Part shown: piece after piece, positions 1-39,669 of the stretch
How the letters are laid out: the number at the start of each line of letters is the position of its first letter
Position numbering within the stretch: the stretch's first letter is position 1
DNA from: Spongiactinospora gelatinilytica
GTDB taxonomy: Bacteria; Actinomycetota; Actinomycetes; Streptosporangiales; Streptosporangiaceae
Reading direction: 5' to 3'
DNA: 39,669 nt
Assembly (NCBI RefSeq): GCF_003236385.1
Contig: NZ_POUA01000023.1
Location: forward strand, 1-39,669
Program-made: the position numbers and the translations under genes
The notes under the pieces: generated by a model
The model's database searches: none
Seen by the model: the letters and a program-made list of their open reading frames with translations, nothing else
What the model was told of the DNA's origin: nothing

Positions 1-19
1 CCCTGTGACACCTCACCGG

Positions 20-230
20 CGGATGGGAGTACGCGGACACCACCAGAGGCGGATCGGGCATCAGACCGCCCGATCGGACCGGCGCGGGCCGAGCAAGGGG
101 TCAGGTCAGGCGTCCCGTGCGGACAGACGCCCATAGGAGCGGTGGGAGGGGGCTACTCGGACACGGCCAAAGGGGATCGGGCCGGTGCCGGGCGAACACG
201 GGGCCGCGTCAGGCGTCCTGTGCGGACAGG
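20..230. repeat. Degenerate tandem duplication at the 3' end of map
   Basis: Two copies of about 90-105 bp can be aligned by eye. The clearest match is the block at 106-126 against 209-229, which differs at one base and holds the map stop codon and its last codons in the second copy. Upstream blocks (GCGGACAC / TCGGACAC, then GGATCGGGC in both) match in the same order. Read on the minus strand, both copies would end a protein in LSA(R/Q)DA-stop, so a small duplication that included the map 3' end is likely. Otherwise nothing coding is supported in 1-208. Confidence 0.4.
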
Positions 231-1033
231 TGGCCGGTGGAACCGGCCCGCGCCGCCGGGGCCTCTGATGCGCGCCGGGTGAGCACCAGGGGGGCGTCCT
301 CGGTGATGGCCACCGTGTGCTCGGCGTGGGCCGTGCGCGAACCGTCCGCCGAGCGGATGGTCCAGCCGTCGGCGTCGTAGATGATCTGGTCGGTCGTACG
401 GGCGAACCAGGGTTCGAGCGCGAGGGCCAGCCCCGGCCGGAGCGTGAGGCCGCGCCCCGCCCGGCCCTTGTTGGAGACGTGCGGGCCCTCGTGCATGGTG
501 CGGCCGATGCCGTGGCCGCCGAACTCGGTGTTGACCGGGTAGCCGTAGTCGCGCGCCACCGCCCAGATCGCCGCGGAGATGTCGCCGACGCGGTTGCCCG
601 GACGGGCCATCTCGATCGCCGCCTCAAGCGCCTCCTCGGTGGCGCGGATGATCCGCAGGTCCTCCTCGGCGGCGGTCCCCACGATGATCGTGCGCGCCGA
701 GTCGGCCATCCAGCCGTCGATGCCGACCGCGATGTCCGCGCTGAGCACGTCGCCGTCGCGCAGCGTGTAGTCGTGGGGCAGGCCGTGCAGGACGGCGTCG
801 TTGACCGACAGGCAGATGACATTGCGGAACGGGCCGCGCCCGAAGGACGGCGCATAATCCCAGTAGCACGACTCCGCCCCGCGTTGCTTGATCATGCCGC
901 GCACATGGTGTTCCAGGTCGAGGAGATTGACGCCAACGTCGGCGAGCCGGCCCACCTCGGATAGCACCTCGGCGACGAAACGCCCGGCCACATGCATGCG
1001 CTGGATCTCCGCGGGCGTCTTGAACTCGATCAC
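209..1033 (-). CDS. map: Type I methionine aminopeptidase
   Basis: Removes the N-terminal Met from nascent cytosolic proteins, using two divalent metals. The 274-aa product has all five family metal ligands: D100, D111, H174 (GGHGIG), E207 (ALEPW) and E238 (AEHTV). The substrate-site H83 is in the HGLP motif. Length fits a type I enzyme without an N-terminal extension. The GTG start at 1033 is chosen because the family N-terminus (MIEFKTPAEIQRM) begins there and GTGAGG lies just upstream; an in-frame TTG 15 bases further upstream is possible. It is divergent from an XRE regulator across a perfect inverted repeat and is not next to secY/adk/infA, where the housekeeping copy normally sits. It is therefore probably a second, regulated copy. 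The C-terminal tail of about 20 residues is low-complexity and may be variable. Confidence 0.93.
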   Translation of the reverse strand: MIEFKTPAEIQRMHVAGRFVAEVLSEVGRLADVGVNLLDLEHHVRGMIKQRGAESCYWDYAPSFGRGPFRNVICLSVNDAVLHGLPHDYTLRDGDVLSADIAVGIDGWMADSARTIIVGTAAEEDLRIIRATEEALEAAIEMARPGNRVGDISAAIWAVARDYGYPVNTEFGGHGIGRTMHEGPHVSNKGRAGRGLTLRPGLALALEPWFARTTDQIIYDADGWTIRSADGSRTAHAEHTVAITEDAPLVLTRRASEAPAARAGSTGHLSAQDA

Positions 1034-1057
1034 GAGTACCTCACTCAACAGGTTGTC

Positions 1058-1103
1058 GGTATTATTATACCGGCACCCTAGCACTTGCCGGTATAATAAT
1101 ACC
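1058..1103. promoter_or_regulatory. Divergent promoter/operator: perfect 18-bp inverted repeat
   Basis: Left arm GGTATTATTATACCGGCA (1058-1075) and right arm TGCCGGTATAATAATACC (1086-1103) are exact reverse complements with a 10-base spacer. Each arm carries a TATAAT on the outward strand (minus strand 1069-1064; plus strand 1092-1097). Two divergent -10 boxes are thus buried in the repeat. Predicted leaders are about 17 and 24 nt. It is strikingly AT-rich for this DNA. Inference: the XRE protein binds both arms and represses itself and map together. Confidence 0.75.
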
Positions 1104-1120
1104 AGCCCTATCCTGGGGGC

Positions 1121-1390
1121 ATGGTCCGTCAACCGCTCACCCCTGAGCAGATCGAAGCCGGCAGGCGTCTCGGCGCCCTGCTGCGCCACGCGCGAGGGGA
1201 ACGCGACCTGACCGAAGTCGCGCACGCGGCCGGCATCTCGCCGGAGACCCTGCGCAAGATCGAGACCGGGCGCCTGCCGTCCCCGGGATTCGGCACGATC
1301 GTCTCCCTCGGCGAGGCCCTCGACGTGCCGGTGGAAGAACTGGCGGCCACCTGGCGTGGCGGCCACCTCCCGCTGGTGGCCGTCTCCTAG
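1121..1390 (+). CDS. XRE-family helix-turn-helix regulator (89 aa)
   Basis: A single-domain DNA-binding protein. An HTH of the Cro/CI type spans roughly residues 14-70, with the recognition region around ISPETLRKIETG and the family's LGEALDVPVEEL ending. No effector or toxin domain is attached, so it probably acts as a dimeric autorepressor. ATG at 1121 follows TCCTGGGGG and lies 24 bases after a TATAAT. It is divergent from map, sharing the inverted-repeat promoter. Its TAG stop overlaps the TAG of the convergent small secreted gene in a shared CTAG. Family assignment is firm; the target (the 1058-1103 repeat) is inferred from position. Confidence 0.88.
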   Translation: MVRQPLTPEQIEAGRRLGALLRHARGERDLTEVAHAAGISPETLRKIETGRLPSPGFGTIVSLGEALDVPVEELAATWRGGHLPLVAVS

Positions 1391-1692
1391 CCACCGTCAC
1401 CGCCGGGCAGTGACGGCCCGGGGGTGTCAGCAGGTGATGGCCGCCTCCCGGTCGACCAGATCTGGTCGCCGCCCTTGTTGCCGTGCACGGAGGCGAAGAG
1501 CGTGCCCTGATAGTGCCCGCTGACGCACGGCACGGTGCTGCTCGCGGAGTGGGACTTCGCGGAACCGGCCCTCTCGCCGAACCATTCGTCGTAAGGCGCG
1601 TTGTTGTCCGGCTCCACCCCGCTCGACATGATGGTCAGCAGGCCGGCGGCGATCACCGCGGTCATCGTGGCGAATTTCCGGAGCCGATTCAT
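1387..1692 (-). CDS. Small secreted protein of unknown function
   Basis: A 101-aa product. The N-terminus MNRLRKFATMTAVIAAGLL is a classic basic-then-hydrophobic signal peptide, with cleavage probably soon after residue 20-25. The mature part is polar, with one Cys (TVPCVSGHYQG) and a Gly/Pro-rich C-terminus; no catalytic motif is recognised. ATG at 1692 is chosen over an upstream in-frame ATG because GGAGG lies 5 bases before it and the signal peptide begins there. It converges on the XRE gene, both stops sharing CTAG at 1387-1390. No family was recognised. Confidence 0.6.
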   Translation of the reverse strand: MNRLRKFATMTAVIAAGLLTIMSSGVEPDNNAPYDEWFGERAGSAKSHSASSTVPCVSGHYQGTLFASVHGNKGGDQIWSTGRRPSPADTPGPSLPGGDGG

Positions 1693-1860
1693 GAGTCCTC
1701 CGATCGAAAGCGGTTTCCGGTACGCATGACCATATCCAGCCAATGGAAGGAGTCGATATCTCCTATGATTTCGTGCTCATCAAGGATGGCCATTGCGATT
1801 TCCCGCCTACATGACACCGCGCCCCCGCAAGGTGATCAACGATGAATCGGCGTACGTCTG

Positions 1861-1894
1861 ACAGGCCGGGCCTGTTGACCCTGTCCAAGCCTGT
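1861..1894 (+). promoter_or_regulatory. Candidate LysR operator/promoter region
   Basis: A 15-bp palindrome ACAGGC-CGG-GCCTGT (1861-1875) runs into three CCTGT repeats at 1871, 1880 and 1890, spaced 9-10 bases, about one helical turn. TTGACC at 1875-1880 resembles a -35 box, but no good -10 follows. Position 16-49 bases upstream of the LysR start suggests autoregulation; this is inference. Confidence 0.35.
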
Positions 1895-1909
1895 CGATGC
1901 GCTGGAATC

Positions 1910-3076
1910 ATGAGGGCCGTGGAGCTTCGTCAGCTTGAGTACGTCATCGCGGTCGCGAAAGAACTGCACTTCGGCAGGGCCGCCGCCCGGATGCACGTCA
2001 CGCAGCAGTCGGTCAGCGAGCAGATCCGCAGACTGGAGCACCAGATCGGCGCCCCGCTGTTCACCCGCACCAGCCGCCGGGTGACCCTGACCGCGGTGGG
2101 CGAGGCGTTCCTGCCCGAGGCCCGCCGAACGGTGGCGGCCGCCCGGCACGCGCTCGACGCCGGCCGCCGGGCCGTCGTCGCCCCCGCGGGCGAGCTCCGC
2201 TTCGGTCACGCCGAGGACCTCGGCCCGCGGCTGTTCCAGCTCGCCGTACCCCTGTTACGCGCCCGCCTGCCCGAGGTACGGCTGGCGCCGTCTCCGATGA
2301 CCACCTCCGACCAGCTCAACGCGCTCGACGACCACCGCCTGGACATCGGCTTCGGCTACTCCGAGGCCCGGCCCGGCCTTGCGTCCCTGCTGGTGGTCCG
2401 CGAGCCCTTCGTCGTCGCCGTGGCCACCGGTCATCCGCTCGCCGCCGAGGACGCCATCGATCCCGCCCGGCTCTCCCAGCAGCCGATCATCGTGAACGAG
2501 CGGGAACTCAACCCCTGGCTGCACGACCACATCGTCGGCCACCTGCGAGCCCACGGCGCCGTGGTGACGATCCACCGGGAGATCTCCAGCCTGGACCGGC
2601 TGCTGCCGCTGGTGCTCACCTGCGCGGCCATCGGGATCACGGTCGCCGCCTCCGCCGCGGCCCGGCCGTTCGCCGACGTGGTCTACCGGCCCTTCACCGA
2701 CCCGTGCCCGCTCGCCGACCAGCGCATCGCCTGGCGGCGGGACACCACCGCTCCCGCCGTGCCGGCGTTCGTCGAGATCGTCCACGAGCTTCGGGACGCG
2801 GGGGCGTTCGTGCTGGGCGTACCGGGCCTGCCGGGCCCACGGGACGGACGTGCCCGCTCGCCGCGAACCCACCCCGGGGCGGTGAGAACGCCGGCCGCAG
2901 GACCATGGTGGCCGGCTGTGCGGGGCCCGGTCACCGAGAGGCCGGCCGCCTGCCGCCCGCGCGGTCGAGCGCGGCGGTGTAGGCGGCCTGCATCTGCGCG
3001 GCGATGGCAGGCCCGGCGGGGGCCGGCTGCCGGCGGGTCCCGGGGCCGAGGTGGGCTTCGCGGAGTTCGTCCATGA
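1910..3076 (+). CDS. LysR-family transcriptional regulator with extended tail
   Basis: The N-terminal winged HTH (about residues 4-63) has the family pattern LRQLEYVIAVAKELHF and TQQSVSEQIRRLEHQIG. The periplasmic-binding-like effector domain (about 90-295) ends near FVEIVHELRDAG. Family members are about 300 aa; this frame runs to 388. The last 90 residues are Arg/Pro/Gly-rich and overlap the 3' end of the opposite HxlR gene by 146 bases. The tail is therefore probably read-through after loss of the normal stop or a frameshift. The start may instead be the GTG at 1919 (MELRQLEY), the usual family N-terminus. The flanking target is unclear: no divergent enzyme gene sits next to it. Confidence 0.8.
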   Translation: MRAVELRQLEYVIAVAKELHFGRAAARMHVTQQSVSEQIRRLEHQIGAPLFTRTSRRVTLTAVGEAFLPEARRTVAAARHALDAGRRAVVAPAGELRFGHAEDLGPRLFQLAVPLLRARLPEVRLAPSPMTTSDQLNALDDHRLDIGFGYSEARPGLASLLVVREPFVVAVATGHPLAAEDAIDPARLSQQPIIVNERELNPWLHDHIVGHLRAHGAVVTIHREISSLDRLLPLVLTCAAIGITVAASAAARPFADVVYRPFTDPCPLADQRIAWRRDTTAPAVPAFVEIVHELRDAGAFVLGVPGLPGPRDGRARSPRTHPGAVRTPAAGPWWPAVRGPVTERPAACRPRGRARRCRRPASARRWQARRGPAAGGSRGRGGLRGVRP

Positions 3077-3494
3077 ACGCCGCCACGGCCGCCGGACCGC
3101 CGGTGGCGAGCACCTCTCCTCGGGCGGCGTACTCATCGCCGACCGGGAGGTACCGGGTCCCCCAGGCGCCGAGCTGGACGAAGACGGGCACCAGCTGGAT
3201 CGCCTGCTCGGTCAGGCTGTAGACGACCTTCTGCCGGTGCGAGGGGTCCTCGGCCTTGGTCAGCAGCCCATGCTCGACGAGCTGGGCGAGCCGGTCGGCC
3301 AGGATGTTCGACGAGATCCGCTCGGGACCGTTGAGCAGTTCACGAAAGTGCCGTGCGCCGGTAAAGATCACGTCGCGGAGGACCAGGAGGGTCCAGCGGT
3401 CGCCGAAGATCTCCAGCGACAGGTTGATCGGGCACGTCGATCGCATGTCCTTGCGCACTGCACTCATCTCCGAACCGGTTGCGTTTCGCAACAT
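2931..3494 (-). CDS. HxlR-family winged-helix regulator
   Basis: A 187-aa protein. The HxlR winged helix is clear: the conserved Cys in RSTCPINLSLEIFGDRW, then TLLVLRDVIF, GARHFRELLNGPERISSNILADRLAQL and the wing DPSHRQKVVYSLTE. The C-terminal 60 residues are less conserved and Ala-rich. The start at 3494 has AGGAG only 3 bases upstream; ATG at 3467 would give a more typical N-terminus and leave the GTTGC palindrome (3478-3492) fully outside the gene. It diverges from a DUF899 gene, the usual kind of HxlR target. Its 3' end overlaps the LysR tail. Confidence 0.87.
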   Translation of the reverse strand: MLRNATGSEMSAVRKDMRSTCPINLSLEIFGDRWTLLVLRDVIFTGARHFRELLNGPERISSNILADRLAQLVEHGLLTKAEDPSHRQKVVYSLTEQAIQLVPVFVQLGAWGTRYLPVGDEYAARGEVLATGGPAAVAAFMDELREAHLGPGTRRQPAPAGPAIAAQMQAAYTAALDRAGGRRPASR

Positions 3495-3526
3495 CGTCTC
3501 CTACGGTGAGAGCGGTTGCAAAACGA
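3478..3526. promoter_or_regulatory. Candidate HxlR operator, two related sites
   Basis: A perfect inverted repeat GTTGCG-TTT-CGCAAC occupies 3478-3492. A related half-matching element, GTTGCAAAACG, starts at 3515; on the opposite strand the first site reads GTTGCGAAACGCAAC. The two sites lie in the gap between divergent HxlR and DUF899 genes, so autorepression plus repression of the neighbour is the natural inference. Confidence 0.5.
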
Positions 3527-3547
3527 GAGCAGTCCAAGGAGGCACGG

Positions 3548-3878
3548 ATGTCACTGGAGAACCTGCCCGAGGTGGTGTCGCGCGAGGAGTGGCTCGCCGC
3601 CCGCAAGGAGCTGCTGGTCAAGGAGAAGGAGCTCACCCGGGCCCATGACCGGGTGAACGCCGACCGCCGCCGGTTGCCGATGGTGCGCATCGACAAGCCG
3701 TACACGTTCGAGGGCCCGAACGGGCGCGTGAGCCTGCTCGACCTGTTCGAGGGGCGGCCCCAGTTGGTCGTCCACCACTTCATGTGGATCAACGACGTCG
3801 ATGCCGAGGGAAACGAGCACCCCCGCGACACCGGCTGCCCCAGTTGTTCCTCCGCCGCCGACCGCATCGGCGACCCGA
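3548..3878 (+). pseudogene. DUF899 thioredoxin-like protein, 5' fragment
   Basis: Starts at ATG 3548 behind AAGGAGG with ideal spacing. The first 110 residues match the DUF899 family: helical N-terminus (SREEWLAARKELL), the LPMVRIDKPYTFEG stretch, VVHHFMW, and the CPSC redox-like motif (C97, C100). The similarity stops at about DRIGDP, where the DNA passes abruptly into the middle of an MFS transporter in another frame. More than half of the usual protein (over 200 aa) is absent. The original frame reads on as meaningless Arg-rich sequence to 4207. A deletion between this gene and a downstream MFS gene is the simplest explanation. Confidence 0.8.
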
Positions 3879-4817
3879 GGCAACGTGGTCGTGGCGCTGA
3901 CCGGCGACTACGGCCTGTTCCTCGCGGCGCGCGCCCTCACCGGCGCGATCCAGGGCCTGTTCATCGCCACCGCGTTCACGGCGGGCACGGCGGTCGTCCC
4001 GCCCGAGCGGATGGGCCGGGCGATCGCCGTGATCATCTCCGGCGTCTCGGTGTCGGCCGCAGTGGGCGTGCCGCTGGGCACGCTGATCGGACAGGAACTC
4101 GGCCGGCGCGGCTCGTTCACCGCCATCGCCGTGCTCGCCACGCTCATGCTGATCGCCACGTCGGCGGTGGTCCCGTCGGTGCCCGGCACCGGGGGCGGCG
4201 CGGGTGACCAGGCCAGATACGCGTTCGCGCCCCGGGTGCTGGCCGTGCTGGGCCTGTGCTTCCTGGTGTTCGCGTCGCTGTACGCGGCACTGACCTACAT
4301 CGTGCCGTACCTGGAGGGCGTCACCGGCATCTCCGGCGCGCTGATCGGCGTGTTCGTCCTGGTCTACGGCGCGGCCACAGCGGTGGGCTCGTTCAGCGGC
4401 GGCAGGTTCGCCGACCAGGGCGCCGGACGCACCCTGATCGTGGCGACCATCGGCGCCGCGGTCTGCCTGCTCGCGCTCTACCTCGTCGGCCCGGTCGCGT
4501 TCCTGGTGGCGCTGGTGCTGCCGGCCTGGGGGCTGTTCGCCTTCGTCACGGCGCCCTCGCTGCAGTACCGTGTCGTCAGCCTGGCCGGGCCGGGTGGCGC
4601 GCTGGCGCAGTCACTGCCCGCCTCCGCGATCAACATGGGCGTCGCGTTCGGGTCGTTCGCCGGGGGCGCGGCGATCGGTGGCTTCACCACCTCCGCCGCG
4701 ATCATCACCGGCCTGGTCATCGCCGTGGTCGCCATTCCGGTGGCCTGAGCCACCGGCTTCCTGAAGCCGCCGGTGGTCAAGGACGCCACGGCATCGCGGG
4801 AGGCGGCCCGCGTCTGA
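3879..4817 (+). pseudogene. MFS transporter (DHA1/AraJ-like), N-terminus deleted, internal stop
   Basis: Recognisable MFS sequence begins abruptly at GNVVVALTGDYGLFLAARAL, which is normally the second to third membrane helix. It has the motif VVPPERMGRAIAVI and about nine hydrophobic segments. The first 60-80 residues and the start codon are gone, replaced by the DUF899 5' end. In addition, TGA at 4746-4748 interrupts the frame where homologues read on. The same frame continues after it as ATGFLKPPVVKDATASREA to a TGA at 4815-4817, so a TGG-to-TGA change is likely. Two independent lesions make this a dead drug/sugar-efflux type gene. Confidence 0.82.
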
Positions 4818-4841
4818 CGGTACCGACCGACGGGCTCTCGC

Positions 4842-5150
4842 CTACTGCGCCTCGCGCAGCCAGGTCTCGAAGCTCACCAGGCCGGGGAACCGTTCGCGCA
4901 GGGCCGGAAGGTCGGCCTGGTACCCCTCGTTCTCGAACCAGCCGAACATGGTGGCGGCCTCCTCCGCCTCGGCCCGCAGTTCTTCGAGGGGCTGGTGGAC
5001 GAAGCGCGTCGGAGTGCCCCCGACCTTGGTGAAGACCTCGGCGATCTCGGTGACGGTCAGTTCGTCGCCCGCGATCTCGATCCGCCGGCCCAGGAACTCC
5101 CCAGGGGCCCCGAACACCTCGGCGGCGATCCGGCCGACGTCGGCGCGCAC
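4842..5150 (-). pseudogene. NmrA/SDR-type NAD(P)-binding protein, C-terminal fragment
   Basis: About 103 residues matching the C-terminal part of NmrA-like atypical SDRs (DVGRIAAEVFGAPGEF, then RRIEIAGDELTVTEIAEVF and FENEGYQADLPALRERFPG). The Rossmann N-terminus with the GxxGxxG motif, roughly 170 residues, is absent. Upstream of about 5150 the frame becomes unrelated and instead holds the headless MarR gene on the other strand. In relatives such an oxidoreductase and its MarR regulator would be divergent. One deletion has apparently removed both 5' ends and the promoter region between them. Confidence 0.75.
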
Positions 5151-5152
5151 CG

Positions 5153-5560
5153 CTCGGCTCGCTCCTGTTCCAGGTCGTACGCCGGCACGCCACGCTCGCA
5201 CACGAGCTCCTCGCCCGGATCGGGGTCACACCACCACAGGAGCTGGTGCTGCTGTACCTGGAGGATCACGGCCCGGTCCAGCAGTCGGAGCTGGTCCGCT
5301 TTCTCGGCCCGGACCGCTCGACGGTCTCGGTGACCCTCGGCGCGATGGAACGGGCCGGCCTGATCGCCCGCTCACCGTCCGAGACCCACCGCCGGGCCAT
5401 GCTCGTGCGGCTCACCGCCACCGGCCGGGACCTGTGCCCGCGCACTCGTCAGGTCTGGGCCGAGCTGGAGGACCGCGCCTTCGGCGGGTTGACCACCGCG
5501 CAGCGGGGCGAGCTGGCCGCCGCCCTCGCCGCCGTGCGCGACGCGCTGGACAGGAAATGA
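5153..5560 (+). pseudogene. MarR-family regulator lacking its N-terminus
   Basis: MarR similarity starts at LGSLLFQVVRRHATLAHELL (5153) without a start codon and runs through the winged HTH: VTPPQELVLLYLEDHG, SELVRFLGPDRSTVSVTLGAMERAGLI, wing region SPSETHRRAMLVRLT. It ends normally with ALAAVRDALDRK. Only the first 15-20 residues are missing. A GTG at 5246 could give a 104-aa product that keeps the HTH but loses dimerisation helix 1, so function is doubtful. It directly abuts the NmrA-like fragment and is probably the former regulator of that gene. Confidence 0.65.
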
Positions 5561-5563
5561 GCA

Positions 5564-5588
5564 CGGGCCGGCGAGGTGCGCCGGCCCG
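5564..5588. terminator. Bidirectional terminator hairpin
   Basis: A 10-bp perfect stem (CGGGCCGGCG / CGCCGGCCCG) with loop AGGTG lies between the convergent MarR remnant (stop 5560) and the epimerase (stop 5598). There is no T-run, as is usual in GC-rich actinomycetes. Confidence 0.65.
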
Positions 5589-5597
5589 GGGTCGGAG

Positions 5598-6527
5598 CTA
5601 CCTGGCGTGGGCGGCCAGGCCCTCATGGAGGTTGCGGTAGGCCGGGGTCCAGGCGAGGTCGCGGGTGGCCTTGGCGTGGGAGACGCGCATCTTCGTGTCG
5701 ATCAGGAGACAGCCGAGGTACGGCACGGCCAGGCGGATCATCCACTGCGGGGTCACCACCGGGCGCGGAGTGCCGTGTACGCGGGCGACCGTGGTCAGGA
5801 AGTCGCGCCAGCTCATCGGTTCGTCGTCCACGATGTTGTACGCCTCGCCGGCCTTGCCCCGTTCCATCGCGGCGACCGCGGCCGAGGCGGCGTCGTCCAC
5901 GTGGATGAAGGACGTGACCCCCGTCCTGCCCCGTGGGAGCACCGGCGCGTGCTTGCGCATCATGTCGGCGAACATGTCGCTGAACGCGTTCTTGCCGTAG
6001 AACATCCCGTACCGCAGCGCGATGCCCTCGATGCCGTCCGCCGCGAACACCTGCCGCTCGGTCGCCACGCTGGAGTCGGTGACCAGGTCGGCCACCGTGC
6101 CGACGTGCCTGCCGAACTCGTCGTCCTCGGTGAGCAGCCGCTCGCCGTGGTCGCAGTAGCCGTACCCGGTGATCAGCGACTGGGTGACGAACCGCCGCGC
6201 GCCGACCACGCGGGCCGCGTGCAGGAGGTTCTCCGTTCCCTTGCCGCGCAGGGCGATGGTCAGGTCATCGGGCCGCAGCTTGCGCGGAGCGCCGCGCAGC
6301 GCCGTGGCCTGGTGCATGACCACGTCGGCGCCCTGGCCGTCGACCGCGCGGAGCAGCGCTTCGCGATCCAGTACGTCGGCGATGACGGGAATCGCCCCGT
6401 AATTGGTGATGACCTGCCGTTTGGCCGGATCGCGGATGATAGCGATCACTTTGTGCCCCGCGTCGGCCAGCGCGGACAGCAGCGGAACCCCGACCGCGCC
6501 GGTGGCTCCTGCCAGCAGGACCCTCAT
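5598..6527 (-). CDS. NAD(P)-dependent epimerase/dehydratase (atypical extended SDR)
   Basis: A cytosolic Rossmann-fold oxidoreductase of 309 aa. The dinucleotide-binding motif GATGAVG is at residues 7-13, followed by the IIRDP loop after beta-2 and the VMHQATAL turn. The substrate half contains TSFIHVDDAASAAVAAME, typical of extended SDRs. The classic YxxxK is not clear: the region reads ALRYGMFYGK, so catalysis may differ or be absent. The start has GGGAGG upstream and overlaps (ATGA) the stop of a possible 43-codon ORF. It converges on the MarR remnant through a terminator hairpin. The substrate cannot be deduced. Confidence 0.85.
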   Translation of the reverse strand: MRVLLAGATGAVGVPLLSALADAGHKVIAIIRDPAKRQVITNYGAIPVIADVLDREALLRAVDGQGADVVMHQATALRGAPRKLRPDDLTIALRGKGTENLLHAARVVGARRFVTQSLITGYGYCDHGERLLTEDDEFGRHVGTVADLVTDSSVATERQVFAADGIEGIALRYGMFYGKNAFSDMFADMMRKHAPVLPRGRTGVTSFIHVDDAASAAVAAMERGKAGEAYNIVDDEPMSWRDFLTTVARVHGTPRPVVTPQWMIRLAVPYLGCLLIDTKMRVSHAKATRDLAWTPAYRNLHEGLAAHAR

Positions 6528-6655
6528 CGCGCCCGCCTCCCCACCGAAAGGGTGACGCCGGGCGGATCGGGCGCCTTTGAGGCCACGACCACGTTCGCGA
6601 TGGCCCGTGCCATGACGACCTCCATGTCTGACTTACCGAATTTGATGGCACCCAT
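6524..6655 (-). CDS. Possible small ORF, 43 aa, coupled to the epimerase
   Basis: ATG at 6655 opens a 43-codon frame (start MGAIKFGKSDMEVVMARAIA) whose TGA overlaps the epimerase ATG as ATGA, the typical coupling geometry of this window. No Shine-Dalgarno stands directly before the ATG, and no family is recognised. It may be a leader peptide or simply the 5' leader of the epimerase mRNA. Confidence 0.25.
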   Translation of the reverse strand: MGAIKFGKSDMEVVMARAIANVVVASKAPDPPGVTLSVGRRAR

Positions 6656-6849
6656 TACGACAAGTCGACAGGGCCTCACTGTGACATGGCGGGCGAAACC
6701 GATGCCCAGGGCCGTCCAGCCGAGAACACCACAGTGACCGAGATCACCTTGCGAATCGTCACAGCGGCCCGGCGGAGGTCATCTCCATGGCCGTATCGCC
6801 GGCCGTCCCGAACCGCGGCGGCGGCCCCGAGATCTTCCAAGGAGCGCCG
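6656..6849. other. Divergent intergenic region, no clear element
   Basis: This stretch separates the minus-strand epimerase leader from the hydrolase. The only notable items are GGAGG at 6772-6776 before an in-frame ATG at 6787 (alternative hydrolase start) and AAGGAG just before the preferred ATG at 6850. No convincing -35/-10 pair, repeat or RNA was seen. Confidence 0.4.
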
Positions 6850-7695
6850 ATGACCACCACCACCCCGCTGCTGTTCGTCCACGGCTTCTGGCACGGTTCC
6901 TGGTGCTGGAGCGAGGTGCTCGCCCACGTCGCCGACTCCGGCCGGCAGGCCCTGGCCGTGGACCTGGCCGGGCACGGATGGCGCGCCCGGCGTCCGGAGT
7001 CGGTCACCGGACGGCCGTTCTCCCCCGAGCGCCTGGCCACCGAGAAATCACCGGTGGCGGACGTCGATCTCGACCAGGCCGGTGACCTGCTGGTGTCCCA
7101 GATCAGGCGGCTGGGGCGGGGCGGGCCGGTCACGGTCGTGGCGCACAGCATGGGCGGGTCCGTCCTGACGCGCGCCGCCGAGCAGGCCCCCGAACTGATC
7201 GCGCACGCGGTGTACCTGGCGGCGTTCATGCCCGCCTCCGGCGTCTCGGCCATGGAGTGCGCCACGATGCCGGAGAACGCGGGCGAGCTGATCGCCCCGT
7301 CGGTGCGGGCCGACCCGGGGGCGGTGCGGGCGCTGCGGCTCGACACCGTCTCGGCCGAGCCCGCCTATCGCGCCCAGCTCCGCCAGGCGTTCTACGGCGA
7401 CCTCGACCCGGCCGACGCCGACGCCGCGCTCGGGCTGCTGACGCCGGACGCGCCCCTCGGGATCGCGCTGGGCACCACCACGCTGACCAGCGACGGCTGG
7501 GGCTCGGTGCCCCGGACGTACGTGGGGTGCGCGCAGGACATGACCATCCGGCCGCCACTCCAGCGGAAGTTCATCGACGACGCCGACGCCGCCTTCCCCG
7601 GCAACCCGACGTTGACCGTCGCACTGGACGCCGCCCACTCGCCGTTCCTGTCGATGCCGGACCGGGTCGCCGAGATCGTCGGCGGGCTCGGCTGA
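6850..7695 (+). CDS. Alpha/beta-fold hydrolase (esterase-like)
   Basis: A 281-aa cytosolic hydrolase. The oxyanion-hole motif HGFWHGSWCW is at residues 11-20, the nucleophile elbow is AHSMGGS with S100, and the catalytic His is H263 in AAHSPFLSMPDRV; the acid residue is not assigned with certainty. The architecture resembles plant-type MES/hydroxynitrile-lyase esterases (short loops, HSxGG). ATG 6850 is chosen because AAGGAG lies 7 bases before it and the fold begins at residue 6. ATG 6787 would add 21 non-conserved residues. It converges on a small membrane-protein gene and has no operon partner to suggest a substrate. Confidence 0.87.
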   Translation: MTTTTPLLFVHGFWHGSWCWSEVLAHVADSGRQALAVDLAGHGWRARRPESVTGRPFSPERLATEKSPVADVDLDQAGDLLVSQIRRLGRGGPVTVVAHSMGGSVLTRAAEQAPELIAHAVYLAAFMPASGVSAMECATMPENAGELIAPSVRADPGAVRALRLDTVSAEPAYRAQLRQAFYGDLDPADADAALGLLTPDAPLGIALGTTTLTSDGWGSVPRTYVGCAQDMTIRPPLQRKFIDDADAAFPGNPTLTVALDAAHSPFLSMPDRVAEIVGGLG

Positions 7696-7717
7696 CGCGG
7701 CGCGGCCGCCGTACCGG

Positions 7718-7882
7718 TCAGTTCCGCTTGGACCTGCTGTCCTCCACCCAGAGGAACCAGCAGTAGACCCCGAAGACCACGGCGGCCGGCGCCACGAGCA
7801 CGATCTTCCAGGCCCCCGGAACGACGACCATCAGCACCACGACGGCCAGCACACCAAGGCCGATCTTCTTCAGGAGCGACAT
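7718..7882 (-). CDS. Small two-helix membrane protein (54 aa)
   Basis: MSLLKKIGLG is followed by two hydrophobic segments (about residues 8-25 and 28-46) separated by a short polar turn, then a charged tail EDSRSKRN. GGAAGGG lies 7 bases before the ATG. An in-frame extension to 8026 has no good initiation site and unlike composition, so it was not used. Function unknown; the Lys-rich N-terminus and charged C-terminus suggest both face the cytoplasm. Confidence 0.5.
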   Translation of the reverse strand: MSLLKKIGLGVLAVVVLMVVVPGAWKIVLVAPAAVVFGVYCWFLWVEDSRSKRN

Positions 7883-8032
7883 CGACACCCTTCCACGCAG
7901 GTGATCGAAATTGTCCACTTCGTCCTCCGGCGAAGTCCAGCCATCGGCCACCAGAAATTTGGGACCGTTCCGGTTGTCCCAGAATCGGGGTATTTCCTCG
8001 TCAACTACTCGGCCGAGGAGTAACATCCCGTC

Positions 8033-8069
8033 GGCGGCGTAGGGCGGGGGCCGATCGCCCTACGCCGCC
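8033..8069. promoter_or_regulatory. Strong hairpin in divergent intergenic region
   Basis: A perfect 14-bp inverted repeat (GGCGGCGTAGGGCG, 8033-8046, and its complement, 8056-8069) with a 9-base loop. It lies 25 bases upstream of the gene at 8095 and about 150 bases upstream of the divergent small-protein gene, so it does not terminate a known gene. It may be an attenuator, an RNA stabiliser or a protein site. A smaller palindrome CTCGGCCGAG lies near 8008-8017. Confidence 0.45.
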
Positions 8070-8094
8070 CTGGCCGCCCGCCGCCCATCGGTAT

Positions 8095-8457
8095 ATGCCC
8101 GAAGTGACCTCATCAACATGGGATCGCACGCAACTCGCCGTCGCCGAGTACACCAGCCTGCGTGCGGAGATCGTCCAGCTCACCGGATTACGGACCCAGC
8201 TCATCGGCGGATCGGTGGTGGTGTTCGGCGTCGTGCTCTCCGTCGGCTTCGAGGCCGGCAACACGGCCGTCGTCCTCGTCTACCCGCTGCTGTCCCTGGT
8301 GCTCGGGATCGCGTGGCTCTACAAGGCGCACCTGATCACCAGGATCGCGGCCTACCTGCGCGAGAGGGTGGAAGGCCGGGTGATCTTCGCCGTGTGGCGG
8401 GAACCGGCCCCGGAGCTCGCCGGGGCCGGGCCGCGCCGGGCGGGTCAGAAGGGGTAG
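8095..8457 (+). CDS. Membrane protein of unknown function (120 aa)
   Basis: A soluble N-terminal helix (AEYTSLRAEIVQLTGLRTQL) precedes two closely spaced membrane helices (about residues 38-55 and 59-76) and a basic-amphipathic C-terminal part. The layout resembles small actinobacterial membrane proteins with a coiled N-terminal helix. ATG at 8095 has no evident ribosome-binding site; GTG at 8104 is an alternative. Its last 13 bases overlap the 3' end of the convergent aldehyde dehydrogenase gene. Confidence 0.55.
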   Translation: MPEVTSSTWDRTQLAVAEYTSLRAEIVQLTGLRTQLIGGSVVVFGVVLSVGFEAGNTAVVLVYPLLSLVLGIAWLYKAHLITRIAAYLRERVEGRVIFAVWREPAPELAGAGPRRAGQKG

Positions 8458-9908
8458 GCCGGGGGTTCGCCGCGCATGGTGATCCAGCGGGTCTCGGTGA
8501 ACGCCTCGATGTTGGCCTGAGCGCCGCCGAAGCGGGAGCCGGTGCCGGAGGCGAGGACGCCGCCGAACGGGGCGTTGGCCTCGTCGTTCACCGTCTGGTC
8601 GTTGATGTGGACGATGCCGGTCGGGATGCGTTCGGCGGCGGCGAGGCCGCGCATCACGTCGCGGGTCACGATGCCCAGGGCCAGGCCGTAGTCGCTCGCG
8701 GACGCCAGCCGTACCGCCTCCTCGGTCGAGGTGACCCGGGTGACGGGCGCGACCGGGCCGAACACCTCGTCGGCGAACGCGGGCGCGGTCAGCGGGACGT
8801 CGGCCAGCACGGTGGGCCGGTAGAACAGCTCCTGGTAGGCCCCGCCGCCGGCGAGCCGGGCGCCCTGCTCGACGCTGGCGGTGACCAGGCGGTGGATCTT
8901 GTCGCGCTGTCCCGCGTCGATGACGGGGCCGAGCGCGACCTCGCCGGCCGCCGGGTCGCCGACCGTCAGTGCGGCGGCCTTGTCCGCGAGGCGTTCGACG
9001 AACGCGTCGTACAGCCCGTCGGCGACCAGGTGACGGCCCGTGGTCATGCAGATCTGCCCCTGGTGGAAGAACGAGCCCCAGGCGGCCAGGGTGGCGGCCT
9101 GGTCCACGTCCGCGTCGTCGAGGATCAGCAGCGCGGAGTTGCCGCCGAGTTCGAGGTGCGCGCGCTTGAGGTGCCGTCCGGCGAGCTCGCCGATCCGGCG
9201 GCCGACGGCGGTGGAGCCGGTGAAGGAGATGACCCGTACGCTCGGATGGGTGATCAGGGCCTCCCCGACCTCCGGGCCGCCGGGCAGCATCTGCAGCACG
9301 CCCGGGGGCAGGCCGGCCTCCTCGAACACGCGGGCCATCAGGGTCCCGCCGGTCACCGCGGTGCGCGGGTCGGGCTTGAGGATGACCGCGTTGCCGAGCG
9401 CGAGCGCTGGGGCCACCGAGCGGATGCCGAGGATGATGGGCACGTTGAAGGGGGAGATCACCACGACCACCCCGGCCGGCATCCGCCGGGCCATGGACAG
9501 GCGGGGCTGCTCGGAGGGCAGGATCTCACCGATCGCCCGCCCGGGCAGCCCGGCGGCCTCGTAACACTCCTCCGCCGCCACGTGCAGCGAGAATTCGGCC
9601 ATGCCGGGGACCGCGCCGACCTCGCGGATGTTCCAGCCGCGGATCTCCTCGGTGTGCTGCTGCCACAGGTCTCCGGCCCGGCGCAGGACGGCGGCGCGGG
9701 CCGTGTGCGGCATCGCCGCCCACTCGCGCTGGGCCTCGGCCGCGGCGGTGGCGGCCTCGGCGACGTCCTCGGCCCCGGCCATTCCCATCCGGCCGAGTTC
9801 GGCCCCGGTGGCGGGCTCGATGACGGGATAGTCGCCGCCGCGCCCGGCCGTCCACTCGCCCTTCTTGAAGATGTTCCCCTGCCAGTCGACGCCGTCGAGC
9901 AGTGTCAC
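8445..9908 (-). CDS. Aldehyde dehydrogenase, benzaldehyde dehydrogenase (NAD+) type
   Basis: Oxidises an aromatic aldehyde to the acid with NAD(P)+. The 487-aa product has the complete ALDH catalytic set: N155 (ISPFNVP), K178 (LKPD), E253 in LELGGN and C287 in GQICMTTGRH, plus EVFGPV near residue 370. The N-terminus (DWQGNIFKKGEW) and overall pattern match XylC/benzaldehyde dehydrogenase-like enzymes. GTG at 9908 with GGGAG upstream is preferred over ATG 9932. It is the last gene of the long minus-strand transporter-amidase-dehydrogenase operon, 36 bases after the alcohol dehydrogenase, so it should act on that enzyme's product. Confidence 0.88.
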   Translation of the reverse strand: MTLLDGVDWQGNIFKKGEWTAGRGGDYPVIEPATGAELGRMGMAGAEDVAEAATAAAEAQREWAAMPHTARAAVLRRAGDLWQQHTEEIRGWNIREVGAVPGMAEFSLHVAAEECYEAAGLPGRAIGEILPSEQPRLSMARRMPAGVVVVISPFNVPIILGIRSVAPALALGNAVILKPDPRTAVTGGTLMARVFEEAGLPPGVLQMLPGGPEVGEALITHPSVRVISFTGSTAVGRRIGELAGRHLKRAHLELGGNSALLILDDADVDQAATLAAWGSFFHQGQICMTTGRHLVADGLYDAFVERLADKAAALTVGDPAAGEVALGPVIDAGQRDKIHRLVTASVEQGARLAGGGAYQELFYRPTVLADVPLTAPAFADEVFGPVAPVTRVTSTEEAVRLASASDYGLALGIVTRDVMRGLAAAERIPTGIVHINDQTVNDEANAPFGGVLASGTGSRFGGAQANIEAFTETRWITMRGEPPAYPF

Positions 9909-9944
9909 TGAGCTCCCTCTCCCTTGTCTCATGTCGCTCGTGTC

Positions 9945-11060
9945 TCAATGGTCCATGCGGAGGATCGGTTTGATCACTTCGCCGCGGCGGCTCGCCGCGA
10001 GCGCCTCGCCGATCTCCCCCAGCTCATAGAAGCGGGCCAGCCGGTCGAACGGGAAGCGGCCCTGCCGGTGCAGCTCGATCAGCGCGCCGATCAGGGGCTG
10101 CGCGCGGCCGCTGCCGCCGAGCGTGCCGACGATCCGCTTGCCCCACAGGGTGGACAGGTGGTCCAGGCCGAACTCCGCCCCGGCCGGGGCGCCGCCGATC
10201 AGCACGCAGGTGCCGAGCATCCCGACGCTGTCGGCCGCCTGCCGGACGACCGAGATGACGCCGGTGCACTCCAGGGCGTGGTCGGCGGGCCCGTCGCACA
10301 GGCGGCGCACCTCGGCGACGGGGTCGGCCGCGCGGGCGTCCACGGTGTGGGTGGCCCCCAGTTCGGCGGCCAGCGCCAGCCGGGCGGGGTGCCGGTCCAC
10401 CGCGATGATCGTGGTGGCCGGGGTGAGCCGGGCGGCCATCACCGCGGCCAGGCCGACCGCGCCGACGCCGTACACGACCAGGCTCGCCCCGGGGGCGGGG
10501 CGCAGGGTGTTCAGCACGGCACCGGCGCCGGTGGAGAACCCGCAGGCCAGCGGCCCCAGCAGGGCCAGCGGCGCGTCCTTGGGCACCACGACCAGGGCCT
10601 CGGCCCAGGTGAGCGAGTAGGTCGCGAACGAGGACTGGCCGAAGAAGTGGCTGTGCACCGGGGTCCCGCCGGGGCGGCGCAGCGCCGGCCGCCCGGCGCT
10701 CGGGCCGAGCAGCCGCCCGCCCCCGCACAGCGCCTCGCCGAGCCGGGCGCAGTACCTCGGCTCGCCGTCCCGGCAGTTGCGGCACGTGCCGCAGGAGGGC
10801 CAGCCGATGACCACGTGGTCGCCCGGCCGTACCGCGGTGACGTCGTCGCCCACCGCGACGACCACCCCCGCGCCTTCGTGCCCGAGCACGCCGGGGAACG
10901 GCATCGGCAGGTCGCCGTGCCGGGTGATCTCGTCGGTGTGGCAGATCCCGGAGGCGACGATCCTCACCAGCGCCTCCCCCGGCCCTGGTTCGTCGAGTTC
11001 CAGTTCCTCGACGCGGAACGGCGCGCCGAGCTCTTCCACGACGGCGGCGGACACCTTCAT
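9945..11060 (-). CDS. Zn-dependent aryl-alcohol dehydrogenase (benzyl alcohol dehydrogenase-like)
   Basis: NAD-dependent medium-chain dehydrogenase, 371 aa. Catalytic zinc ligands are the Cys of SGICHTDE, the His/Glu of GHEGAGVV and the later Cys of LACGFSTG. The structural-zinc lobe has four Cys in CGTCRNCRDGEPRYC. The Rossmann motif is GVGAVG, and Asp in IAVDRHP favours NAD over NADP. The whole pattern resembles class III/XylB-like aryl-alcohol dehydrogenases. The ATG overlaps the amidase TGA (ATGA), and the next gene is an aromatic-type aldehyde dehydrogenase. Alcohol-to-aldehyde-to-acid oxidation within one operon is the natural role; the exact alcohol is inferred only by similarity. Confidence 0.9.
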   Translation of the reverse strand: MKVSAAVVEELGAPFRVEELELDEPGPGEALVRIVASGICHTDEITRHGDLPMPFPGVLGHEGAGVVVAVGDDVTAVRPGDHVVIGWPSCGTCRNCRDGEPRYCARLGEALCGGGRLLGPSAGRPALRRPGGTPVHSHFFGQSSFATYSLTWAEALVVVPKDAPLALLGPLACGFSTGAGAVLNTLRPAPGASLVVYGVGAVGLAAVMAARLTPATTIIAVDRHPARLALAAELGATHTVDARAADPVAEVRRLCDGPADHALECTGVISVVRQAADSVGMLGTCVLIGGAPAGAEFGLDHLSTLWGKRIVGTLGGSGRAQPLIGALIELHRQGRFPFDRLARFYELGEIGEALAASRRGEVIKPILRMDH

Positions 11061-12418
11061 CGGGGGTTCCTCCCGGCTGCGAAGGGGGACGGCAGTGGCG
11101 GAGTCAGGCTCTCCACCAGGCGGGCCACGCGCAGTACGGCCTCGTCGCGCATCGCCGCGCCGATGATCTGCAGGCCGACCGGCAGGCCGTCGGCGAGCGC
11201 CACCGGCACCGAGATCGCCGGGAGCCCGGCGACGTTGCAGGGCGAGGTGAGCCGGGTCAGCACCGGCTCGATGGGCCATTCGCGGCCCTCGATCGTGACG
11301 GTCATCGCGCCGATGGGCGGGGCGAGGATCGGTACCGTGGCACTGACCAGCACGTCGTGGGCGGCCAGCGCGTCGCGCAGGGCGGCGGTGGAGCGGCGCA
11401 GCGCCGCCTCGTGCCGCTCGGTCTCCGCGGCCGAGGGCGGGGCCTTGCGCATCAGCTCGGCGATGTCCGGCCCGAACAGCGCGGGGTCGCGCTCGAACGC
11501 CTCCCGGTGGAACGCCCCCGCCTCGCGGACGATCCGCTCCAGCGCCGCGTACGGCATGAGCGGCTGGTCGGCCACGGCTACGTCCGTCACCCGCGCGCCG
11601 TGCCCGTCCAGCAGGGCGCGGACGTCCGCGAGCGCGGCCCGCACCTCGGGCGCGAGCACCGCGTCGTACCAGCCGCCCAGCCAGCCCACCCGCGGCTCGT
11701 CCGGGTGGTCCCGCGGCAGCGGGCCGGCCAGGGCGGCGGTCAGCGCGGCGGCGTCGTCCACCGTGCGCGCCAGCACCCCGAGGTGGTCCAGCGAAGGGGC
11801 CAGCGGCAGCACGCCGTCCAGCGGAATCCGGCCGCGGGTCGGCTTGAAGCCGACGCAGCCGCTCAGCGCGGCCGGGATGCGCACGCTGCCGGCCGTGTCG
11901 GAGCCGAGCGCCCCCAGCGAACTGCCCGCCGCCACGGAGGCCGCCGACCCGCCGGAGGACCCTCCGGGGATGCGGCCCCGCCGGTAGGGGTTGTGCGTGG
12001 GGCCGAAGAACGGGCTGTCGGTGCGCCCGCCCCAGGCGAGTTCATGGGTGGTGTGTTTGCCGAGGAGCACCGCGCCCGCGCGGCGCAGGCCGCGCACCGC
12101 GCTCGCGTCCCGCTGCGGCACGTTATCGGCGAACACAGGCGAGCCGTAGCGGGTGGGGACGCCCGCCGTGTCGATCAGGTCCTTGATGCCGATGGGCAGG
12201 CCGTGCAGCGGGCCCCGCCGTACGCCGCGGGCCGCCTCCGCGCTCAGCGCGGCCGCCTCGGCGCGGGCCCGCTCGGCGGTCACCGTGACGTAGGCGTGCA
12301 GGCCAGGTTCGGTGGCCTCGATCCGGCTCAGCAGGTGCTCGGTCAGCTCCGCGGGCGTGATCTCGCCGCGGGCGATGGCGGCGATGGCCGCCGTGGCGGT
12401 CTCAGCGGGAAGCGGCAT
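11057..12418 (-). CDS. Amidase-signature family amidohydrolase
   Basis: Hydrolyses an amide (or ester) with the Ser-cisSer-Lys triad. In the 453-aa product K79 is in GIKDLID, the cis-Ser is S154 in the PGGSSGGSAA motif, and the nucleophile is S178 in GSDTAGSVR. Full length for the family with no signal peptide, so it acts in the cytosol. Its start overlaps the end of livM by 17 bases and its stop overlaps the alcohol dehydrogenase ATG, placing it between importer and oxidising enzymes. The imported substrate is therefore probably an aromatic amide or related compound cleaved here. It could also be a generic amidase annotated GatA-like, but no gatB/C partners are present. Confidence 0.9.
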   Translation of the reverse strand: MPLPAETATAAIAAIARGEITPAELTEHLLSRIEATEPGLHAYVTVTAERARAEAAALSAEAARGVRRGPLHGLPIGIKDLIDTAGVPTRYGSPVFADNVPQRDASAVRGLRRAGAVLLGKHTTHELAWGGRTDSPFFGPTHNPYRRGRIPGGSSGGSAASVAAGSSLGALGSDTAGSVRIPAALSGCVGFKPTRGRIPLDGVLPLAPSLDHLGVLARTVDDAAALTAALAGPLPRDHPDEPRVGWLGGWYDAVLAPEVRAALADVRALLDGHGARVTDVAVADQPLMPYAALERIVREAGAFHREAFERDPALFGPDIAELMRKAPPSAAETERHEAALRRSTAALRDALAAHDVLVSATVPILAPPIGAMTVTIEGREWPIEPVLTRLTSPCNVAGLPAISVPVALADGLPVGLQIIGAAMRDEAVLRVARLVESLTPPLPSPFAAGRNPR

Positions 12419-13439
12419 CGCCGCCCCCCTCCCTGACGTGGTAGCCGACCGGGAACAGGCTCAGCCCGGTCCGGTCGCGTACCAGGCCCCACAGCCCGCC
12501 GGGCAGCCAGAGCGCCGCCGCGACGCCGACCGCGCCGAGCAGCACCAGGTACCACGAGCCGTAGTCGGCGAGCACCTGCTGCAACGCGAAGAACACCAGC
12601 GCCCCGAGCAGCGGGCCCTCGATGTAGCCGATCCCGCCGATCACCACGATGAAGATCATGTACGCGGACCACTGCACGCTGAAGATGGCGTCGGGGTTGA
12701 CGCTGAGCGAGCTGATCGTGATCACCCCGCCGGCCGCGCCGCAGCCCGCCGCCGAGATGAGGTAGACCAGCCGCTTGGCCCGCGTCACGTCGATCCCGGC
12801 CGAGCTGGCCGCGGTCTCCTCGTCGCGCACGGCCATCAGCGACAGGCCGACCCGGCCGCGCAGCAGCAGGTAGCACCCGCCGATGGTGGCCAGCGCGAGG
12901 GCGAGCGCGATCCAGTACGTGAGCGCGCCGCGGAGGGTCTGGTCGATGCCGGACATTCCGGAGAGGCCCTTCCCGCTGCCGCCGCCCACGCCGTCGATCC
13001 GCACCACCAGCAGCCGGTACACCTCGGCGATCACCCAGGTCCCGACCGCGAAGTAGTCGCCGCGCAGCCGGAACGCCAGCCAGGAGGTGGGCACCGCGAA
13101 CAACGCGCAGGTGAGCGCGCCGAGCGGGACCGCCAGGTACGGCTGCACGCCCTGGTCGGCCAGCGCGATGACGCTGTAGGCGCCGATGCCGATGTAGGCC
13201 TGCTGCCCCACCGACACCAGCCCGCCGAACCCGGCCAGCAGGTTCCACATGCTCGCCAGCGCGATCAGCACGAACAGGTTGACCAGCGTGTCGGTGACCG
13301 TGCTGAACACCAGGAACGGGAGCGCCGCCAGGACCACCGCGATCAGCGCCATGGCCGCGCCCGACACCTTGGAGGACCTGGCCGCGCGGCTCACCCGGAC
13401 CTGCGCCGCCCGCGCGATCAGCGTCTGTGACAGTGTCAT
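12402..13439 (-). CDS. Branched-chain amino-acid-type ABC transporter permease, LivM-like
   Basis: 345 aa with 8-10 hydrophobic helices. The LivM signature region is present: MWNLLAGFGGLVSVGQQAYIGIGAY near residues 63-87, and later GGIGYIEGPLLGALVFF. Forms the inner-membrane channel with LivH. ATG overlaps the LivH stop (ATGA); the 3' end overlaps the amidase start. The hydrophilic tail after the last helix ends GGGDAASR. In this family the imported ligand is often an aromatic acid, amide or urea rather than Leu/Ile/Val, and the operon supports an aromatic compound. Confidence 0.92.
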   Translation of the reverse strand: MTLSQTLIARAAQVRVSRAARSSKVSGAAMALIAVVLAALPFLVFSTVTDTLVNLFVLIALASMWNLLAGFGGLVSVGQQAYIGIGAYSVIALADQGVQPYLAVPLGALTCALFAVPTSWLAFRLRGDYFAVGTWVIAEVYRLLVVRIDGVGGGSGKGLSGMSGIDQTLRGALTYWIALALALATIGGCYLLLRGRVGLSLMAVRDEETAASSAGIDVTRAKRLVYLISAAGCGAAGGVITISSLSVNPDAIFSVQWSAYMIFIVVIGGIGYIEGPLLGALVFFALQQVLADYGSWYLVLLGAVGVAAALWLPGGLWGLVRDRTGLSLFPVGYHVREGGGDAASR

Positions 13440-14302
13440 GCGGCCCTTCCCGCGAGCAGGCCCTGCGGCCGGAAGGCCAGCACGGCGAGGAAGATGAGAT
13501 GCCCGGCCAGCAGGGTCAGCGCCGGGTCGACCTGCGCGCTCAGCGACTGGGCGACGCCCAGGACCATCCCGCCGAGCAGCGTTCCCCACAGGGAGCCGAG
13601 CCCGCCGATGACGACGGCCTCGAAGGCGAAGATCAGCCGGGAGGGTCCGATGGACGGGTCGAACGACGAGCGCATCGCGAACATCAGCCCGGCCAGCGCG
13701 ACGGTGGCGAACGCGATGGCGGTGGCGATGCCGTACACGTGCCTGCTGTCGGCGCCCATGAGGCTCGCGGTCTCCCGGTCGTCGGCGGAGGCGCGCAGCA
13801 TCCGGCCGAGCCCGGTGCGCGACAGGAACACCTGGATGCCCGCCAGGGCGGCGCAGGCCAGCAGGAACGTCGTCAGCGACAGGTAGCCGACCGAGGTGGA
13901 GTCGGTGAGGTGGAAGGAGGCGGTGGCGAAAGAGCCGCCGTCGAGCGTGCGGGTGTCCGCGGAGAAGACCTCCAGCAGGATGTTCTGCAGCACGATGGAC
14001 AGGCCGAAGGTGACCAGCAGGGTGGCCAGCGGGCCCGCGCCCAGGCTGCGTTGCAGCAGTACCCGCTGGGTCAGGTAGCCGAGCAGGGCGAACAGCGGCA
14101 CGGTCACCACCATCACGACCCACAGCGGCAGCCCGGTCCCGCTGACCAGCGCGAGCGCCAGGAACGAGGCGACCACCGCGAGGTCGCCGTGCGCGAGGTT
14201 GACGATCCGCATGACGCCGAACATCAGCGACAGGCCGGTCGCGAACAGCGCGTACAGGCCGCCGAGCAGCAGCCCCTGGACGATGGCGTTGAGCCAGCCC
14301 AT
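13436..14302 (-). CDS. Branched-chain amino-acid-type ABC transporter permease, LivH-like
   Basis: 288 aa, about eight helices. Family hallmarks are GGLYALFATGLSLMFGVMRIVNLAHGDL near the N-terminus, the ABC-contacting loop GLGRMLRASADDRETASLMG and AFEAVVIGGLGSLWGTLLGG. It pairs with LivM to form the membrane pore. The gene starts one base after the LivF stop and shares ATGA with livM, so all four transporter components are translationally linked. Confidence 0.93.
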   Translation of the reverse strand: MGWLNAIVQGLLLGGLYALFATGLSLMFGVMRIVNLAHGDLAVVASFLALALVSGTGLPLWVVMVVTVPLFALLGYLTQRVLLQRSLGAGPLATLLVTFGLSIVLQNILLEVFSADTRTLDGGSFATASFHLTDSTSVGYLSLTTFLLACAALAGIQVFLSRTGLGRMLRASADDRETASLMGADSRHVYGIATAIAFATVALAGLMFAMRSSFDPSIGPSRLIFAFEAVVIGGLGSLWGTLLGGMVLGVAQSLSAQVDPALTLLAGHLIFLAVLAFRPQGLLAGRAA

Positions 14303-14303
14303 G

Positions 14304-15044
14304 TCAGTCGCCTCCCTTTCCCGGGGTCCCCCCGGCGTACGCCGTCCCGATGCCGAAGTAGGCGTGCTCGACCTGCTCGGGGGTCAGCTCCCTGGGCCGC
14401 CCGCGCAGCACGGACCGGCCTTCCAGCAGGCAGTGCAGCCGGTCGGCGACGCGCATGGCCTGAGAGACGTCCTGCTCGACGAGCAGCGCGGTGGTGCCGG
14501 CGGTGACGATGTCCGGCAGCACCTCGTAGATGCGGCGGACCACCACCGGCGCGAGCCCGAGTGACAACTCGTCGATGAGCAGCAGCGCGGGGTTGGACAG
14601 CAGCGCCCTGCCGATCGCCACCGCCTGCTGCTCGCCGCCGGAGAGCTGGGCGGCGTTCTGCGCGCGCCGGTCGGCCATCCAGGGGAACAGCTCGTACACG
14701 CGGGCGAGGTTCCAGGCGCCGGGTCGCCCGCGGTATGCGCCGGCCAGCAGGTTCTCCTCCACCGTCAGGGACCGGAACAGCCGCCGCCCCTCCGGCACCA
14801 GCGCGATGCCCGCCGGCACCCGTTTGTGGGCGGGCATCCTGGTGATGTCCCTGCCGTCGAGCGTGATGGACCCCGACGCCGGCGGGTTGAGCCCGGCCAC
14901 GGCCCGCAGCAGCGTGGACTTGCCCGCGCCGTTGGCGCCGATGATCGCCAGTACCTCGCCGCGCTCCACCTCCAGGCTGAGCCCGTCCACCGCGCGCAGT
15001 TGACCGTGGTAGACGGTGAGGTCGCGGATCGACAGCAGCGTCAT
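14304..15044 (-). CDS. ABC transporter ATP-binding protein, LivF-like
   Basis: 246 aa. Walker A is GANGAGKST (about residues 36-44), the LivF-specific stretch VPEGRRLFRSLTVEENL follows, the ABC signature is LSGGEQQ, and Walker B is ALLLIDELSLGL, followed by the VEQDV switch with Gln in place of the common His. It drives import together with LivG. ATG overlaps the livG TGA. Confidence 0.93.
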   Translation of the reverse strand: MTLLSIRDLTVYHGQLRAVDGLSLEVERGEVLAIIGANGAGKSTLLRAVAGLNPPASGSITLDGRDITRMPAHKRVPAGIALVPEGRRLFRSLTVEENLLAGAYRGRPGAWNLARVYELFPWMADRRAQNAAQLSGGEQQAVAIGRALLSNPALLLIDELSLGLAPVVVRRIYEVLPDIVTAGTTALLVEQDVSQAMRVADRLHCLLEGRSVLRGRPRELTPEQVEHAYFGIGTAYAGGTPGKGGD

Positions 15045-15805
15045 GCCCCCTCCTCCGGCGCGCTCGTCCCGGAACCGGTCTCAGGACCGGCCCCGAGGTA
15101 CAGTTCGCGCACCTTGCGGTCGGCGAGCACGTGCATCGGCTCGCCGTCGGCGACGACGTCGCCGCCGGCCAGGCAGATCATCCGCTCGACGGTGCTGACC
15201 AGCGCGTGGACGACGTGCTCGATCCACACCACGCCCAGCCCTTCGGCGTGCAGCCGCCCGACGACCTCGACGAGTTCGTGCACCTCGGGCTCGGTCAGCC
15301 CGCCGGCGACCTCGTCCAGCAGGAGCAGCCGGGGGCCGGTGCCGAGCGCGCGGGCCATCTCCAGGCGCTTGCGCTGCAACAGCGTGAGCCGGCCCGCCGG
15401 GGTGTTGGCGAGGGGGGCCAGGCCGGTGCGCTCAAGTACGTCCATCGCGTGCGCCCACGCCTGCCGGCCTTTGAGGCCCGCCCCCTGGTGGCCGCAGACC
15501 AGCACGTTCTCGAAGACGGTCAGGTGCGAGAAGGGCCGCGGCACCTGGTAGGTGCGCCCGATCCCGGCCCTCGTGCGGGCGTGCGGCGGGGCGCCGGTGA
15601 TCTCCCGCCCGGCGAACCACACCGTCCCCCGGTCCGGCCGGAGGTCACCGGAGATCATCCCGAACAGGCTGGACTTGCCCGCCCCGTTCGGGCCCACGAT
15701 CCCCAGCGCCTCCCCGGCCCGCACCGACAGGGAGAGGTCGCCGGCGACGGTCACCTTGCCGAAGCTCTTGGTGATGCCGGTAAGGCGCAGCAGTGGCTCG
15801 GTCAT
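15041..15805 (-). CDS. ABC transporter ATP-binding protein, LivG-like
   Basis: 254 aa. Walker A is GPNGAGKSS and the Q-loop region is IGRTYQVPRPFSHLTVFENV. The signature motif is the divergent LTLLQRKRLEMARAL instead of LSxGQQ, a variant known in LivG subfamilies. Walker B is LLLLDEVAGGL and the switch His is in WIEHVV. ATG 15805 overlaps the last base of the solute-binding protein stop (TGATG). A longer upstream frame was rejected because the conserved N-terminus LLRLTGITKSFG begins here. Confidence 0.92.
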   Translation of the reverse strand: MTEPLLRLTGITKSFGKVTVAGDLSLSVRAGEALGIVGPNGAGKSSLFGMISGDLRPDRGTVWFAGREITGAPPHARTRAGIGRTYQVPRPFSHLTVFENVLVCGHQGAGLKGRQAWAHAMDVLERTGLAPLANTPAGRLTLLQRKRLEMARALGTGPRLLLLDEVAGGLTEPEVHELVEVVGRLHAEGLGVVWIEHVVHALVSTVERMICLAGGDVVADGEPMHVLADRKVRELYLGAGPETGSGTSAPEEGA

Positions 15806-17100
15806 CAGGCGTTGGTGGGCAGCAGGTCGCCGCCGATGGGGACGGCCTTGTTGGCGGAGTTGTCCACGATCACCACGTCCCAGGGGAACCGCTCGCCCTT
15901 GCGCCACTGGCCGCCGACCGGGTGCTGGAGCGCGATGCCGGGCTGCGGGCCCGCGGTGAAGTCGAGGTCGCCGCTCATGCACCTGATCTTCATGCCGCGC
16001 AGCTTGGCGGCCACCTCGTCCCGGTCCTTGGGGTCGCTCGCCTCCTTGAACGCCTGGATGGCGATCTCGAACAGCGAGTACACCGAGCCGAGGGCCTGGG
16101 TCCACTGCTTGCCGGTCTCGGCGGCGAAGTCGTCGGCGAGCTGCTTGGCGGACTTGCCGTCCAGGACGGACTTGTAGGGGTGGGCCGGGCTCCACCAGAA
16201 GTCGGTGGCGATGTTGGCGGCGAGCCCGCCCAGCGCCTCGGCCTCGGAGGGGAACAGCATGACCTTGGCGACGGTGGCCAGCTTGGGCTTGAAACCCTGC
16301 TGGCGGGCCTGCTTCCAGAAGGTCTGGAAGTCCGGGGGGATCGGGGTGCAGGTGAACAGGTCGGCGCCGGACTCCTTGAAGGTGGCGATCTGCGCGGTGA
16401 AGTCGGTGGCGCCGTTCTGGTAGGCGCCGCCGTCCACCGGGGTGTAGCCGGACTTCTTCATCATCGGCCCGAGCCCCTGCCGGAAGGCGTTGGCGTCGGT
16501 GTCGTTGGGCCACAGCGCGGCCACGTTCTTGGAGGAGACGTCGGCGCGGTCCCACATCGGGAAGAAGCAGTCGGCGAACTCCTGCATGCCGAAGAAGAAC
16601 AGCGTCGTGTACTTGAAGCCCTCGCCCGGCTTGCCGCCCCGGCCGTGGAACCACGCCTCCCACGGGGCGATCGTGGTGACGTTCGGGATGCCGTTGGCCT
16701 CGCACTGGTCGGCCACCGGGTTGGTGGTGTCGGGCGTGGAGGACCCGACGATGAGGTCCACCTTGTCGCTGTTGATCAGTTGCCGGGTGACCTCGGTGGC
16801 GCGGTTGGGGTTGGACTGGGTGTCCTTGACGACGATCTCGATCCGCCGCTTGACGCCGCCCGCCGTGAAGCCGCCGCGCACCGCCTGCTGGATCTGCTTG
16901 ACCACGAAGTTGTCGGCGGTGGCGAATCCGGCCAGCGGCCCGGTCTGGGGGCTGACGTAGCCGATCTTGAGTACGTCCGACGACGAGCCGCCGGTGCCCT
17001 TCAGGCCGCCGCAGGCGCTCACCAGGGAGGCGCCGCCGAGGGCGGCCGCCCCGCTGAGGAAGGAACGGCGGCCCAGGCCGCCCGTGGGGATGTCGCGCAC
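15805..17100 (-). CDS. Tat-exported lipoprotein solute-binding protein (LivK/AmiC-like)
   Basis: 431 aa. The N-terminus has twin arginines at residues 11-12 (GRRSFLSG), a hydrophobic stretch and a lipobox ending LVSAC with C30, so the protein should fold in the cytosol, pass Tat and be lipid-anchored outside the membrane. The mature part is a type I periplasmic-binding fold: IGYVSPQTGPLAGFA, DLIVGSSTPDTTNPVADQCE, and ALWPNDTDAN. GTG at 17100 follows AAGGAG by 7 bases. It is the first gene of the operon; a 17-bp IclR-type site lies about 170 bases upstream. It recognises the substrate for LivHMGF. Confidence 0.92.
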   Translation of the reverse strand: MRDIPTGGLGRRSFLSGAAALGGASLVSACGGLKGTGGSSSDVLKIGYVSPQTGPLAGFATADNFVVKQIQQAVRGGFTAGGVKRRIEIVVKDTQSNPNRATEVTRQLINSDKVDLIVGSSTPDTTNPVADQCEANGIPNVTTIAPWEAWFHGRGGKPGEGFKYTTLFFFGMQEFADCFFPMWDRADVSSKNVAALWPNDTDANAFRQGLGPMMKKSGYTPVDGGAYQNGATDFTAQIATFKESGADLFTCTPIPPDFQTFWKQARQQGFKPKLATVAKVMLFPSEAEALGGLAANIATDFWWSPAHPYKSVLDGKSAKQLADDFAAETGKQWTQALGSVYSLFEIAIQAFKEASDPKDRDEVAAKLRGMKIRCMSGDLDFTAGPQPGIALQHPVGGQWRKGERFPWDVVIVDNSANKAVPIGGDLLPTNA

Positions 17101-17266
17101 GGCAAACTCCTTAGTCGACGGTGTTCGCGGGCATCGCTCGTCGCCGGGACACCGCGGTCGCTCTTCGAGGGCACAACTCGCTCGTCCACCCCCAGGGAAG
17201 ACCGGATCTCGGGTGGCGGGAAGTTGCCCTGACCGTATGGTCCGGCCAGCGCCAGAGCAACGGTGG

Positions 17267-17283
17267 GTTTCGATGAGTGAAAC
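17267..17283. promoter_or_regulatory. IclR-type operator upstream of the transporter operon
   Basis: The inverted repeat GTTTC-GATGAGT-GAAAC is 17 bp with perfect 5-bp arms. It matches in length and arms the site at 18168-18184 in the IclR/aldehyde dehydrogenase gap. It lies at the end of the iclR gene region, upstream of the solute-binding protein. A smaller palindrome GACC-GTAT-GGTC occurs at about 17231-17242. Confidence 0.55.
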
Positions 17284-17293
17284 GCGATTTGTG

Positions 17294-18145
17294 CTATTGG
17301 AACGACTGCTGGCCGCGCGGGCGGTAGCCGAGGCGCTTGGAGATCTCGGCGGCCGTGCGCCGCAACGGCGGCTCCAGCCGGGCGGCCAGCGCCTCCATGG
17401 TGGCCGGCGCGCTGGTCAGGTGGACCGCGACGTTGACCGCGGCGACGACCTCGCCCGCGCGGTCGCGGACCGGCGCGGCGAACGAGCGCAGGCCCGGGGC
17501 CAGCTCCTCGTCGTTGACCGCCACGGCGCTCTGGCGCACCTTGGCCAGGGCCGCGAGCAACTGCTCCCGGTTGGTGATCGTCTTGGGGCCGCGCCGGGCC
17601 AGGTCGGTGCGGTCGAGGATCTGCCGGAGCGCCGCCGGGTTCTTGTGCGCCAGCAAGACCTTGCCCATCGAGGTGCAGTAGGCGGGCAGCCGGGAGCCGA
17701 CGTGCAGGTTGAGGTCCATGGCCAGGGCGTTTCGCCGGCTGCTGCGCCTGCGGTCGACGTAGACGACGTCGGGGCCGTCGCACAGCGCCATGCTCACGGT
17801 GAAGCCGGTCTCATCGGCCAGGGCCTGGAGCAGCGGGCCGGCGACCCGGGTCAGCTCCATGGAGTCGATCGCCGCGAAGCCGAGGTCGACCACCCGCGGG
17901 CCGAGGAAGTACTTCCTGGTCTCCGGGTCCTGGCGGATGTACTCGAGCTTGGTCAGCGTGGCGACGTAGCGGTAGGTGGTGCTCTTGTTGAGCCCGACCG
18001 CCCGCGCGAGGTCGGCGATCCCGAGCACGGAGCGGTCGCCGCCGAAGGCCGACAGGATGCGCAGGCCGCGCTCCAGGGACACCGAGAAGGCGCTGGAGTC
18101 GCCCTTGGCACGGCCGCGGGGACGGGGAGGCTCGTCGTCGCTCAC
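17294..18145 (-). CDS. IclR-family transcriptional regulator
   Basis: 283 aa. The winged HTH is at about residues 22-85 (LERGLRILSAFG, LADLARAVGLNKSTTYRYVATL) and the IclR effector domain follows (RLPAYCTSMGKVLLA, then EELAPGLRSFAAPVRDRAGEVVAAVNVA). GTG at 18145. It stands between the Liv-amidase-dehydrogenase operon (same strand, downstream) and a divergent aldehyde dehydrogenase. Matching 17-bp operators precede both units. IclR proteins commonly sense aromatic acids or pathway intermediates, so it is the likely switch of the whole catabolic block. Confidence 0.92.
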   Translation of the reverse strand: MSDDEPPRPRGRAKGDSSAFSVSLERGLRILSAFGGDRSVLGIADLARAVGLNKSTTYRYVATLTKLEYIRQDPETRKYFLGPRVVDLGFAAIDSMELTRVAGPLLQALADETGFTVSMALCDGPDVVYVDRRRSSRRNALAMDLNLHVGSRLPAYCTSMGKVLLAHKNPAALRQILDRTDLARRGPKTITNREQLLAALAKVRQSAVAVNDEELAPGLRSFAAPVRDRAGEVVAAVNVAVHLTSAPATMEALAARLEPPLRRTAAEISKRLGYRPRGQQSFQ

Positions 18146-18167
18146 ATCGTCAGGATACGGTCTGTTG

Positions 18168-18184
18168 GTTTCAGATATTCAAAC
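18168..18184. promoter_or_regulatory. IclR-type operator between iclR and aldehyde dehydrogenase
   Basis: GTTTC-AGATATT-CAAAC is 17 bp. Its outer arms GTTTxA/TxAAAC are symmetric, and it shares GTTTC-N7-xAAAC with the site at 17267-17283. It sits 22 bases upstream of the IclR GTG in the divergent gap, where it could control both genes. Confidence 0.55.
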
Positions 18185-18270
18185 GCTTTTGACTGCCGTG
18201 CCGATCGCGTGAACGCTGCTGGCCGACACAGCCGTACGAGACGCCGACCCGAGCGAGGAGACCCGACCCG

Positions 18271-19761
<1,491 letters not shown>

Positions 19762-19771
19762 TGCATCGGGG

Positions 19772-20302
19772 TCAGCGGCTCCCGGTCATGCCCGAGACCC
19801 AGCGCCTGGACTCGGTGGGATAGCCGTCGTCGAAGATCAGCCAGGTCCTGGTGGAGCGGACCCCCCGCACGGCGTGGATGCGGGCCAGCACGACATCGCG
19901 CAGCGAGGCGTTGTCCGGCGTGCGGACCAGCATGACCAGGTCGAAGTCACCGCCGACGAAGGCCAGGTGCTCGATGTGCGGGACCTCGCGCAGCCGCGCC
20001 AGGACCGCCCGCCAGGCGTGCTGGTCGATGGTGACCAGCACGTACGCCCCGGTGCCGAGTCCGGCGCGGACCGGGTCCACCCTGGCCGTGAACCCGGTGA
20101 TCACGCCCTCGCCGAGCAGGCGTTCCAGCCGCGCGTAGGCGTTGGAACGCGACACGTTGACCCGTTCGGCGAGCGCGCGGATGGACAGCCGGCCGTCGGT
20201 CTGCAACTCGCGGATGATCGCCCTGTCGATGTCGTCCAGGACGGCCGCAGTTCGTCCTGCCGGAACCGGGGCAGGTGGGCCTGGGGTGTGCAACTGGTCC
20301 AT
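19772..20302 (-). CDS. Lrp/AsnC-family regulator (BkdR-like)
   Basis: 176 aa. The N-terminal HTH is at about residues 22-70 (LDDIDRAIIRELQTDGRLSIRAL, then ERVNVSRSNAYARLERLL) and the C-terminal RAM ligand domain follows (GAYVLVTIDQHAW, HIEHLAFVGGDFDLVMLVRTPD). RAM domains bind amino acids and drive oligomerisation. ATG 20302 has GGAG 6 bases upstream; an ATG at 20374 is possible. It is divergent from a 2-oxoacid dehydrogenase operon, the arrangement seen for BkdR-type regulators. It probably activates or represses that operon in response to an amino acid, possibly Phe or Val/Leu/Ile. Confidence 0.9.
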   Translation of the reverse strand: MDQLHTPGPPAPVPAGRTAAVLDDIDRAIIRELQTDGRLSIRALAERVNVSRSNAYARLERLLGEGVITGFTARVDPVRAGLGTGAYVLVTIDQHAWRAVLARLREVPHIEHLAFVGGDFDLVMLVRTPDNASLRDVVLARIHAVRGVRSTRTWLIFDDGYPTESRRWVSGMTGSR

Positions 20303-20317
20303 GAAAGCTCCGCTCGA

Positions 20318-20363
20318 CGGCCATATGTCCGTGCTTTCGGCCGAGTGTTGAGACTTATGGCCG
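20318..20363. promoter_or_regulatory. Candidate Lrp binding array
   Basis: CGGCCATA (20318-20325) and its exact inverse TATGGCCG (20356-20363) flank a central TTCGGCCGAG (20336-20345). The three GGCC cores are spaced about 20 bases, two helical turns, as expected for an oligomeric Lrp-type protein. The array is in the gap between the divergent regulator and the E1-alpha gene. Confidence 0.4.
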
Positions 20364-20410
20364 AACTGCTTCATATTCCTAACACTGATGTAGTGTGGAG
20401 GTGAAGTCAC

Positions 20411-21529
20411 ATGACGGGTCTCGCGCAAGCCCTGCTTCCCTCGGCGGAACCGGTGCGGTTCCTGACCGACGAGGGGGCCGTGGCCAAAGGCCGTCATCGG
20501 CACCCGGTCCCCGATCCCGGGCTGCTGCGCCGGGCGTATCGGGCGATGGTCGTCGGCCGCCGGTTCGACGCGCAGGCGACCGCGCTGACCAAGCAGGGAC
20601 GGCTGGCGGTATATCCGTCCAGCCACGGGCAGGAGGCGTGCCAGGTCGGCTCGGTCCTCGTCCTTTCCGAAGGCGACTGGTTCTTCCCCACCTACCGGGA
20701 GTCGGTCGCGCTGGTGACCCGGGGCATCGACCCGGTGGAGGTGCTGTCCCTGCTCCGCGGCGACGCGCACTGCGGGTACGACCCGGTGCGCCATCACGTG
20801 GCCCCGCAGTGCACCCCGCTGGCCACCCAGTCCGTGCACGCGGCCGGGCTCGCGTACGCCGAGCGGCGCGTGGGCACCGGGCGCGTCGCGCTGGTCTGCG
20901 TGGGCGACGGCGCGACCAGCGAGGGCGACTTCCACGAGGCGCTCAACTTCGCGGCGGTGTTCAAGGCGCCGGTGGTCTTCCTGGTGCAGAACAACCACTA
21001 CGCCATCTCGGTGCCGCTGGAGCGGCAGACCGCCGCCCCGTCGCTGGCGTACAAGGGCATCGGGTACGGCGTGCCGTCCGAGCGGGTGGACGGCAACGAC
21101 CCGGTCGCGGTGCTCGCCGTGCTCACCTCGGCCGTCGAGCACGCCCGTTCCGGTCAGGGCCCCTACCTGGTGGAGGCGCACACCTACCGGCTGGAATCGC
21201 ACACCAACGCCGACGACGCCTCCCGCTACCGCACCGACGACGAGGCCGAGAAGTGGAGGCGGCGCGACCCCATCGCCCGCCTGGCGCGGTACCTGCGGCG
21301 GCGCGGGCACCTCACCGACGCCGACACCGCCGCGTGGTCCGCCGAGGCCGAGGAACTGGCCGCCGACCTGCGGGCGCGGATGAACGCCGACCCCGAACTC
21401 GCCCCGCTCGGGATGTTCGACCATGTCTACAGCGCACCGACCCCGCAGCTCACCGAGCAGCGCGAGGTCCTGCGAGTCGAACTTTCGGCCGAGCGGGCCG
21501 CCGACGAGGCCGAGGAGGCACTGACATGA
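20411..21529 (+). CDS. pdhA: 2-oxoacid dehydrogenase E1 component, alpha subunit
   Basis: 372 aa, thiamine-diphosphate-dependent decarboxylase subunit. The ThDP motif begins GDGATSEGDFHEALNF (about 165-180) and closes with VQNNHYAIS. HGQEACQVG and YRESVAL are conserved, and the mobile loop HTNADDASRYR is as in branched-chain/pyruvate E1-alpha. GGAGGTGA precedes ATG at good spacing. First gene of the E1a-E1b-E2 operon; no E3 (lipoamide dehydrogenase) is nearby. Family members act on pyruvate, branched-chain 2-oxoacids or aryl-pyruvates. The Lrp regulator and adjacent paa operon make branched-chain or phenylpyruvate-like substrates more likely than pyruvate, so the symbol is a family label only. 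Confidence 0.9.
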   Translation: MTGLAQALLPSAEPVRFLTDEGAVAKGRHRHPVPDPGLLRRAYRAMVVGRRFDAQATALTKQGRLAVYPSSHGQEACQVGSVLVLSEGDWFFPTYRESVALVTRGIDPVEVLSLLRGDAHCGYDPVRHHVAPQCTPLATQSVHAAGLAYAERRVGTGRVALVCVGDGATSEGDFHEALNFAAVFKAPVVFLVQNNHYAISVPLERQTAAPSLAYKGIGYGVPSERVDGNDPVAVLAVLTSAVEHARSGQGPYLVEAHTYRLESHTNADDASRYRTDDEAEKWRRRDPIARLARYLRRRGHLTDADTAAWSAEAEELAADLRARMNADPELAPLGMFDHVYSAPTPQLTEQREVLRVELSAERAADEAEEALT

Positions 21530-22536
21530 TCACAATGGCCCAGGCGCTCAACGCGGCCCTCGGCGACGCCATGGCCGAAGACGAGCAGGTCGTGGTCTTC
21601 GGCGAGGACGTCGGCGCGCTCGGCGGGGTGTTCCGCATCACCGACGGGCTGACCGCGAAGTACGGCGAGGACCGCTGCTTCGACACGCCGCTCGCCGAGT
21701 CGGGGATCGTGGGGTTCGCCGTCGGCATGGCCATGGGCGGCTTCCGGCCCGTGGTGGAGATGCAGTTCGACGCGTTCGCCTACCCGGCCTTCGAGCAGAT
21801 CGCCTCGCACGTGGCCAAGACCCGCAACCGCACGCGCGGGCGGGTCGGCCTGCCGCTGGTCATCCGCATCCCCTACGGGGGCGGAATCGGCGGCGTGGAG
21901 CACCACTGCGACTCCAGCGAGGCCTACTACGCGCACACGCCCGGCCTGAAGGTCGTCACGCCCGCGACCGTCCAGGACGCGTACTCGCTGCTGCGCGAGG
22001 CGATCGACGATCCCGACCCGGTCGTCTTCATGGAACCCAAGAAGCTGTACTGGTCCAAGGCGGACATCGGGCGGCTCGCGCGCACCGAGCCGTTCGGGCG
22101 CGCCGCCGTCCGGCGGGCCGGGAGTGACGCCACGCTCATCGCGTACGGCCCGAGCGTCCCCGTCGCCCTGGAGACCGCCGAGGCCGCCACCCAGGAGGGC
22201 TGGGACCTGGAGGTGATCGACCTGCGCACGATCGTGCCGTTCGACGACGCGACCGTCACCGCGTCGGTCCGCCGTACGGGCCGTTGCGTGGTGGTGGGCG
22301 AGGCCGCAGGCTTCGCGGGCGTCGGCGCGGAGATCGCCGCCCGAGTGCAGGAGCGCTGTTTCCACAGCCTGGCCGCCCCGGTGCTGCGGGTCACCGGCTT
22401 CGACGTGCCCTATCCGCCTCCCATGCTGGAACACCACCACCTGCCGAGCGTCGATCGCATCCTGGACACCCTCGACCGGCTCCAGCGCGACGACCTGCCC
22501 GACACGCGGTTCCTGGCCCTGGGCGGCGCGGCGTGA
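21526..22536 (+). CDS. 2-oxoacid dehydrogenase E1 component, beta subunit
   Basis: 336 aa. The pyrimidine domain contains VVVFGEDVGALGGVFRIT (ThDP-activating Glu near residue 30), then CFDTPLAESGIVGFAVGMA and EMQFDAFAYPAFEQI. The transketolase C-terminal domain contains VIDLRTIVPFD and GEAAGFAGVGAEIAARV. ATG overlaps the E1-alpha TGA (ATGA). It forms the alpha2beta2 tetramer whose interface holds ThDP. The His-rich MLEHHHLPSVDRIL ending is usual. Confidence 0.92.
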   Translation: MITMAQALNAALGDAMAEDEQVVVFGEDVGALGGVFRITDGLTAKYGEDRCFDTPLAESGIVGFAVGMAMGGFRPVVEMQFDAFAYPAFEQIASHVAKTRNRTRGRVGLPLVIRIPYGGGIGGVEHHCDSSEAYYAHTPGLKVVTPATVQDAYSLLREAIDDPDPVVFMEPKKLYWSKADIGRLARTEPFGRAAVRRAGSDATLIAYGPSVPVALETAEAATQEGWDLEVIDLRTIVPFDDATVTASVRRTGRCVVVGEAAGFAGVGAEIAARVQERCFHSLAAPVLRVTGFDVPYPPPMLEHHHLPSVDRILDTLDRLQRDDLPDTRFLALGGAA

Positions 22537-23825
22537 GCGCGACGGTCTTCCGGCTGCCCGACCTGGGCGAGGGCCTCACCGAGGCCGAGATCCTGGAGTG
22601 GAAGGTGTCGGTCGGCGACACCGTGGCGATCGACCAGATCGTGGTGGAGGTGGAGACGGCCAAGGCCGCGGTGGACGTCCCGGTCCCGCTCGCGGGCACC
22701 GTGGCCGAGCTGTACGCCGAGGTGGGCAAGGTCGTGGCGGTGGGTTCGCCGCTCATCGCGGTGAGCGGGCCCGGCGAGGCGGCGGACGGCGAGCGGCCGG
22801 ACCCGGCGGCGGCCCGGTACCGCGAGGAGGAGCGGGCCGGGTCCGGCAACGTGCTGGTCGGGTACGGCACGAAGGAGGGCAGGCGGTCCCGCAGGCGCGC
22901 GGCCCGCAAGGCGCCGCCCACAGAGACCGGCACAGTGACCGCCCCAGAGACCGCCGTAGTGCAGGCGCGCGGCGAGGCCCCCCGGGTGATCTCGCCCGTG
23001 GTGCGCCGGCTGGCCAAGGAGGGCGGCGTCGACGTCGGCGCGCTCCCCGCGAGCGGCCCGGGCGGCGTGGTGCTGCGCCAGGACGTCGAGGCGGCCATCG
23101 CCGCCGGGCAGGCCCCCCGGCAGGACGACACCGATGTGGTACGCGTGCCCCTGACCGGGATACGGCGGACGATCGCCGACAAGATGTCCCGCAGCCGCCG
23201 GGAGATCCCGGACGCGACCACGTGGGTCGAGGCGGACGCCACCCCCCTGGTGCGGCTGAAGGAGGACATCCGGCGCGCCGACCCGGGCGCGGGCGTGGGC
23301 ATGCTGGCCCTGTTCGCCCGGATCTGCCTGGCCGGGCTGCGCCGCTTCCCCGAGCTCAACGCCACGGTGGACACCGAGCGGCAGGAGATCGTCAGGATGT
23401 CCCGGGTGCACCTGGGGTTCGCCGCGCAGACCGATCGGGGCCTGGTGGTGCCGGTCGTCCGCGACGCCCACCGGATGACGCTGGCCGAACTCGCCGCCGC
23501 GCTGCGCGAGCGCACCGACCGGGCGCGCGAGGGGCGGCCGGCCCCGGCCGACCTCACCGGGGGCACGTTCACGCTCAACAACTACGGGGTGTTCGGGGTG
23601 GACGGCTCCACGCCGATCATCAACCATCCCGAGGCGGCCATGCTGGGCGTCGGCCGGATCGCCGACAAGCCCTGGGCGTTCGAGGGCGAGGTCCGCCTGC
23701 GCAAGGTGGCTCAGCTCTCGCTCACCTTCGACCACCGGGTCTGCGACGGCGGCGTCGCGGGAGGCTTCCTGCGGTTCGTCGCCGACTGCGTGGAGCGGCC
23801 CGAGGTGCTGGTCACCCACCTGTGA
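22533..23825 (+). CDS. 2-oxoacid dehydrogenase E2 (dihydrolipoamide acyltransferase)
   Basis: 430 aa, three parts. The lipoyl domain is at about residues 3-78, with the lipoylated K44 in VEVETAKAAVDVP. The peripheral-subunit-binding domain is at about 148-184 (ISPVVRRLAKEGGVDVGAL). The catalytic CoA acyltransferase domain ends in FDHRVCDGG, the active-site His-Asp motif, and has GTFTLNNYGVFG. A single lipoyl domain is typical of branched-chain E2. GTG at 22533 overlaps the E1-beta TGA. It transfers the acyl group to CoA, giving an acyl-CoA; E3 must come from elsewhere in the genome. Confidence 0.93.
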   Translation: MSATVFRLPDLGEGLTEAEILEWKVSVGDTVAIDQIVVEVETAKAAVDVPVPLAGTVAELYAEVGKVVAVGSPLIAVSGPGEAADGERPDPAAARYREEERAGSGNVLVGYGTKEGRRSRRRAARKAPPTETGTVTAPETAVVQARGEAPRVISPVVRRLAKEGGVDVGALPASGPGGVVLRQDVEAAIAAGQAPRQDDTDVVRVPLTGIRRTIADKMSRSRREIPDATTWVEADATPLVRLKEDIRRADPGAGVGMLALFARICLAGLRRFPELNATVDTERQEIVRMSRVHLGFAAQTDRGLVVPVVRDAHRMTLAELAAALRERTDRAREGRPAPADLTGGTFTLNNYGVFGVDGSTPIINHPEAAMLGVGRIADKPWAFEGEVRLRKVAQLSLTFDHRVCDGGVAGGFLRFVADCVERPEVLVTHL

Positions 23826-23826
23826 C

Positions 23827-23854
23827 GGGTACGGCGGCGCGCGCCGCCGTACCC
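23827..23854. terminator. Bidirectional terminator, perfect 28-bp palindrome
   Basis: The arm GGGTACGGCGGCGC is followed immediately by its exact complement. It lies between the convergent stops of E2 (23825) and paaE (23862), so it can terminate both operons. No T-run. Confidence 0.75.
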
Positions 23855-23861
23855 TGCGGGG

Positions 23862-24914
23862 TCAGCCGTCGTAGTCCAGGGTGAGCTCGCCGGAGGCCGG
23901 GACGGCCTGGCAGGTGAGGACGAATCCGGCGGCCAGCTCTTCGGGTTCCAGCGCGAAGTTGCGCCGCATGTCCACCTCGCCGCTGACCAGCCGGGCCCGG
24001 CAGGTGCCGCAGACGCCGCTGCGGCACGCGTACGGCGCGTCGGGACGGACCCGCCGCGCGGCGTCCAGCAGCCGGGTCTCGCGCGTGGCGCGCAGCGTGG
24101 TGGCCCGGCCGTCCAGCACGATCGTCACCTCGCTGCCCTGCGCCTCCTCGGCCGGCTCCTCGTGCCGCCGCGGGGCGGGGGCCTCGTCCTCGACGTAGAA
24201 CAGCTCCTGGTGGACGCGCTCGCGCGGCACGCCGAGATCGGCGAGCACCCGGCGGGTCTCCATGACCAGGCCCAGCGGCCCGCACAGCCACCAGTGCCCC
24301 ACCTCGGCCACCGGGTACAGCCTGGGCAGCAGGCCGGCCAGGGCGGCGTGGTCGAGCCTGCCGCCGAGCCCGGCCTCCCTCGGCTCCCGCGACAGCACGT
24401 GCGCCACGTCGAACCGGTCCAGGTGGGCGTCCTTCAGGTCGGCCAGCTCGTCGGCGAACATCACCGTCTGGCCGCGGCGGTTGGCGTACAGCAGGGAGAC
24501 TCGCGCGCCGGGGTCGCGCAGGGCGGCCCCGGCGATGGACATGATCGGCGTGATGCCGGACCCGGCGGCGATCAGAACGTGGTGCTGCGGCCGGTCCAGG
24601 GGCGGGGTGAAGTTCCCGGAAGGCGGCAGCGCCTCGATGACGTCGCCGGGGCGGACCTCGTGTACCAGCCAGGAGGAGAACAGCCCGGAGGGCACCTCGC
24701 GCACCCCGATCCGCAGGGCCTCCCCGTCGGGGGCGCAGATCGAGTAGGAGCGGCGTTCCTCCCGGCCTTCGACCAGCCGCCGCAGGGTCAGGAACTGCCC
24801 GGGCGCGAAGGCGAACGCCCCGGACGCGGCCGCGGGGACGTCGAAGGTGATCGCGACGGCGTCGTCGCACAACCGCTCGACCTCCTGTACGGGCAGCGGG
24901 TGAAAGCGGCTCAC
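23862..24914 (-). CDS. paaE: Phenylacetyl-CoA epoxidase reductase subunit PaaE
   Basis: Passes electrons from NADPH to the PaaAC di-iron centre. 350 aa. The FAD-binding module has RRSYSICA, the NAD(P) module has AAGSGITPIMSI, and a C-terminal plant-type 2Fe-2S ferredoxin domain has CRSGVCGTCRA plus the later Cys in VLTCQAV (C-x4-C-x2-C-xn-C complete). GTG at 24914, 4 bases after the paaD stop. Last gene of paaZABCDE and convergent with E2. Confidence 0.95.
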   Translation of the reverse strand: MSRFHPLPVQEVERLCDDAVAITFDVPAAASGAFAFAPGQFLTLRRLVEGREERRSYSICAPDGEALRIGVREVPSGLFSSWLVHEVRPGDVIEALPPSGNFTPPLDRPQHHVLIAAGSGITPIMSIAGAALRDPGARVSLLYANRRGQTVMFADELADLKDAHLDRFDVAHVLSREPREAGLGGRLDHAALAGLLPRLYPVAEVGHWWLCGPLGLVMETRRVLADLGVPRERVHQELFYVEDEAPAPRRHEEPAEEAQGSEVTIVLDGRATTLRATRETRLLDAARRVRPDAPYACRSGVCGTCRARLVSGEVDMRRNFALEPEELAAGFVLTCQAVPASGELTLDYDG

Positions 24915-24918
24915 GGCT

Positions 24919-25398
24919 TCAGATCTCCTTGACGCGTTCGAACGGTTCGAGGCAGCGGCGGCAGCGGTGCAGCGCCTTGCAGGCGGTGGAGCCGAACGGC
25001 GACAGCTCGACGGTGTCGGCCGAGTCGCAGCGCGGGCAGCGCACCACCCGCCTGATCGGCCCCAGATCGACCGCCCCCGGGCGGGGGGCCGCACCGGGGG
25101 GCGCTATCCCGGCCGCGCGCAGCTTCTCCCGGCCCGCCGCGGAGATCCAGTCGGTGGTCCACGGCGGGTCCAGTACCGTGCGCACCTCGACCCTGGGGTA
25201 GCCCTCCTCGCGCAGCCGGGCGCGCAAATCCTCCCGCATCGCCTCGATCGCGGGGCAGCCGGTGTAGGTGGGCGTGATGGACACCACCACCACGCCCTCC
25301 GTCTCGCGCACGTCGCGCAGCACGCCCAGCTCGGCCAGGGTCAGCACGGGCAGTTCGGGGTCCATCACGGTCTCCGCGGCCTGCCTGGCGGTCACCAT
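24919..25398 (-). CDS. paaD: Phenylacetyl-CoA epoxidase accessory protein PaaD
   Basis: 159 aa. An N-terminal MIP18/DUF59 domain (VMDPELPVLTLAELGVLRDV, then TPTYTGCPAIEAMREDL) is followed by a C-terminal zinc-ribbon-like part with two Cys pairs (CPRCDSADT, then CRRCLEPF). In the family it is thought to help maturation of the metal or Fe-S centres of the epoxidase. ATG 25398 overlaps the paaC 3' end by 7 bases. Confidence 0.94.
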   Translation of the reverse strand: MVTARQAAETVMDPELPVLTLAELGVLRDVRETEGVVVVSITPTYTGCPAIEAMREDLRARLREEGYPRVEVRTVLDPPWTTDWISAAGREKLRAAGIAPPGAAPRPGAVDLGPIRRVVRCPRCDSADTVELSPFGSTACKALHRCRRCLEPFERVKEI

Positions 25399-26183
25399 GT
25401 CGCCTCCGGGTGGGCACGGGCCACGCTCTGCAGCTCGCCGAGCAGCGCGGGCATGGCGGCCGAGTGCTCGCCGTACCGGCCGGTGCCGCCGCGCGGCGGC
25501 TCGGGCAGCTGCCGGTGGCGCAGCGTGGCCGCCGCGGCGACCTGGGCCAGCACCTGTTCCAGTTCGGGGCGCGCGGTGGCCGGATCGACGCCGATCCCGG
25601 CGGCCGCCATCCGGAGTTCGACGGGGTGGGCGTGCAGCAGTTCGGCGGCGCCGGCCAGGATGGAGTCCCAGGCGAGCTGGGCACGGCGGTGGGAGACGTC
25701 GGTGCCGTCGCCGAGCCTGACGACCCACTGCGCGGCGTGGTCGCGGTGGTAGGCCAGTTCCTTGACGGCCTTCTTGGCCACGGCCGCAAGGCCCGCGTCC
25801 CGTGAGCGGGTCAGCCCGCCGAACACGGCCAGCCGCCAGGTGGCGAACACCAGCAGCCCGGTCATGGCCACCGCGAAGTCACCGGTCGTCTCGGTGAACC
25901 GCACGTTGCGGAACTCCGCGGCCTCCCGGAAGAACGCCAGCCGGTCCTCGTCCCGCCCGGCCCCTTCGGCCTCGCCCGCCATGGTGAGCAGCAGGCGGGC
26001 CTGGCCGAGCAGGTCGAGCGCGATGTTGGCGAGCGCGACCTCTTCTTCGATCTCCGGGGCGCGGGCGCACCACTCCTGAAGGCGGTGCGACATGATCAGC
26101 GCGTCGTCGCCGAGCATCAGGCAGTACGCCGCCAGGTCCGCGGACTCGACGGACTCTGTGGACTCAGATGTGAGGGACGTCAT
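25392..26183 (-). CDS. paaC: Phenylacetyl-CoA epoxidase structural subunit PaaC
   Basis: 263 aa, ferritin-like helical protein that pairs with PaaA to bind phenylacetyl-CoA. Recognised by EEEVALANIALDLLGQARLLL, VKELAYHRDHAAQWVVRLGDGT and SHRRAQLAWD. As in the family, a complete di-iron ligand set is not visible, so it is structural rather than catalytic. The start overlaps the paaB end by 20 bases. Confidence 0.94.
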   Translation of the reverse strand: MTSLTSESTESVESADLAAYCLMLGDDALIMSHRLQEWCARAPEIEEEVALANIALDLLGQARLLLTMAGEAEGAGRDEDRLAFFREAAEFRNVRFTETTGDFAVAMTGLLVFATWRLAVFGGLTRSRDAGLAAVAKKAVKELAYHRDHAAQWVVRLGDGTDVSHRRAQLAWDSILAGAAELLHAHPVELRMAAAGIGVDPATARPELEQVLAQVAAAATLRHRQLPEPPRGGTGRYGEHSAAMPALLGELQSVARAHPEATW

Positions 26184-26442
26184 CGGGGATCTCGTAGAAC
26201 GTGGGGTGACGGTAGATCTTGTCGGCGTTCGGGGCGAAGAACGGGTCGCGCTCCTCCGGGCTGGAGGCGGTGATGTGCTCGCTGCGCACCACCCAGATGC
26301 TCACGCCCTCGGCCCTGCGGGTGTAGAGGTCGCGCGCGTTGTGCAGGGCCATGGCCTCGTCGGCGGCGCGCAGCGAACCGGCGTGTACGTGGTTCAGGCC
26401 GCGCCTGGCGCGGATGAACACCTCCCACAGCGGCCAGCTCAT
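26164..26442 (-). CDS. paaB: Phenylacetyl-CoA epoxidase subunit PaaB
   Basis: 92 aa, normal size. The N-terminus [20 protein letters not shown] and motif [20 protein letters not shown] are diagnostic. A small bridging subunit that organises PaaA-PaaC heterodimers into the larger complex. ATG overlaps the paaA TGA (ATGA). Confidence 0.95.
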
Positions 26443-27356
26443 GCCGCCCGCCCTACCCGCTTGGCGGCGTGCGCCGAGGCCGCCTCGCGCACCCAGGCGC
26501 CCTCCTCGTGCGCGGCCCGCCGTACGGCGATCCGCTCGGCGTTGCACGGCCCGTCGCCGGCGATCACGCGGCGGAACTCCTCCCAGTCCACCTCGCCGAA
26601 GTCGTAGTGCCCGCGCTCTTCGTTCCAGCGCAGCTCCGGGTCGGGCAGCCGGATCCCGAGGGCGTCGGCCTGCGGCACGCTCATGTCCACGAACCGCTGA
26701 CGCAGCTCGTCGTTGGAGTGCCGCTTGATCTTCCAGGCCATCGACCGGGCGGTGTTGGGCGACTCGGCGTCCGGCGGGCCGAACATCATCAGCGACGGCC
26801 ACCACCACCGGTCCACCGCGTCCTGGACCATCTCGCGCTGCGCCGGGGTGCCGCGCATCATCGTCATCAGCAGCTCATAGCCCTGCCGCTGGTGGAAGGA
26901 CTCCTCCTTGCAGATGCGGATCATCGCCCGCGCGTAGGGGCCGTAGGAGGTACGGCACAGCGGCACCTGGTTGCAGATCGCCGCCCCGTCCACCAGCCAG
27001 CCGATCACCCCGACGTCGGCGAAGGTCAGGGACGGGTAGTTGAAGATGGAGGAGTACTTTTGCGCGCCGGAGATCAGCTTGGCGGTGAGGTCGGCCCGGT
27101 CCGCGCCGAGGGTCTCGGCCGCCGCGTACAGGTACAGGCCGTGGCCGGCCTCGTCCTGGACCTTGGCCAGCAGGATCGCCTTGCGCCGCAGCGAGGGGGC
27201 CCGGGTGATCCAGCGGCCCTCCGGCTGCATGCCGATGATCTCGGAGTGGGCGTGCTGGGCGATCTGCCGGACCATCGTGGCGCGGTAGGCGTCCGGCATC
27301 CGGTCACGGGGCTCGATCCGCTGGTCACGGGCGATGATCGCGTCGAAGTCGGTCAT
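26439..27356 (-). CDS. paaA: Phenylacetyl-CoA epoxidase catalytic subunit PaaA
   Basis: Di-iron monooxygenase subunit that converts phenylacetyl-CoA to the 1,2-epoxide. 305 aa. Metal-binding motifs DEAGH and EESFH are visible in the ferritin-like core, along with [13 protein letters not shown] and [12 protein letters not shown] typical of the family. ATG overlaps the paaZ TGA. The first of the four epoxidase-complex genes after paaZ, so ring epoxidation and ring opening are co-transcribed. Confidence 0.96.
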
Positions 27357-29386
27357 TCCGTCCCCTCCTTTCTGACCATGGTGAGCACGTCGTAGGCGGC
27401 CACCACGGCCCCGTCCTGGTTGGTCACCCGGGTGTCCCAGCGCACCTCGCCGTAGTCGGCGTCCTCGCGAGGGGTGATCTGCTTGGCGGTCAGGGTCACG
27501 CTCAGGTCGTCGCCGGGGTAGACGGGGGTCAGGAAGCGCAGGTTCTCCAGGCCGTAGTTGGCCAGCACCGGGCCGGGGTCGGGGTCCACGAACAGGCCCG
27601 CGGCCAGCGAGACGATCATGTAGCCGTGCGCCACCCGGCCCTCGAAGAACGGGTTGGCGGCGGCGGCCTCCTGGTTCATGTGCGCGTAGAAGGTGTCGCC
27701 GGTGAACTCCGCGAAGTGCTCGACGTCCGCGAGTGTCACGGTGCGCGGGCCCGCGGTCACCGAGTCGCCCACGCGGAGTTCGCCGAGGTGCTTGCGGAAG
27801 GGGTGGACGCCCTCGGCACGCGGCGCGCCCTGGGTCCACCGCCCGGTGAGGGCGCTCATCATGGCCGGTCCGGCCTGCACCGCCGTGCGCTGCATGTGGT
27901 GCAGCACGCCCCGGATGCCGCCCAGTTCCTCGCCGCCTCCGGCCCTGCCGGGGCCGCCGTGCACGAGCATCGGCAGCGGCGAGCCGTGACCGGTGGACTC
28001 CGCGGCGTCCTCGGCGTTGAGCACCAGGATGCGGCCGTGCCAGGGCGCGACCCCGAACACGACCTCGCGGGCGAAGCCGGTGTCGGCGGTCACGACCGAG
28101 CCGACCAGGCTGCCCCGGCCGCGCGCCGCCAGTTCGACCGCCTCCCGCGTCGAGTTGTACGGCATCAGCGTGGCGACCGGCCCGAACGCCTCCACCTCGT
28201 GGACCTCGCCGCGTCCGGGGTCGTCCGCCCGCAGCAGGATCGGCGACAGGAACGCGCCCCGCTCGGCGTCGGCGTCGATCACCGCCACCCGGCCGGGGTC
28301 GCCGTAGATCGTGTCGGCCGCGCCCATCAGGGCCTTGACCGCGCGGCGGACCTCGTCGCGCTGCTCGCGGGCGGCCAGCGGGCCCATGGTGACCCCGTCG
28401 CCGGCCGGGTTTCCGATCTTCACGGCGGCCAGGCGTTCCGCGGTGGCCTCGGCCACCGCGCCGAGCAGGTCGGCCGGGACGATGGCGCGGCGGATCGCGG
28501 TGCACTTCTGCCCGGCCTTGGCGGTCATCTCGGTGACGAGCTGCTGGACGTACAGGTCGAACTCCGGTGTGCCGGGCCGGGCGTCGGGGCCGAGCACGGA
28601 GCAGTTCAGTGAGTCGGCCTCGGCGTTGAAACGCACCGAACGGGCCGCGACCGTGGGGTGGTCGCGCAGCCGGGCCGCCGTGGCGGCCGAGCCGGTGAAC
28701 CCCACGACGTCCTGCTCGGTGAGGTGGTCGAGCAGGTCGCCCGCCTCGCCGCAGAGCAGTTGCACGGTCCCCTCGGGCAGCAGGCCGGACGCAACGATCA
28801 GCTCGACCAGCTTGTGGGTGAGGTACGCGGTCGGGGTGGCGGGCTTGATCAGGCTCGGCATCCCGGCCAGGAAGGCGGGCGCGAACTTCTCCAGCGGCCC
28901 CCACATCGGGAAGTTGAAGGCGTTGATCTGCACCGCGACGCCCGGCAGTGGCGTGCACAGGTGCCGGCCGACGAAGGTGCCGCCCTTGCCCAGCGGCTCC
29001 ACCTCGCCTTCGACCAGCACGGTGTCGTTGGGCAGCTCGCGGCGGCCCTTGCTGCCGTAGGAGAGCAGCACGCCGATGCCGCCGTCCACGTCGATGCGGG
29101 AGTCGGCGAGGGTCGCGCCGGTGCGCGCCGACAGCGTGTACAGCTCCTTGCGGTGCTCGCGCAGGTACAGGGCGAGCTGCTTGAGCAGCAGGGCGCGCTG
29201 GTGGAATGTCAGCTCGCGCAGCGCGGGGCCGCCGGCCGAGCGCCCGTACGCGAGCGCCGCCGCCCGGTCCACGCCGGCGGCGGAGATCCGGGCCACCTCC
29301 TCCCCGGTCACCGCGTCCAGCACCGGGCGTCCCTCATCCGGCGGGACGTGCCATCGGCCTGACACGAAGCTACGCAGTGCGGTCAA
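27353..29386 (-). CDS. paaZ: Bifunctional oxepin-CoA hydrolase / semialdehyde dehydrogenase PaaZ
   Basis: 677 aa fusion. The N-terminal aldehyde dehydrogenase has E256 and C295 ([10 protein letters not shown]), the positions known in E. coli PaaZ. The C-terminal MaoC-type hotdog domain has D564 and H569 in GDTFYAHMN, the ring-opening hydratase pair. It opens oxepin-CoA and oxidises the reactive semialdehyde before it escapes. The start is TTG at 29386, supported by a perfect AAGGAGG 5 bases upstream and by the family N-terminus. Leads the paaZABCDE operon; a 22-bp TetR-type operator covers its promoter. Confidence 0.96.
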
Positions 29387-29403
29387 CGTGGCCTCCTTGA
29401 TTA

Positions 29404-29425
29404 ACCTACCGGACGTTCAGTTAGT
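29404..29425. promoter_or_regulatory. TetR (PaaR-type) operator in the paaZ/paaG divergent promoter
   Basis: A 22-bp site of form AC-N2-ACCG-N-ACGT-N-C(A/G)GT-N2-GT, the same pattern as at 31845-31866. On the plus strand it fills the spacer between TTGATT (29397) and TTAGTA (29421). On the minus strand it lies between TTACAT and TAGGTT. One bound repressor would thus block both promoters. Confidence 0.75.
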
Positions 29426-29441
29426 AATGTAACGTAGCCAC

Positions 29442-30242
29442 ATGACAGATGGAAGCCTCGTCGCGGTCTCCACCGAGGGGCCGGTGGCCACGGTCACGCT
29501 GACCCGTCCCGCGCTCACCGCCCCGCTGAAGGTCGAACTGCGCGACGCCGTCGAGACGCTGGGGCGCGACCCCGAAGTGCGGGCGGTGGTCATCACCGGC
29601 ATGGGAAGGGCCTTCTGCGTGGGGCAGGACCTGGCCGAGCACGCCGCCGCGCTGGAATCCGATCCCGAACACGCCTTCGACACGCTGCGCGAGCACTATC
29701 ACCCCATCGTCCAGGCCCTGGCCACGATGCCCAAGCCGGTGATCGCCGCGGTGAACGGCTCCTGCGCGGGGGCGGGACTCAGCATCGCCCTGGCGTGCGA
29801 CCTGCGGATCGCGGCCGAGGGGGCGCGGTTCGCCACCGCCTTCACCGGCATCGGCCTGACCTGCGACTCCGGGCTGTCGGCGAGCCTGGTCCGGGCGGTG
29901 GGCGCGGCCCGCGCGGCCGAACTGGTGCTGCTCGGCGAGCCGTTCACCGCCGGGCAGGCCGCAGAGTGGGGCCTGGTGACCCGAGTCGTACCGGCGGGCG
30001 AGCTAGCCACCGCGGCGGCGGAACTTGCGGCTCGGCTGGCCGCCGGGCCGACCCTGGCCTTCGCCGAGGCCAAGCGGGCCATGGCCGCCGCCACCACCCC
30101 GCCGCTGCCGGAGATCCTTGAGCGGGAGGCGGCGGCCCAGGCCCGGCTGGGGCGGACCACCGACCATCGCGACGCCGTGCGGGCCTTCCTGGACAAGCGC
30201 CGGCCGGTGTTCACCGGCCGGGCCGATCAGCTCCAGTCGTGA
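29442..30242 (+). CDS. paaG: Enoyl-CoA isomerase PaaG (crotonase family)
   Basis: 266 aa crotonase. Catalyses 1,2-epoxyphenylacetyl-CoA to oxepin-CoA isomerisation and a later double-bond shift. The oxyanion-hole region is FCVGQDLAEH. Instead of the two catalytic Glu of hydratases it has SCAGAGLSIA and the single acid D142 in GLTCDSGLS, the PaaG pattern. No Shine-Dalgarno precedes ATG and the likely -10 is about 16 bases upstream, so translation may be leaderless or nearly so. Divergent from paaZ, with a shared operator. Its 3' end overlaps paaH by 16 bases. Confidence 0.9.
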   Translation: MTDGSLVAVSTEGPVATVTLTRPALTAPLKVELRDAVETLGRDPEVRAVVITGMGRAFCVGQDLAEHAAALESDPEHAFDTLREHYHPIVQALATMPKPVIAAVNGSCAGAGLSIALACDLRIAAEGARFATAFTGIGLTCDSGLSASLVRAVGAARAAELVLLGEPFTAGQAAEWGLVTRVVPAGELATAAAELAARLAAGPTLAFAEAKRAMAAATTPPLPEILEREAAAQARLGRTTDHRDAVRAFLDKRRPVFTGRADQLQS

Positions 30243-31075
30243 AAGCCCCGGCCGGTCTTGCGGCCCAGCTCGCCGCGGGCGACCTTCTCGCGCAGCAGGC
30301 GCGGCGGCGCGAACCGCTCGCCCAGCGTGCGGTGCAGGTACTCGGCGATGGCCAGGCGCACGTCGAGGCCGACCAGGTCGGTTGAGCGCAGCGGCCCCAT
30401 CGGGTGCCGGTAGCCGAGCTCCATTGCCCGGTCGATGGACTCGGCGTCGGCCACGCCCTCTTCGAGCATCCTGATGGCCTCCAGGCCGAGCAGCACACCG
30501 AGCCGGCTGGTGGCGAATCCCGGGGAGTCCGCCACCACGACCTCGGACTTGCCCAGCGCGCGCACCCAGCCCATGGCCCGGTCCCGGGTCCGCTCCTCGG
30601 TGGCGGCGCCCATCACCACCTCCACCAGGCGGGAGGCGGGGACCGGGTTGAAGAAGTGCATGCCGAGGAAGCGCCCGGGGCGGCGGAGCACGGCGGCCAG
30701 CTCGCCGATCGACAGCGAGCTGGTGTTGCTGGCGATCACGGTGTCCTCGGTCACGACCCCTTCGGCCGCCGCCAGCACCTCCGCCTTCAGGACGGCCCGC
30801 TCGGGCACCGCCTCCACGACGAGCTCCGCCGTGGCGGGAAGTTCGGCCACGGCGGTGACCACGCGCACCCGGCCGAGCACCGCGGCCGGGTCCTCGGCCA
30901 GCCTGCCCCTGCCCGCGGCGGTCCGCACGCCTTCGGCGATCCGCTGTGCGGCGGCCTTCGCGGCGACCGGCTCCACCACGACCACCCGGGAGCCGAGCGC
31001 CGCGAAACACTGGGCGATGCCCGCGCCCATCCGCCCGCCGCCGATCACGCCGACCTCGGCCGGGATCCCCGTCAT
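30227..31075 (-). CDS. paaH: 3-hydroxyacyl-CoA dehydrogenase PaaH
   Basis: 282 aa. NAD-binding motif VIGGGRMGAGIA at about residues 10-21, ASNTSSLSI, and the catalytic His H140 in GMHFFNPVP; the C-terminal dimerisation domain has PGFATSRLG and GRKTGRGFHDWS. It oxidises 3-hydroxyadipyl-CoA to 3-oxoadipyl-CoA late in the phenylacetate route. ATG overlaps the stop of the upstream hydratase gene (ATGA). The thiolase that should follow (PaaJ) is not in the window. Confidence 0.93.
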   Translation of the reverse strand: MTGIPAEVGVIGGGRMGAGIAQCFAALGSRVVVVEPVAAKAAAQRIAEGVRTAAGRGRLAEDPAAVLGRVRVVTAVAELPATAELVVEAVPERAVLKAEVLAAAEGVVTEDTVIASNTSSLSIGELAAVLRRPGRFLGMHFFNPVPASRLVEVVMGAATEERTRDRAMGWVRALGKSEVVVADSPGFATSRLGVLLGLEAIRMLEEGVADAESIDRAMELGYRHPMGPLRSTDLVGLDVRLAIAEYLHRTLGERFAPPRLLREKVARGELGRKTGRGFHDWS

Positions 31076-31809
31076 GACGACCTCCTGTCCAGGAAGGCCC
31101 GCATGCGTTCCGCCTTGTCCGCTCCCTCGAAGAGCACGGCCTGGGCCAGGTCGTCGGCCACCGGGTGCGGGCCGCGGGCGTCCAGCACCAGCTTGGTCAG
31201 CCGCAGCGCCACCGGGGAGGAGGACGCCATCCGGTCCAGCAGCACGTGCGCGCGCTCCAGCAGCCGGTCGGCCGGTACGACCTCGGCGACCAGCCCGAAC
31301 CCGTGCGCCGCGGCGGCGTCCAGCCGCCTGCCGCCGAGCAGCACCTGCTTGGCGACCGACCGGCCGGCCAGCTCCGCCAGCCGCCAGCACGCCCCCGCCG
31401 CGGCGAGGATGCCGAGGCCCGGCTCGGGGTTGCCGAACACCGCCGACTCGCTCGCCAGCCTGATGTCGCAGGAGTAGGCCAGTTCGGCGCCGCCGCCGAG
31501 CGCGTAGCCGTCCACCGCGGCCACGGTGGGCATCGGGAGCCGGGCGATCCGGTCGAACAGCCTGCTGTTGATGCCCGCCAGCGCCTCCTCCCGGCCGCGC
31601 TCCAGCAGTTCCCGGATGTCCGCGCCGGCCGCGAACACGCCGCCCGCCCCGGTCAGCAGCAGCAGGCGGGGACGCCGCTCCAGCTCGCCGCACAGCGTGT
31701 GCAGTTCGTCGACCATCGCGGCGTCGATGGCGTTACGGGCTTCGGGTCTGTTCAGCGTGACGACGACCCGATCGTCCCGTTCTTCGACCAGCAGCGTCCG
31801 GTGGCTCAT
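31072..31809 (-). CDS. paaF: Enoyl-CoA hydratase, PaaF-like
   Basis: 245 aa crotonase with both hydratase acids: E109 in GGGAELAYS and E129 in GNPEPGLG. The oxyanion-hole region is FAAGADIREL. It should hydrate 2,3-dehydroadipyl-CoA to the 3-hydroxy form for PaaH, encoded next in the operon. ATG 31809 has GGAG 6 bases upstream; an upstream ATG at 31899 would start inside the TetR gene region and was rejected. Divergent from the TetR gene across a 22-bp operator. Confidence 0.87.
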   Translation of the reverse strand: MSHRTLLVEERDDRVVVTLNRPEARNAIDAAMVDELHTLCGELERRPRLLLLTGAGGVFAAGADIRELLERGREEALAGINSRLFDRIARLPMPTVAAVDGYALGGGAELAYSCDIRLASESAVFGNPEPGLGILAAAGACWRLAELAGRSVAKQVLLGGRRLDAAAAHGFGLVAEVVPADRLLERAHVLLDRMASSSPVALRLTKLVLDARGPHPVADDLAQAVLFEGADKAERMRAFLDRRSS

Positions 31810-31844
31810 GCGTGCTCCATCCTTGCGACCTGGGCCCACCATAT

Positions 31845-31866
31845 ACTTACCGTACGTTCGGTTGGT
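31845..31866. promoter_or_regulatory. TetR (PaaR-type) operator upstream of paaF and tetR
   Basis: A 22-bp palindrome of form AC-N2-ACCG-N-ACGT-N-CGGT-N2-GT, nearly symmetric about its centre and matching the site at 29404-29425. It lies in the gap between the divergent hydratase and TetR genes; a minus-strand TAAGTATAT just beyond it may be the paaF -10. Confidence 0.75.
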
Positions 31867-31891
31867 TAGCTGGATCCGGACATGCCCCATA

Positions 31892-32503
31892 ATGAACAAG
31901 GTGACGACGTTGGACCGAAGCCGGCCACGGCGGGGACGCCCGGGCTACAACAGGGAGAGCCTGCTCCAGGTGGCGGTCCAGGTCTTCAACGAGCGCGGCT
32001 ACGACGGCACGAGCATGGACGACCTGTCCAAGAAGCTCGGCATCAGCAAGGCCGCCATCTACCACCACGTCTCCAGCAAGGACGAACTGCTGGAACTCGG
32101 GGTCAACCGCGCTCTCGACGGGCTCTTCGCGGCGGCGGCCGACGCGACCGCCGCCGAGGTCCCCGCGATCGACCGCCTCGCACAGCTCATCCGGGCCAGC
32201 GTCACGGTGCTGGTCGAGCGGCTGCCGTACGTCACCCTGCTGCTCAGGGTCCGGGGCAACACCGAGGTGGAGCAGCGGGCGCTCGACCGGCGGCGGCAGT
32301 TCGACCGGCTGGTGGCCGGGCTGGTCGCCGAGGCCAAGGCCGACGGCGACATCCGCCCCGACGTCGATCCCGCGGTCGCCGGCCGGCTGCTGTTCGGCAT
32401 GGTCAACTCCGTGGTGGAGTGGTACCGGCCGAACGAGGCGACCAGCGCGGCCGAGCTGGCCGAGGCCATCCGCACGATGGCCTTCGACGGCTTCCGGCGC
32501 TGA
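31892..32503 (+). CDS. TetR-family repressor of the phenylacetate genes (PaaR-like)
   Basis: 203 aa. HTH at about residues 15-62 (ESLLQVAVQVFNERGYDGTSM, SKKLGISKAAIYHHVSSKDELL) and the C-terminal ligand domain ends EWYRPNEATSAAELAEAIRTM. Start at ATG 31892; GTG 31901 is an alternative. Divergent from paaF-paaH with a palindromic operator that recurs at paaZ/paaG. Known TetR-type PaaR proteins are relieved by phenylacetyl-CoA; the same ligand is inferred here. Confidence 0.88.
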   Translation: MNKVTTLDRSRPRRGRPGYNRESLLQVAVQVFNERGYDGTSMDDLSKKLGISKAAIYHHVSSKDELLELGVNRALDGLFAAAADATAAEVPAIDRLAQLIRASVTVLVERLPYVTLLLRVRGNTEVEQRALDRRRQFDRLVAGLVAEAKADGDIRPDVDPAVAGRLLFGMVNSVVEWYRPNEATSAAELAEAIRTMAFDGFRR

Positions 32504-32518
32504 GCGCCCGGCCTGCGG

Positions 32519-33308
32519 TCACCTGCCCACGTACACCGGGTCGCGCCCCTCGCGCAGCGCGGCCAGCCGTTCGGCGAAGTCCTGGGTGCCGAGCAACCGG
32601 TAGAGGGCGGGCACCAGTTCGGCGAAGACCTGGTGCGCGTGGCCCTCCAGGGCCAGGCGGCCCACCCGCAGCGTCTCGCGCAGCACCAGCGGCGGGTGCG
32701 CGGCGATCGTCTCGGCGAGCACCACGGCCCTGGCGAACTGCCGCCCCGGCTCGACGACCTCCTGGACCAGGCCGAGCCAGCGCCTCGGCGGCGTCCCACG
32801 GCTCGCCGGTGAGGATCCAGCGCATCGCGTTGCCCCAGCCCACCTCCAGCGGCATGCGCAGGCCGCCGCCTTCCGCGGGCGTGGTCCCCCGGCTCATCTC
32901 CCCCTGGCTGAAACTGGTGTCCGACGCGGCGACGCGGATGTCGGCGGCGAGCATCAGCTCGTGCGCCATCGCGCCGACCCGTCCCTGCACGGCGGCGACC
33001 AGGGGCTTGGACAGCCGGGTCGTCGTGCCGAACGGGTTGATCCTGCCCGGGCCGTCGGGGCTGTAGGTCCGGGCCTGGAGGGTGGGCAGGAAGCTCACCG
33101 GGTCCAGGCCGGCGGAGAAGTCGGGGCCTGCCGCGTGCAGCACGACGACCACGACCGCGTCGTCGTTGTCGGCCCGGTGGTAGAACTCGCCCAGGGCCTG
33201 GAGGGTGGGCGGGTCTATGGCGTTGGCGGCGTCCGGCCGGTCCAGCCGGATCAGCGCCAGCCGGTCCCGCCGCTCGTAACGGACCGTTTCCTGCTCGGTC
33301 GGGTTCAT
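32519..33308 (-). pseudogene. Enoyl-CoA hydratase/isomerase, frameshifted
   Basis: The N-terminal 180 residues (from MNPTEQETVRYERRDRLALI) are crotonase-like, with DFSAGLDPVSFL as oxyanion-hole region and GRVGAMAHELMLAADIRVA. Near 32774-32777 the frame changes after GEPWDAAEAL. The C-terminal part continues in another frame as LGLVQEVVEPGRQFARAM to DPVYVGR-stop at 32519. A 2-base deletion or 1-base insertion explains this. It converges on the TetR gene with 15 bases between stops. The original reaction is unknown. Confidence 0.72.
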
Positions 33309-33328
33309 CTGCGCGTTCAACTCCTGAT

Positions 33329-33705
33329 TCAGCGCCTGTTGGCGGCGACCGCCCGGGGGTCCCTGGCGTCGTAGGTCTCCATCGCCCGCAGCCCGAGGCG
33401 CAGGTCGGCCACGGTCCGCGCGATCGGGCCCTGCTCGACGAACGCCTGAACCGCCATCGGCGGGTCGAAGGACGGCGACCCGGACCAGGCGGGCACTCGG
33501 CCGGGCGTCGGCCGGAGGCCCGCCACCCCGCAGCACGCCGCCGGGTAGCGGATCGAGCCGCCGATGTCGCTGCCTGCGCGAGCGCGCACATGCCGAGCGC
33601 CACGGCGGCCGCCGCGCCGCCGCTGGAGCCGCCGGGGGTCACCGCCGGGTTCCAGGGGTTGACCGTCGCACCGTACAGGTCGTTCTCCGTGATCCAGCGG
33701 GTGGC
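33329..33705 (-). pseudogene. Amidase-signature protein, internal fragment
   Basis: About 125 codons of an amidase core: ENDLYGATVNPWNPA, TPGGSSGGAAAAVALG (cis-Ser region), then GSDIGGSIRYPAA (nucleophile Ser) and PIARTVADLRLGLRAMETYD. The two halves are in different frames, consistent with one missing base near 33575. Similarity is lost on the 5' side near 33700, where a metallo-beta-lactamase gene starts on the other strand. On the 3' side it stops soon after RDPRAVAAN. It is thus truncated at both ends and frameshifted, and cannot be active. Confidence 0.72.
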
Positions 33706-34194
33706 GAGCTGACCCACGTACACGAGGACCACATGGGCTGGTCGGTGAGCCCTGCCGGGGTGCCGATGTTCCCGGAGGCGGAGTACGTGGTCCAGCGGAC
33801 AGAGGTGGCGCGGCTCGCCGCGGACGGCCCGATGCGGGAGTACCTGATCGTCCCGCTCCAGCGGGCCGGCCTGCTGCGGGAGATCTCCGGCAGGCGGCGG
33901 CTGGCGGACGCCGGGGGCGGCCGGATCACCGCCGTCCCGACGCCTGGGCACACCGCCGGACACCAGTCGGTCCTCGTGGAGGACCGCGGCAGGCGTCTGG
34001 TGAGCACCGGAGACGTGCTGGTGCACGCCGTGCAAATGGTCAGCCCGCGGGTCGGCTACGCGCTGGAGGACGACCGGGCGGTGGCCGCCGCGACCCGCGT
34101 GGAACTGCTCGCGGACGCGCGGCGGCGCGGTGCCACGCTCGCGACGGCCCATCTGACCCGCCCGTTCGTCGGCTCCGGCGAGGCAGGTGTCTAG
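33706..34194 (+). pseudogene. Metallo-beta-lactamase-fold hydrolase lacking its N-terminus
   Basis: The zinc motif reads THVHEDHMGW (33712 onward), the HxHxDH signature, followed by PTPGHTAGHQSVLV and LVSTGDVLVH, so the metal site is mostly present. No start codon precedes the motif, and the first 80-100 residues are missing because the sequence joins the amidase fragment near 33700. The first ATG (33733) comes after the motif. Its TAG stop shares CTAG with the convergent cyclophilin gene. Probably a dead remnant. Confidence 0.7.
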
Positions 34195-34925
34195 CGGTAC
34201 ACCCTGGCGCGCTTAATCTCGGCGGGGAGCACCGGCTTGCCGTCCACCGGCGGGGTCGGGCCGTCGGGCGTGGGCTGGATGCCGCCGGCCGCGACGCGGT
34301 CCAGTGCGGCGAGCCCGGGGCCGTCGACCGTGCCGAAGACGGTGTAAAGGGGCGGCAGCCCGGAGTCGCCGTAGACCAGGAAGAACTGGCTGCCGTTGGT
34401 GTCGGGCCCGGCGTTGGCCATGGCCAGCACGCCGCGGGCGTACGTCTTGCGGGTGCCCGTGGTGTCGCCCGGCCACGGCGGCAGGTCGGTGGGCAGCTCG
34501 TCCTTGTAGCGGTAGCCGGGGCCGCCCTCGCCGGTGAAGCTCGGGTCGCCGCACTGCAGGACCTTCAGCCGGTCGTAGGCGGTGAGCCGGTGGCAGGCGG
34601 TGAAGTCGTAGAACTTGTGCCTGATCAGGTGGACGAAGCTCTGTACCGTGCAGGGCGCCTTGGCCGCGTGCAGGGTCAGCCCGATGGGGCCGTGGTTGGT
34701 CTTGAGCACCGCGTGAACGGGACGTATCGGCGTGCGGCGCGGGTCGGGCGGCAGCGGCACCCTGCGCACGGGCGGATCGTCGGGGGTCTGCGTGTAGGCG
34801 CAGGGGCCCTTGGTCGTCCGGGGCGGCTTGTCCCCGCCGGCCGAGGCGGGCATCGCGCCCGCGGCGATCAGCGACCCGGTCGCCACCGCGGTGACGGCGA
34901 GTCGTAACAGCGCTCTGCTCGGCAT
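34191..34925 (-). CDS. Secreted cyclophilin-type peptidyl-prolyl cis-trans isomerase
   Basis: 244 aa. The signal peptide (basic MPSRALLRLA, hydrophobic core, cleavage after MPASA near residue 29) sends it across the membrane. The cyclophilin core has CTVQSFVHLIRHKFYD, the active-site Arg in CHRLT, GVLAMANAGPDTNGSQFFL and YTVFGTVDG. A Pro-rich linker (about 55-75) precedes the domain. GGAGG lies 5 bases before ATG 34925. It probably assists folding of exported proteins. No operon partner; it converges on the MBL remnant. Confidence 0.9.
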   Translation of the reverse strand: MPSRALLRLAVTAVATGSLIAAGAMPASAGGDKPPRTTKGPCAYTQTPDDPPVRRVPLPPDPRRTPIRPVHAVLKTNHGPIGLTLHAAKAPCTVQSFVHLIRHKFYDFTACHRLTAYDRLKVLQCGDPSFTGEGGPGYRYKDELPTDLPPWPGDTTGTRKTYARGVLAMANAGPDTNGSQFFLVYGDSGLPPLYTVFGTVDGPGLAALDRVAAGGIQPTPDGPTPPVDGKPVLPAEIKRARVYR

Positions 34926-34965
34926 GGTGTCCTCCAAGGGGGGTGGCCGACCGGCTCCCTGAGGT

Positions 34966-36192
34966 TTATTCGATCTGTTGCACGCCGTCAAGGGTCTCTG
35001 TCTCCGGGCCGCCGGCGAGGCGGGCGAGGGGGACGCCGGGTCTGCCGCCGAGGGCGGCGCTGATCAGGTCGCTGACTCCGGGCAGGCCGGTCAGCCGGAT
35101 TCCGGCCCGGCGGATGAGCAGGGCGGCCGGCGAGGCGGGCAGGAACCAGTTCGCCCCGCGCCGGGCGCCGCGCTGCCGGGAGGCGACGATCGGCCGCCAT
35201 ACGCGCTCGTAGGCGGCGAGCGCCGCCTGGACACTGCCCGTGGTCTCCAGCCGCCGCGCCAGCAGGTGGCCGCCGGCCAGCGCGAGCGACGCGCCCTGGC
35301 TGGCCAGCGGGGACACCGCCGCGCACGCGTCGCCGAGCAGGGTGACCCTCCCCCGGCTCCAGCGGGGCAGCTCGATCTGGGCCATCTGGTCGTAGTAGAT
35401 GTCCTCGGCGGCGGGGAGCGCGCCGAGGGCGCGGGGCACGATCCAGCGCAGCGAGCCGTACTCCTCGCGCAGCGCTTTCCGGACGTCGGCGGGAATGCGG
35501 GGATCGCCGGTACGGTGCACGGCGAAGGCCGTCACCCGCCCGTCCCCGACCCCGTACACGCCGAGCTGCCTGCCGTAGGAGTCGGTGAAACAGAACCGGC
35601 CCGCCAGCCGCCGGTGGACCTCCGGGTCGTCGAACAGCCAGGCGGCCATGTGGAAGCCCAGGTGGCGAAGGTACCGGCGCTCCGGCCCGAAGATCATGCC
35701 CCGGACCGCGGAGTGGACGCCGTCCGCGCCGACCAGCAGGTCGGCCTGCTCCGCCGTGCCGTCGGAGAGGGTGAGGCGCACCGGGCCGCCCGCCTCCCCG
35801 GTGTCCTGCACCGACGCGATCGTGCGACCGTAGCGGAGGTCCACGTCACCGCCGATCCGCTCGCGCACCGCCAGTTCGATGTGCGGGCGCGGGACGGTCA
35901 GCAGCCGCCCGCGCTGGGCCTTGAGGAAGCCGCGCTGGTCCAGCCCGGCGACCCGGACGCCGGACTCGTTCACATACGTCCACTCGCGGACGGGGTGGCT
36001 CAGCTCCTTCAGCCGGGGCAGGGCGCCCATCAGCTCGGCCGCGTCGTACCCCAGGCCCCAAAAATCGATCATGTAGCCCTGTTCGCGGGGCGTGGGGGCC
36101 TTCTCCACGACCACGACCCGCCAGCCCTGCGCGCCGAGCCGCTGGGCGAGGCCGAGCCCGGCGATCCCCGCGCCGCAGATCACGGCCTTCAT
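34966..36192 (-). CDS. FAD-dependent monooxygenase (PHBH/UbiH-like)
   Basis: 408 aa class A flavoprotein. GAGIAGLGLA at residues 7-16 binds ADP of FAD, the DG motif is LVGADGVHSAVR, and the GD motif is LLGDACAAVSPLASQGASLA. No membrane anchor is evident. It hydroxylates a small aromatic or polyketide-like compound, or reduces/oxidises a tetracycline-like drug; the substrate is not deducible. ATG overlaps (ATGA) the stop of the F420-type reductase gene upstream, and a TetR regulator diverges from the pair. That layout suggests an inducible detoxification or modification unit. Confidence 0.9.
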   Translation of the reverse strand: MKAVICGAGIAGLGLAQRLGAQGWRVVVVEKAPTPREQGYMIDFWGLGYDAAELMGALPRLKELSHPVREWTYVNESGVRVAGLDQRGFLKAQRGRLLTVPRPHIELAVRERIGGDVDLRYGRTIASVQDTGEAGGPVRLTLSDGTAEQADLLVGADGVHSAVRGMIFGPERRYLRHLGFHMAAWLFDDPEVHRRLAGRFCFTDSYGRQLGVYGVGDGRVTAFAVHRTGDPRIPADVRKALREEYGSLRWIVPRALGALPAAEDIYYDQMAQIELPRWSRGRVTLLGDACAAVSPLASQGASLALAGGHLLARRLETTGSVQAALAAYERVWRPIVASRQRGARRGANWFLPASPAALLIRRAGIRLTGLPGVSDLISAALGGRPGVPLARLAGGPETETLDGVQQIE

Positions 36193-36689
36193 CGGGGACT
36201 CCCTTCGGAGGGCCGGCGGGGGACGAACCGCACGAACGCGATCAGGCGCCCCACCTCCTCGTAGTCGGCCGTGCCGCCGTCCACCGCGAACCCCATGAAG
36301 CGGGCGAGCCTCCTGGCCAGGCGGGGATGCCTGCGCCCGTAGCGGGCCATGAGCCGCGCGCCTTCCGCAGGGGACAGCGGCTCGGCGGTCATGGGCCGCG
36401 GGCGCGCGCCGAGTTGCACGACCACCTCGGGGTTGCGCAGCACGTTGCGGTACCAGTCGGAACGCGTGCCGTAGCCCGACGGCCCGATGTGACCGCCGGT
36501 GACCGGGTCGTGCTCGATGGCCTCGATGACGACCTGGCGGGGCTTGCCGCTCACCCGGCCGATGTGGGTGAGCAGCATGAGCCGCCCGCCGAACAGCCTG
36601 CCGAGGCGCGCCCGGAACAGCAGGACGGGCAGCCGGAACGCCAGCCGCCGCAGGCCTGTGGGCGGGGCCGGCGTCGCGATTCGCCTCAT
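36189..36689 (-). CDS. Nitroreductase/deazaflavin (F420)-dependent oxidoreductase family protein
   Basis: 166 aa, split-beta-barrel flavin/deazaflavin-binding fold of the Ddn type: MLLTHIGRVSGKPRQVVIEAIE, SGYGTRSDWYRNVLRNPEVVVQ, and QLGARPRPMTAEPLSPAEG. Members use reduced F420 for redox of quinones or nitro compounds; others have lost activity. A very strong GGGAGGTGATC precedes ATG 36689. First gene of a two-gene operon with an FAD monooxygenase and divergent from a TetR regulator, so both enzymes may process the same compound. Confidence 0.88.
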   Translation of the reverse strand: MRRIATPAPPTGLRRLAFRLPVLLFRARLGRLFGGRLMLLTHIGRVSGKPRQVVIEAIEHDPVTGGHIGPSGYGTRSDWYRNVLRNPEVVVQLGARPRPMTAEPLSPAEGARLMARYGRRHPRLARRLARFMGFAVDGGTADYEEVGRLIAFVRFVPRRPSEGSPR

Positions 36690-36779
36690 GATCACCTCCC
36701 GGTGCCGACAATCGGCTTGGACGATCGCCTTGGGCAAGTGTCCAAAACAGTAGCACGGCCTCGCCCGGTGCTAGTTTTT

Positions 36780-36817
36780 GGGCGACCCCCCAGGGCGATC
36801 CCCCAGGGCGGTCGCCC
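36780..36817. promoter_or_regulatory. Candidate TetR operator with inverted and direct repeats
   Basis: GGGCGACC (36780-36787) and its complement GGTCGCCC (36810-36817) enclose two direct copies of CCCCCAGGGCG (36787-36797 and 36800-36810), 13 bases apart. The block lies between the divergent F420/FAD operon and the TetR gene, 34 bases before the TetR ATG. Confidence 0.5.
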
Positions 36818-36850
36818 GAAAAGCCGGAGGGTCCCAGGGGAGGGGTGGAG

Positions 36851-37468
36851 ATGGCGGAGAGATCGGCGGACCGGGGGCGGGCCACCCGGCAGCGCCTGCT
36901 CGCGGCGGCCGGCCCCCTGGTCGGCGAGGTGGGCTGGAGCGGGGTGACCACCCGGCTGGTCGCCGAGCGGGCGGGGCTCGCCCCGGGCCTCGTGCACTAC
37001 CACTTCGCCTCCGTGACCGACCTGCTGGTCGCCGCGTGCACGGCCCATGCCCGCGCGATGCTCGACGAGACCGCGCGGCGGCTGACCGCGCACGCCGACG
37101 TGGCCGCCGGCATCACCTGGCTGCTCGGCGAGCTGTCCCGCTACACCGGCGCCGACCCGGCCTCGCTCCTGCTGAACGAGGCTTTCATGGCCGCGGCGCG
37201 GGTGCCCGCGCTACGGGCCGAGCTGGCCGGGCTGCTGGCCGGTTTCCGCTCGGAGGTCACCGGCTGGCTGCACCGCGAGCGGCCGGAAGCGGACGCCGAG
37301 GCGCTGGCCGTACTGCTGGCCGCCGTCATCGACGGCATCATGCTGCACCGGGCCGTCGATCCCGCAACCGATCTGGCGGCGCTGGAAAGGCCGCTGCGCC
37401 TGTTGTTCGCCGGACGCGGCGACCTGCCCGCACCACGCCCGCGCCCCGGCCATATCGCCCGGCGATAA
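36851..37468 (+). CDS. TetR-family regulator
   Basis: 205 aa. HTH at about residues 10-55 (TRQRLLAAAGPLVGEVGWSG, TTRLVAERAGLAPGLVHYHF); the C-terminal helical domain resembles the TetR_C_6/BetI-like type (LLNEAFMAAARVPALRAEL). ATG 36851 is preferred, with GGGAGG 7 bases upstream; GTG 36845 would add two residues. Divergent from the F420-type reductase/FAD monooxygenase operon, which it probably represses through the repeats at 36780-36817. Confidence 0.88.
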   Translation: MAERSADRGRATRQRLLAAAGPLVGEVGWSGVTTRLVAERAGLAPGLVHYHFASVTDLLVAACTAHARAMLDETARRLTAHADVAAGITWLLGELSRYTGADPASLLLNEAFMAAARVPALRAELAGLLAGFRSEVTGWLHRERPEADAEALAVLLAAVIDGIMLHRAVDPATDLAALERPLRLLFAGRGDLPAPRPRPGHIARR

Positions 37469-37481
37469 CCGAAATGGACTG

Positions 37482-37510
37482 TTGACCGGTCCCTGGCCCC
37501 CACCTAGCAT
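37482..37510 (+). promoter_or_regulatory. Sigma-70/HrdB-type promoter for the M4-like protein
   Basis: TTGACC (37482-37487), a spacer of exactly 17 bases, then TAGCAT (37505-37510). Predicted transcription start is near 37517, giving a leader of about 77 bases to GTG 37594. This is the best consensus-like promoter in the window on the plus strand. Confidence 0.65.
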
Positions 37511-37593
37511 CCGAGCCGCAAGGCCGATCGGGCCGGAGTGACACGTCCGCCGCCCGTTCGAGCCTCCTGTCGCGGCGGCCGGAAAGAGGCATC

Positions 37594-38697
37594 GTGAGGT
37601 CATCCAAGGGATCGGCGGTCGCGGTCGCGCTCGCCGCGGGCATCGGCGTCGCAGCCGTCCCGGCGCAGGCCGACGCGCGATCCGCCACCGACGGCCCGGT
37701 CACGATCACCGCGACCGGCCACCACAACGGGCAGGTGCGGATCGACGTAACCGAGTCGGGCGAGAACTATCTCCTGATCGATCCGACCCGCCCCGGCACC
37801 CGGTGCGCCACCCCAAACGGCAGGACGGTGTCCATTCCCAAGGACCGCCCGCCCGGCCCCGGCAGCGAGACCTTCACGGCCTGCGTGGACATCATGTACG
37901 GCGCCCAGCGTCAGTGGGACATGCTGCGCGACTGGCTCGGCCGCAGCGGCCCGCCGGGCAACGGCCGCAACGCGCCCGCGGTCTACGACCCCAGCGGACG
38001 CGGCCCGATCTGGGGCGGTTACGTGATGTTCGGCCGCATGCCCACCGGCGGAGCGCCCGCGACGACTCTGGACCTGGTCGGCCACCAGTTCGGCCATCTC
38101 GTCTACCAGAGCACGCCGGGCGGGACGGGCTCGGGCAATGAGAGCGGCGGCCTGTTCGAGGGGGCGTCCGACATCTTCGGCGTGCTCACCGACCACTACG
38201 CCGACCATCCACAGAACCGGCCGAACTATTTGATCGGCGACTCCCCGAGCCTGATGGGGGACCGCCCGCTGCGCTACATGTACAACCCGAGCCTGCTCGG
38301 CGATCCGAACTGCTACTCCAGCGCGATTCCCAGCACCGAGGTACACGCCGCGGCGGGTCCGCTGAACCACTGGTTCTACCTGCTGGCCGAGGGCGCGAAT
38401 CCGGGCGGCGGCAAGCCGTCCAGCCCGGTCTGCGGGGGCGACCCGGCGGCCCTGACCGGCATCGGCATAAGGCAGGCCGGCCGGATCTTCATGGGCGCGC
38501 TCCAGCGGAAGACCGCCCAGTGGAGCTACGCCAAGACCCGGGTGGCCTCGGTGGCCGCCGCGATCGACCTGTTCGGTCCCGGTTCGGCCGAGTGCGCGAT
38601 CACCAAGGCGGCCTGGAGGGCCGTCAGCGTGCAGGAGCAGCCGGGCGAGGCGTCCTGCGCCGGATCGACCCCCTCCCCGGCTCCGGCCGGTCCCTAG
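37594..38697 (+). CDS. Secreted M4 (thermolysin)-like protein with HQxxH in place of HExxH
   Basis: 367 aa. The signal peptide ends near residue 27 (AVPAQA). The M4 catalytic region is recognisable: GGYVMFGRM, then GHQFGHLVYQ, ESGGLFEGASDIFG and TEVHAAAGPLNHWFYLLAEG. Zinc ligands H164, H168 and E189 and the transition-state His H251 are kept. The general-base Glu of HExxH is Q165 (codon CAG). The propeptide typical of secreted M4 enzymes is missing. It is therefore probably a catalytically inactive, zinc-binding secreted protein. GTG start follows AAAGAGG; a clean promoter lies upstream. The Pro/Ser-rich tail is short. Confidence 0.82.
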   Translation: MRSSKGSAVAVALAAGIGVAAVPAQADARSATDGPVTITATGHHNGQVRIDVTESGENYLLIDPTRPGTRCATPNGRTVSIPKDRPPGPGSETFTACVDIMYGAQRQWDMLRDWLGRSGPPGNGRNAPAVYDPSGRGPIWGGYVMFGRMPTGGAPATTLDLVGHQFGHLVYQSTPGGTGSGNESGGLFEGASDIFGVLTDHYADHPQNRPNYLIGDSPSLMGDRPLRYMYNPSLLGDPNCYSSAIPSTEVHAAAGPLNHWFYLLAEGANPGGGKPSSPVCGGDPAALTGIGIRQAGRIFMGALQRKTAQWSYAKTRVASVAAAIDLFGPGSAECAITKAAWRAVSVQEQPGEASCAGSTPSPAPAGP

Positions 38698-38714
38698 CGG
38701 CCGGTCCGCCTGTG

Positions 38715-38743
38715 CCCGTCCGGCGAATGTGGCCGGACGCGGG
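38715..38743 (+). terminator. Hairpin downstream of the M4-like gene
   Basis: CGTCCGGC and GCCGGACG form an 8-bp stem around loop GAATGTG, extended by CCC/GGG across a one-base bulge. It starts 18 bases after the stop codon. Without a T-run, but a reasonable actinomycete terminator. Confidence 0.5.
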
Positions 38744-38831
38744 CGGTGGAACCGTTACGCTGTCGGCCCAGGACGCCCAGGACGCCCAAGGGCGCGCTGG
38801 TAGGCATCGCCATTCCGTGATACGCGCTAGC

Positions 38832-38848
38832 ATTCCATTAAGCGGAAT
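38832..38848. promoter_or_regulatory. Candidate IclR autoregulatory operator
   Basis: ATTCC-ATTAAGC-GGAAT is a 17-bp inverted repeat with 5-bp perfect arms and a 7-base centre, the same geometry as the IclR sites at 17267 and 18168 but with different arm sequence. It ends 17 bases before the GTG of the second IclR gene. Confidence 0.5.
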
Positions 38849-38865
38849 TGCGAGGAGAGAGTGCA

Positions 38866-39624
38866 GTGGCTGATGCCCAATCCCCCGTGGGGAGCGTCGA
38901 TCGTGCCCTGTTGATCCTTCAGGAGATCGGCAAACACAGCAGAGGGATCACGCTGGACGAACTCGCGACCCGGATCGGCCTGCCCAAGAGCTCCCTGCAC
39001 CGGCTGCTCGGCGCGCTCAAGCACCGCGGGTTCGCCGCACAGCCGGAGACCGGCGGCCCCTACTTCCTGGGCACCGAGATGCTGGCCACGGCCTTCCGGT
39101 TCTACGAGACGATGGACCTGCGCACCCTGGTCCGGCCGCTGCTGCTGCGGCTGGGCGAGGAGTTCGCCGAGACCGTGCACATGGCCACGCTCGACGGCGG
39201 CGAGGTCGTCTACCTGGACAAGGTCGAGGCGATCAGGTCGATCACGATGACCTCGGTGATCGGCGGGCGCAACTCGGCCCACTGCACCGGCGTGGGCAAG
39301 GCGCTGCTGGCGTGGACCTACCCCACGGACGAGGCGCTTCGGGCGTGGGCGGACCGGTACGGCCCGCTGGGCACCCGGACCCGCAACACCATCACCAACC
39401 CCGCCAAGCTGGCCACCCACCTGGACCAGGTCAGACAGCGCGGCTACGCGCTGGACCTCGAGGAGAACGAGCCGGGGGTGCGGTGCGTGGCGGCCCCGGT
39501 GTTCATGGGCCGGTCCGCCCCGGTGGCGGCGGTGAGCGTGACCGCGATCAAGGACCGCATGTCGCCGGCCAGGATGGAGGAGGTCGGCCACGGCCTGCGC
39601 CGCGCGATAGCCGAGCAGGTCTGA
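38866..39624 (+). CDS. IclR-family transcriptional regulator (second)
   Basis: 252 aa. Winged HTH at about residues 8-65 (SVDRALLILQEIGKHSRGIT, ELATRIGLPKSSLHRLLGAL), effector domain with HCTGVGKALLAW, LDLEENEPGVRCVAAPVF and APVAAVSVTA. GTG 38866 has GGAG 8 bases upstream. The gene ends EQV-stop inside the left arm of the terminal palindrome. Its target genes are not in the window; a divergent or downstream catabolic gene would be expected beyond the end. Confidence 0.92.
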   Translation: MADAQSPVGSVDRALLILQEIGKHSRGITLDELATRIGLPKSSLHRLLGALKHRGFAAQPETGGPYFLGTEMLATAFRFYETMDLRTLVRPLLLRLGEEFAETVHMATLDGGEVVYLDKVEAIRSITMTSVIGGRNSAHCTGVGKALLAWTYPTDEALRAWADRYGPLGTRTRNTITNPAKLATHLDQVRQRGYALDLEENEPGVRCVAAPVFMGRSAPVAAVSVTAIKDRMSPARMEEVGHGLRRAIAEQV

Positions 39625-39669
39625 ACCCCGCCCCGCCCCGGGGCGGGGCGGGGTTCAGACCTGCTCGGC
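39610..39669. repeat. Perfect 60-bp palindrome at the window end
   Basis: The 30-base arm 39610-39639 (last codons and stop of the IclR gene, then a C-rich run) is followed with no spacer by its exact complement, 39640-39669, which ends at the last base. The inner part, CCCCGCCCC/GGGGCGGGG, would be a strong terminator. The outer part mirrors coding sequence, which a terminator does not need. Confidence 0.85.

Follow-up and report, generated by a model that had tools for sequence, protein, structure and literature searches.

The M4 enzymes are textbook proteases, and a propeptide is held to be necessary for the folding of their active form; within the family, the protealysin-like group is defined by a short N-terminal propeptide. 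In thermolysin, the role of general base falls to Glu143, and hydrogen bonds with the scissile nitrogen have been suggested for Asn112 and Ala113 (excerpts of PMC12316308). The replacement of Glu by Gln has been reported to abolish activity in endopeptidase-24.15 and (as unpublished work) in ACE (excerpts of PMC1925091).

Pseudopeptidases bearing an HQxxH motif are already known in other families, including ACE3 and the ADAMs (PMC1925091 and PMC3650047, each in part). ACE3, a member of family M2, arrived at its HQxxH motif through a Glu-to-Gln replacement and was judged inactive by its authors, and in this it resembles the protein described below; unlike that protein, it belongs to another family and is mammalian, and the propeptide question is absent from it (PMC1925091, in the part available). 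The ADAM pseudopeptidases likewise count HQxxH among their replacements, are extracellular and act by protein contacts, but are multi-domain animal proteins of M12 (available portions of PMC3650047 and PMC11266112). In a survey of CLCA, an unrelated zincin family with substituted HExxH motifs, the motif Glu has most often given way to Gln, and Arg or Lys replaces His above chance (PMC3650047, in part); this pattern of replacement is also shown by the closest relatives of the present protein (‘clade A’, below). In the accessible portions of a 2024 review of metallopeptidase pseudoenzymes (PMC11266112), thermolysin and ‘family M4’ are absent, and no M4 pseudopeptidase was found in the titles and abstract openings of the open-licence literature that was searched.

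The gene and its protein

The stretch of DNA analysed (referred to as ‘the window’, with a length of 39,669 nucleotides) comes from Spongiactinospora gelatinilytica, whose genome is a draft of 957 contigs; the window protein lies on the contig numbered C155. The features of its gene are as follows:

37594..38697, + strand: putative pseudopeptidase gene, with a GTG start, a TAG stop, 367 amino acids and no internal stops
37594..37671, + strand: likely signal peptide, residues 1-26, ending AQA (read by eye)
37708..38103, + strand: N-terminal half of the M4 domain, residues 39-170 (PF01447, Pfam Peptidase_M4, 49 bits)
38137..38631, + strand: C-terminal half of the M4 domain, residues 182-346 (PF02868, Pfam Peptidase_M4_C, 99.4 bits)
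37984..38034, + strand: replaced substrate-binding edge strand, residues 131-147, with Gly137-Pro138 against Asn-Ala in relatives
38083..38097, + strand: HQFGH motif, residues 164-168, with Gln165 replacing the catalytic Glu (from the alignment)
38158..38172, + strand: Glu189 (third zinc ligand) to Asp193, kept in 7/7 members of clade A
38344..38346, + strand: His251, the equivalent of thermolysin His231, kept in 7/7 members of clade A

The protein is a member of M4 by its fold and by its Pfam domains, both matches exceeding the curated cut-offs. The solved sequences nearest to it are those of the B. cereus neutral protease and thermolysin, and an AlphaFold2 model built with 36 sequences (pLDDT 88.9, pTM 0.90) is matched best, among solved structures, by those of thermolysin (Z 34.4, rmsd 2.4 over 295 residues), followed by other M4 enzymes (Z of at least 28.7), the protealysin precursor 2vqx (23.4) and M36 (about 21). 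The model shows a sequence that fits the M4 fold and says nothing on folding without a propeptide; it is less confident (71) in the block that contains residues 137-146, the replaced strand.

In common with thermolysin and the other M4 peptidases, the window protein has the fold, the pattern of zinc ligands (His164 and His168, on either side of Gln165 in the alignments, together with Glu189) and the equivalents of Asp170 and His231; Glu189, Asp193 and His251 align with thermolysin Glu166, Asp170 and His231. Unlike those enzymes, it has no catalytic Glu, no Asn112/Ala113 strand and no propeptide. A protein that is missing both the catalytic Glu and the strand would be very unlikely to carry out ordinary proteolysis, and the alignment shows the loss of catalysis-required residues by which a pseudoenzyme is recognized.

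The region in which a propeptide would be expected is short: the M4 domain begins about 12 residues after the likely signal peptide, and the GTG is preceded by no more than 36 codons of open frame after the nearest upstream stop. This upstream stretch scores 4.0 bits with a profile built from 10 propeptides, as compared to at least 133.9 bits in 86/86 of the further propeptide-bearing relatives that were held out from that profile; among all of the relatives described below, the lowest of 96 propeptide-bearing rows scores 133.9 bits and the highest of 12 propeptide-less rows scores 7.2 bits. Pfam FTP and PepSY produced no match in the window protein at E 0.1. The supply of a propeptide in trans from a separate gene was considered and rejected, as the genome harbors no lone FTP gene; the only two FTP matches genome-wide (E up to 1) both fall within full-length M4 frames.

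Four M4 matches are found in the genome itself: two full-length genes (C44 and C288), the window gene (C155) and a degenerate copy (C388). The domains of the full-length paralogues are 51-53% identical to that of the window protein and possess the same cysteines; the paralogues differ from it in having an FTP propeptide, long C-terminal parts (in frames of 1204 and 1098 amino acids) and an intact site. The C-terminus of the window protein is a Pro-rich tail without an extra domain.

An initial annotation of this locus had described a pseudopeptidase with an HQxxH motif, with the zinc ligands and the transition-state His kept (here His164, His168, Glu189 and His251) and the propeptide absent. 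The first of these points agrees with the position of HQFGH in an M4 domain, as judged from Pfam and the alignment; the others are confirmed by the residues and by the upstream stretch just described.

Relatives without a propeptide

The comparison set represents the nearest M4 proteins rather than the whole M4 family: 80 of 306 relatives were kept from a global scan, tblastn matches below 150 bits were dropped beforehand, and the loci that were retrieved contain 145 M4 matches scoring 150 bits or more, which gave 108 distinct domains, of which 96 carry a propeptide and 12 do not. A tree was built from the 39 rows that an 82% identity filter left of these 108, with the catalytic-Glu column excluded; in it the 12 propeptide-less rows fall into three groups: clade A (n = 7, support 100/98), which includes the window protein; clade B (n = 3, 100/100); and clade C (n = 2, 100/100). 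Clades A and C are joined weakly (72/87).

Among the propeptide-bearing rows, the equivalents of Asn112, Ala113, His142, Glu143, His146, Glu166 and Asp170 are each found in 96/96 and that of His231 in 95/96. The sole exception (L130:2761-4722, in genome G224) has an HEYSH motif and a Tyr at the His231 position, and is possibly another altered enzyme.

Loss of Asn-Ala, of zinc ligands or of the Glu is seen in 12/12 propeptide-less rows versus 0/96 propeptide-bearing rows, a comparison that does not represent 108 independent cases, because the tree requires only two changes in propeptide state (three if clades A and C are separate). The pattern of loss differs from clade to clade. Within clade A, the Asn112 equivalent is found in 0/7 and the Ala113 equivalent in 1/7; Glu143 is kept in 3/7 (with Gln in the other four) and His142 in 6/7 (with one Arg), while the equivalents of His146, Glu166, Asp170 and His231, along with four cysteines, are kept in 7/7. 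Both rows of clade C have an intact zinc site and Glu and have lost Asn-Ala (2/2). Clade B retains the strand almost unchanged (Asn in two and Asp in one, with Ala in 3/3), and its zinc ligands are all replaced: the motif reads GFQYGL, GAHYGL and GWQYGG, with His142, His146 and His231 lost in 3/3 and Glu166 replaced by Arg in 3/3. In these alignments, every line without a propeptide has dismantled its active site in its own way, through few independent events.

It is the loss of propeptide and strand that marks clade A. Both losses are common to the clade, and the replacement of Glu by Gln appears as a later and repeated step; within clade A the E/Q state must have changed three times or more, and four when clade B is added (a count without direction), and the Gln codon is CAG in 4/4 and the Glu codon GAG in 3/3, one base apart. 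Both members with an HExxH motif are also without the strand, which suggests, without proving it, that clade A left proteolysis before the Glu-to-Gln replacement; the clade as a whole is not shown to be inactive, because these two members keep the motif intact. The initial annotation had proposed a search for an HQxxH subfamily, and had regarded homologues that were all HExxH as evidence against its reading. The homologues are not all HExxH, as the motif begins HQ in four of seven members of clade A; the same motif does not define the group, for it begins HE in two members and RE in one, and the idea that HQxxH marks out a subfamily (Q in four and E in three, one E row having Arg for the first His) was accordingly rejected.

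Clade A is represented by at least seven proteins in at least six of 345 genomes (three Spongiactinospora and three Nonomuraea, the latter being G141, G153 and G190, with two copies in G190), as determined in a search with the clade alignment across an order-level set that is nearly the family alone, with five candidates scored per genome; the scores at the boundary of the clade drop from 549.6 to 520.2 bits. Clade B, known here from three Spongiactinospora genomes only, contributes one copy to each (L136:4957-6405, which is the C388 copy of the present genome, L137:4379-5797 and L138:4449-5885). The two members of clade C (L129:3727-5271 and L130:8014-9477) are HEYGH copies, found in G219 and G224, each beside a full-length M4 gene as if from tandem duplication.

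Selection and the possible role of the protein

Codon maximum likelihood (ML) clearly shows the window gene to be under purifying selection: comparison with the Spongiactinospora rosea orthologue gives a dN/dS of 0.125 (p 2.8e-19 against 1), with values of 0.019 for residues 181-270 and 0.33 for residues 271-367. Counting by NG86 gives 0.40 (bootstrap 0.25-0.61), a difference to be read with the caveat that counting tends to overestimate dN/dS in GC-rich genes and that the F3x4 model may overcorrect; the neighbouring IclR gene has an NG86 value of 0.11. Pairs of propeptide-bearing relatives yield 0.03-0.08 by ML (n = 4) and 0.19-0.59 by NG86 (n = 7), so that a constraint weaker than that on active enzymes is clear by ML only, the NG86 value of 0.40 lying within the range of the propeptide bearers. 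Two further clade A pairs (0.087 and 0.042 by ML, at t of 1.0 and 2.5) overlap the active pairs, and an ML fit of the window gene with TRM90649 was saturated (t = 10) and carries no weight. The frame is intact, as in the initial annotation, and purifying selection maintains the gene.

These observations are best accommodated, and with reasonable though far from complete confidence, by a gene product that is a secreted, non-proteolytic, selectively maintained binding protein. Such a protein would be exported through its signal peptide, would fold without a propeptide, would probably bind zinc at the old site, and would act by contact with another protein, probably via the conserved residues at about 181-270 and not via the lost substrate strand. 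It would amount to a secreted, disulfide-containing protein of thermolysin fold in which the fold, the cysteines and the zinc site are kept and both cutting and the grip on substrate are lost.

Since the genome encodes two SSI-type inhibitors besides its full-length M4 enzymes, the most natural role would be to tune the proteolysis that the organism carries out outside the cell, with the protein acting as decoy or competitor towards an active protease or an inhibitor of proteases; this is the most likely single role, and a guess that we would hold only loosely. A decoy that works in a substrate-like mode is disfavoured by the loss of the substrate strand. The initial annotation had entertained a protein that binds peptides or has an inhibitor as partner; with the strand lost, such binding becomes less likely in its usual form, in which the ligand is held like a substrate. 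The SSI-type inhibitor genes lie at C227:1361-1624 and C288:17940-18161, the second about 10 kb from the full-length M4 gene on the same contig.

A broader proposal, put forward tentatively, is that the Streptosporangiaceae may have turned the M4 fold into secreted non-enzymes more than once (in clades A, C and B), shedding the propeptide and following a separate route each time: A and C would have lost the strand, A would then have changed its Glu repeatedly, and B would have lost its zinc ligands, the result being a so far undescribed class of extracellular binding proteins that tune their own organism's proteolysis. A natural series in which the losses of propeptide, strand, Glu and zinc ligands are variously combined, with the fold still under selection, would allow a test of whether the propeptide serves folding as such or the making of the active site, and would give research on pseudopeptidases a bacterial example that is secreted.

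Among the alternatives, a secreted binding or structural protein whose work is unrelated to proteolysis (for example at the cell surface, or in the holding of zinc) is possible, if somewhat doubtful. Two Nonomuraea members of clade A have a C-terminal region that appears Ig-like by eye (He_PIG, E 0.063 in one of them), and neutrality is rejected by ML for clade B (0.21-0.24), which argues that the fold is usable without zinc or catalysis, since the zinc ligands of that clade are absent. However, the window protein has only its Pro-rich tail in place of such a region, and the full-length M4 enzymes and SSI-type inhibitors of the genome are plausible partners in proteolysis.

It is improbable that the protein is still a zinc hydrolase whose activity, weak or altered, needs neither the catalytic Glu nor the usual strand. 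The zinc ligands and the His231 equivalent are retained, residues 181-270 are strongly constrained and two members of clade A keep HExxH; nevertheless, the Glu-to-Gln replacement and the loss of the Asn-Ala strand both strike at the machinery that cleaves peptides, and the catalytic position, with its four independent states, seems dispensable.

Still harder to sustain, and very unlikely in our estimation, is the view that the gene is a decaying duplicate of an M4 protease, without its propeptide and on the way to being lost. The active-site losses do vary among relatives (Q, R or a replaced strand), NG86 values stand at 0.40-0.58 in clade A and at 0.73-0.81 in clades B and C (with bootstrap intervals that include 1 for the two B pairs), and the weakly constrained C-terminal part (residues 271-367) could represent partial decay. 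Against this, codon ML rejects neutrality for the window gene and for clades B and C alike (0.12 in C), the reading frames are intact in 7/7 members of clade A, and the promoter region is conserved above its surroundings in the comparison with S. rosea; a reading of the gene as a pseudogene is thus disfavoured by codon ML, in spite of the NG86 values of clades B and C. What had looked like a premature stop in the S. rosea orthologue was rejected as such, the TAG being the ordinary stop with which the match ends.

In a draft genome of so many contigs, errors of sequencing or assembly might be feared, as might an overlooked start farther upstream that hides a propeptide; both can be set aside almost entirely. 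They are refuted by S. rosea, a separate genome and the nearest named relative in the searches, in which the orthologue (84% identity over the best tblastn segment) has the same short frame and the same CAG codon for Gln165, so that this residue is unlikely to be an error. The promoter ends 83 bases before the GTG, and the frame opens just 36 codons upstream.

Upstream signals and neighbourhood

Three features upstream of the gene accompany the favoured reading of a maintained, secreted binding protein:

37482..37510, + strand: sigma-70-type promoter, TTGACC-17-TAGCAT, 9/12 matches
37581..37589, + strand: purine-rich stretch resembling a ribosome-binding site, GGAAAGAGG (by eye; identical in S. 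rosea)
37453..37467, no strand assigned: perfect 15-nt palindrome TATCGCCCGGCGATA, a possible operator, overlapping the end of tetR in the window

The promoter noted in the initial annotation is present and conserved, and is the sole promoter-like site in 36700-39000 (shuffled sequences gave a mean of 0.2, sd 0.4); no terminator-like site was found in the same interval. A TTGA-type -35 element, a 17-nt spacer and a TA...T element occur no more than 260 bases upstream in 5/7 members of clade A, 2/2 of clade C and 0/3 of clade B, as a pattern counted without a shuffle control.

The palindrome TATCGCCCGGCGATA ends 14 bases ahead of the -35 element. It occurs once in the present genome and once in that of S. 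rosea, where it lies upstream of the orthologue, and in both cases it adjoins a TetR gene; it was absent from G002 and from the three Nonomuraea genomes (G141, G153 and G190). The end of tetR in S. rosea falls about 360 bases before the start of the orthologue, and the palindrome block is still conserved; its conservation away from the end of tetR argues for a DNA signal. That the TetR protein binds this palindrome is a guess.

The operon partner that might have been expected beside the gene was rejected, as no partner gene is conserved next to it: blastp comparison of neighbourhoods, using crude gene calls, revealed no conserved neighbour beyond S. rosea, either with TRM90649 or with Nonomuraea. 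The S. rosea neighbourhood itself shares a cyclophilin-type and an IclR gene by the same method, and TetR and F420 genes on a reading of their start sequences. Farther from the gene, positions 209-25094 of the window have a catabolic look, with an M24 peptidase, a LysR regulator, an MFS transporter, two aldehyde dehydrogenases, an amidase, an E1 dehydrogenase and a ferredoxin-type oxidoreductase.
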